From the NCBI RefSeq assembly GCF_036013975.1, contig NZ_CP107904.1, forward strand, positions 4,985,001 to 5,049,000: DNA of 64,000 nt. The letters are read 5' to 3'. Both the position numbers and the translations under genes were made by a program. Origin of the DNA: Kitasatospora sp. NBC_00458 (GTDB lineage: Bacteria; Actinomycetota; Actinomycetes; Streptomycetales; Streptomycetaceae). Of the stretch, positions 1 through 64,000 are shown piece after piece. The notes below the pieces were generated by a model that had not been told where the DNA came from, did not search any database, and saw nothing but the letters and a program-made list of their open reading frames with translations. The stretch's first letter is position 1. Each line of letters starts with the position of its first letter.

Positions 1-2235
<2,235 letters not shown>

Positions 2236-2317
2236 GTTGCTCGCGTCCACTGTGTTGTTCTGAAACAACGACCCCCATGACATGGCCTGTCGTGGGTGCG
2301 GTTGACAGTTTCATAGT

Positions 2318-2435
2318 GTTTCGGTGGTCATAGCGTGAGGGAAACGCCCGGTTACATTCCGAACCCGGAAGCTAAGCCTCACAGCGCCGATGGTACTGCA
2401 GGGGGGACCCTGTGGGAGAGTAGGACGCCGCCGAA
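2318..2435 (+). rRNA. 5S ribosomal RNA
   Basis: A 5S rRNA follows the 23S gene after a spacer of about 80 bases. It starts near GTTTCGGTGGTCATAGCG and ends near ACGCCGCCGAAC, and the two ends can pair to form the terminal helix. The conserved GAACCCGGAAGCTAAGCC (loop B/helix III region) and GGGAGAGTAGGACGCCGCC are present. The ends are approximate by one to three bases. Confidence 0.95.
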
Positions 2436-2445
2436 CAATCATTCA

Positions 2446-2484
2446 CAAAGAACCCCCGTCCGGGATACGGACGGGGGTTCTTTG
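2446..2484 (+). terminator. rRNA operon terminator
   Basis: A perfect inverted repeat lies directly after the 5S gene: CAAAGAACCCCCGTCCG and its complement, separated by a 5-base loop (GGATA). The stem is 17 bp and ends in a T-containing arm, as expected for the rRNA operon terminator. It sits 37 bases before the mshD start and so separates the two units. Confidence 0.9.
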
Positions 2485-2521
2485 CGTTTCCCTCCGATTC
2501 CCGTTGACGTATCGTCAGGGC

Positions 2522-3562
2522 ATGGACGATGGAACGCCGACTACGGGCGACGCAACTGGCTCTGCGACCGGATCCGCCACCGGCTCCCCGACCGACGGCG
2601 CGGGGGTCGGCGCCGTCGTCGGAGCCGGCGTGCTGCGGCCCGAGCAACGTGACGGAGCCCTGGCCGTCCTGGAGGACGCCCGGGCGGTGGACGGTCGGGC
2701 GGCCGTCTCGGAGCAGGGGCGCCTGCGTCTGCGCTCCTCGGAGACGGCCCGGGCCGGAGTGACCCACTTCGTCGAGGCCGATGGCGAGGACGTCGTCGGC
2801 TACGGCCAGCTGGAGGTGCCGGAGGGGAGCGGTGCCAACCCGTCCGCCGAACTCGTCGTCGCGCCGGCCGTCCGCGGCCGGGGCTTCGGGCGTCCCCTGG
2901 TGGACGCCGTCCTCGTCGAGGCCGACCGGGCGGGTCGTGAGTACGTGGACTTCTGGGTGCACGGGGGCCATCCGGCGGCCCGGCACCTGGCCGACCGGTA
3001 CGGGGCCGAGCTGGTCCGCGAGCTGCGGCAGATGCGTCGGACGGGACCGCAGACCGAGAGCGTGTCCCTTCCCGACGGGGTCGAGCTGCGGACCTTCCGT
3101 CCGGGCGAGGACGACGCGGAGTGGCTCCGCCTCAACGCCCTCGCCTTCGCCCACCACCCGGAGCAGGGTGCGTGGACCCAGCGGGACCTGGCCGACCGGC
3201 TGGCCGAGCCCTGGTTCGACCCGGCCGGCTTCTTCCTCGCCACCCGGGACGGCAAGGTGGTGGGCTTCCACTGGACCAAGGTGCACCCGGCGACCGCGAC
3301 CGAGCCCGCGCTCGGCGAGGTGTACGTGGTCGGGGTCGATCCGGCTGAGCAGGGCAGCGGTCTCGGCCGGGCCCTCACGGCGGCAGGCCTGCGCCACCTG
3401 ACGGGCACCGCAGAGGGCGAGCGCGGCCTGGAGACCGTATTGCTCTACGTCGACGCCGACAATCCGGCCGCCGTGCGGGTATATGAACGACTGGGATTCA
3501 CGATCCACGAGATCGACCTGATGTACCGCACCCGGTACCGGGGTGACCGGAACGGCGACTGA
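2522..3562 (+). CDS. mshD: Mycothiol synthase (MshD), tandem GNAT acetyltransferase
   Basis: Mycothiol synthase acetylates Cys-GlcN-Ins with acetyl-CoA, the last step in making mycothiol, the main cytosolic thiol of actinobacteria. The 346-residue product has two GNAT folds. The N-terminal half carries a degenerate acetyl-CoA loop (VRGRGFGRPLV, about residues 118-128). The C-terminal half carries the active GNAT core with VYVVGVDPAEQGSGLGRAL and the closing VRVYERLGF motif. The ATG at 2522 was chosen because an upstream extension would run back into the rRNA terminator and 5S gene. Residues 5-25 are a Gly/Ser/Thr/Ala tract not typical of the family (MshD is usually 300-320 residues), so a slightly later start is possible. 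It lies alone, directly after the rRNA operon. Confidence 0.9.
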   Translation: MDDGTPTTGDATGSATGSATGSPTDGAGVGAVVGAGVLRPEQRDGALAVLEDARAVDGRAAVSEQGRLRLRSSETARAGVTHFVEADGEDVVGYGQLEVPEGSGANPSAELVVAPAVRGRGFGRPLVDAVLVEADRAGREYVDFWVHGGHPAARHLADRYGAELVRELRQMRRTGPQTESVSLPDGVELRTFRPGEDDAEWLRLNALAFAHHPEQGAWTQRDLADRLAEPWFDPAGFFLATRDGKVVGFHWTKVHPATATEPALGEVYVVGVDPAEQGSGLGRALTAAGLRHLTGTAEGERGLETVLLYVDADNPAAVRVYERLGFTIHEIDLMYRTRYRGDRNGD

Positions 3563-3594
3563 GGCGCCGCGGCACCGATCGGCCCACCATCCGG

Positions 3595-3628
3595 ACCACC
3601 GAACCACGAACCACCGACCACGAACCAC
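3595..3628. repeat. Short tandem repeat rich in GAACCAC
   Basis: ACCACCGAACCACGA (3595-3609) is followed at once by ACCACCGACCACGA (3610-3623) and a partial ACCAC (3624-3628), so two near-identical 14-15-base units lie head to tail. No coding reading in any frame makes sense of it. Confidence 0.7.
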
Positions 3629-3860
3629 AGACATCGACCGCAGCACCGATCGCACCACGGACGTCCGGCCGGCGCACCACCGGCGCCCGGCCGGTGCGGC
3701 GGCGGACGGCAGTCGGAGCAACGGGCCGCAGCCCGTCGCTCCGGCCGCGGCGGTGACCCGGAGGCGCGACACGGCCTAGCGGAGAAGGAGGCGCCGGGGC
3801 AACGGTCGTGCGCCCACGCCCCGGCTCCGACCGACTCAGCTTTCCTCCTGGCCATGCGGT

Positions 3861-3882
3861 GTTTACCGTGGATTCAATTAAT
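3861..3882 (+). promoter_or_regulatory. Putative PhoP box upstream of ppk
   Basis: Two adjacent 11-base units, GTTTACCGTGG and ATTCAATTAAT, resemble the direct-repeat units of Streptomyces PHO boxes (GTTCACC-like). ppk is known to be PhoP-controlled in Streptomyces, which supports the reading. The match is weaker than at pstS, and the pair sits only 17 bases before the upstream ppk start, so the transcription start or the CDS start needs care. Confidence 0.45.
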
Positions 3883-3899
3883 GCCGCGAAGATCACAGG

Positions 3900-6236
3900 A
3901 TGAAGTCCGTAGTGTCTCGCTCGTGCAGTATCGGCCGACACCCGCTGGCCGGTCCTGTGACGACTGCGCCGGGTGGGTGGGCGTTGGCGCTGGGCGAGGA
4001 CGACGGCCCGCAGAGCAATTCGCGTCCGGACGCCGTCCTGCTGGAGGAGCTGGAGCCCATGAGCATCCCCCGCCCCGTCTCTGCCCCGCTGTCCCCGCCC
4101 GCCCGGTTGTCCAGTGCGCTCGGCATTCCGCCCGAGCTGCCGGCCACGGACGAGCAGGACTTCGAGGAGTTGCCGCAGGGCCGTTTCCTGGATCGTGAGC
4201 GCAGTTGGCTCGCGTTCAACGAACGTGTGCTGGAACTGGCCGAGGACCCCGGTATCCCCCTGCTCGAACGGGCCAAGTTCCTGGCGATCTTCGCCAGCAA
4301 CCTGGACGAGTTCTTCATGGTCCGGGTGGCCGGCCTCAAGCGCCGGATCGCCACCGGGGTCGCCCAGCGCAGTGCGTCCGGGCTGCAGCCGCGCGAGGTG
4401 CTGGACCTGATCTGGACCCGCTCGCGCGAGCTCATGGCGCGGCACGCCGCCGCCTTCCAGCAGGAGGTGCTGCCTGACCTCGCGACCGAGGGGATCGAGC
4501 TGGTCCGCTGGTCCGAGCTGGCGGAGAAGGAGCAGGCGCGGCTGCACTCCCTGTTCCGGCAGAAGATCTTCCCGGTGCTCACCCCGCTGGCGGTGGACCC
4601 GGCGCACCCCTTCCCGTACATATCGGGGCTCTCCCTGAACCTGGCGGTCGTCGTGCGCAACCCGGTCTCCGGGCACAAGCACTTCGCCCGGGTGAAGGTG
4701 CCGCAGTCGCTGGCCCGCTTCCTGGAGGCCTCCCCGCAGCGGTACGTGCCGCTGGAGGACGTCATGGGGGCGCACCTGGAGGAGCTCTTCCCGGGGATGG
4801 AGGTGCTCGCGCACCACGCCTTCCGGGTGACCCGCAACGAGGACCTTGAGGTGGAGGAGGACGACACCGAGAACATCCTCAAGGCCCTGGAGAAGGAGCT
4901 GATGCGGCGGCGGTTCGGTCCGCCGGTGCGGCTGGAGGTCGAGGAGTCGATCGACCCGTACATCCTGGACCTGCTGGTGCGGGAGCTGAACATCACCGAG
5001 GCGGAGGTCTTCCCGCTGCCCGGTCCGCTCGACCTGACCGGTCTGTTCGGCATCGCCGAGCTGGACCGGCCGGAGCTGAAGTACCCGAAGTTCGTGGCGG
5101 GCACCGCGCGCGGGCTGACCGACGTGGAGTCGGCCTCCCAGCCGGACATCTTCGCCGCGATGCGCGAGCGGGACGTGCTGCTGCACCACCCGTACGACAG
5201 CTTCTCCACGTCGGTGCAGGCCTTCCTGGAGCAGGCCGCGGCCGACCCGGACGTGCTGGCGATCAAGCAGACGCTGTACCGGACCTCGGGCGACTCGCCG
5301 ATCGTCGACGCGCTGATCGACGCGGCGGAGTCCGGCAAGCAGGTGCTGGTGCTGGTGGAGATCAAGGCGCGCTTCGACGAGCAGGCCAACATCAAGTGGG
5401 CCCGCAAGCTGGAGGAGTCCGGCTGCCACGTGGTCTACGGGCTGGTCGGGCTCAAGACGCACTGCAAGCTGTCGCTGGTGGTCCGGCAGGAGGGTGACAC
5501 CCTGCGCCGCTACTCGCACGTCGGTACCGGCAACTACCACCCGAAGACGGCCCGGCTGTACGAGGACATCGGTCTGCTGACCTCGGACCCGCAGGTGGGC
5601 GCCGACCTCTCGGACCTGTTCAACCGGCTCTCCGGCTACTCGCGCCGAGAGTCGTACCGGCGGCTGCTGACCGCGCCGCGCGGGCTGCGGGACGGTCTGG
5701 TCTCGCGGATCCACAACGAGATCGCGAACCACCGGGCCGGCCGTCCGGCGTACGTGAAGCTCAAGGTCAACTCGATCGTCGACGAGGCCGTGATCGACGC
5801 GCTCTACCGGGCCTCGCAGGCCGGGGTGCCTGTGGACGTCTGGGTGCGCGGGATCAGCGCGATCCGGCCGGGTGTGCCGGGGCTGAGCGAGAACATCCGG
5901 GTGCGCAGCATCCTCGGGCGCTTCCTGGAGCACTCGCGGGTGTTCGTGTTCGGCAACAACGGCGATCCGGAGGTGTGGATCGGCAGCGCCGACATGATGC
6001 ACCGCAACCTGGACCGCCGGATCGAGGCCCTGCTGCGGATCACCGATCCGGCGCACCGCGCGGAGCTGTCCGGGCTGATCGACCTCGGGGTGTCGGACGA
6101 GACGGAGTCCTGGCACCTCGGGCCGGACGGGTCCTGGACCCGGCACGCCCAGGACGCCGACGGCAAGCAGTTGCGGCACGTCCAGGACCTGCTCATCGAC
6201 TCGCGTCAGCGCCGCCGGGCCGTCACCGCCCGGTGA
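3900..6236 (+). CDS. ppk: Polyphosphate kinase 1
   Basis: Ppk reversibly transfers the gamma phosphate of ATP to polyphosphate. The 778-residue reading shows the full Ppk1 layout: N domain ([19 protein letters not shown], about residues 98-116), head domain, and two PLD-like catalytic domains. The phosphorylated histidine is in SHVGTGNYH (about residue 540), and [18 protein letters not shown] is the conserved ATP-site region. Two starts compete. ATG at 3900 gives a length close to what I recall for S. coelicolor Ppk but has a weak ribosome site. ATG at 4059 has GGAGGAGC ten bases upstream and gives 725 residues; the first 53 residues look unstructured. It opens a phosphate cluster with a CHAD protein and pst genes downstream. 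Confidence 0.95.
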
Positions 6237-6303
6237 CGGCCGGTCGCCGCCACGACCCCGCTGACGCGAGACGCGACGACGCGACCGCGTGATCCACTGA
6301 CGC

Positions 6304-6336
6304 GAGCCGCTGAGCGGTAGGGAGCCGCTGAGCGGT
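6304..6336. repeat. Tandem direct repeat in ppk-CHAD spacer
   Basis: GAGCCGCTGAGCGGT occurs twice (6304-6318 and 6322-6336) with a period of 18 bases. Each copy contains CCGC-TGA-GCGG, a small hairpin, so RNA from ppk would carry two successive hairpins here. It could slow or end transcription between ppk and the next gene. Confidence 0.6.
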
Positions 6337-6387
6337 CGGCCACCAGCCCCGGGGACGGCCCCGGGGGAAACGGGGATCTACCTAGTC

Positions 6388-7509
6388 ATGACCGATGCGC
6401 CGATGACGGCCCAGGCGGCCTCCACCGCGACCGCCGGGGACATCCTCTCCAGCCATCTCACCGCCCTGGCGAGTGCGTTCCTGCGCGCGCTGCCGCTGGC
6501 GGTGGGCGAGGTCGGCGCGAGACCGGGGGCGTCCGCCGTCCCGGCGGAGGGCGGCACCTCCGATCTGCTGCGGGCGGTGCGGCGGATCAACGGGCTGCTG
6601 CACACCTTCGGTGCGGCCTTCGAGCCGGGCTGGACGCGCGAGTCGCGGACGGAGCTGCGCTGGCTGCTCGACCTGCTGGCGCTGGAGCCGGGGTACGTGC
6701 GGCGGGCGGCCCGGCTGCTGGGCGCGCTGGACGGGCTGAACGGCAGCGAGGCGGACGGTCCGGGCATGCTGGCCGGGCACGTGGGGGCGCCGAAGGCCCG
6801 GGCGCTGCTGGACCGGCAGCTGACCCTGGCGCGGACCAGGGCGCACTCGACGGTGCTGCAGGAGCTGCGGTCGGCGCGGCTGCACGCGCTGGCGGACCGG
6901 ATGACGCTGCTGGTGGCGGAGGCGCCGCTGGCGGAGTCGGCCGGCGGCCGGGCGGGCACGGTGCTGCTGCCGCAGGCGGGGGCGGCGTTCACCGCGCTGG
7001 TGCTGGGTGCCCAGCAGCTGCCCCTGCAGCGGGCGGCGACGCCGTACGGCGGGGACGGCCTGCGCCGGCTGGCCTCGGTGCCGCACCCCCTGCCGGCCCA
7101 GGGGCAGGAGGTGCCGAAGGCCCGGGGGGCGCTGGACGCGGACGCGGCGCTGGCGGCGGACGACGCGCCGTGGCACCGGGTGCGGGTGCTGGTGAAGCGG
7201 GCCCGGTACGCGCTGGAGGTGTGCGGGCGGCCGTCGGCGGTGCTGGACGAGCTGGACGGGGTGCTCGCGCGGCACCAGGAGGCCTCGGACGCGGCGGTGA
7301 CGGCGGCGACGGCGGCGCGCACGCCGCGGATCACCCCGGCGACCGCGTACGTGCTGGGCGTGGTCCACGCCGACCAGCGGTTGGAGGTGGAGGCGGCGCG
7401 GTACGCCTTCGGGCGCTGCTGGCCGGAGCTGCCGCCCGGGCTGGAGGCCTGGCTGGAGCTTCCGCCGGCCGGGGGCTGGGGGGCGGCGGCGGAATCCCGG
7501 ACGGCCTGA
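6388..7509 (+). CDS. CHAD domain protein (polyphosphate-associated)
   Basis: This 373-residue protein is a CHAD domain, an all-helical domain rich in conserved histidines and basic residues that binds inorganic polyphosphate in characterised members. Typical elements are LRAVRRINGLLHTFGAAF near residues 60-80, RELRWLLDLLALEPG-type helices, and HRVRVLVKRARYALEV near 265-280. There is no adjacent CYTH domain, unlike many CHAD proteins. Its position directly after ppk and before pst supports a role on polyphosphate granules; this is inference. ATG at 6388 follows a GGGGGAAACGGGG region. The next gene starts one base after its stop, so the two are almost certainly co-transcribed. Confidence 0.88.
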   Translation: MTDAPMTAQAASTATAGDILSSHLTALASAFLRALPLAVGEVGARPGASAVPAEGGTSDLLRAVRRINGLLHTFGAAFEPGWTRESRTELRWLLDLLALEPGYVRRAARLLGALDGLNGSEADGPGMLAGHVGAPKARALLDRQLTLARTRAHSTVLQELRSARLHALADRMTLLVAEAPLAESAGGRAGTVLLPQAGAAFTALVLGAQQLPLQRAATPYGGDGLRRLASVPHPLPAQGQEVPKARGALDADAALAADDAPWHRVRVLVKRARYALEVCGRPSAVLDELDGVLARHQEASDAAVTAATAARTPRITPATAYVLGVVHADQRLEVEAARYAFGRCWPELPPGLEAWLELPPAGGWGAAAESRTA

Positions 7510-7510
7510 G

Positions 7511-7990
7511 GTGGGCGGTCGGTCGGCGGGTCCCGGCCGGGGGCCGGTGGTGCTGGCGGCGGGGGCGGTGCTCTGGCTTCCGGGCCGGGTGAAGAAGAGC
7601 GGCAGGCTGGGGCGGCCGCGGATCGCGGTGATCCACCGGCCCAAGTACGACGACTGGAGCCTGCCGAAGGGGAAGCTGGACCCGGGCGAGGGCGTGGTCG
7701 AGGCGGCGCTGCGCGAGGTGTGGGAGGAGACCGGGTTCACCTGTGTGCTGGGGCAGGAACTGCCGGCCCAGCACTACCTGGCGCAGGGCCGGCCCAAGGA
7801 GGTCCGGTACTGGGCGGCGGTGCCGGCGGCGGGGGAGTTCCGGCCGAACCGGGAGGTGGACCGGCTGGAGTGGCTGCCGGCCGGGAAGGCCAGGGCCCGG
7901 TTGACCCACGAGCGGGACCGGGGGCTGGTCGACGCGCTGCTGGAGCTGCTCGGGGCGCGGCCGGTGCGGGTGCCGCCCGCGGAGCGGTGA
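7511..7990 (+). CDS. Nudix hydrolase (MutT-like)
   Basis: The 159-residue product contains a complete Nudix box: a Gly in KGKLDPGEG, then Glu, and REVWEETGF at about residues 69-77, matching G-X5-E-X7-REUXEEXGU. Such enzymes cleave nucleoside diphosphates linked to another group; MutT1-type actinobacterial members act on 8-oxo-dGTP, dinucleotide polyphosphates or similar. The position beside ppk and a polyphosphate-binding CHAD protein suggests a phosphate-metabolism substrate, but the sequence does not fix it. GTG at 7511 is one base after the upstream stop, implying translational coupling. No histidine phosphatase domain follows, so this is the short form. Confidence 0.88.
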   Translation: MGGRSAGPGRGPVVLAAGAVLWLPGRVKKSGRLGRPRIAVIHRPKYDDWSLPKGKLDPGEGVVEAALREVWEETGFTCVLGQELPAQHYLAQGRPKEVRYWAAVPAAGEFRPNREVDRLEWLPAGKARARLTHERDRGLVDALLELLGARPVRVPPAER

Positions 7991-8073
7991 AGGAACGGTG
8001 GAAGTGATCTAGCCGCGCCCCTCCCGTGACGCAACCGTTACTACCTGACGTAGTTTCCTGCCATCCGTTCGAG

Positions 8074-8117
8074 GTTCACTCCCCGTTCACTTACGACCGG
8101 CTGACGCGTCACCTACC
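8074..8117 (+). promoter_or_regulatory. PhoP box (PHO box) of pstS
   Basis: GTTCACTCCCC (8074-8084) is followed directly by GTTCACTTACG (8085-8095), a near-perfect pair of the 11-base PHO-box units bound by PhoP in Streptomyces. Two weaker units follow in phase, ACCGGCTGACG and CGTCACCTACC (8096-8117). It lies 118 bases or more before the pstS start, as expected for the phosphate-starvation promoter of the pst operon. Confidence 0.85.
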
Positions 8118-8234
8118 CGGCTTAACTTCGGTGTCACCGGAGGGCCGAACGGGCCCCGGACCACAGCAAAACCCGCGCTCCGCCGTGTCGTGCACGGCCC
8201 GCGCGCAGGGCAATGCCACAGAAAGGGACACCCT

Positions 8235-9374
8235 GTGAAGCTCCAGCGGAACGGCCGCTCCAAGGCCCTCGCGATCGGTGCCATGGCGCTCGTCAGCTCG
8301 CTGTCGCTCGCCGCCTGCGGTTCGGACGAGAACACCACCACCACCGGCACCGCCTCGGGCAGCGGCTCCGCCGCCCCGGCCGCCAAGATCGAGTGCGGCC
8401 CGAAGCCCGCCGCGCTGCTCGCCGCCGGCTCCACCGCCCAGGGCAACGCGATCGACGTCTGGAAGACGAACTTCGCCGCGGCGTGCAAGGAGTCCTCCGT
8501 CAACTACGGCGGCGGCGGTTCGGGCGCCGGTGTCCAGCAGTTCACCCAGGGCAAGGTCCAGTTCGCCGGTTCCGACTCGCCGCTGAAGCCGGCCGAGGTC
8601 GACGCGACCAAGGCGATCTGCACCGGTGGCCAGGGCATCAACCTGCCGCTCGTCGCCGGCCTGATCTCGATCGTCTACAACGTGGACGGCGTCGACAACC
8701 TGGTCCTCGACGGCCCGACCCTCGCCAAGATCTTCGACTCGCAGATCACCAAGTGGAACGACTCGGCGATCGCGGCGCTCAACCCGGGCGCCAAGCTGCC
8801 CGACGCCGACATCCAGGCCGTCCACCGCACGGACGACTCCGGCACCAACGAGAACCTGACCAAGTACTTCGCCAAGGTCTCCAACGGCGCCTGGTCCTAC
8901 CCGGCCGCCAAGGCCTGGGCCGGCAAGGGCGGCCAGGGCGCGAACGGCTCCGCCGGTGTCGCCGCCCAGGTGAAGCAGGTCAAGAACTCGATCAGCTACG
9001 CCGAGCTGTCCTACGCCCAGACCAACAACCTGAAGAGCGCCGCCATCAACACCGGCGCCTCCAAGCCGGTCGAGGCCACCGCCGCCAACGCCGCCACCAC
9101 CTTCGCCAAGGCGAAGATCGCGGGCACCGGCAGCGACCTGGCGCTGACCCTCGACTACGGGACGAAGGAAGAGGGCTCGTACCCGATCGTCCTGGTGACC
9201 TACGAGATCGTCTGCGACAAGGGCAACAAGGCCGAGAGCCTCGACGCCCTGAAGGCGTTCCTGACCTACGCGGCCAGCGAGGCCGGCCAGAAGGCCGTCG
9301 GCGAGGCGGGCTACGTCCCGCTCCCGAAGGAGCTGACGGACAAGGCCAACGCGATCATCCCGACGCTGGCCTGA
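8235..9374 (+). CDS. pstS: Phosphate ABC transporter substrate-binding lipoprotein
   Basis: PstS binds phosphate outside the membrane and delivers it to PstCA. The 379-residue product begins with a lipoprotein signal ending LSLAAC, giving lipid-modified Cys28. It then follows the PstS fold: AAGSTAQGNAIDVW, YGGGGSGAGVQQF and the FAGSDSPL phosphate-binding loop, then HRTDDSGTNENLTKYF. GTG at 8235 was chosen because it has GAAAGGGAC upstream and gives a clean signal peptide; an earlier in-frame ATG at 8190 would add 15 unrelated residues. A PHO box lies upstream and a stable stem-loop follows before pstC, which would let pstS be expressed above the rest of the operon. Confidence 0.96.
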   Translation: MKLQRNGRSKALAIGAMALVSSLSLAACGSDENTTTTGTASGSGSAAPAAKIECGPKPAALLAAGSTAQGNAIDVWKTNFAAACKESSVNYGGGGSGAGVQQFTQGKVQFAGSDSPLKPAEVDATKAICTGGQGINLPLVAGLISIVYNVDGVDNLVLDGPTLAKIFDSQITKWNDSAIAALNPGAKLPDADIQAVHRTDDSGTNENLTKYFAKVSNGAWSYPAAKAWAGKGGQGANGSAGVAAQVKQVKNSISYAELSYAQTNNLKSAAINTGASKPVEATAANAATTFAKAKIAGTGSDLALTLDYGTKEEGSYPIVLVTYEIVCDKGNKAESLDALKAFLTYAASEAGQKAVGEAGYVPLPKELTDKANAIIPTLA

Positions 9375-9388
9375 CCCCAGTAGCACCT

Positions 9389-9436
9389 CCGGTGGAGCGG
9401 CCCCGTGGACGAGGGGGGCCGGGGCCGCTCCACCGG
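9389..9436 (+). terminator. Stem-loop between pstS and pstC (attenuator)
   Basis: CCGGTGGAGCGGCCCC (9389-9404) pairs perfectly over 16 bp with 9421-9436 around a 16-base loop. No T run follows. In this place it probably gives partial termination or protects the pstS 3' end, raising pstS over pstCAB. Confidence 0.8.
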
Positions 9437-9520
9437 ATGCAGTGACCTAGCAACACGTCCGGGGCACCGCCGCCAGGGTGCCGCCCCCTCGGGGCAGCAC
9501 CACCAGACCGGAGTAGACCA

Positions 9521-10501
9521 ATGACTTCATCCACCCCTGCCGCCCCGCGAGGCAGGGAAAGCCGCAAGCGCGACAGCCGGGTCGGCGACAAGATCTTCAT
9601 GAACCTGTCCCGCGGGTCGGGCATCCTGCTGCTGGTCATCATGGCCGCCATCGCAGGCTTCCTGACCTGGCGCGCGGGTATCGCCCTGACCAAGAACGAG
9701 GGCAACTTCCTCACCACCTTCGAGTGGACGCCGGACGCCCCGAAGCCGGTCTTCGGCATCGCCGTCCTCGCGTTCGGCACCATCGTCAGCGCGGCGATCG
9801 CGATGGCGATCGCCGTCCCGGTGGCCATCGGGATCGCGCTGTACATCTCGCACTACGCGCCGCGGCGGATCGCCCAGCCGTTCGCCTACCTGGTGGACCT
9901 GCTGGCGGCCGTGCCCAGCATCATCTACGGCCTCTGGGGCGCGCTCTTCCTGGTGCCGCACCTGTACGGGCTGACCAGCTGGTTGGACGAGTACCTCGGC
10001 TGGACGTACATCTTCGACCAGTCCAAGGTCGGCACCGCCCCGCGCACCCTGTTCACCGTCGGCATCCTGCTGGCCATCATGATCCTGCCGATCATCACCG
10101 CGGTCAGCCGCGAGGTCTTCCGGCAGGTGCCGCGGATGCACGAGGAGGCCGCGCTCGCGCTCGGCGCGACCCGCTGGGAGATGATCCGCACCGCGGTGCT
10201 GCCCTTCGGCCGCCCCGGCATCATCTCGGCCTCGATGCTCGGCCTCGGCCGCGCGCTCGGCGAGACCATCGCCGTCGCGGTCGTGCTCTCCGCCAACAAC
10301 GTGCTCTCGCTGCACCTGCTCGACCCGGGCGGCGGCACCTTCGCGCAGAACATCGCGCTGAAGTTCAGCGAGGCCCAGCCCTTCGGCCGCGACGCGCTGA
10401 TGGCCTCCGGTCTCGTCCTGTTCGTGATCACCCTGCTGGTGAACGGTGCCGCGCGGCTGATCGTCGCCCGCCGCAAGGAGTACTCGGGGGCCAACGCATG
10501 A
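9521..10501 (+). CDS. pstC: Phosphate ABC transporter permease PstC
   Basis: One of the two membrane permeases of the high-affinity phosphate importer. The 326-residue product has about six membrane segments, including one near residues 35-52. It carries the binding-protein-dependent transport signature (EEAALALGATRWEMIRTAVLPFGRPGI, about residues 208-230), whose EAA loop contacts PstB. ATG at 9521 follows a weak purine-rich site. It overlaps pstA by four bases (ATGA at 10498-10501), typical of translational coupling. Confidence 0.95.
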   Translation: MTSSTPAAPRGRESRKRDSRVGDKIFMNLSRGSGILLLVIMAAIAGFLTWRAGIALTKNEGNFLTTFEWTPDAPKPVFGIAVLAFGTIVSAAIAMAIAVPVAIGIALYISHYAPRRIAQPFAYLVDLLAAVPSIIYGLWGALFLVPHLYGLTSWLDEYLGWTYIFDQSKVGTAPRTLFTVGILLAIMILPIITAVSREVFRQVPRMHEEAALALGATRWEMIRTAVLPFGRPGIISASMLGLGRALGETIAVAVVLSANNVLSLHLLDPGGGTFAQNIALKFSEAQPFGRDALMASGLVLFVITLLVNGAARLIVARRKEYSGANA

Positions 10502-11574
10502 GCGCCGCGACCACTTCCGCCCCGGCGGACGCCCGCCCGGTCGGCCGCCCGCTGACCGCCAACCGGCTCCCCAAGTGGGCCCCGGCCGCCATCGCCGTCG
10601 GCTCGATCGTCCTCGGCTGCGGCATCGGACTGATCGGCGGCCTGGAGAGCAAGCTCCAGTGGGGGCTGATCTCCGCGATCCTCTTCCTCGGCATCAGCTA
10701 CGGGCTCGCGGCCCAGGTCGAGGGCCGCCGGCAGGCGAAGGACCGCTTCGCCACCTCGCTGGTCTGGGTGGCCTTCATCCTGGCCGTCATCCCGCTGCTC
10801 GCGCTCATCACCTACACCGTCCAGCAGGGCGCCGAGGTGGTGGACGGCTACTTCCTGACGCACTCCATGAAGGGCGTGCGGTACTCGGGCCCCGGCGGCG
10901 GCATCTACCACGCGCTGATCGGCACCATCCAGCAGGTGCTGCTGGCCACCCTGATGGCGGCGCCGATCGGTCTGCTGACCGCCGTCTACCTGGTCGAGTA
11001 CGGCCGCGGCACGCTCGCCAAGGCGGTCACCTTCTTCGTCGACGTCATGACGGGTGTCCCGTCGATCGTCGCCGGTCTGTTCATCCTGTCCCTGTGGAAC
11101 ATCGCCCTCGGCTTCAGCTACTCGGGCTTCTCGGGCAGCCTCGCGCTGGCCATCCTGATGATGCCGGTGGTGGTCCGCTCCACGGAGGAGATGCTCAAGC
11201 TCGTCCCGAACGAGCTGCGCGAGGCGTCGTACGCCCTCGGTGTGCCGAAGTGGAAGACCATCCTGCGGATCGTCCTCCCCACCGCCATCGGCGGCATCAC
11301 CACCGGTGTGATGCTCGCGGTCGCCCGCATCACGGGTGAGACCGCGCCGGTCATGATGCTGGTCTTCGGTGCGGACATCATCAACTCCAACCCGTTCGAC
11401 GGACCGCAGCAGTCGCTGCCGATGTACATCTGGCAGCAGTACGCCATGGTGAACAACGACTTCGGCTACGCCCGTGCCTGGGGCGCCGCGCTCGTGCTGA
11501 TCGCCTTCGTGATGGCGCTCAACCTCATCGCCCGGGGCATCGCACGCTGGCGCTCGCCCAAGGGCGGACACTGA
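10498..11574 (+). CDS. pstA: Phosphate ABC transporter permease PstA
   Basis: The second permease of the Pst importer, 358 residues, with two membrane segments near residues 30-70 followed by the conserved transport domain. The EAA loop reads ELREASYALGVPKWKTILRIVLP near residues 239-261. The start ATG at 10498 overlaps the pstC stop; a longer in-frame reading upstream is only a shadow of pstC. The N-terminal 25 residues are a hydrophilic cytoplasmic lead typical of actinobacterial PstA. Transcription continues into pstB after 66 bases. Confidence 0.95.
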   Translation: MSAATTSAPADARPVGRPLTANRLPKWAPAAIAVGSIVLGCGIGLIGGLESKLQWGLISAILFLGISYGLAAQVEGRRQAKDRFATSLVWVAFILAVIPLLALITYTVQQGAEVVDGYFLTHSMKGVRYSGPGGGIYHALIGTIQQVLLATLMAAPIGLLTAVYLVEYGRGTLAKAVTFFVDVMTGVPSIVAGLFILSLWNIALGFSYSGFSGSLALAILMMPVVVRSTEEMLKLVPNELREASYALGVPKWKTILRIVLPTAIGGITTGVMLAVARITGETAPVMMLVFGADIINSNPFDGPQQSLPMYIWQQYAMVNNDFGYARAWGAALVLIAFVMALNLIARGIARWRSPKGGH

Positions 11575-11640
11575 CCGACTGACGTACGACCGGCATCTAC
11601 TAGCGGCCCCCGGCCGCGGGCTGAAAGAAGACGAAAGAAC

Positions 11641-12417
11641 ATGGCCAAGCGCATCGACGTCAGCGGACTGTCCGCCTTCTACGGCAGCACCAAGGCCATC
11701 GAGGACATCTCGATGAGCATCGAGCCCCGCTCGGTGACGGCCTTCATCGGCCCCTCGGGCTGCGGCAAGTCGACCTTCCTGCGGACCCTCAACCGGATGC
11801 ACGAGGTGATCCCCAACGCCCGGGTCGAGGGCAAGGTCCTCCTGGACGACGAGAACCTGTACGGGACGAGCATCGACCCGGTCGCCGTCCGCCGCGCGGT
11901 CGGCATGGTCTTCCAGCGCCCGAACCCGTTCCCGACCATGTCGATCTACGACAACGTGGTCGCCGGGCTCAAGCTCGCGGGCGTCCGCAAGAAGTCCGTC
12001 CTCGACGGCGTGGTGGAGAAGTCCCTCCAGGGCGCCAACCTCTGGAACGAGGTCAAGGACCGCCTGAACAAGCCGGGCGCCGGCCTCTCCGGCGGCCAGC
12101 AGCAGCGCCTCTGCATCGCCCGCGCCATCGCGGTCGAGCCGCAGGTCCTGCTGATGGACGAGCCCTGCTCCGCGCTCGACCCGATCTCCACCCTCGCCAT
12201 CGAGGACCTGATCGGCGAGCTGAAGTCGCAGTTCACCATCGTGATCGTGACGCACAACATGCAGCAGGCGGCCCGTGTCAGCGACCGCACCGCCTTCTTC
12301 AACCTGGCCGGCGTCGGCCAGCCGGGCAAGCTGATCGAGCTCGACGACACCCAGCGGATCTTCTCCAACCCGTCCGTCCAGGCGACCGAGGACTACATCT
12401 CGGGCCGCTTCGGCTAG
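11641..12417 (+). CDS. pstB: Phosphate ABC transporter ATPase PstB
   Basis: The ATPase that powers phosphate import, 258 residues, the usual length. It has Walker [10 protein letters not shown] near residues 38-46, the Q-loop VFQRPNPFP, the ABC signature [14 protein letters not shown] near 149-162, Walker [14 protein letters not shown] and the H-loop [13 protein letters not shown]. The ATG at 11641 has GAAAGAAGACGAAAGAAC upstream. It is the last gene of pstSCAB; a long inverted repeat and a strong terminator follow. Confidence 0.97.
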
Positions 12418-12560
12418 ACCGCCGCACCTCCGTCACGGGCCGGCCTCCGGCTCCCGCCCCCGGTCCCCGTTCTTCGGGCCGGGAGCGGGGCCGGGGGCCG
12501 GCCGACGGACCTCAGCTGCTCCGCGGTGCTGCATGGCGGTGCCGCCGCGGAGCATGGAAA

Positions 12561-12593
12561 AGGGCCCGCCCCCGAGATGTGGGGGCGGGCCCT
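12561..12593. terminator. Stem-loop terminator between pstB and pit
   Basis: AGGGCCCGCCCCC (12561-12573) pairs perfectly with 12581-12593 around a 7-base loop. It can serve both convergent units; on the + strand it is preceded by AAAA, so the minus-strand transcript from pit would have a short U tract. Confidence 0.8.
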
Positions 12594-12595
12594 GT

Positions 12596-12647
12596 CACGT
12601 CCGCGCGGTCCGGGCGCGGGTCCTGTGCCACGTCCGCGCGGTCCGGG
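12596..12647. repeat. 19-bp direct repeat, 33-base period
   Basis: CACGTCCGCGCGGTCCGGG occurs at 12596-12614 and again, identical, at 12629-12647. It is followed by GC-rich sequence with two copies of GGTCCCGGAGCGG. It sits beyond the pit stop codon and has no coding sense. Confidence 0.75.
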
Positions 12648-12754
12648 TGCCGGCCGGTGGGTCCCGGAGCGGACGCGGGGCCGGTGGTCCCGGAGCGGGA
12701 GCGGGCCGGGAGCGGGCGCGGGCCCGGCGGCCGGGCCTCCCCGGCCGCCGGCCG

Positions 12755-13753
12755 TCAGCCCCAGAACAGGTGGACGAGCCAGTACATCAGCGCTGCGACG
12801 ATGGCGGCCGCCGGCATCGTGATGAACCAGCCGAGCACGATGTTCTTCGCGACGCCCCAGCGCACCGCGCGGATCCGCTTGGTGGCCCCCGCACCCATGA
12901 TCGCCGAGGTGATCACGTGGGTGGTGGAGATCGGCGCCTTGAACACGAACGACGTGATGTACATGACGGTCGAGGCGGTGGCCTCGGCCGCGAAGCCCTG
13001 CGGCGGGTCCAGCTCGATGATCTTCCGGCCGAGGGTCCGCATGATCCGCCAGCCACCCGCGTAGGTGCCCAGCGACAGCATGGTGGCGCAGGAGATCTTC
13101 ACCCAGACCGGGATCGGGTCGCCCTCGCTCTCGTGGCCCGAGATGGTGAGGGCCATCACCACGATGCCCATGGTCTTCTGGGCGTCCTGCAGACCGTGCG
13201 CGAGGGCCATGGCGGCGGCCGACGCGGTCTGCGCGACCCGGAAGTTGCGCTTGGCCCGGTGCGGGTTGGCCCGCCGGAAGATCCAGAGGATCGCCAGCAT
13301 CACCAGGAAGCCGCCGATCAGGCCGACCACCGGCGAGACGATCATCGGGATGACGATCTTGTCGAGGACCCCGCTCCAGATCACCTCGGTGCCGCCGGCC
13401 AGCGCCGCGCCCACCATGCCGCCGAACAGCGCGTGCGAGGAGGAGGACGGCAGGCCGAAGTACCAGGTGACGAGGTTCCAGGCGATCGCCCCGACCAGCG
13501 CGGCGAACAGGATCGCCATCCCCTGGTTGCCGGACGGGGTCTCGATGATCCCCTGGGAGACGGTGTGGGCGACCCCGCTGCCCAGGAAGGCTCCCGCGAG
13601 GTTCATCACCGCGGCCATCGCGAGCGCGGCCCGGGGGGTGAGCGCCCGGGTCGAGACCGAGGTGGCGATCGCGTTCGCCGAGTCGTGGAAGCCGTTGGTG
13701 TAGGTGAAGAAGAACGCAACGCCGATGACGGCGATGAGTGCAGCCGTGTCCAC
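12755..13753 (-). CDS. pit: Low-affinity inorganic phosphate transporter (Pit)
   Basis: A proton- or metal-coupled phosphate permease of the PiT family, 332 residues with about ten membrane segments. The two PiT signatures are visible: TNGFHDSANAIAT near residues 19-31, and in the second half FVFKAPISTTHVITSAIMG near 267-285. SSSSHALFGGMVGAAL is the conserved loop near 105-120. The start is GTG at 13753 (minus strand), only five bases after the stop of the PhoU-like gene, so both form one transcript. This gives the cell a constitutive phosphate route beside the inducible pst operon. Confidence 0.94.
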   Translation of the reverse strand: MDTAALIAVIGVAFFFTYTNGFHDSANAIATSVSTRALTPRAALAMAAVMNLAGAFLGSGVAHTVSQGIIETPSGNQGMAILFAALVGAIAWNLVTWYFGLPSSSSHALFGGMVGAALAGGTEVIWSGVLDKIVIPMIVSPVVGLIGGFLVMLAILWIFRRANPHRAKRNFRVAQTASAAAMALAHGLQDAQKTMGIVVMALTISGHESEGDPIPVWVKISCATMLSLGTYAGGWRIMRTLGRKIIELDPPQGFAAEATASTVMYITSFVFKAPISTTHVITSAIMGAGATKRIRAVRWGVAKNIVLGWFITMPAAAIVAALMYWLVHLFWG

Positions 13754-13758
13754 GAGGG

Positions 13759-14379
13759 TCAGGACTCCTTGACCGCGATGGTCTCCACCGTGTTGGCGAC
13801 GTGCTCGAAGGCGTCCGCCGCCTGCTCAAGGACGTCCACGACCTGCTTGAGCTTGAGCACCTCGATGGCGTCGTACTGGCCGGAGAAGAGGTGGGCGAGC
13901 AGCTTGCGGTGGATCTGGTCCGCCTGGTTCTCCAGTCGGTTGACCTCGATCCAGTACTCGGTCAGGTTGGACATGCTGCGCAGGTTCGGCATCGCCTCGC
14001 AGGTGAGCTCGGCGGCCCGGGCCAGCACCTCGATCTGCTGCTCGATGCCCTTGGGGAGGGTCTGGATGTCATAGAGGACGACCAGGTCGACGGCCTCCTC
14101 CATGAAGTCCATGATGTCGTCCAGCGACGAGGCGAGGTTGTAGATGTCCTCGCGGTCGAAGGGCGTGATGAAGGACGAGTTCAGCTGGTGGAAGATCGCA
14201 TGGGTGGTGTCGTCTCCGGCGTGCTCGGCGGCGCGCATGCGCTCGACGATCTCCGCGCGGGCCGACACGTCTGATCCCAGCAGTTCCAGCAGGAGCTTCG
14301 AACCGACGACCAGGTTCTCCGCGGCAGCGGTGAACATGTCGTAGAAGCTCGTCTCCTTCGGGGTCAGGCTAAAACGCAC
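13759..14379 (-). CDS. PhoU-like DUF47 protein (Pit accessory protein)
   Basis: A 206-residue all-helical protein of the DUF47/PhoU-like family, which is typically encoded just before pit and thought to modulate it. Recognisable parts are PKETSFYDMFTAAAENLV at the N terminus, EHAGDDTTHAIFHQLNSSF with FDREDIYNLASSLDDIMDF near residues 60-100, which supplies the metal-binding acidic repeats, and the closing AADAFEHVANTVETI. GTG at 14379 was chosen since CGGAGATTTCC lies just upstream and homologues start at this RFSLTPK sequence. A longer in-frame extension to 14721 lacks support. Its promoter region holds a 12-bp palindrome at 14432. Confidence 0.92.
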   Translation of the reverse strand: MRFSLTPKETSFYDMFTAAAENLVVGSKLLLELLGSDVSARAEIVERMRAAEHAGDDTTHAIFHQLNSSFITPFDREDIYNLASSLDDIMDFMEEAVDLVVLYDIQTLPKGIEQQIEVLARAAELTCEAMPNLRSMSNLTEYWIEVNRLENQADQIHRKLLAHLFSGQYDAIEVLKLKQVVDVLEQAADAFEHVANTVETIAVKES

Positions 14380-14431
14380 GGAAATCTCCGATGTGCGGGG
14401 TAGGGGACTGAACGATGCTAGGTGCAACCAA

Positions 14432-14443
14432 GCGCAATTGCGC
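14432..14443. promoter_or_regulatory. Palindrome GCGCAATTGCGC, putative operator
   Basis: A perfect 12-bp palindrome lies 53 bases upstream of the phoU-like start, next to a possible minus-strand -10 element (TAGCAT, complement of 14413-14418). The AT core in otherwise GC-rich DNA suggests a protein-binding site. The regulator is unknown, and no good PHO box is visible here. Confidence 0.45.
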
Positions 14444-14739
14444 AAACGGGGTGGCGAAGAGGAGGCGGAACTTCCCCTTCCGTTCGGCTGCCGCAGCAGT
14501 GGACCGACCTGCACCCCGGACGCGGGCGTGAGCCCCCAGTCTGACGGAACCTCGCCCGGATCGCCCCTGCCGTGCGCGGGAAGAGTCGGGTGTTCCCCGG
14601 ACGGGGGAACCGCGCGCGGACGCCGGGCCCGCGGCCGTCCCGCGCCCGCCGGCCACGCCGCAGGAACACCACGACCGGTCCCGGTGTTGGACACTGGAAG
14701 CCGACGCAGCCAACCAGGCACTCAGACGAAGGCGGGCCG

Positions 14740-15201
14740 ATGACCACCACGCAAGCGCGCACCGAGCCGGAGCCGGTGCCCGGGGCGGAACCGCACGGCG
14801 AGCGGACCGCGCCGGACGCGACCACGTCGGACGCCGTCACCGCCGGGCCGGCCGCCGCGGCCACGGCCGCCGCCGTGCCGTCGGCCGACGCGCACGCCGG
14901 CCACCACGGTGCGCCCGGGCCGCACGGGTACAGCGCGCAGAAGGACGCGCACCTCAAGCGGCTGCGCCGGATCGAGGGCCAGATCCGCGGTCTGCAGCGG
15001 ATGGTCGACGAGGACGTCTACTGCATCGACGTGCTCACCCAGGTCTCGGCCGGCACCAAGGCCCTGCAGTCCTTCGCGCTCTCGCTGCTGGAGGAGCACC
15101 TGCGGCACTGCGTCGCCGCGGCCGCCGAGGAGGGCGGCACCGAGCTGGACGCCAAGGTCGCCGAGGCCACCGCGGCGATCGGCCGACTGCTGCGCAGCTG
15201 A
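14740..15201 (+). CDS. CsoR-family metal-sensing repressor
   Basis: A 153-residue copper-sensor-type repressor (CsoR/RcnR family). After a long Ala-, Thr- and His-containing N-terminal tail (residues 1-64, with HAGHHGAPGPHG), the helical core starts at HLKRLRRIEGQIRGLQRMV. The Cu(I)-binding set Cys-His-Cys is intact as Cys95 (VYCIDV), His120 and Cys124 (EEHLRHC). In CsoR this trigonal site releases DNA when Cu(I) binds. Start ATG at 14740 follows GAAGGCGGGCCG. It is divergent from the phosphate genes and no copper transporter is adjacent, so its targets are probably elsewhere. The His-rich tail may be a further metal site; that is inference. Confidence 0.9.
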   Translation: MTTTQARTEPEPVPGAEPHGERTAPDATTSDAVTAGPAAAATAAAVPSADAHAGHHGAPGPHGYSAQKDAHLKRLRRIEGQIRGLQRMVDEDVYCIDVLTQVSAGTKALQSFALSLLEEHLRHCVAAAAEEGGTELDAKVAEATAAIGRLLRS

Positions 15202-15501
15202 GAACGCGCGTCCGGCCCGGTCCGTCCGCCCCGCCGGGCCCCCGGGCCGACCGCCCGGGTGGGCCGCACTCACCCGCCGTGGCCGCCGGAACGCCCTGCG
15301 GTCGAGGGCGCGCAGGGACAGCGACAAGAAATAGGGGGCGTGCGTCGAAGGGTGCGCGCCCCGGGCGCGCACCGTCCGTCCCGGCGCCGGGCGCGCATGG
15401 CCGACCTTCGCGTAGATGGTCCTCCCGGACACGGCCTTCCCGGACACGGTTCTCCCGTACACGGCCCTCGCGTACGGCCCTCCCGTGCCGACCGGACCGC
15501 T
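15202..15501. other. Intergenic region between csoR-like gene and small ORF
   Basis: This 300-base gap holds no gene. Its notable content is a tract of imperfect 13-15-base tandem repeats (15420-15490). No strong terminator is evident for the csoR-like gene. Confidence 0.6.
15420..15490. repeat. Imperfect 15-bp tandem repeats
   Basis: Five adjacent units share the pattern CCTCCCGGACACGG: 15420-15434, 15435-15449, 15450-15464, then two 13-base versions at 15465-15477 and 15478-15490. The units become more diverged to the right. It lies just past the stop of the small minus-strand gene at 15502. Confidence 0.75.
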
Positions 15502-15705
15502 CTAGCCGTCCTGCTCCCCGTGGTCCCGTCCGGACCCGGCGGCCGGACCGCCGCCCGCCCGGTCGAGGAGCACCTCGTCGATCCGCTCGGTCGGCAACCG
15601 GTCCCCGCTGCTCGCCGTGGCCGCGATCATCAGCTCGCCGGCCAGCTCGATCTCGTCGAGGGCCGCGTCGTCGTGGCCGCCGCTGCGGCTGCCCGTGGAC
15701 GACAT
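15502..15705 (-). CDS. Small acidic conserved protein (67 aa)
   Basis: A small, mostly acidic protein of 67 residues with the core DEIELAGELMIAATASSG followed by LPTERIDEVL, which looks like a short helical regulatory or adaptor protein that I recall from other Streptomyces genomes as hypothetical. The function is unknown. Start ATG at 15705 is preceded by AAGGGGTGGTGCAGGTG. The longer in-frame reading to 15852 has Arg/Pro/Gly-rich sequence typical of non-coding DNA. It stands alone, with tandem repeats downstream. Confidence 0.65.
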   Translation of the reverse strand: MSSTGSRSGGHDDAALDEIELAGELMIAATASSGDRLPTERIDEVLLDRAGGGPAAGSGRDHGEQDG

Positions 15706-15926
15706 CACCTGCACCACCCCTTCAGCGCCTCGCCAGCCCGGGCGGCAGCCACCCGGCGTCCAGCCTAGGCACTCCGGGGCCCGCCCACATGGCACGGACG
15801 GGCCATCTCGGCGCCGCCGAAACGGGTGGCCCGACAGGTGTCCCGGCCCCACCCGCTCCGGCGGCGCCCCCTCTGGCCCCGCTCCCGGCCCCGCGCCGAC
15901 CGGTCACCGGGAGCGGCTCCCGGACG

Positions 15927-16832
15927 CTACTTCGGGCTCTCGGTGGGCTTCATCGCGTAGATGTCGGAGGCCGGCGGCTCGGCGGCCTCCACCGGCTTCC
16001 CGAACTCCGTCAGCGAGGTCGTCGAGACCACCTTCACCTGGTCCTTCGACTCCTTGGACCCGGCGACCCCGGCGAAGGTGAAGACCTCGACCACCTTGTG
16101 CAGCCGGCCCTGCTCGTCCAGCCAGACGTCGTACGGGACCTCCTTGACCGTGAAGGTCTGCGCCGCCATCCGCAGCCCGTCCCCGCCCCGGCCGCCGGTG
16201 GCGTCGGCCGCCTTGGCGAGGTCCAGGGTGCCGCGGAAGTGCTTCAGCGCCGCCCCGCCCACCGTCTCGGTGCCGACCAGCTCCGCCTTCTGCGCGCCGC
16301 GCAGCGCCCCCGCCGCGGAGGCCGGGTCGGTGGCGCCGCCGCTGACCAGGTTGCCGTCCGGCAGCTGGCGGACGTCCAGCTTGACCCATTTGCCCTCGGG
16401 CACCTTGGCGCCGCTGTTCTGCAGGTAGACGGTGCCCGGCAGCAACACCTCGACGATCTTGCCGGTGGTCGCCGCGCCCGGTGGCACCTGCACCTCCAGC
16501 CGGCCGATCCGCTTCACGTAGTCGTAGCCGCCGGTGCCGGTGAAGACGGCCTTCTTGTCGGCGGACTCGGTCACCAGCTCGGTGGCGGCGTGCGCGGAGC
16601 CGGTCCGGCCGGTGATGTCGGCGGCGTTGCGGACCGCCGTCAGCGGGTCGGCGGCGAGCTGGTCCGGGCCGCTGCTCGCCTGCTGGTCGGCCGAGGCGCC
16701 GCCGGCGCCGTCCGAGCAGCCGGTCAGTCCGGCCAGGACGGCCGCGAGCAGTGCGGCCCCCGCCGCCGGGCGCAGTCGCGGTCCGGTCCGGCCGGTCCGC
16801 CGACCGCTGCGCTGCTGGTCGGTCATCTTCAT
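15927..16832 (-). CDS. Secreted lipoprotein, LolA/LppX-LprG-like fold
   Basis: A 301-residue lipoprotein. The signal ends AAVLAGLTGC, placing the lipidated Cys at residue 39. The mature part looks like the LolA/LppX-LprAFG class of half-barrel proteins that carry lipids across the envelope: VYLQNSGAKVPEGKWVKLDVRQ and the late VPYDVWLDEQGRLHKV are the recognisable strands, as in many Streptomyces LppX-like lipoproteins. Two starts are possible: ATG 16832 and ATG 16826, the latter with GAGG six bases upstream. No partner genes are adjacent, so the cargo is unknown. The divergent spacer to 17014 probably contains both promoters. Confidence 0.82.
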   Translation of the reverse strand: MKMTDQQRSGRRTGRTGPRLRPAAGAALLAAVLAGLTGCSDGAGGASADQQASSGPDQLAADPLTAVRNAADITGRTGSAHAATELVTESADKKAVFTGTGGYDYVKRIGRLEVQVPPGAATTGKIVEVLLPGTVYLQNSGAKVPEGKWVKLDVRQLPDGNLVSGGATDPASAAGALRGAQKAELVGTETVGGAALKHFRGTLDLAKAADATGGRGGDGLRMAAQTFTVKEVPYDVWLDEQGRLHKVVEVFTFAGVAGSKESKDQVKVVSTTSLTEFGKPVEAAEPPASDIYAMKPTESPK

Positions 16833-17013
16833 CCTCGCGACAACCCCCTCGGGCCCGACTGCCCCGCCGGCCACCGGTGGGTGGGCAGAGCTCTTTCCGG
16901 GCAAACGAGTTGACGCGGCAGGGGTTACGCGGGGCCCGGCGCGCGCCGGGTGTCGCGCGCCGGGTGCGGGAATCGGTCCGGGGCGTCGCGCCAGGGGGCC
17001 CGGGCACGTTACC

Positions 17014-17214
17014 GTGAAGCACGTGCACAGTGAGCTGCCGGCCGCGCCCGGCACCACCCGGATGCCCGAGCACCGTGTCGCGATCAGCGAGCGCGGTTCC
17101 TTCTGCTTCGCGACCTGCGTCTGCGGCTGGTTCTCCGCGGCCCGCCGTTCGCGCGACCTCACCCGTCGGGAGGCCGCTGACCACCTCGCCGCCAACGGCG
17201 GGGAGGGCGGGTAG
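17014..17214 (+). CDS. Small Cys-containing conserved protein (66 aa)
   Basis: A 66-residue protein with the core HRVAISERGSFCFATCVCGW then FSAARRSRDLTRREAADHL. Three closely spaced cysteines and a CVCGW turn suggest a small metal-binding or zinc-ribbon-like unit, but a full Cys4 set is not visible in a monomer. I recall similar short hypothetical proteins in Streptomyces; the function is unknown. Starts at GTG 17014, GTG 17023 or ATG 17062 are all possible and none has a strong ribosome site. It is divergent from the lipoprotein gene. Confidence 0.55.
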   Translation: MKHVHSELPAAPGTTRMPEHRVAISERGSFCFATCVCGWFSAARRSRDLTRREAADHLAANGGEGG

Positions 17215-17344
17215 CGCCGGGGCGCGGGTCCGTGCGAGCAGCCTGCGTCCGGACCAGGGCCCCGGGACCGGGCCTACTGGGACCGCGGGCCGGGCCCGAC
17301 GTGGCCGACCGGCGCAGCCGAACGGGGCGGTCGGGGCCGGGCCG

Positions 17345-18076
17345 TCAGGCCGCCAGATCGGACTCGGGCGGCTGCTCGTCGGCCCGGACAGCGCCCCGGG
17401 AGCCACCGCCGCGTCGGCGCCCGCCCGTCCGTCGGCCGCCGCTGCCGCCGCTGCCGCCCTGAGGGGCGCGGATCAGCGGAGCGAGCGCCGTCCGGCCGAT
17501 CGCGTGGCAGAGCGGGACGAGCACGGCCATCGCGATCGGCGCCAGCAGCAGCACCACCGCGGTGGCCAGTGCGAAGCCGCCGATCACGTCGGTGGGGTAG
17601 TGGACGCCCATGTACATCCGGCAGAAGCCCTGCAGCAGGGCCAGGACCCCGGCGATCCAGCCGAGCCGCCGGTTCACCAGGAAGAGCGCCACCGCGATGC
17701 CCATCGACATCGTGGAGTGGTCGCTGACGAAGGAGTACGTGCCCGCCTTGCCCTCGACCAGCACCTCCAGACCGGCGTGGTCGACGAAGGGGCGGGGGCG
17801 GTCCACGATGGCGGAGATCGGCAGGTTGGCCAGTTCGGCGACGGCGACCGCGATCGGGGCCCAGAGCAGCCCGGCGACGGCCACCGGGGCGTCCGGGCGG
17901 CGTCTGGCCTGGAGCCAGCCGATCAGGCCGAGCAGGGCCAGACCGAGCAGGATGCCGTACTCGCCGATCCAGGAGACCGTGTGGTCGAGCCAGGCCGGGG
18001 AACGCTCGGCCAGGCCGTTGACGGCGTAGAGGAGGTCGAGGTCGGGGTTGGTCGTGTCGGCAAGCGGCGTCGACAC
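17345..18076 (-). CDS. PAP2-family membrane phosphatase
   Basis: A 243-residue membrane phosphatase of the PAP2 superfamily, whose members dephosphorylate lipid phosphates such as undecaprenyl pyrophosphate or phosphatidic acid on the outer face. About five membrane segments are present. Catalytic motifs are IVDRPRPF (the RP part of KX6RP, but the usual lysine position is proline), SFVSDHSTMSMG (in place of PSGH) and CRMYMGVHYPTDVIGG (the R-X5-H-X3-D motif). The C terminus is a Gly/Arg-rich basic tail. GTG at 18076 has a perfect AAGGAGGTG upstream. A substrate such as undecaprenyl pyrophosphate is plausible but not proven. Confidence 0.88.
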   Translation of the reverse strand: MSTPLADTTNPDLDLLYAVNGLAERSPAWLDHTVSWIGEYGILLGLALLGLIGWLQARRRPDAPVAVAGLLWAPIAVAVAELANLPISAIVDRPRPFVDHAGLEVLVEGKAGTYSFVSDHSTMSMGIAVALFLVNRRLGWIAGVLALLQGFCRMYMGVHYPTDVIGGFALATAVVLLLAPIAMAVLVPLCHAIGRTALAPLIRAPQGGSGGSGGRRTGGRRRGGGSRGAVRADEQPPESDLAA

Positions 18077-18178
18077 GCCGCACCTCCTTCTGGTCCGCAG
18101 CACCTGATCGTTCCGGCCGTGGTCCGCGCAGCGCCGCCCAGGCCAGGTGGGCTGACGCGGGACCATCGGACACAACGT

Positions 18179-18219
18179 CATAACCGGTGCACAGCGTTCC
18201 ACGGAAACACGCGGTTATG
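18179..18219. promoter_or_regulatory. Inverted repeat upstream of PAP2 gene
   Basis: CATAACCG (18179-18186) and its complement CGGTTATG (18212-18219) are separated by 25 bases in an AT-richer patch about 100 bases before the PAP2 start. The spacing fits a regulator bound at two half sites or a promoter flanked by operators. The binding protein is unknown. Confidence 0.35.
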
Positions 18220-18270
18220 GAAACTTGACTCAGCGTCCACACCGCACTCACACCCGGCGGGCGAGGGCGA

Positions 18271-19539
18271 TCAGCTCTTTGCGGATTGTTGACCTGTACC
18301 TGCCGCGCCGGGGCCGGTGGCGACCGGGCCCCTGGCCGCCGCCGGCGCGGGGGTCCCGGCGGCGGGCCGACCGGCCGGCGCAGCGGGGGCCGGGGCGGCC
18401 GCCGCTGCGCCGGAGGCGTTCGAGGCGGTCGGGGTCGAGGCGGTCGGGGTCGAGGCGGTCGGGTTCGCGGCGGGGGTGGTCGGGGCCGCCGGGTCGCCCG
18501 GCCGGCTCGGGGCGATCACGGTGCCGTCCGCGTTGCGCACGGGCAGGGCCTCGGCGGCGTCCGAGGTGACCCGGGTGGCCCCGATGTACTCCTTCGTATC
18601 GATCTTGTCGTAGCGGATCACCGCGTTGGTGTGCGGAGCGTTGATCATGTACCCGCCGCCGACGTAGATGCCGACGTGGTGGATGCTGCGCGGGTCGCTC
18701 AGGTCGGTCGCCCAGAACACCAGGTCGCCCGGGCGCAGCTGGTCACGGGAGGGGTGCGGCCCGGCGTACCACTGGTCGTTGGCGACCCGGGGCAGCTTGA
18801 TGCCCACGGACTCGAACGCGGCCCGGGACAGCCCCGAGCAGTCGAACCGCCCGTTCTGCGACTCCAGGCCGTCGCCGCCCCAGAGGTAGGGGGTGCCGAG
18901 CTTCGTCTGGGCGAAGTAGATCGCGCCCGCCGCCTGCGCGGAGACCTCCACCGGTGCGACCGGCGCGGCGAAGCTGCGGGCCGACGCGAGGATGTTCCGC
19001 ACGTAGCCCTGGGTCTCCCGGTACGGCGGCACGCCCTGGTACTTCGTCACCGCGCCCGGGCCGGCGTTGTAGGCGGCCAGCATGTTCGACTGGCGGTCAC
19101 CCGGGACCTTGGCGACGTAGGCGGCCAGTGCGCAGTCGAACGTGGCCGCGGAGGCGATCGCGTCCAGCGGGTCCCACGGGTCCTTCCGGCCGTCGTTGTT
19201 GCCGTCCGTGCCGTATGCCGTCCAGGTGTCGGGCATGAACTGCGCCAATCCCTGGGCGCCGACGTAGGAACGGGCGCGCGGGTCGAAACCGCTTTCCTGG
19301 TAGAGCTGCGCCGCGAGCAGTGGTGGCGAGAGGTCCGGGCAGAGCTGACCCCACTGCTGGATCGGCCCCTGGTACGCCGCCGGAACGGTTCCCGAGGAGA
19401 GGCCGGCGCGATTGCCCGACTGTTGTGGTGTCCCACTCGCCGCGAACGTCCCGACGGTCACCAGACCGACGAAGCCGATCAGGACAACTCCCGCAGCGGC
19501 GGCGGCCGTACCGGCCTTCCGGAGTACCATCAGCACCAT
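18271..19539 (-). CDS. Bifunctional lytic transglycosylase / NlpC-P60 endopeptidase (VirB1-like)
   Basis: A 422-residue wall hydrolase with two catalytic domains. A membrane anchor or signal spans residues 10-34. The transglycosylase domain (about 60-190) has the catalytic Glu82 in LYQESGFDP, then GLAQFMPDTW and AYNAGPG. The NlpC/P60 domain (about 200-335) has Cys234 in RFDCSGL, His288 in HHVGIY and His303 in APHTN. The C-terminal 80 residues are an Ala/Pro/Thr-rich tail encoded partly by 15-bp repeats. The pairing of the two activities is typical of VirB1-like proteins of Gram-positive type IV secretion systems, and it is divergent from the T4SS-like operon at 19773, which strongly suggests it opens the wall for that machine. 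An in-frame ATG at 19530 is an alternative start. Confidence 0.9.
   Translation of the reverse strand: MVLMVLRKAGTAAAAAGVVLIGFVGLVTVGTFAASGTPQQSGNRAGLSSGTVPAAYQGPIQQWGQLCPDLSPPLLAAQLYQESGFDPRARSYVGAQGLAQFMPDTWTAYGTDGNNDGRKDPWDPLDAIASAATFDCALAAYVAKVPGDRQSNMLAAYNAGPGAVTKYQGVPPYRETQGYVRNILASARSFAAPVAPVEVSAQAAGAIYFAQTKLGTPYLWGGDGLESQNGRFDCSGLSRAAFESVGIKLPRVANDQWYAGPHPSRDQLRPGDLVFWATDLSDPRSIHHVGIYVGGGYMINAPHTNAVIRYDKIDTKEYIGATRVTSDAAEALPVRNADGTVIAPSRPGDPAAPTTPAANPTASTPTASTPTASNASGAAAAAPAPAAPAGRPAAGTPAPAAARGPVATGPGAAGTGQQSAKS
18420..18463. repeat. 15-bp coding tandem repeat in hydrolase tail
   Basis: TCGAGGCGGTCGGGG is repeated at 18420-18434, 18435-18449 and 18450-18463 (last copy lacks one base of identity). 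On the minus strand it encodes repeated PTAST units of the C-terminal tail, so copy number can change without a frameshift. Confidence 0.8.
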
Positions 19540-19686
19540 CCCGACGAATCGTCAGTCGAAGTGTCCCGGAAGGCGTTGCTCACCGCAATCATCAGAGATA
19601 CAAAGAGTGAGCGCTATCCTTCGTACGGTGGACATCCTCGCGTACGTGTCCGATGCCTCACGACCAATCTGCGAGAAGTAGCCAAG

Positions 19687-19715
19687 TCGACATCAGATCT
19701 GGCCAAGAATAGGTA
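19687..19715 (+). promoter_or_regulatory. Putative promoter of the T4SS-like operon
   Basis: TCGACA (19687-19692), a 17-base spacer and TAGGTA (19710-19715) match the -35/-10 pattern of a vegetative Streptomyces promoter. It lies in the AT-richer divergent spacer, 57 bases before the first gene of the operon. Confidence 0.5.
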
Positions 19716-19772
19716 CCGACCCTTCGCGCGGGCGGGGTCTGGGCCCTTGAATTTGCCTGATCGGGCGGTGAG

Positions 19773-20129
19773 ATGGAAATGAACCTGAGCAGCGTGGACA
19801 GCATCGCGATCGGCCACCTGGCCGAGGACCCTCCTAAGAAGCCGAATATCGACACCATCATCGGCGGGATCGCCCCGGACTGGGGCCCGTTCGCGAGCCT
19901 CGGCTCCGAGGCCCGGGTGATGGTCCAGGTCGTCATGGCCGTGGCGATCCTGGCCTGCCTCGGCCTCGCCGTCTGGGGTGCGGCCAAGCAGCGGATCGGT
20001 GCGACCGCGATGCGTGACAGCTTCGGTGCCGAGCAGGGCAAGGGGCTGATCATCGCCGGTCTGACCGGCGTGTTCATCATCGGATCACTCGGAACTCTGT
20101 TCACCATTGTGTACGGAATGGCCATCTGA
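19773..20129 (+). CDS. Small two-TM protein, VirB2/pilin-like (cmd cluster)
   Basis: A 118-residue protein with two membrane segments (about 47-70 and 91-116) joined by a short basic loop, and a 45-residue polar N terminus (ending GGIAPDWGPF). This size and topology match VirB2-like pilin or TrbC-like small subunits of Gram-positive type IV systems, though sequence alone cannot prove it. It is first in a five-gene operon with VirB8-, VirB6- and VirB4-like products. ATG at 19773 or 19779 may be used; GGCGGTGAG lies upstream of both. I recall the S. coelicolor counterpart as part of the cmdABCDEF cluster of membrane proteins affecting differentiation. There is no conventional signal peptide. 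Confidence 0.75.
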   Translation: MEMNLSSVDSIAIGHLAEDPPKKPNIDTIIGGIAPDWGPFASLGSEARVMVQVVMAVAILACLGLAVWGAAKQRIGATAMRDSFGAEQGKGLIIAGLTGVFIIGSLGTLFTIVYGMAI

Positions 20130-20332
20130 CGATCGGACAGATCCGGCGGTGACGGAGCGGGGAGGCGGGGGCTGCCCGCCACCGGACCGCCCGCCTGACC
20201 GGACGACCGGCCGCCGGCCGCGACCCGTCGGAGCCCCGCCGGGAGTCCACCCCACCACCCCTCCCTCCGCGCCCGCCCACGGGCGGAGGGGCCCCCGGAG
20301 CCACCCCGGCTCCCCGCACCAGGAGGGCCGCC

Positions 20333-21160
20333 GTGCCGTTGTCCGACGACCAGCCGCACACCCGTACGCGGCTGCCGGTCGGTGAACAGCCCTCGTCCCT
20401 CGCGACAAGCCGTCAGCAACGGCCGCTGAGGACCCTGATGACGGTCCTGGCGGTGGTCACCCTCCTGGTGGTCGCGATCTCCATCGCCAACCGGGGCAAG
20501 CCCGACCCGACCACCACCACGGCCACCGCGGCCGGCTCCGCCGACCGGGCCGCCCCGAGCGCCGCCTCCGGCGCGGGCCCCGCGCCCAGCGGCGACCAGC
20601 CCGTGGCCACCACCACGAACGGCATCGCCGCCGGCCACCCGCACACCGACCAGGGCGCCCAGTCGGCCGCGGCCAACTACGCGGTGGCCATCGGCTCCAC
20701 CGACATGTTCCGCGCCGACAGCCGTCACACCATCGTCGCCACCATCGCCGACCCCGCCGCCGCCCCGGCCCTCCAGGCCCGCCTGGACCAGGGGTTCGGC
20801 GGCGACACCGTGACCCGCTACGGCCTCGACGCCCAGGGCCGCGCGCCCAAGGGCCTCACCTTCGTCAGCCGCACCGTTCCGGTCGGCACCAAGGCAGTCG
20901 GCTACAGCGACGCCGAGACCAAGGTCGAAGTCTGGTGCACCGGCCTCACCGGCCTCGCCGGCGAACGGTCCGTCCTGCCGGTCGTGGCGAACTGGTTCAC
21001 GCTCACCTTCACGCTCCGCTGGACGGGCAGCGACTGGAAGCTCACCGACTACGCCAGCCGGCAGGGCCCCGCCCCCATGCCCGGCGACCAGCAGGCCGCC
21101 ACCGCCGAGGAGATCACCGGCGCCGTCCAGCAGTTCGGGGGTTTCCGTTATGCCCGCTGA
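20333..21160 (+). CDS. VirB8/TcpC-like single-TM protein (cmd cluster)
   Basis: A 275-residue protein with a basic cytoplasmic lead, one membrane helix (about 33-52), a Thr/Ala/Ser/Pro linker (55-95) and an extracellular domain of about 170 residues. The domain pattern (a helical start QSAAANYAVAIGS, mixed strands, and TLRWTGSDWKLTDY near the end) looks like the NTF2-like fold of VirB8/TcpC, the bitopic core subunit of type IV systems. Its place between pilin-like and VirB6-like genes supports this. GTG at 20333 has AGGAGGG six bases upstream. It overlaps the next gene by 11 bases. The fold is inferred from pattern, not from alignment. Confidence 0.78.
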   Translation: MPLSDDQPHTRTRLPVGEQPSSLATSRQQRPLRTLMTVLAVVTLLVVAISIANRGKPDPTTTTATAAGSADRAAPSAASGAGPAPSGDQPVATTTNGIAAGHPHTDQGAQSAAANYAVAIGSTDMFRADSRHTIVATIADPAAAPALQARLDQGFGGDTVTRYGLDAQGRAPKGLTFVSRTVPVGTKAVGYSDAETKVEVWCTGLTGLAGERSVLPVVANWFTLTFTLRWTGSDWKLTDYASRQGPAPMPGDQQAATAEEITGAVQQFGGFRYAR

Positions 21161-22505
21161 CCACGTACCGAACCGTCGTAGCACGCGCCGAGGTGCCGTC
21201 GCCACGCCTTCCGGTCACAGCACCGCCCGTCGGGCCGGCGCGGTGGCGGGTGCCGTGGCGACCCTCCAGCTCGGGGCGCTGCTCGTGGCGCAGCGGGTGT
21301 TCGCCGAGCCGTCACCGACGGCGACGCCGTCGCCCGGTGCGACGCCGACGGCCACACCCAGTGCGAACTGCCCTGACCTCCCGATCTCGGGAAACGGCAT
21401 TCTCTGCGTCGACAAGCCCGGCGGGGGGGCCTCCATCCCCGGGAGTGGGACGGTGGGGGGTGTGACGGATCCGCTGGGGTCGTTGGCGAAGGGGTGTGCG
21501 CAGGCCGCGGCGTGGGTGGTGCGGAAGCTGTCGGGGGCGATCGACGGGACGACGGAGGTGGACTTCACCAACGCGTCGTTCCTGCAGCAGTACGCGGTGG
21601 TGTTCGCCGCGTCGACGATCATCACCCTGGTGCTGTGGCTGCTGGCCGTGACCAAGCGGGCGGTCCGCGGGGCGCCGCTGGCGACGGCGTTGTCGGAGGC
21701 GATCGGGTTCCTCTGGCTGACGGTGGTGGCCTCGGCGTTCACGCCGCTGATCCTGTACACCGTGGTGAGTGCGACGGACGGGCTGACCAAGGCGATCGCG
21801 GTGGGGACGAAGTCGGACACCGGGACGTACCTGGGGGGGTTCGCGGACACCCTGGAGAAGGGTGACATGGGCGGCGGTCCGCTGATCTTGATCATCGTCT
21901 CGCTGGTGGCCGTGCTGGCGGCGGCGGTGCTCTGGATCGAGCTGCTGATCCGGGCGGCGATGCTGTACGTGGGCGCGCTGCTGGGGACGGCGGTGTACGC
22001 GGGGCTGGTGGACAAGCAGTTGTGGAAGCACGTGCGCCGCTGGGCGGGGCTGATGGTGGCGGTGGACCTGGCGAAGCCGATCATCGTGATCATCCTCGGG
22101 CTGGCCGGTGCGGTGGCGGCCGGGGCGGGTGCGACCGACGACTTCGCCCGGGTGCTGTCGGGGTTGGCGATCCTCTTCCTGTCGATCTTCGCGAGCGCCG
22201 CCGTGTACCGGTTCGTGCCGGGCTTCGGCGACGAGATGGTGAACATGCGCCAGGCCCGGGCCAGCGCGGTGTCGGCCGGATCGGCGATGATCAACGGGAC
22301 CGCGAACCTGATGAAGCAGGGCATCACCACCCACGGCGACCGCGGTCCGCAGCCGGGCGGCGGCGGTTCGGGCGGGGGCGGCGGCTCGGTCGCGCCGGGC
22401 ATCGCCGCCCACGCGGCGCGGACGCCCGCGCCGCCGCAGCAGGCCGGGCCGCCGGCCCAGGCCGCGGGGGCGATCCGCGACAGCAATCCAGCGAAGGGAG
22501 GGTGA
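21150..22505 (+). CDS. VirB6/TrbL-like polytopic membrane protein (cmd cluster)
   Basis: A 451-residue membrane protein with an N-terminal hydrophobic signal (about 28-52, ending RVFAEPSP), a Cys-flanked short extracellular stretch (Cys74, Cys86), and six membrane helices near 147-167, 185-207, 243-265, 267-286, 300-325 and 335-355. The C-terminal 80 residues are Gly/Ala/Pro-rich and soluble. This layout is typical of VirB6/TrbL channel components of Gram-positive type IV systems. ATG at 21150 overlaps the end of the upstream gene, so translation is coupled. Residues are actinobacterial in composition and show no sign of recent transfer. Confidence 0.82.
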   Translation: MPADHVPNRRSTRRGAVATPSGHSTARRAGAVAGAVATLQLGALLVAQRVFAEPSPTATPSPGATPTATPSANCPDLPISGNGILCVDKPGGGASIPGSGTVGGVTDPLGSLAKGCAQAAAWVVRKLSGAIDGTTEVDFTNASFLQQYAVVFAASTIITLVLWLLAVTKRAVRGAPLATALSEAIGFLWLTVVASAFTPLILYTVVSATDGLTKAIAVGTKSDTGTYLGGFADTLEKGDMGGGPLILIIVSLVAVLAAAVLWIELLIRAAMLYVGALLGTAVYAGLVDKQLWKHVRRWAGLMVAVDLAKPIIVIILGLAGAVAAGAGATDDFARVLSGLAILFLSIFASAAVYRFVPGFGDEMVNMRQARASAVSAGSAMINGTANLMKQGITTHGDRGPQPGGGGSGGGGGSVAPGIAAHAARTPAPPQQAGPPAQAAGAIRDSNPAKGG

Positions 22506-22512
22506 CGGGTAA

Positions 22513-24087
22513 GTGAGCAGCGAACCGCTCGGCCAGTACGGTGCCCAGTACGCCCAGTCGTACGTGCACCAGCGCCGTACCTATCTGATCGGCAAGGCCC
22601 GCCCGAACGCGCCGATCGGCCGGAACCGCGAGTCCGGCGAGATCGTGCTGATCATCTTCGGGGCCTTCCTCGGTATGGTCTGGGGCCTGATGATGCCGAT
22701 CCTGCCGTTGCGGATCGGGGGCCTGGTGGGCCTGCCCCTGCTGGCGATCGCGGCGGTCTACGTGCCGTACCGGCGCCGGACGTTCTACAAGTGGGTGGAG
22801 ATCAACCGCACCTACCGCCGGACGGTCCGCAGCGGGCGCGGGGTGTGGAAGTCGGAGGTGATGGACGCCGGGACGCGGCTGGACGGCCGCGAGGTGGAGA
22901 TCGGCCCGCCGCCGGGGGTCGGGCGGCTGCGCTGGCTGGCCGCGCCGTTCGGGCCGGACGAGGTCGGGGTGCTGATGCACCTGGAGCGGCGCACGGTGAC
23001 CGCGGCGATCGAGATCGAGGGCCCGGGCGTCGGGCTGCGGGACTCGGAGGACCAGGAGGCGCTGGTCGACCGGTTCGGGACGCTGCTGAAGCACGTCGCC
23101 AACGGGGACGGCTTCGTGACCAGGCTGCAGATCCTCGCCCGCACGCTGCCGGCCGACCCGGACGCGCACGCCAAGGACGTGGAGCGGCGCGGGGACCCGG
23201 ATTCGCCGCGCTGGCTGAAGGACTCGTACGACCAGTTGCAGTCGATGGTGTCGACCTCCTCCGAGCAGCACCGGGCGTACCTGGTGGCGTGCATGCACTA
23301 CACCCGGGACCTGGCGGCCGAGGCGCACGCGATGGGCCGGACGGCGACCGGGCGGCGGGCGCGGGACGACGAGGGGCTGGCCGCGGTGATGGCCCGCGAG
23401 CTGACCGACATCTGCGCGCGGCTGGCGGAGGCGGACATCCGGGTGCGGCAGCCGCTGGGCCAGGCCCGGCTCTCCTCGCTGCTGCACTCGATGTACGACC
23501 CGGACCACCCGATCGACCACATCCAGGCGATGTCGAAGCGGAACGCCTGGCCGGCCGAGCTGGACGCGACGCACCCGCAGTACCTCCAGGCGAAGACCCG
23601 CGAGTCGGCGACCCGGGAGCCCTGGTGCCACGCCACGGCGTGGGTCAAGGAGTGGCCGCTGACCCCGGTCGGCGTCAACTTCCTGGCGCCGCTGCTGGTG
23701 CACACCCCGGACGTGATCCGGACGGTGGCGGTGACGATGGACCTGGAGCCCACCGACGTCGCGATCGAGCGGATGCTCACCGAGAAGACCAACGACGAGG
23801 CGGAGGCGAGCCGCGCCGCCAAGATGAACCGCACGGTCGACCCCCGCGACCTGGCCCACACCGGCCGGGTGGACCAGCGCGGTGACGACCTGGCGTCGGG
23901 CGCGGCCGGGGTCAACCTGGTCGGCTACATCACGGTCTCCTCGCGCAACCCGGACGCGCTGGCCCGGGACAAGCGGACGATCCGCGCCTCGGCCGGCAAG
24001 AGCTACCTGAAGCTGGAGTGGTGCGACCGCGAGCACCACCGCGCCTTCGTCAACACCCTGCCGTTCGCCACCGGCATCCGCCGCTGA
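22513..24087 (+). CDS. SCO6880/PrgI-like protein: VirB3 plus VirB4 N-terminal half
   Basis: A 524-residue protein with two membrane helices near 43-62 and 65-85 (a VirB3/PrgI-like module), followed by a long soluble part lacking a Walker A motif. The soluble region resembles the N-terminal domain of VirB4/TraC-type proteins and the SCO6880 family found in actinobacterial conjugative elements. The next gene supplies the ATPase half, so together the two proteins reconstitute one VirB4 with a membrane anchor. GTG at 22513 follows GGAGGGTGACGGG, seven bases after the VirB6-like stop. I recall the S. coelicolor counterpart as a Cmd protein. Confidence 0.85.
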   Translation: MSSEPLGQYGAQYAQSYVHQRRTYLIGKARPNAPIGRNRESGEIVLIIFGAFLGMVWGLMMPILPLRIGGLVGLPLLAIAAVYVPYRRRTFYKWVEINRTYRRTVRSGRGVWKSEVMDAGTRLDGREVEIGPPPGVGRLRWLAAPFGPDEVGVLMHLERRTVTAAIEIEGPGVGLRDSEDQEALVDRFGTLLKHVANGDGFVTRLQILARTLPADPDAHAKDVERRGDPDSPRWLKDSYDQLQSMVSTSSEQHRAYLVACMHYTRDLAAEAHAMGRTATGRRARDDEGLAAVMARELTDICARLAEADIRVRQPLGQARLSSLLHSMYDPDHPIDHIQAMSKRNAWPAELDATHPQYLQAKTRESATREPWCHATAWVKEWPLTPVGVNFLAPLLVHTPDVIRTVAVTMDLEPTDVAIERMLTEKTNDEAEASRAAKMNRTVDPRDLAHTGRVDQRGDDLASGAAGVNLVGYITVSSRNPDALARDKRTIRASAGKSYLKLEWCDREHHRAFVNTLPFATGIRR

Positions 24088-24105
24088 TCCACCTGGAGGC
24101 CCCGC

Positions 24106-25455
24106 ATGGCGATCGGCAACCTCACCGACGCGTTCACCAGCCTGATGTACGGCAAGGTGGAGACCACCCGGCTGCCGGTGCGCACCTCGACCGGCCAGGC
24201 GCAGGCGGTCTACCTGCCGACGGCCGCGCCGGGCCTGGGTGACTCGGGCGTGATCATCGGGCGCGAGGTGTACAGCGGCAAGGGGTACGTCTACGACCCG
24301 TTCCAGCTGTACGGGCAGCAGCTTCCGGCGCCGCACTGGCTGGTGCTCGGCGAGTCCGGGAACGGCAAGTCCGCGCTGGAGAAGACCTACGTGCTGCGCC
24401 AGCTGCGGTTCCGGGACCGGCAGGTGGTGGTGCTGGACGCGCAGGGCGAGGACGGGGTCGGCGAGTGGAACCTGATCGCCAACGCGCTCGGCATAAAGTC
24501 GATCCGGCTGGACCCGATGGCGGCCCGGGACGGCGGGGTGAAGCTCAACCCGCTGGACCCGGCGATCACCCAGACCGGGCAGTTGTCGCTGCTGCGCACC
24601 ATCGTCGAGGTGGCGATGGGGCGGGGTCTGGAGGAGCGCGCGGGGTTCGCGCTGAAGGCCGCGCACGCGCACGTGGTCGCCAGTGTGCTGGACCGGCAGC
24701 CGGTGCTGGACGACATCATCGACACCCTGCGCAACCCCGAGCTGTCCTCGGTGGAGTCGCTGGGGGTGGCGGTGGACGAGGTGCAGTCCTGGGGCCTGGA
24801 CGTGGCGCTGGTGCTGGACCGGCTGGTCGACGGTGACCTGCGGGGCATGTTCGACGGTTCGACCACCGACGGCATCGACCTGGACGCGCCGCTGATCGTC
24901 TTCGACCTCTCGCACATCGACCGGAACTCGATCGCGATGCCGATCCTGATGGCGATCGTCGGGGTCTGGCTGGAGCACACCTGGATCAGGCCGGACCGGA
25001 AGAAGCGGATCTTCCTGGTCGAGGAGGCCTGGCACATCATCAACAGCCCGTTCGTGGCCCAGCTGTTCCAGCGCCTGCTGAAGTTCGGCCGCCGGTTGGG
25101 CCTCTCCTTCGTGGCGGTGGTGCACCACCTGTCGGACGTGGTGGACGGCGCGGCGGCCAAGGAGGCCTCGGCGATCCTGAAGATGGCCTCCACCCGGACG
25201 ATCTACATGCAGAAGGCGGAGGAGGCGCGGGCCACCGGCCGGGTGCTGGGTCTGCCGCGCTGGGCGGTGGAGATCATCCCCACACTTTCGCCGGGCATCG
25301 CGGTCTGGGACGTCAACGGGAACGTCCAGGTGGTGAAGCACATCATCACCGAGGCGGAGCGCCCACTGGTCTACACCGACCGCGCGATGACCGAGGACGC
25401 CGTGGCCGAACGGGTCCGTGCGGAGCGCCACTTGGCGGCCGAGCCCGGCGTCTGA
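24106..25455 (+). CDS. VirB4/TraC-like ATPase (cmd cluster)
   Basis: A 449-residue ATPase of the VirB4/TraC/HerA group, which energises assembly or substrate movement in type IV systems. Walker A is GESGNGKS at residues 82-89, Walker B RIFLVEEAWHII near 300-311, and downstream conserved elements are FGRRLGLSFVAVVHHLSD and KMASTRTIYMQ. It lacks the VirB4 N-terminal domain, which is encoded by the preceding gene 18 bases away. It is not an FtsK/TraB-type translocase and not a VirD4 coupling protein, as no membrane segment is present. ATG at 24106 is preceded by CTGGAGGCCCCGC. It ends the operon; a stem-loop follows. Confidence 0.9.
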   Translation: MAIGNLTDAFTSLMYGKVETTRLPVRTSTGQAQAVYLPTAAPGLGDSGVIIGREVYSGKGYVYDPFQLYGQQLPAPHWLVLGESGNGKSALEKTYVLRQLRFRDRQVVVLDAQGEDGVGEWNLIANALGIKSIRLDPMAARDGGVKLNPLDPAITQTGQLSLLRTIVEVAMGRGLEERAGFALKAAHAHVVASVLDRQPVLDDIIDTLRNPELSSVESLGVAVDEVQSWGLDVALVLDRLVDGDLRGMFDGSTTDGIDLDAPLIVFDLSHIDRNSIAMPILMAIVGVWLEHTWIRPDRKKRIFLVEEAWHIINSPFVAQLFQRLLKFGRRLGLSFVAVVHHLSDVVDGAAAKEASAILKMASTRTIYMQKAEEARATGRVLGLPRWAVEIIPTLSPGIAVWDVNGNVQVVKHIITEAERPLVYTDRAMTEDAVAERVRAERHLAAEPGV

Positions 25456-25459
25456 GCCG

Positions 25460-25489
25460 GCGCCGGGGGTGCTTCCGGCGCCCCGGCGC
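25460..25489 (+). terminator. Stem-loop after the T4SS-like operon
   Basis: GCGCCGGGG (25460-25468) pairs with CCCCGGCGC (25481-25489) around a 12-base loop, five bases after the ATPase stop codon. It is GC-only without a T tract. Confidence 0.6.
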
Positions 25490-25710
25490 GCGCTCCGGAG
25501 GCGCCGGTGGCGGGTGCCCGCCGGGGGGCCTCCGGGGTCCGTCGGAGGGAAAGTCCGACGACGATTCGTCAGTAGGTAACCCTGTCGTTACGTCCAGGGT
25601 CCTGACAGCTACGCGCGTTGACTCTAGGCTGCACTCGCGCAACGACACTCAGCGCCCGCCCGGACCCGTCCACAGCAGGGCGCTCTCTCTCAGCTGCAGG
25701 GGACCCCTAC

Positions 25711-27504
25711 ATGCTCTCCGTCAGATCCCGACGCGCGGCGCTGGCCGTCGTCGCCGCCGCCGGCCTGGTCGGCACGGTGGCCGTGCCCACCGCGGCCCAG
25801 GCCGCGGACGCCAAGCGTCCCAAGACCGTCAACCTCCAGTTGCTGGCCATCAACGACCTGCACGGCAACCTGGAGCCCCCGGCCGGCTCGTCCGGCACCA
25901 TCCGCGAGGTCGACCCGGCCACCGGCCAGACGGTCAGCACCCCGGCCGGCGGCGTCGAGTACCTGGCCACCGCGCTGCGCCAGGCACGCATACCGGCCGA
26001 CGACTCGATCACCGTCGCCGCCGGTGACCTGGTCGGCGCGTCCCCGCTGACCTCGGCGCTCTTCCATGACGAGCCCACCATCGAGGCGCTGGACAAGCTC
26101 GGCCTGGACGTCACCTCGGTCGGCAACCACGAGTTCGACGAGGGCGCCGCCGAGCTGCGCCGCCTCCAGGACGGCGGCTGCCACCCGGTCGACGGGTGCT
26201 ACGAGGAGGGGCGCAAGTTCAAGGGCGCCAACTTCAACTACCTGTCGGCCAACGTCCTCGACGAGAGGACCGGCAAGCCGCTGCTGGCCCCGTACTGGGT
26301 GACCAAGTCGCAGGGCGTGAAGGTCGGCTTCATCGGCGTCACCCTGGAGGGCACGCCGAACATCGTCACCGCCGAGGGCGTCAAGGGCCTGAAGTTCGGC
26401 AACGAGGTCGCCACGATCAACAAGTACGCCGCCGAGCTGAAGGCCAAGGGCGTCAACTCGATCGTCGCGCTGATCCACGAGGGCGGCCTCCCGGCCAGCA
26501 GCACGTACAACTACGACTGCGGCGCGGCGGGCGAGGGCATCTCCGGCCCGATCGTCGACATCGCCAAGAAGATCGACCCGGCGGTCGGCGCCATCGTCAC
26601 CGGCCACACCCACAACGCGTACGCCTGCACCATCCCCGACCCGCAGGGCGTGCCGCGCTCGGTGACCAGCGCCGCCTCCTTCGGCCGGCTCTACACCGAG
26701 ATCGACCTGAAGCTCGACAAGACCACCGGCGCGATCGTCCGCCCGTCGGTCAAGGCCGAGAACCACGTCGTGCGCCGCACGGTCGAGAAGGCCCCGGACA
26801 TGACGGAGCTGATCTCGCACTACTCCAAGCTGGCCGCGCCGATCGCCAACCGCCCGCTCGGCTACATCGCCGCGGACGTCAACGGCCGGGGCAACAACGA
26901 CCCGGAGAAGCCGCTCGGTGACGTGATCGCCGACGCCCAGCTGGCCGGGCTCGCGCCCGCCGACAAGGGCGGCGCGCAGATCGCCTTCATGAACCCCGGC
27001 GGCATCCGCGCCGACCTGGTCTACAAGGCCAGCGGCGCCGAGGGCGACGGCGTGGTGACCTACGGCGAGGCGTTCACCGTCCAGCCGTTCACCAACATGA
27101 TGCAGGTCAAGACGCTGACCGGGGCCCAGCTGATCCAGCTGCTCCAGCAGCAGGTGAGCGGCTCCAACGAGGCCTCGCCGAAGATCCTGCAGTCCTCGAA
27201 GGGCCTCACCTACACCCTGGACATGCGCAACAAGGGTGCCGAGCGGCTCGTCGTCGACTCGGTCCGGCTGAACGGCGCGCCGATCGACCCGGCCGCCAAG
27301 TTCCGGGTCGCGGCCAACGAGTTCCTGGCCGGCGGTGGCGACGGCTTCCCGGCCTTCGCGGCCGGCACCGACAAGCTCGTCGGCGCCTCCGACCTGGACG
27401 TCTTCGCCGCCTACCTCGGCGCCAACAGCTCGGCCGCCGCGCCGCTGCAGGTGCCGGCGCAGGACCGGATCAAGGTCATCGGCCCGGGCAGCTCCATCGG
27501 CTGA
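25711..27504 (+). CDS. Secreted 5'-nucleotidase / 2',3'-cyclic phosphodiesterase
   Basis: A 597-residue exported phosphoesterase that releases phosphate and nucleosides from extracellular nucleotides. A Sec signal ends near AAQA-AD (residue 31). The metallophosphatase domain carries the metal-binding motifs INDLHGN (about 47-53), AGDLVGAS, VGNHEFDEG and GHTHNAY. The C-terminal 5'-nucleotidase domain has NPGGIRADL and the substrate-stacking region FLAGGGDGFPAF. ATG at 25711 was chosen for the clean signal peptide and GCAGGGGACCCCTAC upstream. It sits alone between the T4SS-like operon and a two-component system. A role in phosphate scavenging is likely, but no clear PHO box was seen. Confidence 0.92.
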   Translation: MLSVRSRRAALAVVAAAGLVGTVAVPTAAQAADAKRPKTVNLQLLAINDLHGNLEPPAGSSGTIREVDPATGQTVSTPAGGVEYLATALRQARIPADDSITVAAGDLVGASPLTSALFHDEPTIEALDKLGLDVTSVGNHEFDEGAAELRRLQDGGCHPVDGCYEEGRKFKGANFNYLSANVLDERTGKPLLAPYWVTKSQGVKVGFIGVTLEGTPNIVTAEGVKGLKFGNEVATINKYAAELKAKGVNSIVALIHEGGLPASSTYNYDCGAAGEGISGPIVDIAKKIDPAVGAIVTGHTHNAYACTIPDPQGVPRSVTSAASFGRLYTEIDLKLDKTTGAIVRPSVKAENHVVRRTVEKAPDMTELISHYSKLAAPIANRPLGYIAADVNGRGNNDPEKPLGDVIADAQLAGLAPADKGGAQIAFMNPGGIRADLVYKASGAEGDGVVTYGEAFTVQPFTNMMQVKTLTGAQLIQLLQQQVSGSNEASPKILQSSKGLTYTLDMRNKGAERLVVDSVRLNGAPIDPAAKFRVAANEFLAGGGDGFPAFAAGTDKLVGASDLDVFAAYLGANSSAAAPLQVPAQDRIKVIGPGSSIG

Positions 27505-27520
27505 CCGTGAGCCGGCAGGG

Positions 27521-27555
27521 GAGGGGCGGGGCGCTGTCGGGGCGCCCCGCCCCTC
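27521..27555. terminator. Terminator between nucleotidase and sensor kinase
   Basis: GAGGGGCGGGGCGC (27521-27534) pairs perfectly with 27542-27555 around a 7-base loop. It lies between convergent genes and can serve both. Confidence 0.8.
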
Positions 27556-27589
27556 TCCGTACGTCCGGGCACGTCCGGGGCGTCCTGGC

Positions 27590-29095
27590 TCAGCCGGCGG
27601 TCGGGGCGCCGGGCAGCCGGACGGTGGCCAGCGTGCCCGGGCCGCCGTCCGGCGCCGGGCCGAGCGCCACCTCGCCGCCGGCCTCGCGGACGCTCTGCGC
27701 CACGATCGACAGCCCCAGCCCGGAGCCCGGGAGCTGCCGCGAGGACGGCGAGCGCCAGAACCGGTCGAAGACGTACGGCAGTTCGTCCGGCGGGATGCCC
27801 GGACCGTGGTCGCGGACGGTCAGCACGCCCTGCTGGAGCCGGACCTCCACGGTCCCGCCCGGCGGGCTGTACTTCACCGCGTTGTCCAGCAGGTTGATCA
27901 CCGCCCGCTCCAGGGAGGCGGCGTCGGCGTGCACGAACCAGGGCTCGGCGGCCGTCTCGAAGACCAGCCCCGGGCCGCGCAGCCTGGCCCGGGAGACGGC
28001 CCGTTCGGCGATCTCGTGCAGGGCGACCACCGCGAGGTTCCGGACCGGCTTGGGGGAGTCGGGGCGGGACAGCTGGAGCAGGTCGCCGATCAGGGCGGTC
28101 AGCTCCTGCATCTGGGCCTTCATGTTGCCCAGCAGCTTGGTCTTGGTGGCGGGCGGCAGCGGACGGCCGGTCTCGTCACTGCGGATCAGCAGGTCGACGT
28201 TGGTGCGCAGCGAGGTGAGCGGGGTGCGCAGCTCGTGCCCGGCGTCGGCGATCAGACGGGTCTGCCGCTCGCGGGAGTTGGCGAGTGCGGTGCTCATCGA
28301 GTTGAACGAGGTGGAGAGCCGGGCGATCTCGTCCTCGCCGTGCACGGGGATGGTGCTGCCGACCTCCTCGGTGCGGGCGATGTGCTCGACGGCGTCGGAG
28401 AGCTGGTCGACGGGCTTGAGCGCGGAGCGGGCCACGAGCCGGCCGGCCAGCCCGGCCAGGATGACCCCGCCGAGCGCCACCCCGCCGAGGACGAAGGCGA
28501 GTTGGCGGAGGGAGTCCTCGATTGCCTTGGTCGGCGTCGCCACCATCACCAGTGCGGGAGGAAGGGCCGGGTTGACTCGGTCCCAGGAGACCCGGACCTT
28601 GGCAGGCTCGCCATTGGTGTAGTGCCCGTCACGGATGACGAACTGGTTCGGCTTGAGTTCCAAGATCTTCATGTCGTCCGGTTCCAGGACGATCGCCTTG
28701 GTGGCTATGGGCGGCAGGCAGAAAAGGGTGGCTGGGCCGGGGATGACGTACTGGGTGTCCCTGGCAGCCGGCCCGCCGGCTGTCGGTTGTCGACCTTCGC
28801 TCTGTACCTTCCTCAGTGCGGCTTGCGGGGTACTGGCGCAGTCGCCGAACTCGGCAGGAGGCCCGCCTCCCCTGACGGTCTCCAGGTCGCTGTTGACCAC
28901 GCCGTACATCCGCTCCTCCACGATGAACCAGCAGGCCAGGGCGGAGGCGGCGATGGCCACCGCGACGGCCGCCGCCGTCAGGAAGGTGAGGCGGCTGCGC
29001 AGTGAGCGGGCGCGGTACCAGGTGACGAAGCGGCGGCGCGGCCGGTGCGGGACGCGGGGCGGTGCTAGCGGGGGCGGCGGGATCGCGGGGGTCAC
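27590..29095 (-). CDS. Sensor histidine kinase (MprB/CseC-like)
   Basis: A 501-residue membrane sensor kinase. Two membrane helices (about 35-60 and 198-222) bracket an extracellular domain of about 140 residues with two cysteines (Cys86, Cys126) that could form a disulfide. A HAMP linker follows (about 220-275), then the H box with His287 in [14 protein letters not shown], the N box [15 protein letters not shown] and the G boxes HGPGIP and [12 protein letters not shown] at 29095 overlaps the response-regulator stop by four bases (GTGA). Together with the upstream HtrA-like protease it resembles the MprAB-PepD envelope-stress arrangement of mycobacteria; that link is inferred from gene order. 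Confidence 0.93.
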
Positions 29096-29868
29096 GTGAG
29101 GGTGCCGGTGGCCGGGCGGAGTGCGTAGCCGACCCCGCGGACGGTCTGGATGAGCCGGGGCAGGCCGCCCTGCTCGGTCTTGCGGCGCAGGTACATCACG
29201 TACACGTCCAGCGAGTTGGAGGAGGGCTCGAAGTCGAAGCCCCAGACCGCCTTGAGGATCTGTTCGCGGGTGAGCACCTGCCGGGGGTGGGAGAGGAACA
29301 TCTCCAGCAGCATGAACTCGGTGCGGGTCAGTTCGACGGCGCGGCCGGCCCGGGTGACCTCGCGGGTGGCGGTGTTCATCCGCAGGTCGGCGAAGGCGAG
29401 GACGTCGCCCTCCTCCTCGACGGCGGCGGCCCGGGCGGCGGCCTCGGTGGCGAGGGCGTTGCGGCGGAGCAGGGCGCGGACCCGGGCGAGCAGTTCGTCG
29501 AGTTCGAAGGGCTTGGCGAGGTAGTCGTCGGCGCCGACGTCGAGGCCGGTGACCCGGTCGCCGACGGCGTCCCGGGCGGTGAGCATCAGCACCGGGACGG
29601 TGTCGCCGCGGGAGCGCATCCGGCGGACGGCGGTGAGGCCGTCCATCCGGGGCATCATGATGTCGAGCAGGACGAGGTCAGGGCGGTCGCGTTCGACGGA
29701 TTCCAGCGCCTCGTAGCCGTCGGTTGCGGTGGTGACCTCGTAGCCCTCGAAGGCGAGGCTGCTCTCCAGGGCGTCCCGGAGGGCGGGTTCGTCGTCGACC
29801 ACGAGGAGCCGGGCGGTGGGCTGCTGCCCGGGCTCGGCGTGGGTGCGGTCGTCAACGGACGGGGTCAT
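29092..29868 (-). CDS. OmpR-family response regulator (MprA-like)
   Basis: A 258-residue response regulator. The receiver domain has the acidic pocket VVDDE (Asp25, Asp26), phosphoacceptor Asp69 in [13 protein letters not shown], Thr in LMLTARD and Lys in [15 protein letters not shown]. After a linker of about 20 residues with a run of alanine, the winged-helix domain carries [16 protein letters not shown] and [12 protein letters not shown]. It is partner to the kinase that overlaps its stop codon. The HtrA-like protease ends 72 bases upstream, and all three probably share a transcript. Start ATG at 29868 follows AAAGGGCAACCGCCC. Confidence 0.94.
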
Positions 29869-29940
29869 GGGCGGTTGCCCTTTCTGTGGGCCTCGTGGGC
29901 GGGGGCGGGAGGGCCTGCTCGGGTCAATTGTCGGACGTCG

Positions 29941-31152
29941 TCAGACGTTCTGGCCGGACTGCAGCTTCGGCAGCACCTGCTTGATGTCGTCGATGGGGAT
30001 GGCGAAGCCCAGGCCGACGCTGCCGGCGCTGCTGCCGGCGGCCGTGGCGCCGGCGCCGGTGGGCGAGTACATGGCCGAGTTGATGCCGATGACCTGCCCG
30101 TTCGCGTTGATCAGCGGGCCGCCGGAGTTGCCGGGGTTGAGTGCGGCGTCGGTCTGGAAGGCCTGGTAGGTGGTGGTGTCGCCGCCGGTGGGCTGGGTGG
30201 TGCCGCGCAGGCCGGGCAGGTTGGGGAAGCCGAAGCCGCCGTTGCCGCTGGTGGTGCCCTCGTCGAGCTGGACGGTGACCTCGCGGTGCTGGGCGCTGAT
30301 GATGCCGGAGGTGACGGTGCCGGTGAGGCCCTCGGGGTTGCCGATGGCGACGACCGGGTCGCCGACCGAGACGGCGGAGGAGTCGCCGAGGGCGGCGGGG
30401 GTGAGCTTCTTGGCGCCGCTCGCGGTGATCACGGCGGCGTCCAGGCTCTTGTCGGTGCCGGTGAGGGTGGCGCGGGCGGTGGAGCCGTCGTGGAAGGTGA
30501 CGGTGATCTGTCCGCCGGAGGCCGCGCCGGAGACGACGTGGTAGTTGGTGAGGATCTGCCCGTCCGCGGTGAGCACGACGCCGGTGCCGGTGGCGGTGCC
30601 GTTGGGGGTCTGGACGGCGATCTGGACGACGCTGGGCGAGACGGCCGCGGCGATGGCGGCGACGTCGGCGCTGCCGTCGGAGCGGGCGGCGACCGGGCTG
30701 GCGACGGTGCCGGTGCGGTTGGCCGAGCCGTGTTCCTGGGCGGCGACGACGCCGCCGGTGACTCCGCCGAGCACGGCGGCCACCGCGGCGACGGCGGTGA
30801 CCAGGGCGAGCCGGCCGCGCAGGAGTCCGCGCCGGGCGCGGCCGCCGTGGGAGGCCGGGCCGCCGACCCCGTCGGGCCCGTACGGCGTCGGCGGCACCGG
30901 GGGGACCGGCGGGGCGGCGGGCGGCGGAGGGGGCGGGGTGCCGACCGACGGGGTGCCGGCCGCCGGGTACCCGGGGTCCTGGTGGGTGGTGCTGCCGAGC
31001 ACGGTGCCCGGGATGACCTGCGGGTCCCCGTGGCCGTACGGGGCGCCGTGGGCGTACGGGTCCTGGTGGCCCCGGGGGTCCGGGGAGCCGTGGGAGCCGG
31101 TGTACGGGTCGTGGTCCTGCGTGCCGCGGTGGTGCTGCTCGTGATCGCTCAT
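29941..31152 (-). CDS. HtrA-like trypsin-type serine protease, no PDZ domain
   Basis: A 403-residue membrane-anchored protease. The first 110 residues are His/Asp/Gly/Pro-rich and cytoplasmic, followed by a membrane helix (about 116-138) and an extracellular trypsin-like domain with His in TNYHVVSG, Asp in DKSLDAAVI and nucleophilic Ser in NPGNSGGPL. The protein ends about 65 residues after the catalytic Ser, so there is no PDZ domain, unlike DegP and mycobacterial PepD. Start ATG at 31152 was preferred; an in-frame start nine bases upstream (31161) is possible. It is followed by its probable regulators. Its likely role is removal of damaged envelope proteins. Confidence 0.92.
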   Translation of the reverse strand: MSDHEQHHRGTQDHDPYTGSHGSPDPRGHQDPYAHGAPYGHGDPQVIPGTVLGSTTHQDPGYPAAGTPSVGTPPPPPPAAPPVPPVPPTPYGPDGVGGPASHGGRARRGLLRGRLALVTAVAAVAAVLGGVTGGVVAAQEHGSANRTGTVASPVAARSDGSADVAAIAAAVSPSVVQIAVQTPNGTATGTGVVLTADGQILTNYHVVSGAASGGQITVTFHDGSTARATLTGTDKSLDAAVITASGAKKLTPAALGDSSAVSVGDPVVAIGNPEGLTGTVTSGIISAQHREVTVQLDEGTTSGNGGFGFPNLPGLRGTTQPTGGDTTTYQAFQTDAALNPGNSGGPLINANGQVIGINSAMYSPTGAGATAAGSSAGSVGLGFAIPIDDIKQVLPKLQSGQNV

Positions 31153-31171
31153 GCGGACCAACGTCCGCCCG

Positions 31172-31193
31172 CCGGATGAGAATCCGGTGAGAG
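31172..31193. promoter_or_regulatory. Direct repeat upstream of HtrA gene
   Basis: CCGGATGAGA (31172-31181) and CCGGTGAGAG (31184-31193) lie 12 bases apart, one helical turn, 20-41 bases upstream of the protease start. OmpR-type regulators often bind such repeats, so this is a candidate site for the regulator encoded downstream. Confidence 0.35.
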
Positions 31194-31246
31194 TGCGCTC
31201 AGAACGCCCCGAGAAGCCCGTTGACTTCTCATAAAGCCTGGTCAGG

Positions 31247-32293
31247 CTAGGCCGCGGGGCCGGCCGGCGAGCAGCCGCAGGAACGCCGGATGACCAGGCG
31301 CGACGGGAACTTGCGGACCCGCTCGGTGTCCGAGCCGGGCACCATCAGCGAGTCGTCGAGCACCAGGTCGACCGCGGCCCGGGCCATCGCGTCCCGGTCG
31401 GAGGCGACGGTGGTCAGCGGCGGGTCGGCGAGCGCGGCCTCCGGCACGTCGTCGAAGCCGGCCACCGCGAGGTCCTCGGGTACCCGGAGGCCGAGCTCGC
31501 GGGCGGCCCGCAGCACGCCGATCGCCTGGTCGTCGGTGGAGCAGAAGATCGCCGGCGGGCGGTCGGGGGAGCCGAGCACGCCGAGCGCGACGTCGTAGGC
31601 GCCGTACCGGTGGAAGGGTGCGTCGATCAGGTGCGGTTCGGTGGGCAGGCCGTGCGCGTCCATGGCGCGCTGCCAGCCCTCGACGTGGTCGATGACCGGG
31701 TCGCCGGGGGCGGGGGACTCCACGGGGCCGCCGAAGCAGGCCACGTACGGGTGACCGTGCTCTTCCAGCAGGTGGCGGACGACCGTCTCGGCGCCGCCCA
31801 CGTCGTCGGTGACCACCGCGACGTCGTCGATGGCCTCGGGCCGGCGGTGCAGCAGCACGACCTTGGCCCCCTCCATCGCGGCGAACTCCTCGGCGGCCCG
31901 TTGGGAGGGGCCCTGGCTCACCAGGATGAGGCCGGAGACCCGCATGCCGAGGAAGGCCCGGACGTAGTGGACCTCGCGGTCGTCGACGTAGTCGGAGTTG
32001 CCGATCAGCACGAGCTTGCCGCGCTCGGAGGCGGCGCGTTCGACGGCGTGCGCCATCTCGGCGAAGAACGGCTGGCGGGCGTCCGGGACGACCATGCCGA
32101 TCAGGTTGGTGCGGCGGGAGGCCATCGCCTGGGCGACGCTGTTCGGCCGGTAGCCGAGCTGCTCGATCGCCGCGAGGACCTTCTCCCGGGTGGCGGGCGC
32201 GACCGGGCGCGGCCCGTTGTTGATGACGTAGCTGACGACCGCGGTCGAGGTACCAGCCAGTCGGGCTACATCGTCGCGCGTCACTTTGGCCAC
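31247..32293 (-). CDS. LacI-family transcriptional repressor
   Basis: A 348-residue LacI/GalR regulator. The N-terminal helix-turn-helix and hinge read [20 protein letters not shown] and [21 protein letters not shown], with the periplasmic-binding-protein-like core after residue 60, including [18 protein letters not shown]. The hinge motif Q-A-M-A is present. The C terminus has two cysteines (SCGCSP), common in Streptomyces members. The ligand is unknown; there is no adjacent sugar operon, so it may act elsewhere. GTG at 32293 lies 125 bases from the glnR stop. Confidence 0.93.
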
Positions 32294-32417
32294 GGGGGGA
32301 GTCTACGCGTGTGGCGTGCGGCGGGGCAGTGGGGACCGCGGCCGTCGTGCGGCGCCCGCCGGACAGCACGGGGCGAATCCGGACAGGCCGGGCGGGTGCT
32401 CCCGCCCGGCCGGCGGG

Positions 32418-33152
32418 TCAGGCCTCCAGCGGTGCCGGGGAGCGCAGCGAGGCGGTCTCCGCCCGCTCGCCCTTGTCCGGCTTCTCGGGGACGACGAAGC
32501 GGTAGCCGACGTTGCGCACGGTGCCGATCAGCCCCTCGTGCTCGACCCCGAGCTTGGCGCGCAGCCGCCGGACGTGCACGTCGACCGTCCGGGTGCCGCC
32601 GAAGTAGTCGTAGCCCCAGACCTCCTGCAGCAGCTGCGCCCGGGTGAAGACCCGGCCGGGGTGCTGGGCGAGGTACTTGATCAGCTCGAACTCCTTGAAG
32701 GTGAGGTCGAGCACCCGGCCCTTGAGCTTGGCGGAGTAGGTGGCCTCGTCGACCGAGAGGTCGCCGCTGCGGATCTCCATCGGGCTGTCGTCGGTGACCA
32801 CGTGGAGCCGTCCCATGGCCAGCCGCAGCCGGGCCTCGACCTCGGCGGGGCCGGCGGTGTCGAGCAGGACGTCGTCGATGCCCCATTCGGCGGTGACCGC
32901 CGCCAGGCCGCCCTCGGTGACCACCAGGATCAGCGGGCAGCCGATGCCGGTGGAGCGGAGCAGTTGGCAGAGGCTGCGGATCTGCGGCAGGTCACGCCGG
33001 CCGTCGACCAGGATGACGTCGGCACTGGGGGTGTCGACCAGGGCGGACCCTTCGGCGGGGGCCACCCGGACGTTGTGCAGCAGCAGGCCGAGGGCGGGCA
33101 GTACTTCCGCGGAGGGCTGCAGTGCGTTGGTGAGGAGGAGCAGAGAACTCAT
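32418..33152 (-). CDS. glnR: GlnR, global nitrogen regulator (orphan OmpR type)
   Basis: GlnR activates or represses nitrogen assimilation genes (glnA, amtB, nir, ure) in Streptomyces. The 244-residue product matches GlnR closely as I recall it: [14 protein letters not shown] start, the receiver core [13 protein letters not shown] with Asp50 but without the full acidic pocket, and the winged-helix domain [20 protein letters not shown] with [20 protein letters not shown]. Known GlnR proteins act without phosphorylation through homodimers around Asp50. No kinase lies nearby, consistent with an orphan. The C-terminal tail is shorter than in S. coelicolor. Start ATG at 33152 follows AAAGGGGACTACCGGGT. 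Confidence 0.95.
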
Positions 33153-33833
33153 ACCCGGTAGTCCCCTTTCCGGGTCGTCGCGGTCGCGTTACGGCTGCCG
33201 CCACAGCCGGATGGCGCACGTGCTGAGGTGGGGGAGGGGGCGGACACCCGGGGGGATCCGGAGGACTCGCTGGTGCGCACGGCGGAACCGGGCGCGCGCC
33301 GGGGGTCCCGCAACCCGCGACGCACCGATCCTGCTCTGCTCATCCGCGAACCTTCCGGTCCTGTCCCGTCCCGGGCGGCGGCCCGGAGCCGGGGTTCCGA
33401 CACCCCGGCCTGTCCCCGGCACGTCGTTGTGCCGTTCGTGGCGGGGCGGTTCCTGCGGCACGCCGGGGGTGGGCCGACGATTCGCACGAACGTCCGTACT
33501 GGCGTCCTGAAAGCACAAAAGGATCCGGGGGCGACTCTGCCCGGATCCCTCTCAGGGGTCGAGGATAGCCGACCGCTCCCCGGCCCGGGAGGGCTCGAAT
33601 CCGGCGGTTCGGCCTTTTCGGGCGTGCGCCGGGTGAGCCTGATCACGGCTTCGCGGGGCCGGTGGAGGGCGCCGGGCCAGGGCGGTTGCCGGTCGCGCGG
33701 GCGAACAGGCCATCATGGGACGCACATCGGCGGCACCTGTGCGCGTACACCGTTCGGGTGGGGGTGCGGGCGCTCCGGTGGTGGACCCGGCCGGGTTACC
33801 GGGCCCGGGCGAGGACGACGAGAAGGGGTTGCC
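33153..33833. other. Long non-coding divergent spacer (glnR / moaD-like)
   Basis: This 681-base gap between divergent genes holds no gene I can defend. ORFs on both strands are Arg/Pro/Gly-rich without family features. It contains a minus-strand intrinsic terminator (33517-33548) with nothing annotated upstream of it, so a small RNA on the minus strand between about 33550 and 33800, or a long glnR leader, is possible. Confidence 0.5.
33517..33548 (-). terminator. Minus-strand intrinsic terminator upstream of glnR
   Basis: On the minus strand GGATCCGGG (complement of 33540-33548) and CCCGGATCC (complement of 33521-33529) form a 9-bp stem with a 10-base loop, followed directly by TTTT. A U tract is rare in this genome, which makes the call better than for GC-only hairpins. 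It lies 365 bases upstream of the glnR start. Confidence 0.65.
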
Positions 33834-34133
33834 ATGGGCGCGACCACCGGGCACGACCCGGCCGGCGCCACCCGGGTGGGCGGGACGATCCGCTACTGGG
33901 CGGCGGCGAAGTCGGAGGCCGGGCTGGCCGAGGAGCCGTACCGGGCGGCGACCCTGGCCGAGGCGCTGGCGGCGGTCCGGGAGCGGCACGCGGACCGGCC
34001 GAAGCTCGTCGGGCTGCTCGGGCACTGCTCCTACCTGGTGGACGGTTCGCCGGTGGGCGGCCGTGACCACGCGGCCGTGGCCCTCACCGAGGGCGGCACG
34101 GTCGAGGTGCTCCCCCCGTTCGCGGGCGGGTGA
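33834..34133 (+). CDS. MoaD/ThiS-family sulfur carrier protein
   Basis: A 99-residue ubiquitin-fold protein with the MoaD pattern: TIRYWAAAKSEAGL near the start, TLAEALAAVRERH, and the essential C-terminal Gly-Gly in VEVLPPFAGG. The GG end is adenylated and thiocarboxylated to deliver sulfur, in MoaD to molybdopterin. No other moa gene is adjacent, so molybdopterin is likely but thiamine- or siderophore-type roles cannot be ruled out. ATG at 33834 follows GAGAAGGGGTTGCC. It overlaps the next gene by four bases. Its closeness to glnR is of interest since assimilatory nitrate reductase needs molybdopterin. Confidence 0.88.
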   Translation: MGATTGHDPAGATRVGGTIRYWAAAKSEAGLAEEPYRAATLAEALAAVRERHADRPKLVGLLGHCSYLVDGSPVGGRDHAAVALTEGGTVEVLPPFAGG

Positions 34134-35713
34134 GCGGCGTGACGGAGAGGAACGACCCCGCCCCGGACGGCCGGCCGCAGCAGCCCTACCCGTACGAGCA
34201 GCCCCAGCAGCCGTACCCGTACGAGCAGGCGCAGCCGCCGTTGCACCCGCAGGCGCACCAGGCGCAGCAGCAGTCCCCCTACCCGTACGCCCCGCAGGAG
34301 GCGTACGCGCCGGATCCGTATGCGCAGCAGGGGCTCGCGGCGCAGCCGTACGCCCCTGAGGCGGGGCACGCGCCCTACGGCGGACGTCCCGGGCAGCAGC
34401 CAGCCGCGGCGCCGTACGGGCAGCAGTCCCCCGCGCCCCAGCCGTACGGCCGGCAGTCCCAGGGCGGTCCGGTCCAGGGCGGTCCGGTCCAGGGCGGGCA
34501 GAGCCCGTACGGACAACCCCAGCAGCAGCCTCAGCAGCAGCAGCCGCAGCCCCAGCCGTACGGCGCCGGCCCGTACGCCGGGCATGCCGTGGACGATGCC
34601 GCGACCGCGCTGCTCCCGCCGGTTCCGGCGAGTGACGACGCGGCGGCGACCGCGCTGCTGCCACCCGTCACCGTGGCGGGGGCGATGCCGCAGGCCCAGC
34701 GCCAGGACCGGGCCGAGGACCTGGCCCAGGCGCAGGCCCATGACCTGGCCCAGGCCCAGGCGCAGGCCCAGGCCTTCGACCCGCCGACCATGACGCTGAA
34801 GCGTCCGCCGCTTCCCGCCCCGACCGATCCGGCCACGGCCCGCGCCGCCCGGGCCGCGCGCGCCGCCCGGAAGGCCCCGCCCGCCGGGCACGCCCCGCCC
34901 GCCGCGTACACCGCGCCGCCGGCCGCGCCCGCCCCGGGGCTGCCCGCGCAGCCGCCGTCGCCCCCCGCGCCCGCGGCACCGGCCGCGCCCTCCGGCGCCG
35001 CCCGGACCGGCTCGCCGATCATCGACCCGGGTCTCCAGCCGGCCCTGATCACCGCCGGCGCGGCGGCCCTGCTGGCCGGCGGTGCGGCCCTCGGCCAGTG
35101 GGCGCTGGCGCTGGTGGTCGCGCTGCTCCAGGTGCTGACGGCGGCCGGCTGGTTCCGGCTGAACGGCATGTGGCCGGCCCGGCAGGGCATCGCGCTGGCG
35201 GCGCTGTCGGGCCTGGTGGCCGACGTGGCGGTGCTGCTCGCCGACGCGGACGGCGGCACGGGGGCGGTGGTCGGCACCCTCGGTGGGTTCTTCCTGCTGG
35301 TCCTGGTGCTGCAGACGTTCCGGCCGGCCGATCCCAAGGAGCGCTTCTACGCGCTCACCGTGCTCGGATCGGCCACCGTGGTGACGGTGCTGTGCACCGC
35401 GCTGCTGCTGGCGGACTGGGTGCCGGCGGCGGTCGGTGCGGTCGCGCTGGCGACCCTGCTGGCGGCGGCGCCGCTGCCGGGCCCGAAGCCGCTGGGCCCG
35501 GTGCTGGGCCTGCTGGCGGCGGTGGGCCTCGGCCTGGCCGTGGGCGCGCCGCCCGCGCTGGGCGTGGCGGCCGGGATCGGCGCGCTGGTCGGGCGCCGGG
35601 TGGCCGGGTACGACTTCCCGTCCCGGTTCGTGCACATGACGGCGGGCGTGGCGCTGCCGCTCGCGGTGGCCGCGCCGCTGGTGTGGATCGCCACCGAACT
35701 GCTGGCCGGCTGA
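34130..35713 (+). CDS. Membrane protein with Pro/Gln/Tyr-rich N-terminal half
   Basis: A 527-residue protein of unknown function. Residues 1-300 are disordered, with PYPYEQ and QAQA repeats rich in Pro, Gln, Tyr and Ala. The second half has about six to seven membrane helices starting near residue 303 (PALITAGAAALLAGGAALG and following). Such layouts are common in Streptomyces membrane proteins with no known role; the tail may interact with cell-division or polarity proteins, but nothing in the sequence shows it. GTG at 34130 overlaps the MoaD-like stop by four bases; GTG at 34139 is an alternative. Confidence 0.85.
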   Translation: MSGVTERNDPAPDGRPQQPYPYEQPQQPYPYEQAQPPLHPQAHQAQQQSPYPYAPQEAYAPDPYAQQGLAAQPYAPEAGHAPYGGRPGQQPAAAPYGQQSPAPQPYGRQSQGGPVQGGPVQGGQSPYGQPQQQPQQQQPQPQPYGAGPYAGHAVDDAATALLPPVPASDDAAATALLPPVTVAGAMPQAQRQDRAEDLAQAQAHDLAQAQAQAQAFDPPTMTLKRPPLPAPTDPATARAARAARAARKAPPAGHAPPAAYTAPPAAPAPGLPAQPPSPPAPAAPAAPSGAARTGSPIIDPGLQPALITAGAAALLAGGAALGQWALALVVALLQVLTAAGWFRLNGMWPARQGIALAALSGLVADVAVLLADADGGTGAVVGTLGGFFLLVLVLQTFRPADPKERFYALTVLGSATVVTVLCTALLLADWVPAAVGAVALATLLAAAPLPGPKPLGPVLGLLAAVGLGLAVGAPPALGVAAGIGALVGRRVAGYDFPSRFVHMTAGVALPLAVAAPLVWIATELLAG

Positions 35714-35918
35714 TCCGGCCGGTCCGGCGGCCCGTCCTGCCCGGGGCGGGCCGCCCGACCTGCACGTGCTGGACGACGTCCCGCCCCGGAACCATGCTCC
35801 GGGGCGGGACGTCGTACGGTCGTGCGGGAGCGGCCGCTCCGGACCGGCCGGTTCCGGCCCGGGCACGGCGAGCGGTTCCGGCGCCGGACACGGCGACCGG
35901 CGACGACGGGGGAGAACG

Positions 35919-36635
35919 ATGCGCGGCTGGGTGAAGGCGACGATCGGCCTGGCGGTGCTCGCGGGAGTGCTGGTGGGGGCCGACCGGGTCGCGGTCGGGG
36001 TGGCCGAGGACGAGGCCGCCGACCAGTTGGTGAAGAGCGGCCGGATGAGCCAGCGGCCGGACGTGTCGATCGAGGGCTTCCCCTTCCTCACCCAGGTCGT
36101 GTCGATGAAGCTGGACGAGGTGCGGATCTCCGCGGACGGGCTGACCGTCGGCGACGGCAGCCACCAGGTGGCGCTGCACTCGTTCCGGGCGAAGCTTTCG
36201 GGCGTCAAGGTGAGCGACAACAAGAGCAGTGCCACCGTGGACGACGGCAGCGGCACCGGGCTGATCTCCTACGCCGACCTCTCCCAGCTGCTGCCGCCGG
36301 CCTCCCAGCTGCTGCCGAACGCGACCGGGCTCTCGATGGGCGGCAACACCCGGCTGACCCTCTCGTACGGGGGCCCGGGCAAGATCAAGGCCGCGTTCGG
36401 GCCGGTCCCGGTCGGTGAGGGAACGGTGCACAGCCAGGGCAACACGGTGACGGCGGAGGGCTTCCGGCTGACCGGGGTGGCCGCGGTGCTGGCCGGGCTG
36501 TCGAGCCGGCCGCTGGAGCCGGTGAGCTTCACCCTCTCCTCGCTGCCGGCGGGGCTGAACCTGTCGGAGGTCACACCGAAGGAGGACGGCCTCCAGCTGT
36601 CCTTCGTCGGCAAGGGCGTCAAGCTCATCGGCTGA
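35919..36635 (+). CDS. DUF2993 / LmeA-family secreted lipid-binding protein
   Basis: A 238-residue protein of the DUF2993 family; the mycobacterial member LmeA binds phospholipids and aids envelope glycan maturation. An N-terminal membrane helix or signal (about 5-24, WVKATIGLAVLAGVLVGADR) is followed by family features: DVSIEGFPFLTQV near 47-59, repeated amphipathic strands and the closing LQLSFVGKGVKLIG. The signal has no lipobox. ATG at 35919 has GGGGGAGAACG upstream. It is a single gene, with a stem-loop downstream at 36735. Confidence 0.88.
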   Translation: MRGWVKATIGLAVLAGVLVGADRVAVGVAEDEAADQLVKSGRMSQRPDVSIEGFPFLTQVVSMKLDEVRISADGLTVGDGSHQVALHSFRAKLSGVKVSDNKSSATVDDGSGTGLISYADLSQLLPPASQLLPNATGLSMGGNTRLTLSYGGPGKIKAAFGPVPVGEGTVHSQGNTVTAEGFRLTGVAAVLAGLSSRPLEPVSFTLSSLPAGLNLSEVTPKEDGLQLSFVGKGVKLIG

Positions 36636-36734
36636 CCACCGGCGCCGGCGCCCGGGTGGCGGCGGTGTCCCGGAGGCCCCGGCTCCGCCGCCCGGCCGGG
36701 GCTCCCGCCCGGTTCGCACGCAGCGGCCTCCGTT

Positions 36735-36776
36735 CCGCTCCGCGAGACGCGCTGTCCAGCGCGGGCCGCGGAGCGG
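36735..36776 (+). terminator. Stem-loop downstream of LmeA-like gene
   Basis: CCGCTCCGCG (36735-36744) pairs with CGCGGAGCGG (36767-36776), and the loop contains a second helix GCGCTG/CAGCGC. It lies 100 bases beyond the stop codon and has no T tract. Confidence 0.6.
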
Positions 36777-36889
36777 TGTCGTTTCCGCTCCCTGACCGGG
36801 GCCGGTAGGGCGTCCGGCCGGTTCCCGACGCCCATGAATCGGTCAAATCCCAGAATATGATCCATCTGGTCTCGGTATTCGATACGCTG

Positions 36890-36919
36890 ATGACAGCAGG
36901 CGTCGGGTGTCCCTAGCAT
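36890..36919 (+). promoter_or_regulatory. Promoter of leaderless cysteine leader peptide
   Basis: ATGACA (36890-36895), an 18-base spacer and TAGCAT (36914-36919) resemble -35 and -10 elements. The ATG of the leader peptide follows the -10 box by only seven bases, so the transcript should start at or near that ATG and be leaderless. Confidence 0.65.
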
Positions 36920-36926
36920 CGTCCGC

Positions 36927-37007
36927 ATGAAGCGACAGACGGACCTCACGAAGCGGCGGGCGGTAGACCTGTGCCGCGTGGCCGCCTGTCTGTGTCGAAT
37001 GCGTTAA
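36927..37007 (+). CDS. Cysteine-rich leader peptide (attenuator uORF)
   Basis: A 26-residue ORF, too short for usual gene finding, whose C-terminal part reads DLCRVAACLCRMR, with cysteines at 16, 21 and 23. Such poly-cysteine peptides upstream of sulfur genes are known in actinobacteria, where slow translation at Cys codons during cysteine shortage changes downstream expression. It starts seven bases after a good -10 box (leaderless) and lies 258 bases before the thiosulfate sulfurtransferase start. Charged Lys/Arg N-terminal half is typical of this peptide class. The role as a cysteine sensor is established for mycobacterial examples and inferred here. Confidence 0.85.
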   Translation: MKRQTDLTKRRAVDLCRVAACLCRMR

Positions 37008-37265
37008 CTCGGCTCTTTGGCAGGGCAATTGCCGCCCGCCGCCGAATCTCCCGGTGACCTGGACCGGCCTCCCTGGCCGAACGTCGTCGCCGTGCACCGC
37101 AGATCACCGCCCGGCCTTACCGCAGATCCTCCTCCGTCCCATCATTCGGACGGAATTTCGGACCGGTCGCCGTCGGGCAACCCCGCAGCACACTCCCCGG
37201 TCCCCGGCCGGGACCCCGGAGCAGCACCACCTTCCGCCAACCGCCCTCGGATGGAGAACATCACC

Positions 37266-38099
37266 ATGAGCCGCAGCGACGTCCTGGTCGACGCCGACTG
37301 GGTCCAGGCCCACCTGGACGACCCGAAGGTCGTCATCGTCGAGGTCGACGAGGACACCTCCGCCTACGACAAGAACCACATCCGCAACGCGGTCCGGATC
37401 GACTGGAAGACCGACCTCCAGGACCCGGTCCGCCGCGACTTCATCGACCAGGCCGGCTTCGAGGCGCTGCTCAGCGCCAAGGGCATCGCCAACGACGACA
37501 CGGTCGTCCTCTACGGCGGCAACAACAACTGGTTCGCGTCGTACGCCTACTGGTACTTCAAGCTGTACGGCCACGGTGACGTCCGCCTGCTCGACGGCGG
37601 CCGCAAGAAGTGGGAGCTGGACTCCCGCGACCTCGTCTCCGAGGTGCCGGCCCGCGCCGCGACCGAGTACTCGGCGCAGGCCGTCGACTCCTCGATCCGC
37701 GCCTTCCGCGACGACGTGCTCGCCGCCATCGGCAGCCTCAACCTGGTCGACGTGCGCTCGCCCGACGAGTTCTCCGGCAAGCTGCTCGCCCCGGCCCACC
37801 TCCCGCAGGAGCAGTCGCAGCGCCCCGGCCACGTGCCGAGCGCCCGCAACATCCCGTGGGCCAAGAACGCCAACGACGACGGCACCTTCAAGAGCGACGA
37901 CGAGCTCAAGGCCCTGTACGAGGCCGAGGGCGTCGACCTCGCGAAGGACACGATCGCCTACTGCCGCATCGGCGAGCGCTCCGCGCTCACCTGGTTCGTG
38001 CTGCACGAGCTGCTCGGCCAGGAGAACGTGAAGAACTACGACGGCTCGTGGACCGAGTACGGCAGCCTGGTCGGCGTGCCGATCGAGCTCGGCAACTGA
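37266..38099 (+). CDS. Thiosulfate sulfurtransferase (SseA/CysA type)
   Basis: A 277-residue rhodanese with two rhodanese domains. The C-terminal catalytic domain carries active-site Cys233 in IAYCRIGERSALTW; the N-terminal domain is inactive and structural. Such enzymes move sulfur from thiosulfate or 3-mercaptopyruvate to acceptors. The pair with a DUF1416 (SseC) gene 40 bases downstream is the actinobacterial cysA-sseC arrangement. ATG at 37266 follows GGAGAACATCACC. A cysteine-rich leader peptide upstream suggests control by cysteine supply. The last part, YDGSWTEYGSLVGVPIELG, is the conserved rhodanese end. Confidence 0.94.
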   Translation: MSRSDVLVDADWVQAHLDDPKVVIVEVDEDTSAYDKNHIRNAVRIDWKTDLQDPVRRDFIDQAGFEALLSAKGIANDDTVVLYGGNNNWFASYAYWYFKLYGHGDVRLLDGGRKKWELDSRDLVSEVPARAATEYSAQAVDSSIRAFRDDVLAAIGSLNLVDVRSPDEFSGKLLAPAHLPQEQSQRPGHVPSARNIPWAKNANDDGTFKSDDELKALYEAEGVDLAKDTIAYCRIGERSALTWFVLHELLGQENVKNYDGSWTEYGSLVGVPIELGN

Positions 38100-38139
38100 G
38101 CCACCGGCTCCACCCGTAAGGCTGAAGGGAAGACAAGAC

Positions 38140-38430
38140 ATGTGCGGTGCGAAGGCCGGTGGGCCGGACCTGGCAGGAGTTGACGTGGCGAACGAGACGA
38201 TCATCCAGGGTTCCGTGACCCGCGACGGAGAGCCGGTCAACGGCTACGTGCGGCTGCTCGACGAGGGCGGCGAGTTCACGGCCGAGGTGCCCACCTCGGC
38301 GACCGGCCAGTTCCGGTTCTTCGCCCGCCCGGGCAAGTGGACCCTGCGGGCGCTCATCCCGGGCCAGACCGTGGACCGCCAGGTCGTCGCCTCCCAGGGC
38401 AACCTGACCGAGGTCGCGATCGCGGTCTGA
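38140..38430 (+). CDS. DUF1416 protein (SseC-like)
   Basis: A 96-residue protein of the DUF1416 family, always found next to a thiosulfate sulfurtransferase in actinobacteria. It begins MCGAKAGGP with a conserved cysteine at residue 2, followed by a beta-rich core (IQGSVTRDGEPVNGYVRLLD, then FRFFARPGKWTLRAL). The N-terminal Cys may accept sulfur from the rhodanese; this is inference. ATG at 38140 follows AAGGGAAGACAAGAC. A stem-loop terminator follows, so it closes the leader-sulfurtransferase-DUF1416 operon. Confidence 0.92.
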   Translation: MCGAKAGGPDLAGVDVANETIIQGSVTRDGEPVNGYVRLLDEGGEFTAEVPTSATGQFRFFARPGKWTLRALIPGQTVDRQVVASQGNLTEVAIAV

Positions 38431-38459
38431 TCCACCCCGGTGGACGGAGCGGTGGTACC

Positions 38460-38486
38460 GAGGGCCCCTGCCGAGCAGGGGCCCTC
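38460..38486 (+). terminator. Terminator of sulfurtransferase operon
   Basis: GAGGGCCCCTGC (38460-38471) pairs perfectly with 38475-38486 around a 3-base loop (CGA), 30 bases after the DUF1416 stop and 17 bases before the next start. Confidence 0.8.
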
Positions 38487-38503
38487 GGGCATACCGTGGA
38501 GGA

Positions 38504-38797
38504 GTGCAGGCGCGACGGCGACACCGCTACTACTTCGCCATGATGGGCGTCTGCCTCGGGCTGTTCGTGCTGGCCTGGGGCGTGGTGCGGTTCTGGTCCG
38601 TCCCGGCCGCGATCGGCATGTGCGTGGTCGCGATGGTGATCCCGCCCGCCGCCGCGGTCTTCGCCAACAAGCGGGACCCCGAGGACGACTGGTGGAACGA
38701 CCCGCGCTGGGAGGACCCGAAGTGGGACGACCCCGGCCACGACCGGGACCGCCCCGACCACGAGCGGCCGCAGGGACCTCCGCAGGGCCCTCAGTAG
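38504..38797 (+). CDS. DUF3099 membrane protein
   Basis: A 97-residue protein with two membrane helices (about 9-28 and 32-50) and a very acidic, Trp- and Asp-rich tail (DDWWNDPRWEDPKWDDP and beyond), the mark of DUF3099 proteins in Streptomyces. The function is unknown. GTG at 38504 is preceded by TGGAGG. Its 3' end overlaps the convergent DsrE-like gene by seven bases. Confidence 0.88.
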   Translation: MQARRRHRYYFAMMGVCLGLFVLAWGVVRFWSVPAAIGMCVVAMVIPPAAAVFANKRDPEDDWWNDPRWEDPKWDDPGHDRDRPDHERPQGPPQGPQ

Positions 38798-39159
38798 ACG
38801 AGCGCCTGCACGCCGTCGGCCATGATCTCGCTGACGAACACCTGCGCGCCCGCGATCCGGACGCCTTCGACGGTGTCCTTCTGCTCGATCCCGCGCCGGG
38901 CCGCGCACTGGGTGCAGAGGGTGACGCTGCCGGCCGCCAGGACCGACTCCAGCAGGTCCGGCAGCGGCGCCGCGTGCGGCAGCTCGAACTCCGCGGCGCG
39001 CCCGGGCAGGGCGAACCAGGACGACTCCCCGGTCAGCCAGAGCGAGACCTCGATCCCGCTGGCGACGGCGACCGCGGCGACCGTGAACGCCTGCGAGCAC
39101 CGCTCCGGCGCGTCCGCCCCGGCGGTGACCTTGATGACGAGCTTCTTCTGAGACGACAT
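38791..39159 (-). CDS. DsrE-family protein
   Basis: A 122-residue DsrE/DsrF-like protein, a fold that binds or transfers sulfur. It contains LVIKVTAGADAPERCSQAFTVA near the start and the cysteine pair VTLCTQCAARRGI near residues 81-90, a likely redox or sulfur-transfer site. Its place beside a sulfurtransferase operon is suggestive, but it is on the other strand. ATG at 39159 is preceded by AGGGTGGCGGC. The 3' end overlaps DUF3099 by seven bases. Its partner proteins (DsrF, DsrH, TusE) are not present. Confidence 0.9.
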   Translation of the reverse strand: MSSQKKLVIKVTAGADAPERCSQAFTVAAVAVASGIEVSLWLTGESSWFALPGRAAEFELPHAAPLPDLLESVLAAGSVTLCTQCAARRGIEQKDTVEGVRIAGAQVFVSEIMADGVQALVY

Positions 39160-39272
39160 GCCGCCACCCTAGATCCACGACGTGGTGGGGCTCACCGAGA
39201 ACCGTCGGCACCCGGCGGATAGAGTGAGCGCCAGCAAAATCCACCACACTGTCGCCGCCCTGGGAGCCCCCC

Positions 39273-39380
39273 GTGTCCGGTCTGGAAATCTTCTTCGACG
39301 GTCTGCTGGCCCTCATGGCCGTGCTGATCACCTGGTTCGCCATCTTCGCGGTGATGAAGCTCTACCAGGGCCAGCGCTGA
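39273..39380 (+). CDS. Small single-TM protein (35 aa)
   Basis: A 35-residue ORF starting GTG at 39273 with GGGAG upstream. It reads SGLEIFFDGLLALMAVLITW then FAIFAVMKLYQGQR, a single membrane helix with a short cytoplasmic end. Codon third positions are mostly G/C and the peptide resembles small conserved Streptomyces membrane ORFs I have seen in this neighbourhood. It is 52 bases before the nitrobindin start and may be co-transcribed with it. The function is unknown; experimental evidence is absent. Confidence 0.6.
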   Translation: MSGLEIFFDGLLALMAVLITWFAIFAVMKLYQGQR

Positions 39381-39432
39381 CCGCCTGCCGTACGGTTGAA
39401 GCAGTCCCGCACCGACGACAGTGACCAGGAAC

Positions 39433-40035
39433 ATGATCGAGATCCCTTCTGACCTCCACCGGGACGTCGTCCCGCTGGCCTTCCTCCTCGGCACCTGGGA
39501 GGGCGCGGGCGTCTACGCCCCGCTGCCCGGCGAGGAGGCCTCCGGTGCGGAGAAGTGCAACTTCGGCCAGGAGATCGTCATCCGCCACGACGGCCGGCCC
39601 TTCCTGGAGTTCCGCTCCCGCACCTGGGTGCTGGACAACGAGGGCGAGAAGGTCCGTCCGCTGGAGAACGAGCACGCCTTCTGGCGCATCACCAGCAACC
39701 ACCAGGGCACCAGCGGTGTGCGCGGCGTCGAGATCTCCTCGGTCCGCGACGACGGCACCGTGGAGATCTGGTACGGCGAGCTGGCCGACGGCAAGCCGCA
39801 GGTCGACGTCTCCACCGACGCGGTGGCCCGGATCGAGGGCTCGCCGGAGTACTCCGGCGGCAAGCGCCTCTACGGCTTCGTCAACGACGAGCTGCTCTGG
39901 GTCGGCGAGAAGGCCGCCCCGAACGTGCCGCTGCGGCCGTACATGTCGGCGCAGCTGAAGAAGGTGCTCAGCCCGGCCCAGCTGATCAAGGACATCAACG
40001 ACCTGCCGGACGACGGCATCGCGTTCTTCCGCTGA
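39433..40035 (+). CDS. Nitrobindin-like haem-binding beta-barrel protein
   Basis: A 200-residue protein of the nitrobindin/FABP-like (former DUF1794) family, ten-stranded barrels that bind haem and react with nitric oxide or peroxynitrite. The signature LGTWEGAGVY (G-x-W-x-G-x-G-x-Y) is near residues 20-29 and the haem-ligand His lies late in the barrel region in related proteins. ATG at 39433 was preferred for AGGAAC directly upstream; GTG at 39421 would add four residues. An 18-bp tandem repeat begins at its stop codon, and a terminator follows. Confidence 0.9.
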   Translation: MIEIPSDLHRDVVPLAFLLGTWEGAGVYAPLPGEEASGAEKCNFGQEIVIRHDGRPFLEFRSRTWVLDNEGEKVRPLENEHAFWRITSNHQGTSGVRGVEISSVRDDGTVEIWYGELADGKPQVDVSTDAVARIEGSPEYSGGKRLYGFVNDELLWVGEKAAPNVPLRPYMSAQLKKVLSPAQLIKDINDLPDDGIAFFR

Positions 40036-40087
40036 GCCCGGACGCTCCGCCGAGCCCGGCCGCTCCGCCGAGCCCGGCCGCTCCGCG
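40034..40087. repeat. Three 18-bp tandem repeats at nitrobindin stop codon
   Basis: GAGCCCGGACGCTCCGCC (40034-40051), then GAGCCCGGCCGCTCCGCC (40052-40069), then a third copy differing only in its last base (40070-40087). The first copy overlaps the TGA stop, so repeat changes would not alter the protein. Confidence 0.85.
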
Positions 40088-40107
40088 CCGAGCACACCGC
40101 GCCTGAG

Positions 40108-40137
40108 GTAGGGACCGGCCCCGCGGCCGGTCCCTAC
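40108..40137 (+). terminator. Terminator after nitrobindin gene
   Basis: GTAGGGACCGGCC (40108-40120) pairs perfectly with 40125-40137 around a 4-base loop. It separates nitrobindin from the downstream Fur-family gene. Confidence 0.8.
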
Positions 40138-40177
40138 ACTTGCCTCAGGAACCCCGACATCGGCAGGGACAGGACCC

Positions 40178-40642
40178 GTGGCGGACACCGGCACCACCGA
40201 CTGGCAGCTCTCCGGCGACTGGAAGACCGGCCTGCGTGAACGCGGCTACCGGCTCACCCCCCAGCGCCAGCTCGTGCTGGAGGCGGTCGACACCCTCGAC
40301 CACGCCACCCCCGACGAGATCCTCGGCCACGTCCGGCGGACCGCCAGCGGCGTCAACATCTCCACCGTCTACCGGACCCTGGAGCTGCTGGAGGAGCTGG
40401 GGCTGGTCTCGCACGCCCACCTCGGCCACGGCGCCCCGACCTACCACCTGGTCGGCCGCCACCACCACCTGCACCTGGTCTGCCGGGACTGCGAGCAGGT
40501 CACCGAGACCGGTACCGAGATCGCCCGGCCGCTGATCGACGGCCTGCGCGCGCAGCACGGCTTCGACACCGACCTGGAGCACTTCGCCATCTTCGGCCGC
40601 TGCGCCGACTGCACCGCCAAGCGCTCCGCGGGGCAGTCGTAA
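40178..40642 (+). CDS. Fur-family regulator, probably Nur (nickel)
   Basis: A 154-residue Fur-family metal-sensing repressor. The winged helix spans about 15-85 (RLTPQRQLVLEAVDTL, NISTVYRTLELLEELGLV). The metal region HHHLHLVCRDC near residues 95-105 and the second CxxC (Cys142, Cys145) supply metal sites; the CxxC pairs are usually a structural zinc site. Gene neighbourhood recalled from S. coelicolor (SCO4180) points to Nur, the nickel-responsive regulator of superoxide dismutase and nickel uptake, over Zur or Fur. That choice is not provable from this sequence alone. GTG at 40178 follows GGGACAGGACCC. Confidence 0.85.
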   Translation: MADTGTTDWQLSGDWKTGLRERGYRLTPQRQLVLEAVDTLDHATPDEILGHVRRTASGVNISTVYRTLELLEELGLVSHAHLGHGAPTYHLVGRHHHLHLVCRDCEQVTETGTEIARPLIDGLRAQHGFDTDLEHFAIFGRCADCTAKRSAGQS

Positions 40643-40652
40643 GCTTTCCGGT

Positions 40653-41615
40653 ATGAAGAGCCCGCTGCTTGCGCTGCCCGGTGCCGTCCCCGCCGAGGGA
40701 ACCGACGAGGGGGTGGCCGCCCACTACGGCGACCTCTTCCGCGAGCAGCGCAGCCTCGCGCAGGGCACCGGCTTCGTGGACCTCTCGCACCGCGGCGTGG
40801 TCACCGTGACCGGCGACGACCGGCTCGCCTGGCTGCACCTGCTGCTCACCCAGCACGTCAGCGCGCTGCCGCCGCAGCAGGCCACCGAGGCGCTGGTGCT
40901 CTCCCCGAACGGGCACGTCGAGCACGTCCTCTACCTGGTCGACGACGGCACCACCACCTGGGCGCACGTCGAGCCCGGCACCCAGCAGGCGCTGATCGGT
41001 TACCTGGAGAGCATGAAGTTCTTCTACCGGGTCGAGGTGGCCGACGCGACCGCCGACTACGCGGTGGTCCACCTGCCGGCCGGCTCCACCGCCCCCGTCG
41101 ACGGCGCGGCGGCCGTCCGCGAGCTGTCGTACGGGCGGGACCTCTTCCTGCCGCGGGCCGAGCTGGCGGCGCTGACCGCGGGGTACGGGCCGGCGTCCGG
41201 GATCTGGGCGTACGAGGCGCTGCGGATCGAGGGCCACCGGCCGCGGCTCGGCTTCGAGACCGACCACCGGACCATCCCGCACGAGGTGGACTGGCTGACC
41301 ACCGCCGTCCACCTGCAGAAGGGCTGCTACCGCGGGCAGGAGACGGTCGCCCGGGTGCACAACCTCGGCCGCCCGCCGCGCCGGCTGGTCTTCCTGCACC
41401 TGGACGGCACCGAGGAGGTGCTGCCCCCGCACGGGACGGAGGTGCGGCTCGCCTCGGACCCGAAGGGGCGGTCGCTCGGCTTCGTCACCTCGTCGGCGCG
41501 CCACCACGAGCTGGGGCCGATCGCGCTGGCGATCGTGAAGCGGAACGTGCCGGTGGACGCGGTGCTGCTCGCCGGCCGGGTGCCGGGGACGCAGGACGTG
41601 ATCGTCCCCCAGTAG
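40653..41615 (+). CDS. ygfZ: YgfZ/GcvT-domain folate-binding protein
   Basis: A 320-residue protein of the YgfZ family, folate-dependent helpers in repair or assembly of iron-sulfur clusters. The signature KGCYRGQETVARVHNLGRPP (about residues 223-242) contains the conserved Cys of the K-G-C-Y-x-G-Q-E motif. The GcvT-like fold covers the rest. ATG at 40653 lies ten bases after the Fur-family stop; the ribosome site is weak (GTAAGCTTTCCGGT). Co-transcription with the regulator gene is likely. A double hairpin separates it from the convergent dtd. Confidence 0.93.
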   Translation: MKSPLLALPGAVPAEGTDEGVAAHYGDLFREQRSLAQGTGFVDLSHRGVVTVTGDDRLAWLHLLLTQHVSALPPQQATEALVLSPNGHVEHVLYLVDDGTTTWAHVEPGTQQALIGYLESMKFFYRVEVADATADYAVVHLPAGSTAPVDGAAAVRELSYGRDLFLPRAELAALTAGYGPASGIWAYEALRIEGHRPRLGFETDHRTIPHEVDWLTTAVHLQKGCYRGQETVARVHNLGRPPRRLVFLHLDGTEEVLPPHGTEVRLASDPKGRSLGFVTSSARHHELGPIALAIVKRNVPVDAVLLAGRVPGTQDVIVPQ

Positions 41616-41633
41616 GGCGGCGCGCGGGCCACC

Positions 41634-41684
41634 GCGGGCCGGGGCTGCCCCGGCCCGCCGCGGACCCGGTGTCCGCACCGGGTC
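41634..41684. terminator. Bidirectional terminator between ygfZ and dtd
   Basis: GCGGGCCGGGG (41634-41644) pairs with 41648-41658 around a 3-base loop. Directly after it ACCCGGTG (41665-41672) can pair with CACCGGGT (41676-41683). Two adjacent hairpins between convergent genes form a plausible bidirectional terminator. Confidence 0.7.
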
Positions 41685-41698
41685 CGGGTCCGGGTCGC

Positions 41699-42139
41699 TC
41701 AGACCTCGACCAGGACGGTGAACGGCCCGTCGTTGACCAGCGCGACCTGCATGTCCGCGCCGAACCGGCCGGTCTCCACCTTGGCGCCGAGCGCGCGCAG
41801 TTGCGCGACGACCTCGTCCACCAGCGGCTCGGCGACCGGGCCGGGGGCGGCGGCGTTCCAGGTGGGGCGGCGGCCCTTGCGGGCGTCGCCGTAGAGCGTG
41901 AACTGGCTGATCACGAGCAGCGGTGCGCCGATGTCGGAGCAGGACCGCTCCACGCCGTCCTCGCCGGGCGGCAGCAGCCGCAGGGTCCAGAGCTTGCGGG
42001 CCAGTTGGGCCGCCTTGGCGGGGGTGTCGTCGTGGGTGACGCCGACCAGGACGCAGAGCCCCGGCCCCTCGATCGCGCCGACGCTCTCGCCGGCCACCGT
42101 CACCCGGGCCTCGGCCACTCGCTGTACCACTGCTCGCAT
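41699..42139 (-). CDS. dtd: D-aminoacyl-tRNA deacylase
   Basis: Dtd hydrolyses D-aminoacyl-tRNA (and Gly-tRNA-Ala), keeping D-amino acids out of proteins. The 146-residue product has the two hallmark motifs: [15 protein letters not shown] (about 77-91) and the cross-subunit Gly-cisPro motif [14 protein letters not shown] at the C terminus. The start ATG at 42139 begins [15 protein letters not shown], the conserved N terminus. Promoter is in the 470-base spacer to the divergent rsiG. Confidence 0.96.
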
Positions 42140-42609
42140 GCGGCCATTGTGCCGGAGGCGGCGGGGGCGCCGGCGCGCCCCCAGGGGCGCCCGATGCTCT
42201 GTCGCGCGCCGGGTAGCGTGCGCCTGCGCACCGGTTGGCGCCGCTCTCCCTGCGGAAAGCTTCGGTCATATCAGCCACCCCTCTTCGCCAGGGGGCCGTT
42301 CGGGTGCACGGGCGGTGCGGCGGCGGCGGGCGGGGTGGCACGCTGGGGGACCGTACAAGGGGTCCGGGGCGCCAAGGTCCGCCGCGCCGGGCCCGGTTCG
42401 GCCGCAAGGCCGGGCCGGTGGGTCAGGTGTTCCGGCAGCGTGCCGCCCCGGTGGGCGGCGGAGGCCGGAGCGGCGACCTTCGCGGGTGGCCGGGCGTGCC
42501 CCGGGCGGGTGCGCGCCACGGCCGCACGCGACGGGAACGGGCCGGACCGGCGGCAGGCGACGGGGTGCCGCGAGCGGGCGGGATCGGGACGACGGCAGGT
42601 GGTTGGTTG
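42140..42609. other. Divergent spacer between dtd and rsiG
   Basis: This 470-base gap between divergent genes shows no gene I can support. It is largely very GC-rich, with one AT-richer patch near 42255-42275 (AAAGCTTCGGTCATATCAGC) that may be part of a promoter. No clear palindrome, terminator or tRNA was seen. Confidence 0.5.
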
Positions 42610-43197
42610 ATGGACGTGAGCAGCACGGCGCAGGACCGTTACGGGCGGGCGCCCGGGGACGCGGGGCCGGGTCCGGAGGAGGACCTGGAACGGCTGGGCC
42701 TGGATCAGCTGCGGATCCTGCGCCGGGAGACCCTGGAACAGGAGGCCGACCTCTCCTACCTGCGGCGGCTGCTGCACGGGCGGATGGACATCCTGCTGGC
42801 GGAGCTGGACCGCAGGCCGGGCGGCGCGGCGGCCCGCCCGGCGGAGGCCGGGGAGCCGGCCGGGGCCCTGCTGGAGCGGCTGCCGGCGATCCTCACCGAC
42901 GCGCCGTCCACCGTCCGCCGGTCGGCCCGGCACGTCACGCTGGGCCCGCCGCGCGGCCAGCAGTCCCAGCTGGAGGCGGACGAGCTGATGGGCGACGTGC
43001 AGCTGGCCGATCTGGCCGCGCACCCGGCGGAGGAACTGCTGGCGGCGCTGGACCGGCTGCGGGAGCACGAGCGCGAGGTGTCCGGGCGCCGGCAGCTGCT
43101 GCTGCGGACGGCGGACGGCTGCAACGCGGAGATCACCCGCAGGTACCGTGATGGGGAAGCGCGGGTCGACGACCTGCTCGCGGGCGGCCCGCTCTGA
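42610..43197 (+). CDS. rsiG: RsiG, cyclic di-GMP-binding anti-sigma factor for WhiG
   Basis: RsiG with c-di-GMP holds the sporulation sigma factor WhiG inactive in Streptomyces. The 195-residue product has two long helices, each with the E-X3-S-X2-R-X3-Q-X3-D pattern of RsiG. Motif 1 is Glu45, Ser49, Arg52, His56, Asp60 (in QEADLSYLRRLLHGRMDIL). Motif 2 is Glu154, Ser158, Arg161, Leu165, Asp169. In both, Gln of the published pattern is replaced (His and Leu). The intervening segment is Ala/Gly/Pro-rich. ATG at 42610 follows CAGGTGGTTGGTTG, a weak site; GTG at 42616 is possible. whiG itself is not in the window. Confidence 0.85.
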   Translation: MDVSSTAQDRYGRAPGDAGPGPEEDLERLGLDQLRILRRETLEQEADLSYLRRLLHGRMDILLAELDRRPGGAAARPAEAGEPAGALLERLPAILTDAPSTVRRSARHVTLGPPRGQQSQLEADELMGDVQLADLAAHPAEELLAALDRLREHEREVSGRRQLLLRTADGCNAEITRRYRDGEARVDDLLAGGPL

Positions 43198-43271
43198 TCG
43201 GGTGAGGCGCCGGGGGCGGGGCCGGACCCGGCTCGCCCCCGGCCCACCCTCAGCCCCGGAAGGCTCCCGCC

Positions 43272-44231
43272 ATGTCCAACCCCACCGCCCTGTCCGTGCT
43301 CGCCGAGGTCGTCCGCTCGGGATTCACCGAGGGGCACCACCACGGCTCGCTGGTGCTGCTGGCCGCAGACGGCTCGGTCGAGTTCGCCCTGGGAGCGCCG
43401 GAGGCGCCGGTGTTCCCGCGGTCCTGCGCCAAGCCGTTCCAGGCGGTGGCCACCCTGCGGGCCGGGCTGGCCATCGAGGGTGAGCTGCTGGCGCTGGCGG
43501 CCTCCAGCCACTCGGCAGAATCGTTTCACCTCGATGGGGTACGACGGATCCTGGCCGGGGCCGGGCTGGACGAGTCCGCCCTGCGGACCCCGGCGGACCT
43601 CCCGCTCGACGAGACCGAGGCCGAGCTGCTCCTGCGCTCCGGCGGGGAGCGCGCGCCGATCCTGATGGACTGCTCCGGCAAGCACGCCGGCTGGCTGGCC
43701 GCCTGCGTGGCCAACGGCTGGCCCGTCGACAGCTACCTCGACCCGGTCCACCCGGTCCAGCTGCTGGCCCGCGAGGCCATGGAGCAGGCCACCGGCGAGC
43801 CCGCCGGGCACGCCGGGGTGGACGGCTGCGGCGCGCCGCTGCTGGCCGTCAGCCTCACCGGCCTGGCCCGCGGCTACCGGGCGCTGCTGCTGGCCGGTCC
43901 CGGCACGCCGGAGCGCCGGGTGGCCGACGCGATGCGCGCGCACCCCGAGTACGTCGCCGGTACCCGCCGGGCCGACACCTGGCTGATGCGGGCGGTGCCG
44001 GGCGCGCTCTCCAAGATGGGGGCGGAGTCCGTCCAGGTGGTGGCGCTGCCGGACGGTCGGGCGCTCGCCTTCAAGATCGACGACGGTGCGGAGCGGGCCC
44101 GCGGGCCGGTGCTGGCGGCCGCGCTGCGCCGGCTCGGGGTGTCCGCCGCCGACGGCACGGTCGAGCGGATAGCCGCCGCCCCGCTGTTCGGCGGCGGCGT
44201 CCCGGTGGGCGAGGTCCGGGCGGCCTTCTGA
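43272..44231 (+). CDS. Class 3 (Rhizobium-type) L-asparaginase
   Basis: A 319-residue asparaginase of the thermolabile Rhizobium etli ReAV type, unrelated in fold to EcAI/EcAII. All key residues of the class are present in order: SCAKPFQ (Ser51, Lys54), SSHSAE (Ser81), MDCSGKHAG (Cys134, Lys137, part of the zinc/catalytic centre) and DGCGAP later (about Cys189). It converts asparagine to aspartate and ammonia, useful in nitrogen scavenging. ATG at 43272 follows CCCCGGAAGGCTCCCGCC. It is a single gene with a hairpin after its stop. Confidence 0.93.
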   Translation: MSNPTALSVLAEVVRSGFTEGHHHGSLVLLAADGSVEFALGAPEAPVFPRSCAKPFQAVATLRAGLAIEGELLALAASSHSAESFHLDGVRRILAGAGLDESALRTPADLPLDETEAELLLRSGGERAPILMDCSGKHAGWLAACVANGWPVDSYLDPVHPVQLLAREAMEQATGEPAGHAGVDGCGAPLLAVSLTGLARGYRALLLAGPGTPERRVADAMRAHPEYVAGTRRADTWLMRAVPGALSKMGAESVQVVALPDGRALAFKIDDGAERARGPVLAAALRRLGVSAADGTVERIAAAPLFGGGVPVGEVRAAF

Positions 44232-44237
44232 GCCCTC

Positions 44238-44289
44238 GGGCGTGTCCGCAAGGTCCCGCCGGGTCCGACGCGACTGTGCGGACACGCCC
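44238..44289 (+). terminator. Stem-loop after asparaginase gene
   Basis: GGGCGTGTCCGCA (44238-44250) pairs perfectly with 44277-44289 around a 26-base loop, seven bases after the asparaginase stop. Confidence 0.65.
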
Positions 44290-44378
44290 TCGCGGCGGCT
44301 CCCCGTGACGCGGTCCGCCGGCCTCCGCCCGCCGCTCCTCGCGGGCGGCCCTGGACGGCGGTCGCCGGGGTGCGGACG

Positions 44379-44413
44379 GACGGCCCCCGGTGCACGGTGG
44401 ACCGGGGGCCGTC
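44379..44413. terminator. Stem-loop just upstream of dodecin
   Basis: GACGGCCCCCGGT (44379-44391) pairs perfectly with 44401-44413 around a 9-base loop and ends 21 bases before the dodecin start. It may be a terminator for the upstream side, or part of the dodecin leader. Confidence 0.6.
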
Positions 44414-44434
44414 GCACAGGTGAGGGAGTCCGTC

Positions 44435-44650
44435 ATGAGCGAGCACGTGTACCGGGTGACCGAGATCGTCGGTTCGTCGACCGAGAGCATCGACGCCGCG
44501 ATCCGCAACGGGGTCGAGCGGGCCTCCCGGACGCTGCGCAACCTCGACTGGTTCGAGGTGACGCAGGTCCGGGGGCACCTCGCGGAGGGCCGGGTCCAGC
44601 ACTACCAGGTCGGCCTGAAGATCGGCTTCCGGCTGGACGACGAGGCCTGA
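44435..44650 (+). CDS. Dodecin, flavin storage protein
   Basis: A 71-residue dodecin, forming hollow dodecamers that bind pairs of flavins. It shows the family pattern: VYRVTEIVGSSTESIDAAI, the flavin-stacking Trp in LDWFEVTQVRG (about 39-49), and QHYQVGLKIGFRLD near the end. In streptomycetes dodecin buffers flavins. ATG at 44435 follows TGAGGGAGTCCGTC. It is monocistronic, between hairpins upstream and a convergent hmuV downstream. Confidence 0.94.
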   Translation: MSEHVYRVTEIVGSSTESIDAAIRNGVERASRTLRNLDWFEVTQVRGHLAEGRVQHYQVGLKIGFRLDDEA

Positions 44651-44716
44651 CCCGCCGGGCGCCCGGCCCGTTCCGCCCCCGGCCCGTTCCGCCCCCGGGG
44701 CCGGCCGCGCCCGGGG

Positions 44717-45535
44717 TCAGCCGCGCTCGGGCAGGACCAGCGGGACCCCGGTGCGCGGGTGCGGCAGGACCTCGACCGGGTGGCCGTAGACCTCGCTGAG
44801 CAGCGGCGCCCGCAGCACCTCGGCCACCGGCCCGTCCGCGACGGTCGCGCCGTCGGCCAGCAGCACCACCCGGTCCGCGTAGGCCGCCGCCAGCGACAGG
44901 TCGTGCAGCACGACGACCACGCCGTCCCCGGCGGCCGCCCGTTCGCGGGCGACCCGCAGCACCAGCTCCTGGTGGCGCAGGTCGAGCGCGGCGGTGGGCT
45001 CGTCGAGCAGCAGCAGCGCGGTCCGCTGCGCCAGCACCCGGGCCAGCGCCACCCGGGCCCGCTCGCCGCCGGAGAGCACGGTGAACGGGCGTCCGGTGAA
45101 GGCGGCGGACTCGGTCGCGGCCATCGCCTCGGCGACCACCGCGTCGTCCTCGGCGGCGGCCGCCGTGCCGGACCAGGGCGCGCGGCCCATCCGGACCACC
45201 TCGTCCGCCGGGAACGGGAAGGACAGCGCGGCCGACTGCGGCAGCAGGGCGCGGTGCCGGGCCAGCTCGGGGGGCCGGTAGCCGGTCAGCGGGCGGCCGA
45301 GCAGCCGGACCTCGCCGGAGGTCGGCGCGAGGTCGCCGGCGAGGACGGAGAGCAGGGTGGACTTGCCGGCGCCGTTCGGCCCGAGCAGGGCGACCACCTC
45401 GCCGGCCGTCACGCGGACGTCCGCGCCGGCCAGCAGCTCGCGCCCGCCGACCGTCAGCCGGACGGCCCCGGCGGTGAGGAGCTCGGTGCCCGGGGCGGGC
45501 CGAACGGGTACGTCGGGGCGGGTTCGCAGCCTCAC
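44717..45535 (-). CDS. hmuV: Haem ABC transporter ATPase HmuV
   Basis: The ATPase of the haem importer, 272 residues. Walker A is GPNGAGKST near residues 53-61, ABC signature LSGGERARVALARVL near 152-166, Walker B LLLLDEPTAALD, and the H-loop VVLHDLSLAAAYADRV. The GTG start at 45535 overlaps the hmuU stop by four bases (GTGA), so it is translationally coupled. It is last in hmuTUV. The first 18 residues are a Pro/Arg-rich lead and GTG might be one of several possible starts. Confidence 0.94.
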   Translation of the reverse strand: MRLRTRPDVPVRPAPGTELLTAGAVRLTVGGRELLAGADVRVTAGEVVALLGPNGAGKSTLLSVLAGDLAPTSGEVRLLGRPLTGYRPPELARHRALLPQSAALSFPFPADEVVRMGRAPWSGTAAAAEDDAVVAEAMAATESAAFTGRPFTVLSGGERARVALARVLAQRTALLLLDEPTAALDLRHQELVLRVARERAAAGDGVVVVLHDLSLAAAYADRVVLLADGATVADGPVAEVLRAPLLSEVYGHPVEVLPHPRTGVPLVLPERG

Positions 45536-46608
45536 GCCCAGCCTCCCTGCTTGGTCCGGGTGCGGCGCAGCAGCCAGAAGAAGAACGGGCTGCCGATGAG
45601 TGCGGTGAGCACGCCGAGGGGGAGTTCGGCGGGTTCGGCCAGGGTGCGGGCGGCGAGGTCGGCGGCGACCAGGACGAGCGCGCCGCCGAGGGCGGAGGCG
45701 GGCAGCAGGAACCGGTGGCCCGGGCCGGCGATCATCCGCAGCAGGTGGGGGACGACCAGGCCGACGAAGCTGATGATGCCGCTGACGGCGACGGCGGCGG
45801 CGGTGAGCAGGGCGACCAGGGTGATCAGCACCAGGCGCATCCGTTCGACGTCCACGCCGAGGTGGCGGGCCGGCCGTTCGCCGAGCGCCAGCAGGTCCAG
45901 CGGCCGCGCGTAGCGCGGGGCGAGGGCGAGGCCGACGAGCGCGAACGGCAGGACGGCCAGCACCTTGCCCCAGGTGGCCTGGGAGAGCGAGCCGAGCTGC
46001 CAGAAGGTGACCTGGTTGATCGCGGCGGTGTCGGCGGTGAACAGGAAGAGGCCGATCAGCGCGCCGCAGAAGGCGTTCACCGCGACGCCGGTGAGGATCA
46101 GCGTGACCACTTCGGTGCGGCCGCCGGAGCGGGACATCGCGTACACCGCGAAGACCGTCAGCAGGCCGGTGGCGAAGGCGAAGGCGGTGATCGTCCAGTT
46201 GCCGAAGGCGTCCAGGCCGAGCACGATGCAGGCGACCGCGCCGACCGCGCCGCCGGACGAGACGCCGATCACGGCGGGTTCGGCGAGCGGGTTGCCGAAG
46301 ACGCCCTGCATCAGGGCGCCCGCGCAGCCGAGCGAGCCGCCGACCAGCAGGGCCAGCACCACCCGGGGGAGGCGGACGTTCCAGAGCACCGACTCGGGGA
46401 CGCGGTCGAGCGGGTGGCCGCCGAGGCCGAGCCGGTGGGCGAAGGAGGCGAGGATGTCGCCGAGCGGGATGCGGTAGGCGCCGATGCCGGCCGCGAGCAG
46501 GGCGCAGACCACCAGGGCGACGGCCAGTGCGGCGATGACCAGGGTGGTCCGGTTCCGGTTCCGGGGCCCGGTCAGCGGGACGGTCTTCTTGCGGACGGCG
46601 GTGGTCAC
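45532..46608 (-). CDS. hmuU: Haem ABC transporter permease HmuU (FecCD family)
   Basis: The membrane permease of the haem importer, 358 residues with about ten membrane helices in the FecCD/BtuC pattern. Conserved stretches are VRLPRVVLALLVGGSLGCAG, GVFGNPLAEPAVIGVSSGGA near residues 92-115, and the coupling helix region with GIISFVGLVVPHLLRMIAGP. GTG at 46608 overlaps the hmuT stop by four bases; hmuV overlaps its own stop similarly. The tight spacing shows one transcript hmuT-hmuU-hmuV under the iron box at 47712. The longer in-frame reading to 47664 is antisense shadow of hmuT. Confidence 0.95.
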   Translation of the reverse strand: MTTAVRKKTVPLTGPRNRNRTTLVIAALAVALVVCALLAAGIGAYRIPLGDILASFAHRLGLGGHPLDRVPESVLWNVRLPRVVLALLVGGSLGCAGALMQGVFGNPLAEPAVIGVSSGGAVGAVACIVLGLDAFGNWTITAFAFATGLLTVFAVYAMSRSGGRTEVVTLILTGVAVNAFCGALIGLFLFTADTAAINQVTFWQLGSLSQATWGKVLAVLPFALVGLALAPRYARPLDLLALGERPARHLGVDVERMRLVLITLVALLTAAAVAVSGIISFVGLVVPHLLRMIAGPGHRFLLPASALGGALVLVAADLAARTLAEPAELPLGVLTALIGSPFFFWLLRRTRTKQGGWA

Positions 46609-47636
46609 TTGGCGCCCGCCGGGTAGAGCTGTTCGGCGATCTCGCGGATGACCTGCGGGGTGCGCGGGCCGTAGCTGAGCAGCTGGCCGTCCTCGATCGA
46701 GACGACCCGGCGGTCCAGTCCGGCGGGGGTCTGGGCGACGCCGGGCAGCTTGAGCAGGCCGTCGACGCCGCCGACGGAGTCGAGCCCCTTGCTCATCACC
46801 AGGATCGCGTCGGGTGCGGCCTTGACCAGGGCCTCGCTGGTGAGCGGGGTGAAGTCGCCGGAGAGTCCGGCGGCGGTGCCGGCGTCCTCGCCGCCGACCG
46901 CCTCGATCAGGGAGCCCGCGCCGGAGGCCGGGCCGCCGAGCAGGAAGACCGAGGCGCTGCCGCGCAGGTAGAGGAAGGCGACCTTGGGATGGCGGTCGAC
47001 GGCGGGCAGGGCGGCCCTGGCCTCGGTGATCCGCTGCTCGGTGCGCTCCTTCAACTGCCGTCCGGCGTCGGGGATCCCGAGTGCGGCGGCGACGGTGTCG
47101 ATGCGGGGGCCGACGTCGGCGAGCTTCTTGGCGTCGTCCAGCACGATCAGCGGGACGCCGGCGGCGCGGATCTGGTCGATCGCCTCGGCGGGGCCGGTGG
47201 AGCGGTCGGCGAGGACGACGGTCGGGTGCATCGAGAGGACGCCCTCGGCCGAGACGTCGTGGGCCTGGGTGATCACCGGGAGGGCGGCGGCCTGCTGGAA
47301 GGTGGTGGAGACGTCGCGGGCGACCACCTTGGGGCCGAGGCCCAGGCTGAACACGATCTCGGCCAGGCTGCCGTTGAGCGGGATGATCCGGTCGCTGCTG
47401 GTGACGGTGACCTGTCGGCCGTCGGCCGAGGCGGCGGTGGCGGGGAGCCGGGGGGAGGGCTCGCCGGGCAGGGGTTCGACCGCGTCCGGGGCCTTCGAGA
47501 CGCCCGTCCCGGCGGTGGCCCCGGCGGAGCCGGCGGTCGGGCCGCAGGCGGTCAGGGCGAGCAGCAGGCCGAGGGCGAGCAGCAGGAGGGCGGGCCCGAG
47601 GGCCGCCCGGTTTCGGGTGGTACTGCCGCTCAACAT
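46605..47636 (-). CDS. hmuT: Haem-binding lipoprotein HmuT
   Basis: The haem-binding lipoprotein of the importer, 343 residues. The signal ends LALTACGP with lipid-modified Cys31. The mature protein has the periplasmic-binding-protein class III pattern: VTSSDRIIPLNGSLAEIVFSLGLG, PTVVLADRSTGP and the closing LLSYGPRTPQVIREIAEQLYP; HmuT proteins hold haem by His and Tyr from the two lobes. ATG at 47636 follows GCGAAGGGGCCC. Its promoter holds a strong DmdR/IdeR iron box (47712-47730), so iron starvation should switch on the operon. The box is shared with the divergent HtaA gene. Confidence 0.93.
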   Translation of the reverse strand: MLSGSTTRNRAALGPALLLLALGLLLALTACGPTAGSAGATAGTGVSKAPDAVEPLPGEPSPRLPATAASADGRQVTVTSSDRIIPLNGSLAEIVFSLGLGPKVVARDVSTTFQQAAALPVITQAHDVSAEGVLSMHPTVVLADRSTGPAEAIDQIRAAGVPLIVLDDAKKLADVGPRIDTVAAALGIPDAGRQLKERTEQRITEARAALPAVDRHPKVAFLYLRGSASVFLLGGPASGAGSLIEAVGGEDAGTAAGLSGDFTPLTSEALVKAAPDAILVMSKGLDSVGGVDGLLKLPGVAQTPAGLDRRVVSIEDGQLLSYGPRTPQVIREIAEQLYPAGAK

Positions 47637-47711
47637 GGGCCCCTTCGCTGGGAGTTGTCCCCACCGTTCGCCATGTGTGGGGGGCGGGCGGCGGGGCTCT
47701 TGACTCATATA

Positions 47712-47730
47712 TTAGGTTAGCCTTACCTCA
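47712..47730. promoter_or_regulatory. Iron box (DmdR/IdeR site), hmuT-htaA promoter
   Basis: TTAGGTTAGCCTTACCTCA matches the 19-base iron-box consensus TTAGGTTAGGCTAACCTAA at 16 positions. It lies between the divergent hmuT and htaA genes, 65-95 bases from each start. DmdR1 with Fe(II) should repress both directions. Confidence 0.9.
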
Positions 47731-47794
47731 ACTTCGCAAGGGGGTCGGTGGTGTACCGACTCCCCTTACCCCGTCGCGCCGAGGAGTGATCCGC

Positions 47795-49375
47795 GTGCCT
47801 CTGCCCAGCCGCCTACGCCGTCTGGTGGCCACCCTGGTGGCCGCCCTCGCGGCCCTGATGACGGTCGGGCTGATGCCCGGCCAGGCGGTGGCGGCGGAGG
47901 GGAAGGTCTCCGGGGGGCGGCTGGACTGGGGGATCAAGCAGTCCTTCCTGACCTACGTCACCGGGCCGATCGCCAAGGGGAGCTGGGCGCTGACCGGGGG
48001 AGCGGCCACCGTCTCCGGCAGCGGCTTCCGGTTCCACTCCGCCAACGGCACGTACGATCCGGCCACCGGCGCGCTGACCGCCGCGTTCTCCGGCGGGGTC
48101 CGGTTCACCGGCCACCAGGAGAACGGCGTCAACGCGCTCGACCTGAGCGTCGGGCGGCTCACCTTCCGCGCCGCCGCGGGCGGTGCCGCCGGGCTGTACG
48201 CGGACGTCAGCAGCAAGTCCAAGGAGACCGGCCAGGTCAGCAGCGCGAGCCAGGCCAAGCTGGCCGACCTCTCGCTGGCCGGCGTCGACCTGCGCGGCGC
48301 GGCCGGCACCCTGACGCTCAGCGGCGTCCCGGCCGTGCTGACCGACGCCGGGGCCAAGGCCTTCGGCAACTTCTACACCGCGGGGACGGCCCTCGACCCG
48401 GTCAACCTCTCGGTCAACCTCCCGGCGGCCCAGCCGGGTTCGGCGGCACCCTCGACGGCCCCGACGGCCGCCGCGCCGAGCCCGACCGGGACGCCCGAGC
48501 CGACCGCCGCCCCGACCGCGACGGCCGCGCCGACGGCCGCCGCGCCGACCGCCGAACCGACCGCCCCGGCCGCGGCCCCGGAGGCCGCCCGGACGGAGTT
48601 CGGTGACGGCGCGCTCGACTGGGGCGTCCGGCGGACCTTCCGCGACTACGTCACCGGTTCGATCGCCCAGGGCCGCTGGGAGCTCACCGGCGGCGCGGCG
48701 GACGGCGGCGCGTTCTTCCGCTGGACCCCGGCCAAGGGCGGCTACGACCCGGCGAGCGGCGCGCTGACCGCCGCCTTCACCGGCAGCGTCCGCTTCACCG
48801 GCATGAAGACCGGTGACGGCTACGGCCTGGACCTCACCCTGGCCAACCCCGGTGTGACGATCGCCGACGGTCAGGGCCGGCTGCTCGCCGACGTCTCCGG
48901 CCGGACGCCGGACGGTGCCGCCCAGCAGCTCACCGGCGTCGAGCTGGGCACCTTCGACCCGGCCGGGCTGAAGCCCGAGGGCGGCCTGCTCAAGGCCGTC
49001 GAACTCCCGCTGAAGCTGAGCGAGCCGGGTGCCAAGGCCTTCGGCGGCCTCTACCCGGCGGGCACCGCGATGGACCCGCTGAGCTTCGCCGTCGCGCTCG
49101 ACCCGGCCGCCGCGCTCCCGCCGCTGCCCGACATCGGCAGCGCCCCGGTCGCCGCGCCGACCCCGTCCGCGACCCCTCCGGCCACCGCCTCGCCCTCCGC
49201 CGCACCCGCCGCGTCCTCCGACGAGGGCGGTTCGGGCGGCGTGCCGACGGCGGCCGTGGTGGCCGGCGGCGTGCTGGCGGCGGCGCTCGTCGCGGCCGGT
49301 CTCGTGTACACCCTCCGCCGGCGCCGTGCCGAGCCGGCGGACCCCCGGGCCGGCGAGCCGGCCGACGCGGCCTGA
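47795..49375 (+). CDS. Surface haem-binding protein with two HtaA domains (C-terminal TM)
   Basis: A 526-residue secreted protein related to HtaA of Corynebacterium. The signal ends near AVAA-EGK (34). Two HtaA domains follow: the first about residues 38-205 (GGRLDWGIKQSFLTYVTGPI, then GVRFTGH), the second about 273-435 (DGALDWGVRRTFRDYVTGSI, GSVRFTGM). Each begins with the conserved LDWGx(K/R)xSFxxYVxG pattern of haem-binding domains. Between them lies a Pro/Ala/Thr linker. A C-terminal membrane helix with a basic tail (TAAVVAGGVLAAALVAAGLV then RRRRAEP) anchors it. GTG at 47795 has GAGGAGTGATCC upstream. It likely takes haem from the surroundings for HmuT. Confidence 0.92.
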   Translation: MPLPSRLRRLVATLVAALAALMTVGLMPGQAVAAEGKVSGGRLDWGIKQSFLTYVTGPIAKGSWALTGGAATVSGSGFRFHSANGTYDPATGALTAAFSGGVRFTGHQENGVNALDLSVGRLTFRAAAGGAAGLYADVSSKSKETGQVSSASQAKLADLSLAGVDLRGAAGTLTLSGVPAVLTDAGAKAFGNFYTAGTALDPVNLSVNLPAAQPGSAAPSTAPTAAAPSPTGTPEPTAAPTATAAPTAAAPTAEPTAPAAAPEAARTEFGDGALDWGVRRTFRDYVTGSIAQGRWELTGGAADGGAFFRWTPAKGGYDPASGALTAAFTGSVRFTGMKTGDGYGLDLTLANPGVTIADGQGRLLADVSGRTPDGAAQQLTGVELGTFDPAGLKPEGGLLKAVELPLKLSEPGAKAFGGLYPAGTAMDPLSFAVALDPAAALPPLPDIGSAPVAAPTPSATPPATASPSAAPAASSDEGGSGGVPTAAVVAGGVLAAALVAAGLVYTLRRRRAEPADPRAGEPADAA

Positions 49376-49418
49376 CGGCCGCCCCACCCTTCCCCCGCCT
49401 CACCGAACGGAGTCCCCC

Positions 49419-51152
49419 ATGTCCCGCAGCACCGCCCTGCCCCCGGCCGGCCGCCGCAACCGCACCCGGATGGCCGCCCTGGCCGCCGTCACCGCCGGTC
49501 TCGCCCTGGCCGCCGCCGGTGCTCCCGCCCTGGCCTTCGGCGCCGGTGCGCCGGGCACCGTCACCTACGACACCGGTTCGCTGGACTGGGGCGTGAAGGC
49601 CAGCTTCCGCAGCTACGTGACCGGGCCGATAGGCCAGGGCGCGATCGAGCTGAGCGGCGGCGCCACCACCAACGCCGACGGCAGCTTCCACTTCGGCCTG
49701 GCGAGCGCCACCTACGACATGGGCACGCACGAGCTCAAGGCCGGCTTCAACGGCGGCGTCCGGTTCACCGCCCACCACGGCGCGCTGGACCTGACGTTCA
49801 CCGACCTGAAGATCGTCACCGCGGGGACGACCGGCCGGATCACCGCCGACACCAGCGGTACGGAGACGATCGGCTCCCCCGAGGTGACGAAGCGCGACGA
49901 CGTCCCGCTGGCGACCTTCACCGTCGGCCGGGACACCACGACCGGTGTCCCGACGGAGGCCAAGCTCACCGAGGAGGGCGCCAAGATCCTGGGGAGCTAC
50001 CCGGCCGGGACGGTGATGGACCCGCTGGCGCTGGTGCTCAAGCAGAGCCCGGCGACGCCGTCCCCGACCGCCACCCCGACCGCGACCGCCACCCCGACCG
50101 CGACGGCCTCGCCCACCGCGACCGGCTCCCCCTCGGCGACGCAGTCCCCGACCGCCACCCAGTCGCCCACCGCGACGGGTTCGCCCTCGGCCACCCAGTC
50201 CCCGACCGCGACCCAGTCGCCGAGCGCCTCCGGCTCGCCGTCCGCGACCGGCGGCCCGTCCGCGAGCGGCTCGCCGTCCGCGACCGGGACCCCGTCCGCG
50301 ACCACCACGGCCACCACCCCGCCGGCCGTCCCCGGTGAGCTCGCCGTCGTCAACGGCACCCTGGACTGGAAGGTCAAGGAGAGCTTCCGCAAGTACCTGC
50401 AGAGCCCGGTGGCCAACGGCAAGGTCGAGTTCGGCGGCGGCGCGGCCGACTACCGCTTCGGCAACGCGACCGGCAGCTACAACACCCGGACCCACGCCCT
50501 GTCCGCGGGCTTCGCCGGCTCGGTCCGCTTCCTCGGCCACCCCGCGGGCGGCGGCTACCAGCTGGACACCACCTTCTCGAAGCTCGGGCTGAGCATCGAC
50601 AAGGACGGCGCGTTCCTGACCGCCGACGTCAACGCCAAGTCCCTGGACGGCAAGACGACCGCGCTGTCCGGTGCCCGGATCGCCAAGCTCGACCTGTCGA
50701 AGGCCGACCTGACCCCGGTCAACGGCGTCGTGACGCTCTCCGGCGTCCCGGCCGTGCTGACCGCCGAGGGCGTCCCGGCCTTCGCCAACTACCCGGCGGG
50801 CGAGGTCCTCGACCCGGTCACCGTCTCGCTGGCCTTCGACAAGAACGCCCAGCTGCCGAGCGGCGGTTCGGCCGGTGGCACGGGCACGACCACCGGCGGC
50901 GCGGCCGGTGGCGCCGGTACCGGTGGCGGGACCGGCACGGGCACCGGTTCGGGCACGGGCGGCACGGTGGGCGGTGCGTCCCTCACCACCACCGGCAGCG
51001 GCACCTCGTCGCTCGGTGGTGGCGGCGTGCTGGCCTCGACCGGTTCCGACACCCCGGTGGTCCCGCTGGTGGCGACCGCCGCCGGCCTGCTGCTCATGGG
51101 TGGCGGAGCCACCGCCCTGGCCCGCCGCCGCCGCGCGTCCCTCAGCGCCTGA
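49419..51152 (+). CDS. Wall-anchored haem-binding protein, two HtaA domains and LAXTG motif
   Basis: A 577-residue protein with signal peptide (cleavage near ALA-FG, residue 39) and two HtaA domains: about 48-210 (TGSLDWGVKASFRSYVTGPI) and about 306-470 (NGTLDWKVKESFRKYLQSPV). They are separated by about 90 residues of SPTAT-type repeats. After a Gly/Thr-rich stretch the C terminus has LASTG at 538-542, a hydrophobic helix and Arg-rich tail, the pattern for class E sortases (LAXTG). So it is covalently attached to peptidoglycan, unlike its neighbour with a plain TM anchor. ATG at 49419 follows ACGGAGTCCCCC. It is 43 bases after the first HtaA gene and probably in the same iron-controlled transcript. 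Confidence 0.92.
   Translation: MSRSTALPPAGRRNRTRMAALAAVTAGLALAAAGAPALAFGAGAPGTVTYDTGSLDWGVKASFRSYVTGPIGQGAIELSGGATTNADGSFHFGLASATYDMGTHELKAGFNGGVRFTAHHGALDLTFTDLKIVTAGTTGRITADTSGTETIGSPEVTKRDDVPLATFTVGRDTTTGVPTEAKLTEEGAKILGSYPAGTVMDPLALVLKQSPATPSPTATPTATATPTATASPTATGSPSATQSPTATQSPTATGSPSATQSPTATQSPSASGSPSATGGPSASGSPSATGTPSATTTATTPPAVPGELAVVNGTLDWKVKESFRKYLQSPVANGKVEFGGGAADYRFGNATGSYNTRTHALSAGFAGSVRFLGHPAGGGYQLDTTFSKLGLSIDKDGAFLTADVNAKSLDGKTTALSGARIAKLDLSKADLTPVNGVVTLSGVPAVLTAEGVPAFANYPAGEVLDPVTVSLAFDKNAQLPSGGSAGGTGTTTGGAAGGAGTGGGTGTGTGSGTGGTVGGASLTTTGSGTSSLGGGGVLASTGSDTPVVPLVATAAGLLLMGGGATALARRRRASLSA
50056..50320. repeat. Low-complexity Pro/Ser/Thr/Ala coding repeats
   Basis: The linker of the LAXTG protein is coded by repeats of short units such as TCCCCGACCGCC and GCGACCCAGTCGCCC, giving SPTATQSPTATGSPSATQ-like peptide. 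Repeat number may vary between strains. Similar (ACCGCCCC-type) repeats code for the linker of the preceding HtaA gene. Confidence 0.75.
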
Positions 51153-51170
51153 TATTCGGTGAGTAGGTGC

Positions 51171-51207
51171 CTGTGGCCCCTCGCTCGATCCGAGCGGGGG
51201 GCCACAG
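51171..51207 (+). terminator. Terminator after htaA operon
   Basis: CTGTGGCCCCTCGCTCG (51171-51187) pairs with 51191-51207 around a 3-base loop, with a single G-T pair in a 17-bp stem. Confidence 0.85.
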
Positions 51208-51236
51208 CGCCTTGCGGGAGTCGGCTGTGCATGGTG

Positions 51237-51482
51237 GTCGAGTTCGCCGCTCCTGACGGTGCTGAGGAGGCCGGCGAAGGCGGCTGGGTCGGTGTGGAGG
51301 ATGACGTCGCCGTCGTCGGACTCTCGGCGTTCGACCGGACCAGCCCCGATGCGGACCTCGACACAGTCGGAATCGTCGCCTCCGAAGCCGGCTCCACGCC
51401 CCCACGGACGGCACCCCCGACAAAGCTCGATGAACGCCTCGGAGCAGGAAGTCGGCCGGTCCGACTGCCTGCTCCGTCGCAT
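51237..51482 (-). pseudogene. DUF397-domain gene remnant
   Basis: On the minus strand DDSDCVEVRIGAGPVERRES then DDGDVILHTDPAAFAGLLST and VRSGELD match the DUF397 domain, small partners of XRE regulators and anti-sigma-like factors common in Streptomyces. The frame lacks a stop after the domain and runs on antisense to the LAXTG gene. The usual W-x-K-S-S start is absent; a tryptophan in another frame (GAWSRL) at the right distance suggests a frameshift. No XRE partner is adjacent. I read it as a decayed gene. A 26-bp segment of its upstream end (51432-51457) recurs inverted at 53346. Confidence 0.7.
51432..51457 (+). repeat. 26-bp inverted repeat, left copy
   Basis: The 26 bases at 51432-51457 (beginning GAACGCCTCGGAGC) are perfectly complementary to 53346-53371, so the two copies face each other across 1.9 kb. 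Inside the left copy a short hairpin with 51458-51475 is possible. The copy lies in the 5' part of the DUF397 remnant. Confidence 0.9.
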
Positions 51483-51674
51483 TTGTGCAGATCGTGTGAC
51501 GCTGTTTCACATCCGTGACGGTTGGCGCACAGATTAGCGAAGCTCGACTGACAGGCTTCTCTCATCGCACAGAGCAGCGGGGGGCCGAACAGGCGGACGA
51601 CAGTCCGCCGGGGGTGGCGGACGCGGCTCTGGTGCCGCACCGGACCATCACATCGTTCCTGGGGGTATCCAGTC

Positions 51675-52613
51675 ATGAGCAAGGCCCTTTCGTTCCGCAA
51701 GTCCTCGTCCCGCGCCGCGAAGTTCGCCGCCGTCGCCGCCCTGACGCTCGGCCTCGTGGCCACCGTCAGCCCGGCTGCCCAGGCGGCCTCGCGCGGTGCC
51801 GCGGGTTCGAAGGGGCTGAAGCACAACGTGCTGACCGTCAGCAACGGCACGCGGTACGTGCAGATCGACGGCAAGACGGTCGACTTCCGCACCGTCGTGC
51901 GGGACCTCGCCTGGTCCCCGGACGGCAACAAGGCCGTCTTCATCGACGGTGCGAGCAACCTCGTCGTCTCCGACGCGGACGGCGGCAACCGGGTCACCGT
52001 GGCCAAGAACCCCGGTGGACAGAACTGGAACCACCCCACCTGGCAGTCGGTCCCGGCCGTCCCGGAGGCGGGGGCGCCCGCCAGGAACAACATCGTCTTC
52101 GTCGCCAGGACGAACGGTGTCTCCCGACTGAAGACCGTTCCCGCCTCGGCCGTCCAGGGCCAGCCGGCCGATCTGAGTGTCTGGGGCGGCCCCGACGGCG
52201 GGCTCCTGCCGCAGACCGGCAACATCTGGCCGAACGCGGGCGGCAGGACCGGCACCACCGTTTTCGCCAACGTCGACAACGGCACCGTCTACATCCGCGA
52301 CGAGGTCCTGCGTTCGCAGACCGACGAGCTGGCCAAGGGCTCCCAGCCCGCGCTCTCGCCCGACGGCGAGGACGTCGTCTTCGTCCGCTCGGTGAAGGGG
52401 CACGACCACCTCTTCGTGAAGGGCCAGGGCGACAAGGCCCCCAAGGACCTCACCCCCAACGCCACCACCGACTACACCCAGCCGACCTTCTCGCCGGACG
52501 GCCGGACCATCGCCGCCCGGACGCCCAAGGGCATTGTCACCCTCCCGGTCAGCGGCGCCACCAAGCCCGTCGTGGTCACCAGCCGGGTCGGCCTGCCGGC
52601 CTACCGCGGCTGA
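51675..52613 (+). CDS. Secreted beta-propeller (WD40/TolB-like) protein
   Basis: A 312-residue secreted protein. The signal ends near AQA-ASR (residue 37), with a basic start. The mature part has repeated propeller strand patterns: VRDLAWSPDGNKAVFIDGAS near 75-94, PALSPDGEDVVFVRS near 230-244, and TFSPDGRTIAARTP near 272-285, with the WSPDG/FSPDG signature of PD40/TolB-type blades. About five or six blades are visible. It has no catalytic motif and its role is unknown. ATG at 51675 is preceded by GGGGGTATCCAGTC. It is bounded by a decayed gene on the left and a convergent gene on the right, within the 26-bp inverted repeats. Confidence 0.82.
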   Translation: MSKALSFRKSSSRAAKFAAVAALTLGLVATVSPAAQAASRGAAGSKGLKHNVLTVSNGTRYVQIDGKTVDFRTVVRDLAWSPDGNKAVFIDGASNLVVSDADGGNRVTVAKNPGGQNWNHPTWQSVPAVPEAGAPARNNIVFVARTNGVSRLKTVPASAVQGQPADLSVWGGPDGGLLPQTGNIWPNAGGRTGTTVFANVDNGTVYIRDEVLRSQTDELAKGSQPALSPDGEDVVFVRSVKGHDHLFVKGQGDKAPKDLTPNATTDYTQPTFSPDGRTIAARTPKGIVTLPVSGATKPVVVTSRVGLPAYRG

Positions 52614-52633
52614 CACCGGCGAGCATGAGGACC

Positions 52634-52677
52634 GTTGGACCGCCCGGCCGGGTCAGTAACCGGCTCGGCGGTCCAAC
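52634..52677. terminator. Bidirectional terminator with stop codon in loop
   Basis: GTTGGACCGCC (52634-52644) pairs perfectly with 52667-52677. The TGA stop of the minus-strand gene (52653-52655) lies in the 22-base loop, so the hairpin serves both convergent genes. Confidence 0.75.
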
Positions 52678-53240
52678 TCCGTTTTCAGGTCGGCGAGATG
52701 CTCGTCCGCATTGTCATGGGGCAGGAACTCCACCACGTCGAGGAAGCGGAACAGCACCCGGGTCTCGGTGATCCCGTACTCGTAGTCGGCGAAGCCCACC
52801 ACGGCGCCCGTCGTGCCCCGCACCGAGCCCCGGACGACATGTCCGGTCATCTCGTCGGGCTGCTCGGCCGACTGCCTGCGCCGCGCGTTGGGCCGGGCCA
52901 GGTACGGGCAGACCATCGAGGCGTAGAGCATGCACGCGCGGTGGCCCGGGCCCTCCAGGGTCGGGGCGAGATTGCGGTAGGGCCGCCCGGCCGCCAGGGC
53001 CTCGGCGATCGCGGCGCTCTCCGTCTCACCGACCACCCGCCACACCGGCCCCCGGGGCATCAGCAGGTTGCAGACCGAACAGAGCCGCTCCCGCGCGCAG
53101 TCGGCGCTGCGGCCGTAGTCCGTCAGCGCGAACTGGGGTTGGTCGCCCTCCCACGGCGTGATGGCCGGAACGGGGTAGCCACGCACGTCGCGGGGGCGGG
53201 CATCGACGGAGGGCGGTATCGGGACAGTATCGAAGCGCAC
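52653..53240 (-). CDS. Conserved protein of unknown function (195 aa, CxxC)
   Basis: A 195-residue soluble protein I recognise only as a Streptomyces hypothetical. It has two CxxC-type or Cys-rich segments (CARERLCSVC near residues 48-57, then HRACMLYASMVCPYL about 101-115) that could hold zinc. The C-terminal third is acidic and ends EFLPHDNADEHLADLKTELD. No enzyme motif is visible. GTG at 53240 follows TAGGGATGGGGT. It lies between two terminators and inside the 26-bp inverted repeats. Alternative starts downstream cannot be excluded. Confidence 0.75.
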   Translation of the reverse strand: MRFDTVPIPPSVDARPRDVRGYPVPAITPWEGDQPQFALTDYGRSADCARERLCSVCNLLMPRGPVWRVVGETESAAIAEALAAGRPYRNLAPTLEGPGHRACMLYASMVCPYLARPNARRRQSAEQPDEMTGHVVRGSVRGTTGAVVGFADYEYGITETRVLFRFLDVVEFLPHDNADEHLADLKTELDRRAGY

Positions 53241-53268
53241 ACCCCATCCCTACCAGGAACCGTCCCCG

Positions 53269-53318
53269 CCGTACACCGTCGGGGCCCCGGACCTGCCCGG
53301 GGCCCCGACGGTGTACGG
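53269..53318 (-). terminator. Haem oxygenase terminator
   Basis: A 22-bp perfect stem (53269-53290 with 53297-53318) around a 6-base loop lies 59 bases past the haem oxygenase stop codon. It is the strongest hairpin of the window apart from the rRNA terminator. Confidence 0.85.
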
Positions 53319-53345
53319 CCGCGCCGCGGGGCGGGAATTCGGCCG

Positions 53346-53371
53346 GGCCGACTTCCTGCTCCGAGGCGTTC
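53346..53371 (-). repeat. 26-bp inverted repeat, right copy
   Basis: This is the exact reverse complement of 51432-51457, beginning GGCCGACTTCCTGC. It lies between the haem oxygenase stop codon and its terminator. The match ends sharply on both sides. Confidence 0.9.
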
Positions 53372-53376
53372 GGTAC

Positions 53377-54048
53377 TCAGGCGCTGAGCGGGTACCGGGT
53401 GTCCAGGTCGTGGAAGAGCGCGCCGTTCAGCTGGAAGGCGCGCTTGCACTCCTCGACCACCCGGCGGCGCTCGACCTCGTCCAGCGCCTCGCCGGCGGCG
53501 TCCAGCTTGGCCCGGTAGTCGCGCTTGAAGGCGGCCGGGTTCCCGACCTCCTCGAAGACGTAGAACCGCACGCCGTCGCCCTTGCGCTCGAAGCCCCAGG
53601 TCTTCTCCGCGATGCCGCGGATGATCTGACCGCCCGACAGGTCGCCCAGGTAGCGGGTGTAGTGGTGAGCGATCCAGCCCGCCGGCCACTCGCCGACCAG
53701 CTCCTCCAGTCGGGCGACGTACGCGGCGGTGGCGGGCAGCGGGGCGAGGCCCTCGCGCCAGTCCGGCCCCCGCAGGTGGGCGAGGTCGCGCTCGATGGCT
53801 TCGGTGCGCAGGATCGTGCGGTCCACGAAGGGGCCGGCCACGGGGTGCTCCGCCAGCTCCTCGGCCCGCTCCTCCAGGGCGCGGTAGACGAACCAGAGCT
53901 GGCCGGTGAGGTCGGCGTAGGCCTCGATCCCGAGGTGTCCGCCGAGCAGGCGGCTCATGAACGAGGACTGCTCGGCGGCCTCGTGCTCAGCGCTGCTGGC
54001 GGTGCGCAGGACGGTGGAGAACGGGACGGGCTGCTCGGGTATGGGCAT
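53377..54048 (-). CDS. hmuO: Haem oxygenase (biliverdin-producing)
   Basis: HmuO opens haem with oxygen to biliverdin, CO and Fe(II), freeing iron after import by HmuTUV. The 223-residue product has the haem-ligand His22 in SSAEHEAAEQ, and the distal helix YLGDLSGGQIIRGIAEK (about 133-149) with the flexible Gly-Gly over the haem. ATG at 54048 has GGAGGCCCGC upstream. An iron box (54084-54102) overlaps its promoter, so it belongs to the same iron regulon as hmuTUV and the HtaA proteins though it is about 6 kb away. Confidence 0.95.
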   Translation of the reverse strand: MPIPEQPVPFSTVLRTASSAEHEAAEQSSFMSRLLGGHLGIEAYADLTGQLWFVYRALEERAEELAEHPVAGPFVDRTILRTEAIERDLAHLRGPDWREGLAPLPATAAYVARLEELVGEWPAGWIAHHYTRYLGDLSGGQIIRGIAEKTWGFERKGDGVRFYVFEEVGNPAAFKRDYRAKLDAAGEALDEVERRRVVEECKRAFQLNGALFHDLDTRYPLSA

Positions 54049-54083
54049 GCGGGCCTCCAGAGATCGAGAACACCCCCGATTGC

Positions 54084-54102
54084 TTTGGTTAGCCTAGCCT
54101 AA
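54084..54102. promoter_or_regulatory. Iron box (DmdR/IdeR site) of haem oxygenase
   Basis: TTTGGTTAGCCTAGCCTAA agrees with the 19-base consensus (reverse-strand form TTAGGTTAGCCTAACCTAA) at 17 positions. It lies 36-54 bases upstream of the hmuO start, in the promoter. Confidence 0.9.
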
Positions 54103-54168
54103 GCTCGCGTGATGCCGACAGGGTGTCGGGAAGATCCCTGCCCGCCGGACCGGCTCCTGACACGGCGA

Positions 54169-54207
54169 AGGCCGGGGTCCGCGGGAGAATCCCGCGCACC
54201 CCGGCCT
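54169..54207 (-). terminator. Terminator of pyrophosphatase gene
   Basis: AGGCCGGGGT (54169-54178) and GCGGGA (54181-54186) pair with TCCCGC (54190-54195) and ACCCCGGCCT (54198-54207), a 16-bp stem with a small internal bulge and a GAA loop, 75 bases after the ppa stop. Confidence 0.75.
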
Positions 54208-54281
54208 CCGACCGCCCCCGATCACCTCGGACCGCTCCGGTGGACGGACCGCCGGGCGGGACGGGATCGGGACGGCTCGGC

Positions 54282-54773
54282 TCAGTGACCGCCCTGCTCC
54301 GCAAGACGCTTGATCGAGGCGGTGACCTCGGCCTCGGCCTCGGCGCGGCCGACCCAGTTGGCACCCTCGACCGACTTGCCGGGCTCCAGGTCCTTGTAGA
54401 CCTCGAAGAAGTGCTGGATCTCCAGGCGGTCGAACTCCGACACGTGGTGGATGTCCTGCAGGTGCTCCCAGCGCGGGTCCGTCGCCGGGACGCAGAGCAG
54501 CTTGTCGTCGCCGCCGGCCTCGTCCGTCATCTTGAACATGCCGATGACGCGGCACTTGATCAGGCAGCCCGGGAAGGTCGGCTCCTCCAGGATGACCAGT
54601 GCGTCCAGCGGGTCGCCGTCGTCCGCGAGGGTGCCCTCGACGTAGCCGTAGTCGGCCGGGTAACGGGTCGAGGTGAAGAGCATCCGGTCCAGACGAAGGC
54701 GACCGGTCTCGTGGTCGACCTCGTACTTGTTGCGGGAGCCCTTCGGGATCTCGATCAGGACGTCGAACTCCAA
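54282..54773 (-). CDS. ppa: Inorganic pyrophosphatase (family I)
   Basis: Ppa hydrolyses pyrophosphate, pulling biosynthetic reactions forward. The 163-residue product is the usual actinobacterial length and matches the family: [43 protein letters not shown] with the catalytic acid cluster (D-x-D-P-x-D), and [18 protein letters not shown] at 54773 is taken as start because GGAGGA lies about six bases upstream and homologues begin at this residue. The in-frame TTG at 54785 would place the ribosome site inside the gene. Confidence 0.95.
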
Positions 54774-54849
54774 CGGTTCCTCCAAGGTAGGTACTGACAG
54801 AATCCAAGTGTCTCCTACGGGAGCGGGTGCTCAGGAAAGGGGCCGGGTC

Positions 54850-56385
54850 GTGCGAGCAGGGGCAGGGGCGGGGCGCCGCCGTCGGGGGACGGCCGCGGGG
54901 CTGTTCGGGACGGCGCTCCTGGTCGCCGGGACGGTGCTGACCTCGGGTGGTGCGTACGCGCAGCCTTCCGCGACACCGAGCGGGACGCCCGCTCCCGGCG
55001 GGTCCACCGCGCCGGCCGGCGCCACCGGCTCACCCGCCACCGGCACCGGCACCGGCTCACCCGCCACTGGCACCGGTGCGCCCGCCACCGCCCGCCCGGC
55101 CCCCGCCGCCGCCGGCACGGTGCTCGCCGCCGCCGACGCCGGCCCGGGCGCCGGACTGCCCACCGCGCAGGGCCTCCATCAGGCGCTCGCCACCGCGCTC
55201 GCCGACCGCAGCCTCGGCACCGTCAGCCTCGCCGTCGCGGACGCCGCCGACGGCGGGCTCCTGTACGGCAGCGGCGAGAACACCCCGGCCACGCCGGCCT
55301 CCACCACCAAGCTGGCCACCTCGGTGGCGGCCCTCTCGCTGATCCCGGCGGACACCCGGCTGACCACCCGGGTCGTCAAGGGCGCGGCCCCCGGCGGGAT
55401 CACCCTCGTGGGTGGTGGCGACCCGACGCTGACCGCGCTCCCCGCCGACCAGGTGCAGATCGCCGGCCTGCCCGCCGACCCCGACACCGCCCCCGCCTCG
55501 CTGGACTCGCTGGCCCGGCAGACCGCCGCCGCCCTGAAGTCCGCCGGCACCACCACCGTCGCCCTGGACTACGACCTCTCGCTGTACTCGGGCAGCCCGC
55601 AGCACAAGAACCACGACGGGGAGAACATCGCGCTCGTCACCCCGCTGATGGTGGACGAGGCCAAGACCGACCCGAAGAGCCGCGAGGACGCGCCGGCCCG
55701 GTACGCCGACCCGGCCGGCCAGGCCGCCGAGGCCTTCGCCGCCCTGCTCAAGGCCCAGGGCATCACCGTCCAGGGCAAGGCCAAGCAGGCCGCCGCCCCG
55801 GCCGCGGCCGACGCCCCGGTGCTCGGCCGGGTGGACTCGCCGACCATGGCCCGGCTGGTCGAGCGGATGCTGACCACCTCCGACAACACCCTCGCCGAGG
55901 CGATCGCCCGTCAGGTCGCCGTCGCCGCCCACCAGCCGGCCGGCTTCGAGGGCGCCTCCACCGCCGTCGTCCAGGAGCTGACCCGGCTCGGCGTGCCGAT
56001 GAACGGCGTGGTGATCAACGACGGCAGCGGCCTGCACACCGGCAACGCGATCCCGCCGGTCGTGCTCGTCAAGCTGCTCGCGCTGGCCGCCTCCGACCAG
56101 CACCCCGCGCTGCGCCCGGTGATGACCGGCCTGCCGATCGCCGGCTTCACCGGCACCCTCGGCAAGCGGTTCGGTTCCGGATCCGGCGCGGCCGACGCGG
56201 CCGGGCTGGTCCGCGCCAAGACCGGCAGCCTCAGCGGCGTCAACACCCTGGCGGGAACCGTGGTGGACGCCGAGGGGAGGCTGCTCTCCTTCGCCGTGAT
56301 GACCCGGACCAGCGCCCCCGTCGACTCGGCCCGCGCCGCGATGGACCGCATCGTCGCCCGGCTGGCGGCCTGCGGCTGCCACTGA
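54850..56385 (+). CDS. dacB: D-alanyl-D-alanine carboxypeptidase / endopeptidase (PBP4 type)
   Basis: A 511-residue class C penicillin-binding protein that trims peptidoglycan stem peptides and cross-links. A signal ends near AYA-QP (37), followed by a Thr/Ala/Pro/Gly-rich linker of about 60 residues. Active-site motifs are STTK in TPASTTKLATSVAAL, SDN in TSDNTLAEAIARQ and KTG in RAKTGSLSGVNTLAG. GTG at 54850 follows AGGAAAGGGGCCGG; the long in-frame reading upstream overlaps ppa antisense. It is divergent from ppa with a 76-base spacer and heads a run of + genes (dacB, metalloprotease, tilS, hpt, ftsH, folE). Confidence 0.93.
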   Translation: MRAGAGAGRRRRGTAAGLFGTALLVAGTVLTSGGAYAQPSATPSGTPAPGGSTAPAGATGSPATGTGTGSPATGTGAPATARPAPAAAGTVLAAADAGPGAGLPTAQGLHQALATALADRSLGTVSLAVADAADGGLLYGSGENTPATPASTTKLATSVAALSLIPADTRLTTRVVKGAAPGGITLVGGGDPTLTALPADQVQIAGLPADPDTAPASLDSLARQTAAALKSAGTTTVALDYDLSLYSGSPQHKNHDGENIALVTPLMVDEAKTDPKSREDAPARYADPAGQAAEAFAALLKAQGITVQGKAKQAAAPAAADAPVLGRVDSPTMARLVERMLTTSDNTLAEAIARQVAVAAHQPAGFEGASTAVVQELTRLGVPMNGVVINDGSGLHTGNAIPPVVLVKLLALAASDQHPALRPVMTGLPIAGFTGTLGKRFGSGSGAADAAGLVRAKTGSLSGVNTLAGTVVDAEGRLLSFAVMTRTSAPVDSARAAMDRIVARLAACGCH

Positions 56386-56434
56386 CCGGCCACTGTGGCT
56401 CCCCCCGGCGGACGAGAGCACGTACGGTGAGGGC

Positions 56435-57613
56435 ATGACGAGCGCGAGCGGCGGTGTTGACATGGTCGACTGGAATCTCGCGGTCGCAACCGCGACCAGG
56501 CTGGTGCGGCCGGGACCGGAGGTGAGCCGTGCCGAGGCGGCGGCCGTGGTCGCCGAGCTGCGCCGGCACGCCCTGGAGGCCGAGGAGCACGTCCGGGAGT
56601 TCACCGGGATGCGCTCCAGCAGCCTGTCCGAGGCGGTCGCGACCCCGGTGCTGATCGTGGACCGCCCCGGCTGGGTGCGGGCCAACGTGGCGGGCTTCCG
56701 CACGATCGTCCAGCCGCTGGTGGCGAAGCTCCAGGCGCGCCGGGCCAACGGCTCCGGCCCCGGCGTCTTCGGCACGGTGGGGGAGAAGGCCACCGGCATC
56801 GAGGTCGGCGCCCTGCTGGCCTTCCTCTCCACCAAGGTGCTCGGCCAGTACGAGACCTTCGCCCCGGCCGAGTCCTCGCTGGAGGCGCCGGACAGCCCCG
56901 CCGCCCTGTTCGACAAGCCGCGCCTCGGCCCCGAGAGCGCCGGCCCGGGCCGGCTGCTGCTGGTGGCGCCGAACATCGTGCACGTCGAGCGCGAACTGGA
57001 CGTCGATCCGGCCGACTTCCGGCTCTGGGTCTGCCTGCACGAGGAGACCCACCGCACCCAGTTCACCGCGGTGCCCTGGCTGCGCGACCACATCCAGTCC
57101 GAGGTGCAGTCCTTCCTGACCGAGACCGACGTCGACCCGGGCGCGCTGCTCGACCGGCTGCGGGACGCGGCGGGCACGCTCGGCGGAGGCCTGCCCGGAC
57201 TCGGCGGGCGCGCCGAGAGCGCCCCGTCCGCCGGACTGCTGGAGATCGTCCAGTCGCCCGCCCAGCGCGAGATCCTCGGCCGGCTGACCGCCGTGATGTC
57301 GCTGCTGGAGGGCCACGCCGACGTGGTGATGGACGGCGTCGGCCCGGCCGTGGTGCCGAGCGTCGCGGAGATCCGGGAGAAGTTCCAGCAGCGCCGGGAC
57401 CGCGGCGCCAACCGTCTCGACCTCGTCCTGCGCCGGCTGCTCGGCATGGACGCCAAGCTCCGCCAGTACCAGGACGGCGCGGTCTTCGTCCGCGGCGTGG
57501 TCGACCAGGTCGGGATGGACGGCTTCAACCGGGTCTGGACCTCGCCGAACACCCTGCCGACCAAGGACGAGATCCACGACCCGGCCGCCTGGGTGGCCCG
57601 GGTCGCGCGGTAG
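56435..57613 (+). CDS. DUF2342-family zinc-dependent metalloprotease
   Basis: A 392-residue protein of the DUF2342 (coenzyme F420 biosynthesis-associated/ zincin-like) family. The zinc motif HEETH lies near residues 204-208 (WVCLHEETHRTQF), with a downstream EGHADVVMD providing the third ligand. The gene is regularly found between dacB and tilS in streptomycetes. Its substrate is unknown. No signal peptide is seen. ATG at 56435 follows GTACGGTGAGGGC, 49 bases after the dacB stop. Confidence 0.9.
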   Translation: MTSASGGVDMVDWNLAVATATRLVRPGPEVSRAEAAAVVAELRRHALEAEEHVREFTGMRSSSLSEAVATPVLIVDRPGWVRANVAGFRTIVQPLVAKLQARRANGSGPGVFGTVGEKATGIEVGALLAFLSTKVLGQYETFAPAESSLEAPDSPAALFDKPRLGPESAGPGRLLLVAPNIVHVERELDVDPADFRLWVCLHEETHRTQFTAVPWLRDHIQSEVQSFLTETDVDPGALLDRLRDAAGTLGGGLPGLGGRAESAPSAGLLEIVQSPAQREILGRLTAVMSLLEGHADVVMDGVGPAVVPSVAEIREKFQQRRDRGANRLDLVLRRLLGMDAKLRQYQDGAVFVRGVVDQVGMDGFNRVWTSPNTLPTKDEIHDPAAWVARVAR

Positions 57614-57874
57614 TCCGGGGGTTTCGGCCCGCAGGGTGGTCGCGGATGGTCAAACCCGTTCGTACGGGTGGTCCAGTCGTGCAGATGGCGGGTGAAGATA
57701 CGTTTCTCCATTCACCCGAACGTGGGACGGTGGTCGTACCGGTGGCGCGGGTGGCGTAGCGGCTGCCTCCTTTCTGCCACCATCTGTGAGCGCCCGGTAA
57801 CGCGGCGCTCATGGAAGCGCGGCCCCCGCCGCGCCCGCAGCCGTCCTGTCCCCTCAGTCGAGGAGTCGTCCGCC

Positions 57875-59002
57875 GTGGGCCCACACCCCGCCGTCGCAGC
57901 GATACGCCTGGCCGTCCGCCGTACCCTCACCGACCTCGCCGCCGAGGCCGGCTCCACCTTCACCGCTCCGGTCCGCGAGCCGCGCGAGCGCACCAGCGGT
58001 GCGCCGCTGGCCGTCGCCGCCGTCGGCACCACGCTGATCGGCAACGCCCACCGCCACCCGTCCGGGCTGCCGCGCACCCCGGCCGCGCCCGGTTCGCCGC
58101 TGGTCCTGGTCGCCGTCAGCGGCGGCGCGGACTCCATGGCGCTGGCCATCGCGACCGCCTTCGAGGCCCCCAAGATCGGTCTGCGGGTCGGCGCCGTCAC
58201 CGTCGACCACGGCCTCCAGGCCGGCTCCGCCGACCGCGCCGCCCAGGTCGCCGAGCGGCTGCGCGAACTCGGGCTCGACCCGGTCGAGGCGATCCCGGTC
58301 CGGGTCGGCCGCGAGGGCGGCCCCGAGGCCGCCGCCCGGGACGCCCGCTACGCCGCCCTGGACGAGGCCGCCGAGCGCCACGGCGCGGTCGCCGTCCTGC
58401 TCGGCCACACCCGCGACGACCAGGCCGAGACGGTCCTGCTGGGCCTGGCCCGCGGCTCCGGCTCCCGCTCGCTGGCCGGGATGCCGGCCCAGAAGGGCCG
58501 CTACCGCCGCCCGCTGCTGGAGCTGGACCGGGCCGCCACCCGGCAGGCCTGCAGCGCGCAGGCGATCCCGGTCTGGGACGACCCGCACAACTGCGACCCG
58601 GCCTTCACCCGCTCCCGCGTCCGCCACGAGGTGCTGCCGGTGCTGGAGAAGCACCTGGGCGGCGGCGTGGTCGAGGCGCTCGCCCGCACCGCCCGGCTGT
58701 TCCGCGACGACGCCGACGCGCTCGACCAGTGGGCCTCGCTGGCCGAACGCGACCTCCGTACGGGCGAAGGCACCCTGGACGCCGCGAAACTGGCCGAACT
58801 GCCCCCCGCCGTACGCCGCCGGGTGCTGCGCCGGGCCGCGCTGCGCGCGGGCTGTCCGGCCGGCGACCTCTTCGCCCGCCACCTCGAAACGATCGACCTG
58901 CTGGTCACCGGATGGCGCGGCCAGGGACCGCTGCACCTACCCGGGGGCGTCGAAGCCACCCGGCGGTGTGGCACGCTGGTCTTTCGGCGACAGGGCGACT
59001 GA
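57875..59002 (+). CDS. tilS: tRNA(Ile)-lysidine synthase
   Basis: TilS attaches lysine to C34 of tRNA-Ile(CAU), so AUA is read as Ile. The 375-residue product has the PP-loop SGGADS (residues 82-87) in [13 protein letters not shown], the conserved [13 protein letters not shown] near 170-182, and [16 protein letters not shown] with the family K/R pattern. The first 70 residues are a variable lead in streptomycetes. GTG at 57875 has GAGGAGTCGTCC upstream. A 262-base spacer separates it from the metalloprotease gene. hpt follows after 71 bases. Confidence 0.94.
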
Positions 59003-59073
59003 CGGGCTGGTGTGCCCCGGGGGAGCCGGCCGCCGGCCATCCAGACCCCGACACGTTTGAGGACGTATCCCCG

Positions 59074-59628
59074 GTGGACCAGAACGACATGGGCGCTGAC
59101 CTCGCGAAGGTGCTCATCAGCAAGGACGAGATCGACGCGAAGCTCCTGGAGCTGGCCGAGCGCATCGACCGGGACTACGCAGGCAAGGACCTGCTGATCG
59201 TCGGCGTCCTCAAGGGTGCCGTGATGGTCATGGCCGACCTCGCCCGTGCCCTGCACTCGCAGGTCACGATGGACTGGATGGCCGTCTCCTCCTACGGGAT
59301 GGGCACCAAGTCCTCCGGTGTGGTGCGGATCCTCAAGGACCTCGACACCGACATCGCCGGTCGTGACGTGCTCATCGTCGAGGACATCATCGACTCCGGT
59401 CTGACGCTGTCCTGGCTGCTCGGCAACCTGGGCTCGCGCGGCCCGGCCTCGCTGGAGGTCTGCACCCTGCTGCGCAAGCCCGACGCCGCCAAGGTCGAGA
59501 TCGACGTCAAGTACGTCGGCTTCGACATCCCCAACGAGTTCGTGGTCGGCTACGGCCTCGACTACGCGGAGAAACTGCGCAACCTGCCGTTCATCGGCAC
59601 CCTGGCCCCGCACGTCTACGGCGGCTGA
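59074..59628 (+). CDS. hpt: Hypoxanthine phosphoribosyltransferase
   Basis: Hpt salvages hypoxanthine and guanine with PRPP. The 184-residue product has the PRPP-binding motif [19 protein letters not shown] (about 100-118), upstream [18 protein letters not shown] and the late [20 protein letters not shown] purine site. GTG at 59074 is preceded by GAGGACGTATCCCC; an internal ATG at 59089 is less likely. It sits between tilS and ftsH, the usual bacterial tilS-hpt-ftsH order, and is followed by a 12-bp stem-loop. Confidence 0.96.
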
Positions 59629-59644
59629 TGACCCCGTTCGGACG

Positions 59645-59676
59645 ACGGGCGGGAACAGTTGGCCGTTCCCGCCCGT
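59645..59676 (+). terminator. Terminator after hpt
   Basis: ACGGGCGGGAAC (59645-59656) pairs with GTTCCCGCCCGT (59665-59676) around an 8-base loop. It separates hpt from the ftsH promoter region. Confidence 0.75.
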
Positions 59677-59833
59677 TGGGTCGGTGGGGACATAGAAACA
59701 CGTCGTGTCGCTGTGCTCCCGCCACGAGCGGGTCGTACTGCGGTACGGTCCAATAAAACCGCTCTTCACATGAGCACAGACCGGATGCGCCGGCGGCCCA
59801 CAGCCCCGCGGCGCCGTTGAGTGGCAGGAGGGA

Positions 59834-59851
59834 CGGGGCGGCAACGCCCCG
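59834..59851 (+). promoter_or_regulatory. GNRA-tetraloop hairpin between ftsH ribosome site and start
   Basis: CGGGGCG (59834-59840), GCAA, then CGCCCCG (59845-59851) forms a 7-bp hairpin with a GNRA tetraloop. It lies between AGGAGGG (59826-59832) and the ATG at 59857. Folded, it brings the ribosome site to an effective distance of about six bases from the start. Confidence 0.6.
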
Positions 59852-59856
59852 CATGG

Positions 59857-61908
59857 ATGGACGTCAAGCGATACTTCCGTGCGCCGATCATGTGGATCGT
59901 GCTGGCCGTCCTCGCCGTCATCGTGCTGATGCAGGTCGTTTCGGATTCGAACGGCTACAAGACGGTGGACACCGGGCAGGTCGTCGCAGCGATCGACGCG
60001 AAGCAGGTCAAGTCGGCGCAGATCACCACGGGTGACTCGAGCACAATCAAGATCCAGCTGAAGGACGGTGCCAAGCTGCCCGCAGTGGGCACCGGCAAGC
60101 CGCAGTCCGGCACCAAGTTCCAGGCCTCGTACATCGGCGACCAGGGTGTTGCGATCGCCGACAAGCTGCAGGCCCAGATCAACGACAACGACCAGAGCAC
60201 GCTCACCGAGGGCTACACCGTCAGCCCGGAGAAGCAGAGCACCCTCGTCAGCCTCCTGCTGTCGATGCTGCCCATCGTGATCATCGTCCTGGTCTTCCTG
60301 TTCCTGATGAACCAGATGCAGGGCGGCGGCTCGCGCGTCATGCAGTTCGGCAAGTCCAAGGCCAAGCTGCTGACCAAGGACACCCCGAAGACCACCTTCT
60401 CCGACGTCGCGGGCGCGGACGAGGCGGTCGAGGAGCTCCACGAGATCAAGGAGTTCCTGCAGGAGCCGGCCAAGTTCCAGGCCGTCGGTGCCAAGATCCC
60501 CAAGGGCGTGCTGCTCTACGGCCCGCCCGGTACCGGCAAGACCCTCCTGGCGCGCGCCGTCGCGGGCGAGGCCGGGGTGCCGTTCTACTCGATCTCCGGC
60601 TCGGACTTCGTCGAGATGTTCGTGGGTGTCGGCGCCAGCCGCGTCCGCGACCTCTTCGAGCAGGCCAAGGCGAACGCCCCGGCGATCGTCTTCGTCGACG
60701 AGATCGACGCCGTCGGCCGGCACCGCGGTGCGGGCCTCGGCGGCGGTCACGACGAGCGTGAGCAGACCCTCAACCAGCTGCTGGTCGAGATGGACGGCTT
60801 CGACGTCAAGGGCGGCGTGATCCTGATCGCGGCCACCAACCGTCCGGACATCCTCGACCCGGCGCTGCTGCGCCCGGGCCGTTTCGACCGCCAGATCGCG
60901 GTGGAGCGCCCCGACCTGCAGGGCCGGCTGGACATCCTCAAGGTGCACCAGAAGGGCAAGCCGATCGCGCCCGACGTCGACCTCTCGGCCGTCGCCAAGC
61001 GCACCCCCGGCTTCACCGGTGCCGATCTGTCGAACGTCCTGAACGAGGCGGCGCTGCTGACCGCCCGCTCGGACAAGAAGCTGATCGACAACAACATCCT
61101 GGACGAGGCGATCGACCGCGTCGTGGCGGGTCCGCAGAAGCGCACGCGGATCATGTCCGAGAAGGAGAAGAAGATCACCGCGTACCACGAGGGCGGTCAC
61201 GCCCTGGTGGCGGCGGCCTCCCCGAACGCGGACCCGGTGCACAAGATCACCATCCTGTCCCGCGGACGGGCCCTCGGCTACACCATGGTGCTGCCGGACG
61301 AGGACAAGTACTCCACCACCCGCAACGAGATGCTCGACCAGCTGGCGTACATGCTGGGCGGCCGCGCGGCGGAGGAGCTGGTCTTCCACGACCCGACCAC
61401 CGGCGCCTCGAACGACATCGAGAAGGCCACCGCCACGGCGCGGGCCATGGTCACCCAGTACGGCATGACCGAGCGCCTCGGTGCGATCAAGTTCGGCAGC
61501 GACAACTCCGAGCCGTTCCTGGGTCGCGAGATGGGCCACCAGCGCGACTACTCGGAAGAGGTCGCCGGGCTGGTGGACGAAGAGGTCAAGAAGCTCATCG
61601 AGAACGCGCACAACGAGGCCTGGGAGATCCTGGTCGAGAACCGCGACGTGCTCGACAACCTGGTCCTGGAGCTCCTTGAGAAGGAGACCCTCAACAAGGA
61701 GCAGATCGCCGAGGTCTTCGCCCCGATCGTCAAGCGCCCGGCCCGTCCGGCCTGGACCGGCTCCGCCCGCCGGACGCCGTCCACCCGCCCGCCGGTGCAG
61801 TCCCCGAAGGAGCTGGCGCTCACCAACGGCGCCGCCGCCGTCGAGGCCGCCCCGTCCGACGTGGTGAAGCTCCCGCCGCTGCAGGCCGACCCGCCCGCCG
61901 AGGGCTGA
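59857..61908 (+). CDS. ftsH: ATP-dependent zinc metalloprotease FtsH
   Basis: FtsH degrades membrane and cytosolic proteins. The 683-residue protein has two membrane helices (about 9-27 and 127-153), an AAA domain with Walker A GPPGTGKT near 222-229, Walker [34 protein letters not shown], and zinc site HEGGH near residue 444. ATG at 59857 ([10 protein letters not shown]) matches homologues. A GTG at 59821 is in frame but would lie before the ribosome site. A hairpin lies between AGGAGGG and the start. The C-terminal tail is Pro/Ala-rich. folE follows 126 bases after its stop, with a double-stem hairpin between. Confidence 0.96.
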
Positions 61909-61934
61909 TCGACAGCACCGGCACCCCGCGGAAT

Positions 61935-61978
61935 GGATGCCGCGTCACCAGGGTTTGTACCCTGGAGGCGCGGCATCC
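61935..61978 (+). terminator. Double-stem hairpin between ftsH and folE
   Basis: GGATGCCGCG (61935-61944) pairs with 61969-61978, and inside it CCAGGGT (61948-61954) pairs with ACCCTGG (61959-61965). It probably ends ftsH transcripts or tunes folE. Confidence 0.7.
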
Positions 61979-62034
61979 GTGCTGTTCAGCCAAGTCAGTC
62001 CCACGAGACCAGTCCCATGAGAAGCGAGGCCCGC

Positions 62035-62640
62035 ATGATCGACCCGGTGACGCTCGACGGTCCGCCCGCCGTCGGCACCTTCGACCAGAAGCGGGCCGAG
62101 AACGCCATCCGCGAGCTGCTGCTGGCCGTGGGCGAGGACCCGGACCGCGAGGGCCTGCTGGAGACCCCCGCCCGGGTGGCGCGGGCGTACAAGGAGATAT
62201 TCGCGGGCCTCTGGCAGGAGCCCGAGGACGTCCTCACCACCACCTTCGACCTCGGCCACGACGAGATGGTGCTGGTCAAGGACATCGAGCTGACGTCCGT
62301 CTGCGAGCACCACCTGGTGCCGTTCCGGGGCGTCGCGCACGTCGGGTACATCCCGTCGACCAGCGGCAAGATCACCGGCCTGTCCAAGCTGGCCCGGCTG
62401 GTCGACGTCTACGCCCGCCGGCCGCAGGTGCAGGAGCGGCTCACCAGCCAGGTCGCCGACGCGCTGATGCGGATCCTGGAGCCGCGCGGTGCGATCGTCG
62501 TGGTCGAGTGCGAGCACATGTGCATGTCGATGCGCGGGATCCGCAAGCCCGGGGCCAAGACCATCACCTCCTGCGTGCGCGGCCAGCTGCGCGACCCGGC
62601 CACCCGGGCCGAGGCGATGAGCCTCATCATCGGGCGCTGA
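62035..62640 (+). CDS. folE: GTP cyclohydrolase I
   Basis: FolE opens GTP to dihydroneopterin triphosphate, the first step of folate synthesis. The 201-residue product shows the zinc ligands in [19 protein letters not shown] (Cys and His) and [16 protein letters not shown], with the substrate site TITSCVRG near the end. ATG at 62035 follows GCGAGGCCCGC; an ATG six codons upstream (62017) is possible. The gene lies in the conserved ftsH-folE order. Only 15 bases separate it from the convergent ferritin-like gene. Confidence 0.96.
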
Positions 62641-62655
62641 CCGGGCCGCCACGGG

Positions 62656-63453
62656 TCAGATGGCCTCCTGCGCCTCCGCCGCCGCGTGCGGGGGTGCGGG
62701 GGTGCCCAGTGCGTCGCGGCGCGCGGGCATCCGCAGCCGCACCATCCGCCGCCAGCCGTAGAGCAGGTCGTACAGGTAGAGCGCGTGCACGCCCGCGGTG
62801 ACGACGGCCAGCTGCCAGCGCGGCCACCGCAGGATCCGCGCCATCCTGGACGTCACCGCCAGTCCGACGTCCCGGTGGGTGCGGATCTCGCCGCGGGCGC
62901 TGGTCTCCAGGACGTGCCGGACGTACGGGCCGTGGCCCTCGGCGACCAGCCGGAGCAGCTCCTCGTGGCAGTAGGCGAGGTGGTTGTCCTCGTCGGCCGA
63001 GATCATCCGCATCGCCCGGCCGACGTCGGGGTTGTCCCCGTAGACCTTGACCAGTTGGCGCATCTGCTCGGCCGCGCGCTGCTCGGTGACCCGGCTGTGC
63101 GCCAGGTAGGTGATGATCTCGCGTTCGGTCAGCGGGACCTCGCCGGTGAGCCGCTCGTGGGCGAGGCCGACGCCCTGGCGCTCCAGCAGCATGCAGTAGT
63201 CGGCCTCGGCGGGGACGTCGATCCTCGGCAGGCCGCGCTTGTTCAGCAGCTGGGTGAAGATCCGGCCGTGCTTGCGCTCGTCGGCGCCGTGCCGGGCGAT
63301 CTTCGGGGCGAGCACCGGGTCGAGGGTGAGCTCGGTGATCCGCTCGTTCTCCCAGCCGCCCTGGTCCTCGCCGCCGGCTGCGATGCTGCAGAACAGCTGA
63401 TAGGCCTCGTCGTTCCGGTAGATCTCGTCGAAGAGTGATCGGGTGCTGAGCAT
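62656..63453 (-). CDS. Ferritin-like di-iron domain protein
   Basis: A 265-residue protein with a ferritin-like four-helix bundle. The helices contain E and E-x2-H metal-binding patterns: ENERITELTLDPVLAPKIARHGADERKH (about 40-65) and, later, MISADEDNHLAYCHEELL (about 145-160). A membrane-near C-terminal part (WPRWQLAVVTAGVHALYLYDL) may anchor it. It could be an oxygenase or a rubrerythrin-like protein; the substrate is unknown. ATG at 63453 has GGAGGCCCC upstream. Many Streptomyces carry a similar orphan gene after folE. Confidence 0.85.
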   Translation of the reverse strand: MLSTRSLFDEIYRNDEAYQLFCSIAAGGEDQGGWENERITELTLDPVLAPKIARHGADERKHGRIFTQLLNKRGLPRIDVPAEADYCMLLERQGVGLAHERLTGEVPLTEREIITYLAHSRVTEQRAAEQMRQLVKVYGDNPDVGRAMRMISADEDNHLAYCHEELLRLVAEGHGPYVRHVLETSARGEIRTHRDVGLAVTSRMARILRWPRWQLAVVTAGVHALYLYDLLYGWRRMVRLRMPARRDALGTPAPPHAAAEAQEAI

Positions 63454-63616
63454 GGGGCCTCCTGCCCGGATCCGGGACGGTGCCGGCCGTTGCGGCCGGG
63501 CGGTCCCGATGCGTTCCCCCGGCTCGCCGGCCGGTCCGCCCGACCGGCCGGTAATCACCCGGCTGACCCAGTGGACGTGACCCCCGGGGCGCGCCCCGGG
63601 CGGTCCGCGGGACGCC

Positions 63617-64000
63617 TCAGCCGAGGTGGTGGCCCATCCACTCCAGCGAGGCGGGCAGCTCGCGCACCCAGCTCTCGAAGTTGTGGCCGCCGTCGTCCAG
63701 GTAGAGCGACTCGACGGTGAACTGCGGATTGGCGGCCGAGACCTGCTGGGCGAGGTCGACGAACTGGACGGTCCGCGGGTAGTCGGCCTCCTTGCGGGTG
63801 GAGACCACCAGCATCGACAGGGCCGGGACGAGCAGGTTCTGCAGCCGCCAGGTGAGGTCGCTCTGGTCGGCCAGGGCCTTGTCGCCCCCGAACAGGCTGG
63901 CCCCGGTGAACTGGTCCTCGACCACCTTGAAGTCGCCGTGCAGGCCGCCGGCGACGCCGTAGACGTTCGGGAACCGCATCGCCAGCCGGAACGCGCAGCT
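63617..64000 (-). CDS. Alpha/beta-hydrolase, esterase type (partial)
   Basis: Only the C-terminal part of a minus-strand gene lies in the window; its start is beyond 64000. The visible sequence SCAFRLAMRFPNVYGVAGGL is the segment after a nucleophile elbow (the G-x-S-x-G itself is cut off). DQSDLTWRLQNLLVPALSML and SLYLDDGGHNFESWVRELP contain the acid and the catalytic His of an alpha/beta hydrolase of the Fes/esterase D group. No substrate can be assigned. Confidence 0.82.
   Translation of the reverse strand, partial: SCAFRLAMRFPNVYGVAGGLHGDFKVVEDQFTGASLFGGDKALADQSDLTWRLQNLLVPALSMLVVSTRKEADYPRTVQFVDLAQQVSAANPQFTVESLYLDDGGHNFESWVRELPASLEWMGHHLG

Follow-up and report, generated by a model that had tools for sequence, protein, structure and literature searches.

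A probable domesticated type IV secretion system in Kitasatospora: the cmd cluster and the apparent loss of its coupling protein

The cmd cluster on the 8.01-Mb chromosome of Kitasatospora sp. NBC_00458 is probably a domesticated, vertically inherited type IV secretion system (T4SS) of the split-VirB4 kind, independent of VirD4 and engaged in envelope or cell wall work during development rather than in conjugation. A constrained motor, a decayed substrate loader, the lack of a detected relaxase, the lack of a mobile-element context, and developmental mutant phenotypes together lead to this reading of the cluster as a domesticated machine without a coupling protein. The T4SS-like nature of cmd was already proposed in 2009, when CmdB was likened to VirB4 and a type IV-like channel was suggested, so that the basic idea is known (PMC2782261). 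The new element is the fate of the coupling protein, apparently decayed in the form of cmdA and gone in Kitasatospora. Neither published study of these genes states that cmdA is a decayed VirD4 or that cmdC corresponds to the N-terminal domain of VirB4 (PMC2782261, PMC6585502). The initial annotation, made from the sequence, had likewise proposed a domesticated T4SS, and component homology, the VirB8 fold, the split VirB4, vertical inheritance, and the absence of detected mobility genes all support that proposal.

Within the 64,000-nucleotide window analyzed here, the cluster spans positions 18271-25455 and consists of one hydrolase gene on the minus strand and five closely spaced genes on the plus strand, which are the counterparts of tgdA and of cmdF, E, D, C, and B of Streptomyces coelicolor, respectively (Table 1). 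Coordinates and domain matches bear out the gene positions given in the initial annotation, and the cmdF-E-D-C-B order beside a dual hydrolase confirms the match to the S. coelicolor cluster claimed there. This order recurs across the loci of the family (Streptomycetaceae) and in conjugative plasmids, so the layout is not a matter of chance. Hydrophobic segments were found in CmdF (two), CmdE (one), CmdD (six), and CmdC (two) and are missing from CmdB. The synteny from csoR to htrA is kept among Kitasatospora loci, and the GC3 of the cluster genes (0.87-0.985) is similar to that of the neighboring genes, as expected from the host-like codon use that had been claimed.

Table 1. Features of the cmd locus, in window coordinates
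Feature	Position	Strand	Basis or remark
PAP2 phosphatase, BcrC/undecaprenyl-diphosphatase-like	17345..18202	-	downstream of wall hydrolase gene; conserved neighbor
VirB1-like dual wall hydrolase (SLT + NlpC/P60), tgdA/SCO4132 position	18271..19539	-	domain matches
Divergent intergenic region, presumed promoter/regulatory	19540..19772	.	very high conservation within Kitasatospora
CmdF, small two-TM protein, VirB2-like position	19773..20129	+	two hydrophobic segments and profile match
CmdE, VirB8/TcpC-like, one TM and NTF2-like domain	20333..21160	+	AF2 model and profile match
CmdD, polytopic, VirB6/TrbL-like	21150..22505	+	six hydrophobic segments and profile match
CmdC, SCO6880 family: predicted VirB3/PrgI-like TM hairpin and VirB4 N-terminal domain	22513..24087	+	profile comparison
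CmdB, VirB4 ATPase domain	24106..25455	+	AAA_10, P-loop_TraG; Walker A and B
cmdA site of other genera; free of remnants in the window	25456..25617	.	CmdA search of loci

The product of the divergent gene contains an SLT domain (E = 9e-17) and an NlpC/P60 domain (E = 2e-23), in agreement with its earlier description as a VirB1-like dual wall hydrolase, and it supplies the VirB1-type wall hydrolase of a T4SS core. The gene is divergent from the operon in 52 loci; plasmid systems carry the same dual hydrolase or an NlpC/M23 hydrolase. In most of these 52 hydrolase-bearing loci, the hydrolase gene adjoins an orthologue of the PAP2 protein, which in the window shows a PAP2 domain (E = 5.9e-18) and a match to the NCBIfam undecaprenyl-diphosphate phosphatase (E = 4.7e-15) that lies under the curated cut-off. 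In nine close congeners, the intergenic region between hydrolase and operon shows 95-99% identity from end to end, as against synonymous differences of about 17-38% in the operon. A search of this region against Rfam yielded no family match. Upstream in the window, no WhiG, BldN, BldD, or other known developmental promoter motifs turned up, only short GACAC words that by themselves carry no weight as evidence.

Three of the operon products resemble membrane components of T4SSs. CmdF is small, has the two hydrophobic segments claimed for it, and may be VirB2-like judging by its position; the small two-TM proteins of near plasmid systems match its profile at 99.2%, those of far systems at only 36%. 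CmdE is predicted to adopt the VirB8 fold, providing the VirB8 component of a T4SS core. Its AF2 model (pLDDT about 88 or more across residues 91-240) has DotI, an IcmL-like protein, VirB8, TrwG/J, CagV, and TraE as its best structural matches (Z = 13.3-11), with generic NTF2-like folds ranking next (Z about 10), and its profile matches the plasmid VirB8-like proteins at 99.4%; both results uphold the claimed single-TM VirB8/TcpC-like protein. The profiles of CmdE and CmdC gave no usable match to the sequences of solved structures. CmdD, described at the outset as a six-TM VirB6-like protein, indeed has six hydrophobic segments, and plasmid proteins that occupy the VirB6 position in distant systems match its profile (99.7%, E = 4e-26, near plasmids left out). 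At the level of sequence profiles, CmdD thus resembles VirB6 and provides the polytopic VirB6-like component of the core. The Pfam family TrbL_4 weakly matched 8 of 35 CmdD members, below the cut-off, and a comparison with PrgH of pCF10 alone gave no match.

VirB4 appears to be split in two, with CmdC corresponding to its N-terminal domain and CmdB to the ATPase. CmdC belongs to the NCBIfam family SCO6880_fam (E = 1.6e-57). The canonical VirB4 N-terminal domain, PF03135, had no match in 198 actinomycete genomes, and PrgJ proteins of Firmicutes were therefore used for comparison. When the SCO6880 family was aligned by hhalign to the PrgJ family, the single-chain VirB4 proteins of Gram-positive plasmids, it matched their N-terminal domain at 94.4% (E = 8.7e-8) over about 330 columns, with unrelated pairs as negative controls at 1% or less; viral contigs scanned for PrgJ relatives yielded none. 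The two-TM hairpin of CmdC (residues 44-86) weakly resembles PrgI/VirB3 in sequence: the direct PrgI profile match is 13.5%, and PrgI matches occur in plasmid relatives only (best E = 9e-5). An AlphaFold model of CmdC from cmd orthologues reached a pLDDT of 45 and was set aside, and the CmdC assignment is based on the profile comparison. CmdB is an ATPase of the VirB4/TraC/TraG type with AAA_10 and P-loop_TraG domains, which aligns with the VirB4 C-terminal profile at 99.7% and with the solved VirB4 structure 4ag5 at E = 8.9e-5. Its Walker A (GESGNGKS, Lys88) and Walker B (FLVEEAW) motifs are intact in all 80 orthologues; half of the orthologues have the Walker A lysine at position 90, in agreement with the published K90 mutation. 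The alignments of the two proteins with the two parts of VirB4 are the reason for our view that VirB4 is split, and they substantiate the VirB4-type proteins claimed for the cluster: the T4SS core contains a VirB4 ATPase with both Walker motifs, its ATPase and N-terminal domains being on two chains.

The coupling protein appears, from sequence comparison, to have decayed to a pseudo-ATPase in most genera and to have been lost in Kitasatospora. At each of the 62 non-Kitasatospora loci tested in the family (with four of the cmdA copies cut by contig ends), the gene after cmdB, in the cmdA position, encodes a relative of VirD4/TraG, the plasmid type IV coupling protein (T4CP), the Pfam match being mostly marginal. 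Walker A is lost in every CmdA copy that covers the site except the one from Wenjunlia tyrosinilytica (locus L066), which has GSPGTGKS. The Walker B acidic pair is without its glutamate, and the C-terminus stops 3-80 residues past a motif beyond which a plasmid T4CP continues for 120 residues. In 29 further family genomes, cmdA was found in all and the P-loop in none (two copies are cut before or near the motif). The degenerate ATPase-like domain, with a mean identity of 64%, is still better conserved than any other part of CmdA; CmdA is therefore no random sequence but a pseudo-enzyme under weaker constraint, and for the same reason it may still be functional in some way.

In Kitasatospora, CmdA had no match in the loci or in the window, and neither a CmdA/T4CP-like protein (CmdA model) nor a member of the coupling-protein family TraG-D_C was detected in the whole 8.01-Mb genome. 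This negative result is informative because the same model detects mobile-element T4CPs in 27 of 70 congeners. The claim of a cluster without a coupling protein therefore stands for Kitasatospora, where no VirD4-type protein was found genome-wide, and fails for the other genera, which keep a decayed one after cmdB, a relative that the initial annotation had missed along with its loss in Kitasatospora. Of the CmdA-like matches in Kitasatospora genomes, the best five were tested, and all of them resemble full mobile-element T4CPs. It seems very improbable that the Kitasatospora system still moves DNA with a coupling protein borrowed from mobile elements where these occur. Mobile-element T4CP genes do exist in some congeners, but this genome has none, and four of the five mobile T4CPs checked adjoin their own cmdB-like ATPase, 27-35% identical.

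Neither of the two relaxase families searched genome-wide, TrwC and PF03432, is present in the 8.01-Mb genome, as the initial annotation had claimed for relaxases, and the window contains no tRNA genes. All 47 Streptomycetaceae sampled gave a CmdB match, at 84-100% identity, no family member being among the genomes without a match; outside the family, CmdB matches are mostly at 38% or less, with one exception at 79% (genome G007, family f8). In the CmdB+CmdC tree, sequences cluster by genus and Kitasatospora forms one clade (support 1.0), which indicates vertical inheritance of the cluster. The P-loop-bearing copy has a P-loop-less Wenjunlia as its sister in this tree, and the remaining Streptomyces are sister to these two; an ancestral P-loop, if there was one, has disappeared from CmdA at least three times. 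The dN/dS values are 0.02-0.13 for CmdB, 0.08-0.12 for CmdC, 0.06 for CmdF, 0.2-0.4 for CmdD and CmdE, and 0.25-0.45 for CmdA, indicative of strong purifying selection on CmdB. The possibility that the cluster is what is left of an integrated conjugative element, inactive or degrading, is hardly credible. The lack of a T4CP and of relaxases of the two families tested, as well as the decay of cmdA, would fit such a remnant, but the reading is already contradicted by the strong purifying selection on CmdB, CmdC, and CmdF, by the presence of the cluster in all sampled family members, and by mutant phenotypes in three species (PMC2782261).

Among known systems, the cmd cluster of S. coelicolor has the same five genes in the same order and the same divergent dual hydrolase, but includes cmdA, which is missing from the Kitasatospora cluster. 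The SCO6880-family plasmid T4SSs, exemplified by Kitasatospora sp. NBC_01302 plasmid unnamed3 and large linear Streptomyces plasmids, encode a hydrolase, a small TM protein, VirB8, VirB6, an SCO6880 protein, and a VirB4 ATPase in the same order as cmd; identity to the nearest plasmid copies reaches only about 41% for CmdC and 47% for CmdB. Most of these plasmids have an intact coupling protein of the TraM-recognition/TraG type right after the VirB4 ATPase, unlike cmd, and some carry a MobF or other relaxase, whereas TrwC and PF03432 were not found in this genome. Firmicute systems with PrgI and single-chain VirB4 (pCF10 PrgI/PrgJ) share the N- and C-terminal VirB4 domains, and possibly a VirB3/PrgI counterpart, with cmd. 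In pCF10, however, PrgI is separate and VirB4 is one chain, whereas in cmd the VirB3-like hairpin and the VirB4 N-terminal domain make up one protein and the ATPase another. The VirD4-less T4SSs (Ptl, Brucella VirB, Helicobacter pylori ComB, and Bartonella Trw) are VirB machines that work without a coupling protein (PMC12857230); these are Gram-negative systems with an outer-membrane core, whereas cmd is a monoderm, development-linked system with the coupling protein caught in decay.

In S. coelicolor, the cluster cmdABCDEF (SCO4126-4131; tgdA is SCO4132), described in 2009, is co-transcribed; its mutants are impaired in sporulation, branch aberrantly, make errors in chromosome segregation, and produce actinorhodin early (PMC2782261). 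The cmdB-F null mutants are defective in sporulation, the cmdA mutant sporulates normally, and K90 and K404 of CmdB are required (PMC2782261). According to an independent transposon study, insertions in cmdBCDEF and tgdA, but not in cmdA, raise actinorhodin to the same level (PMC6585502). An intact CmdB and a degenerate CmdA fit these phenotypes, which are seen in cmdB-F and tgdA mutants and not in cmdA mutants.

The main rival explanation, which we rate as unlikely, is that Cmd forms a DNA-handling channel at sporulation septa and, together with a chromosomal FtsK-type pump, clears or moves chromosomes between pre-spore compartments. The Streptomyces lividans plasmid SLP2 offers a parallel: like the Kitasatospora cluster, it has a VirB4-like gene and a bifunctional lytic transglycosylase/C40 hydrolase and no VirD4, but its genes are plasmid-borne, lie beside an FtsK/SpoIIIE TraB-type pump, and are needed for conjugation, for which chromosomal cmd is no substitute. 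The FtsK/SpoIIIE gene and dual hydrolase beside the cmdB homologue of SLP2, the requirement of these related genes for plasmid transfer, and the anucleate spores (6-8%) and uneven chromosomes of cmd mutants (PMC2782261) all speak for a septal channel, as do the FtsK and other FtsK/SpoIIIE-domain proteins encoded in the genome studied here. By analogy with SLP2, which moves DNA via related genes and the FtsK-like TraB, DNA may be a substrate even where VirD4 is missing, and the chromosome-segregation defect of cmd mutants could be direct. Against this rival, the DNA-coupling ATPase of the family is decayed or missing, transfer of an SLP2-derived plasmid is unaffected by loss of the cmd cluster, aberrant branching and delayed aerial growth precede septation (PMC2782261), and the pigment phenotype is common to tgdA mutants (PMC6585502).

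The decay of VirD4 and the phenotype shared by tgdA and cmd mutants thus favor envelope or wall work over DNA transfer among the roles initially suggested (protein export, DNA movement between hyphal compartments, or wall remodeling during development), roles that sequence cannot separate. The shared pigment phenotype, taken with the conserved hydrolase and BcrC-like PAP2 neighbors, points to envelope or wall work as well. The same neighbors, the similarity of tgdA and cmd mutants in antibiotic production (PMC6585502), and a degenerate, dispensable coupling protein would also suit a channel-less wall or envelope assembly factor, in which the VirB proteins only position and activate the hydrolase along with lipid recycling in the envelope (PAP2) and no substrate is transported. 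We regard this account as unlikely, because the retention of VirB6- and VirB8-like parts together with a VirB4 ATPase under strong constraint points to active transport or assembly.

The analysis establishes the identities of the components, their vertical inheritance, the decay of the coupling protein, and the constraint on the motor; for the favored domesticated T4SS, we infer the assembly of the Cmd proteins into one complex, its VirD4-independent mode, and its substrate as follows. CmdC (VirB3-like hairpin and VirB4 N-terminal domain) and CmdB (VirB4 ATPase) would constitute the motor, CmdD (VirB6) and CmdE (VirB8) would make up the base of a membrane channel, CmdF would add a small subunit resembling VirB2, and the wall would be opened by the divergent hydrolase (VirB1/TgdA). 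Substrate loading by VirD4 would have been given up, with the coupling protein decayed in most genera and lost in Kitasatospora, so that a VirB4-powered Cmd complex would work without it. The most likely output would be the export or assembly of an envelope component together with localized wall remodeling during aerial growth and septation; the effects on chromosome segregation and pigment would then be indirect.

Conjugation and delivery into other cells are the roles for which T4SSs are known. The cmd cluster may instead represent a conjugation machine turned permanently into a developmental organ in streptomycetes, a VirD4-independent monoderm T4SS that is powered by VirB4 and operates inside a single organism, at the walls of sister compartments or between them, and whose coupling protein became a pseudo-ATPase and was then discarded in one genus; we put this broader reading forward tentatively, at slightly less than an even chance. 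It would be the monoderm counterpart of the Gram-negative VirD4-less T4SSs, and cmd would provide a monoderm setting for studying VirB4 alone. The series from plasmids (VirD4 intact) through one Wenjunlia copy (P-loop kept) and Streptomyces (dead) to Kitasatospora (gone) would allow the old question of what VirB4 does in the absence of VirD4 to be put to the test in a genetic model organism. If the reading is true, a T4SS that is present in every member of the family sampled, needed for normal sporulation, and devoid of a substrate-loading ATPase can take a housekeeping role in development.

The divergent intergenic region between the dual wall hydrolase gene and cmdF (window 19540-19772) is 95-99% identical among close Kitasatospora species, exceeding the conservation of synonymous sites in the cmd operon. 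Near-invariant blocks within it include AGCCAAGTCGACATCAGATCTGGCCAAGAATAGG and CCTTGAATTTGCCTGATCGGGCGGTGAG; the region matched no Rfam family. An rRNA operon ends ~16 kb upstream of the cluster.

A cmd cluster with the hydrolase, a csoR-like neighbor, and CmdB (VirB4 ATPase) at 79% identity was also observed on a contig belonging to a genome assigned outside Streptomycetaceae (L135, G007:C878). Given the 6% contamination of this genome, the origin of its cluster is uncertain. Separately, a second chromosomal T4SS-like locus was observed in three genomes of the actinomycete family f15 (L132, L133, and L134 in G075, G102, and G031). This locus type encodes proteins like VirB6, SCO6880, and VirB4 and, at L132, a dual hydrolase with 45% identity to that of the window; no VirD4-type coupling protein was found within the locus stretches examined. 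Similar ATPase matches were found in ~22 genomes of f15.

Coordinates of rRNA, FtsK/SpoIIIE-domain, and EccE-matching features
Feature	Location	Coordinates
rRNA operon end (23S + 5S)	window	1-2436
Long ORF, several FtsK/SpoIIIE domains	host genome, G000:C1	3190350-3192155
Long ORF, several FtsK/SpoIIIE domains	host genome, G000:C1	4898579-4900681
FtsK gene	host genome, G000	5985786
SCO6880-family protein, EccE match	L130	7851-9380
SCO6880-family protein, EccE match	L126	6938-8494
SCO6880-family protein, EccE match	L132	8013-9515

Besides FtsK, the host genome encodes two long ORFs that look like type VII EccC ATPases. The SCO6880-family proteins of L130, L126, and L132, which contain the VirB4 N-domain, matched the type VII secretion family EccE in Pfam (best E-value, 1.5e-5). 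This sequence similarity could reflect a remote link between SCO6880-type T4SS and the type VII machine.
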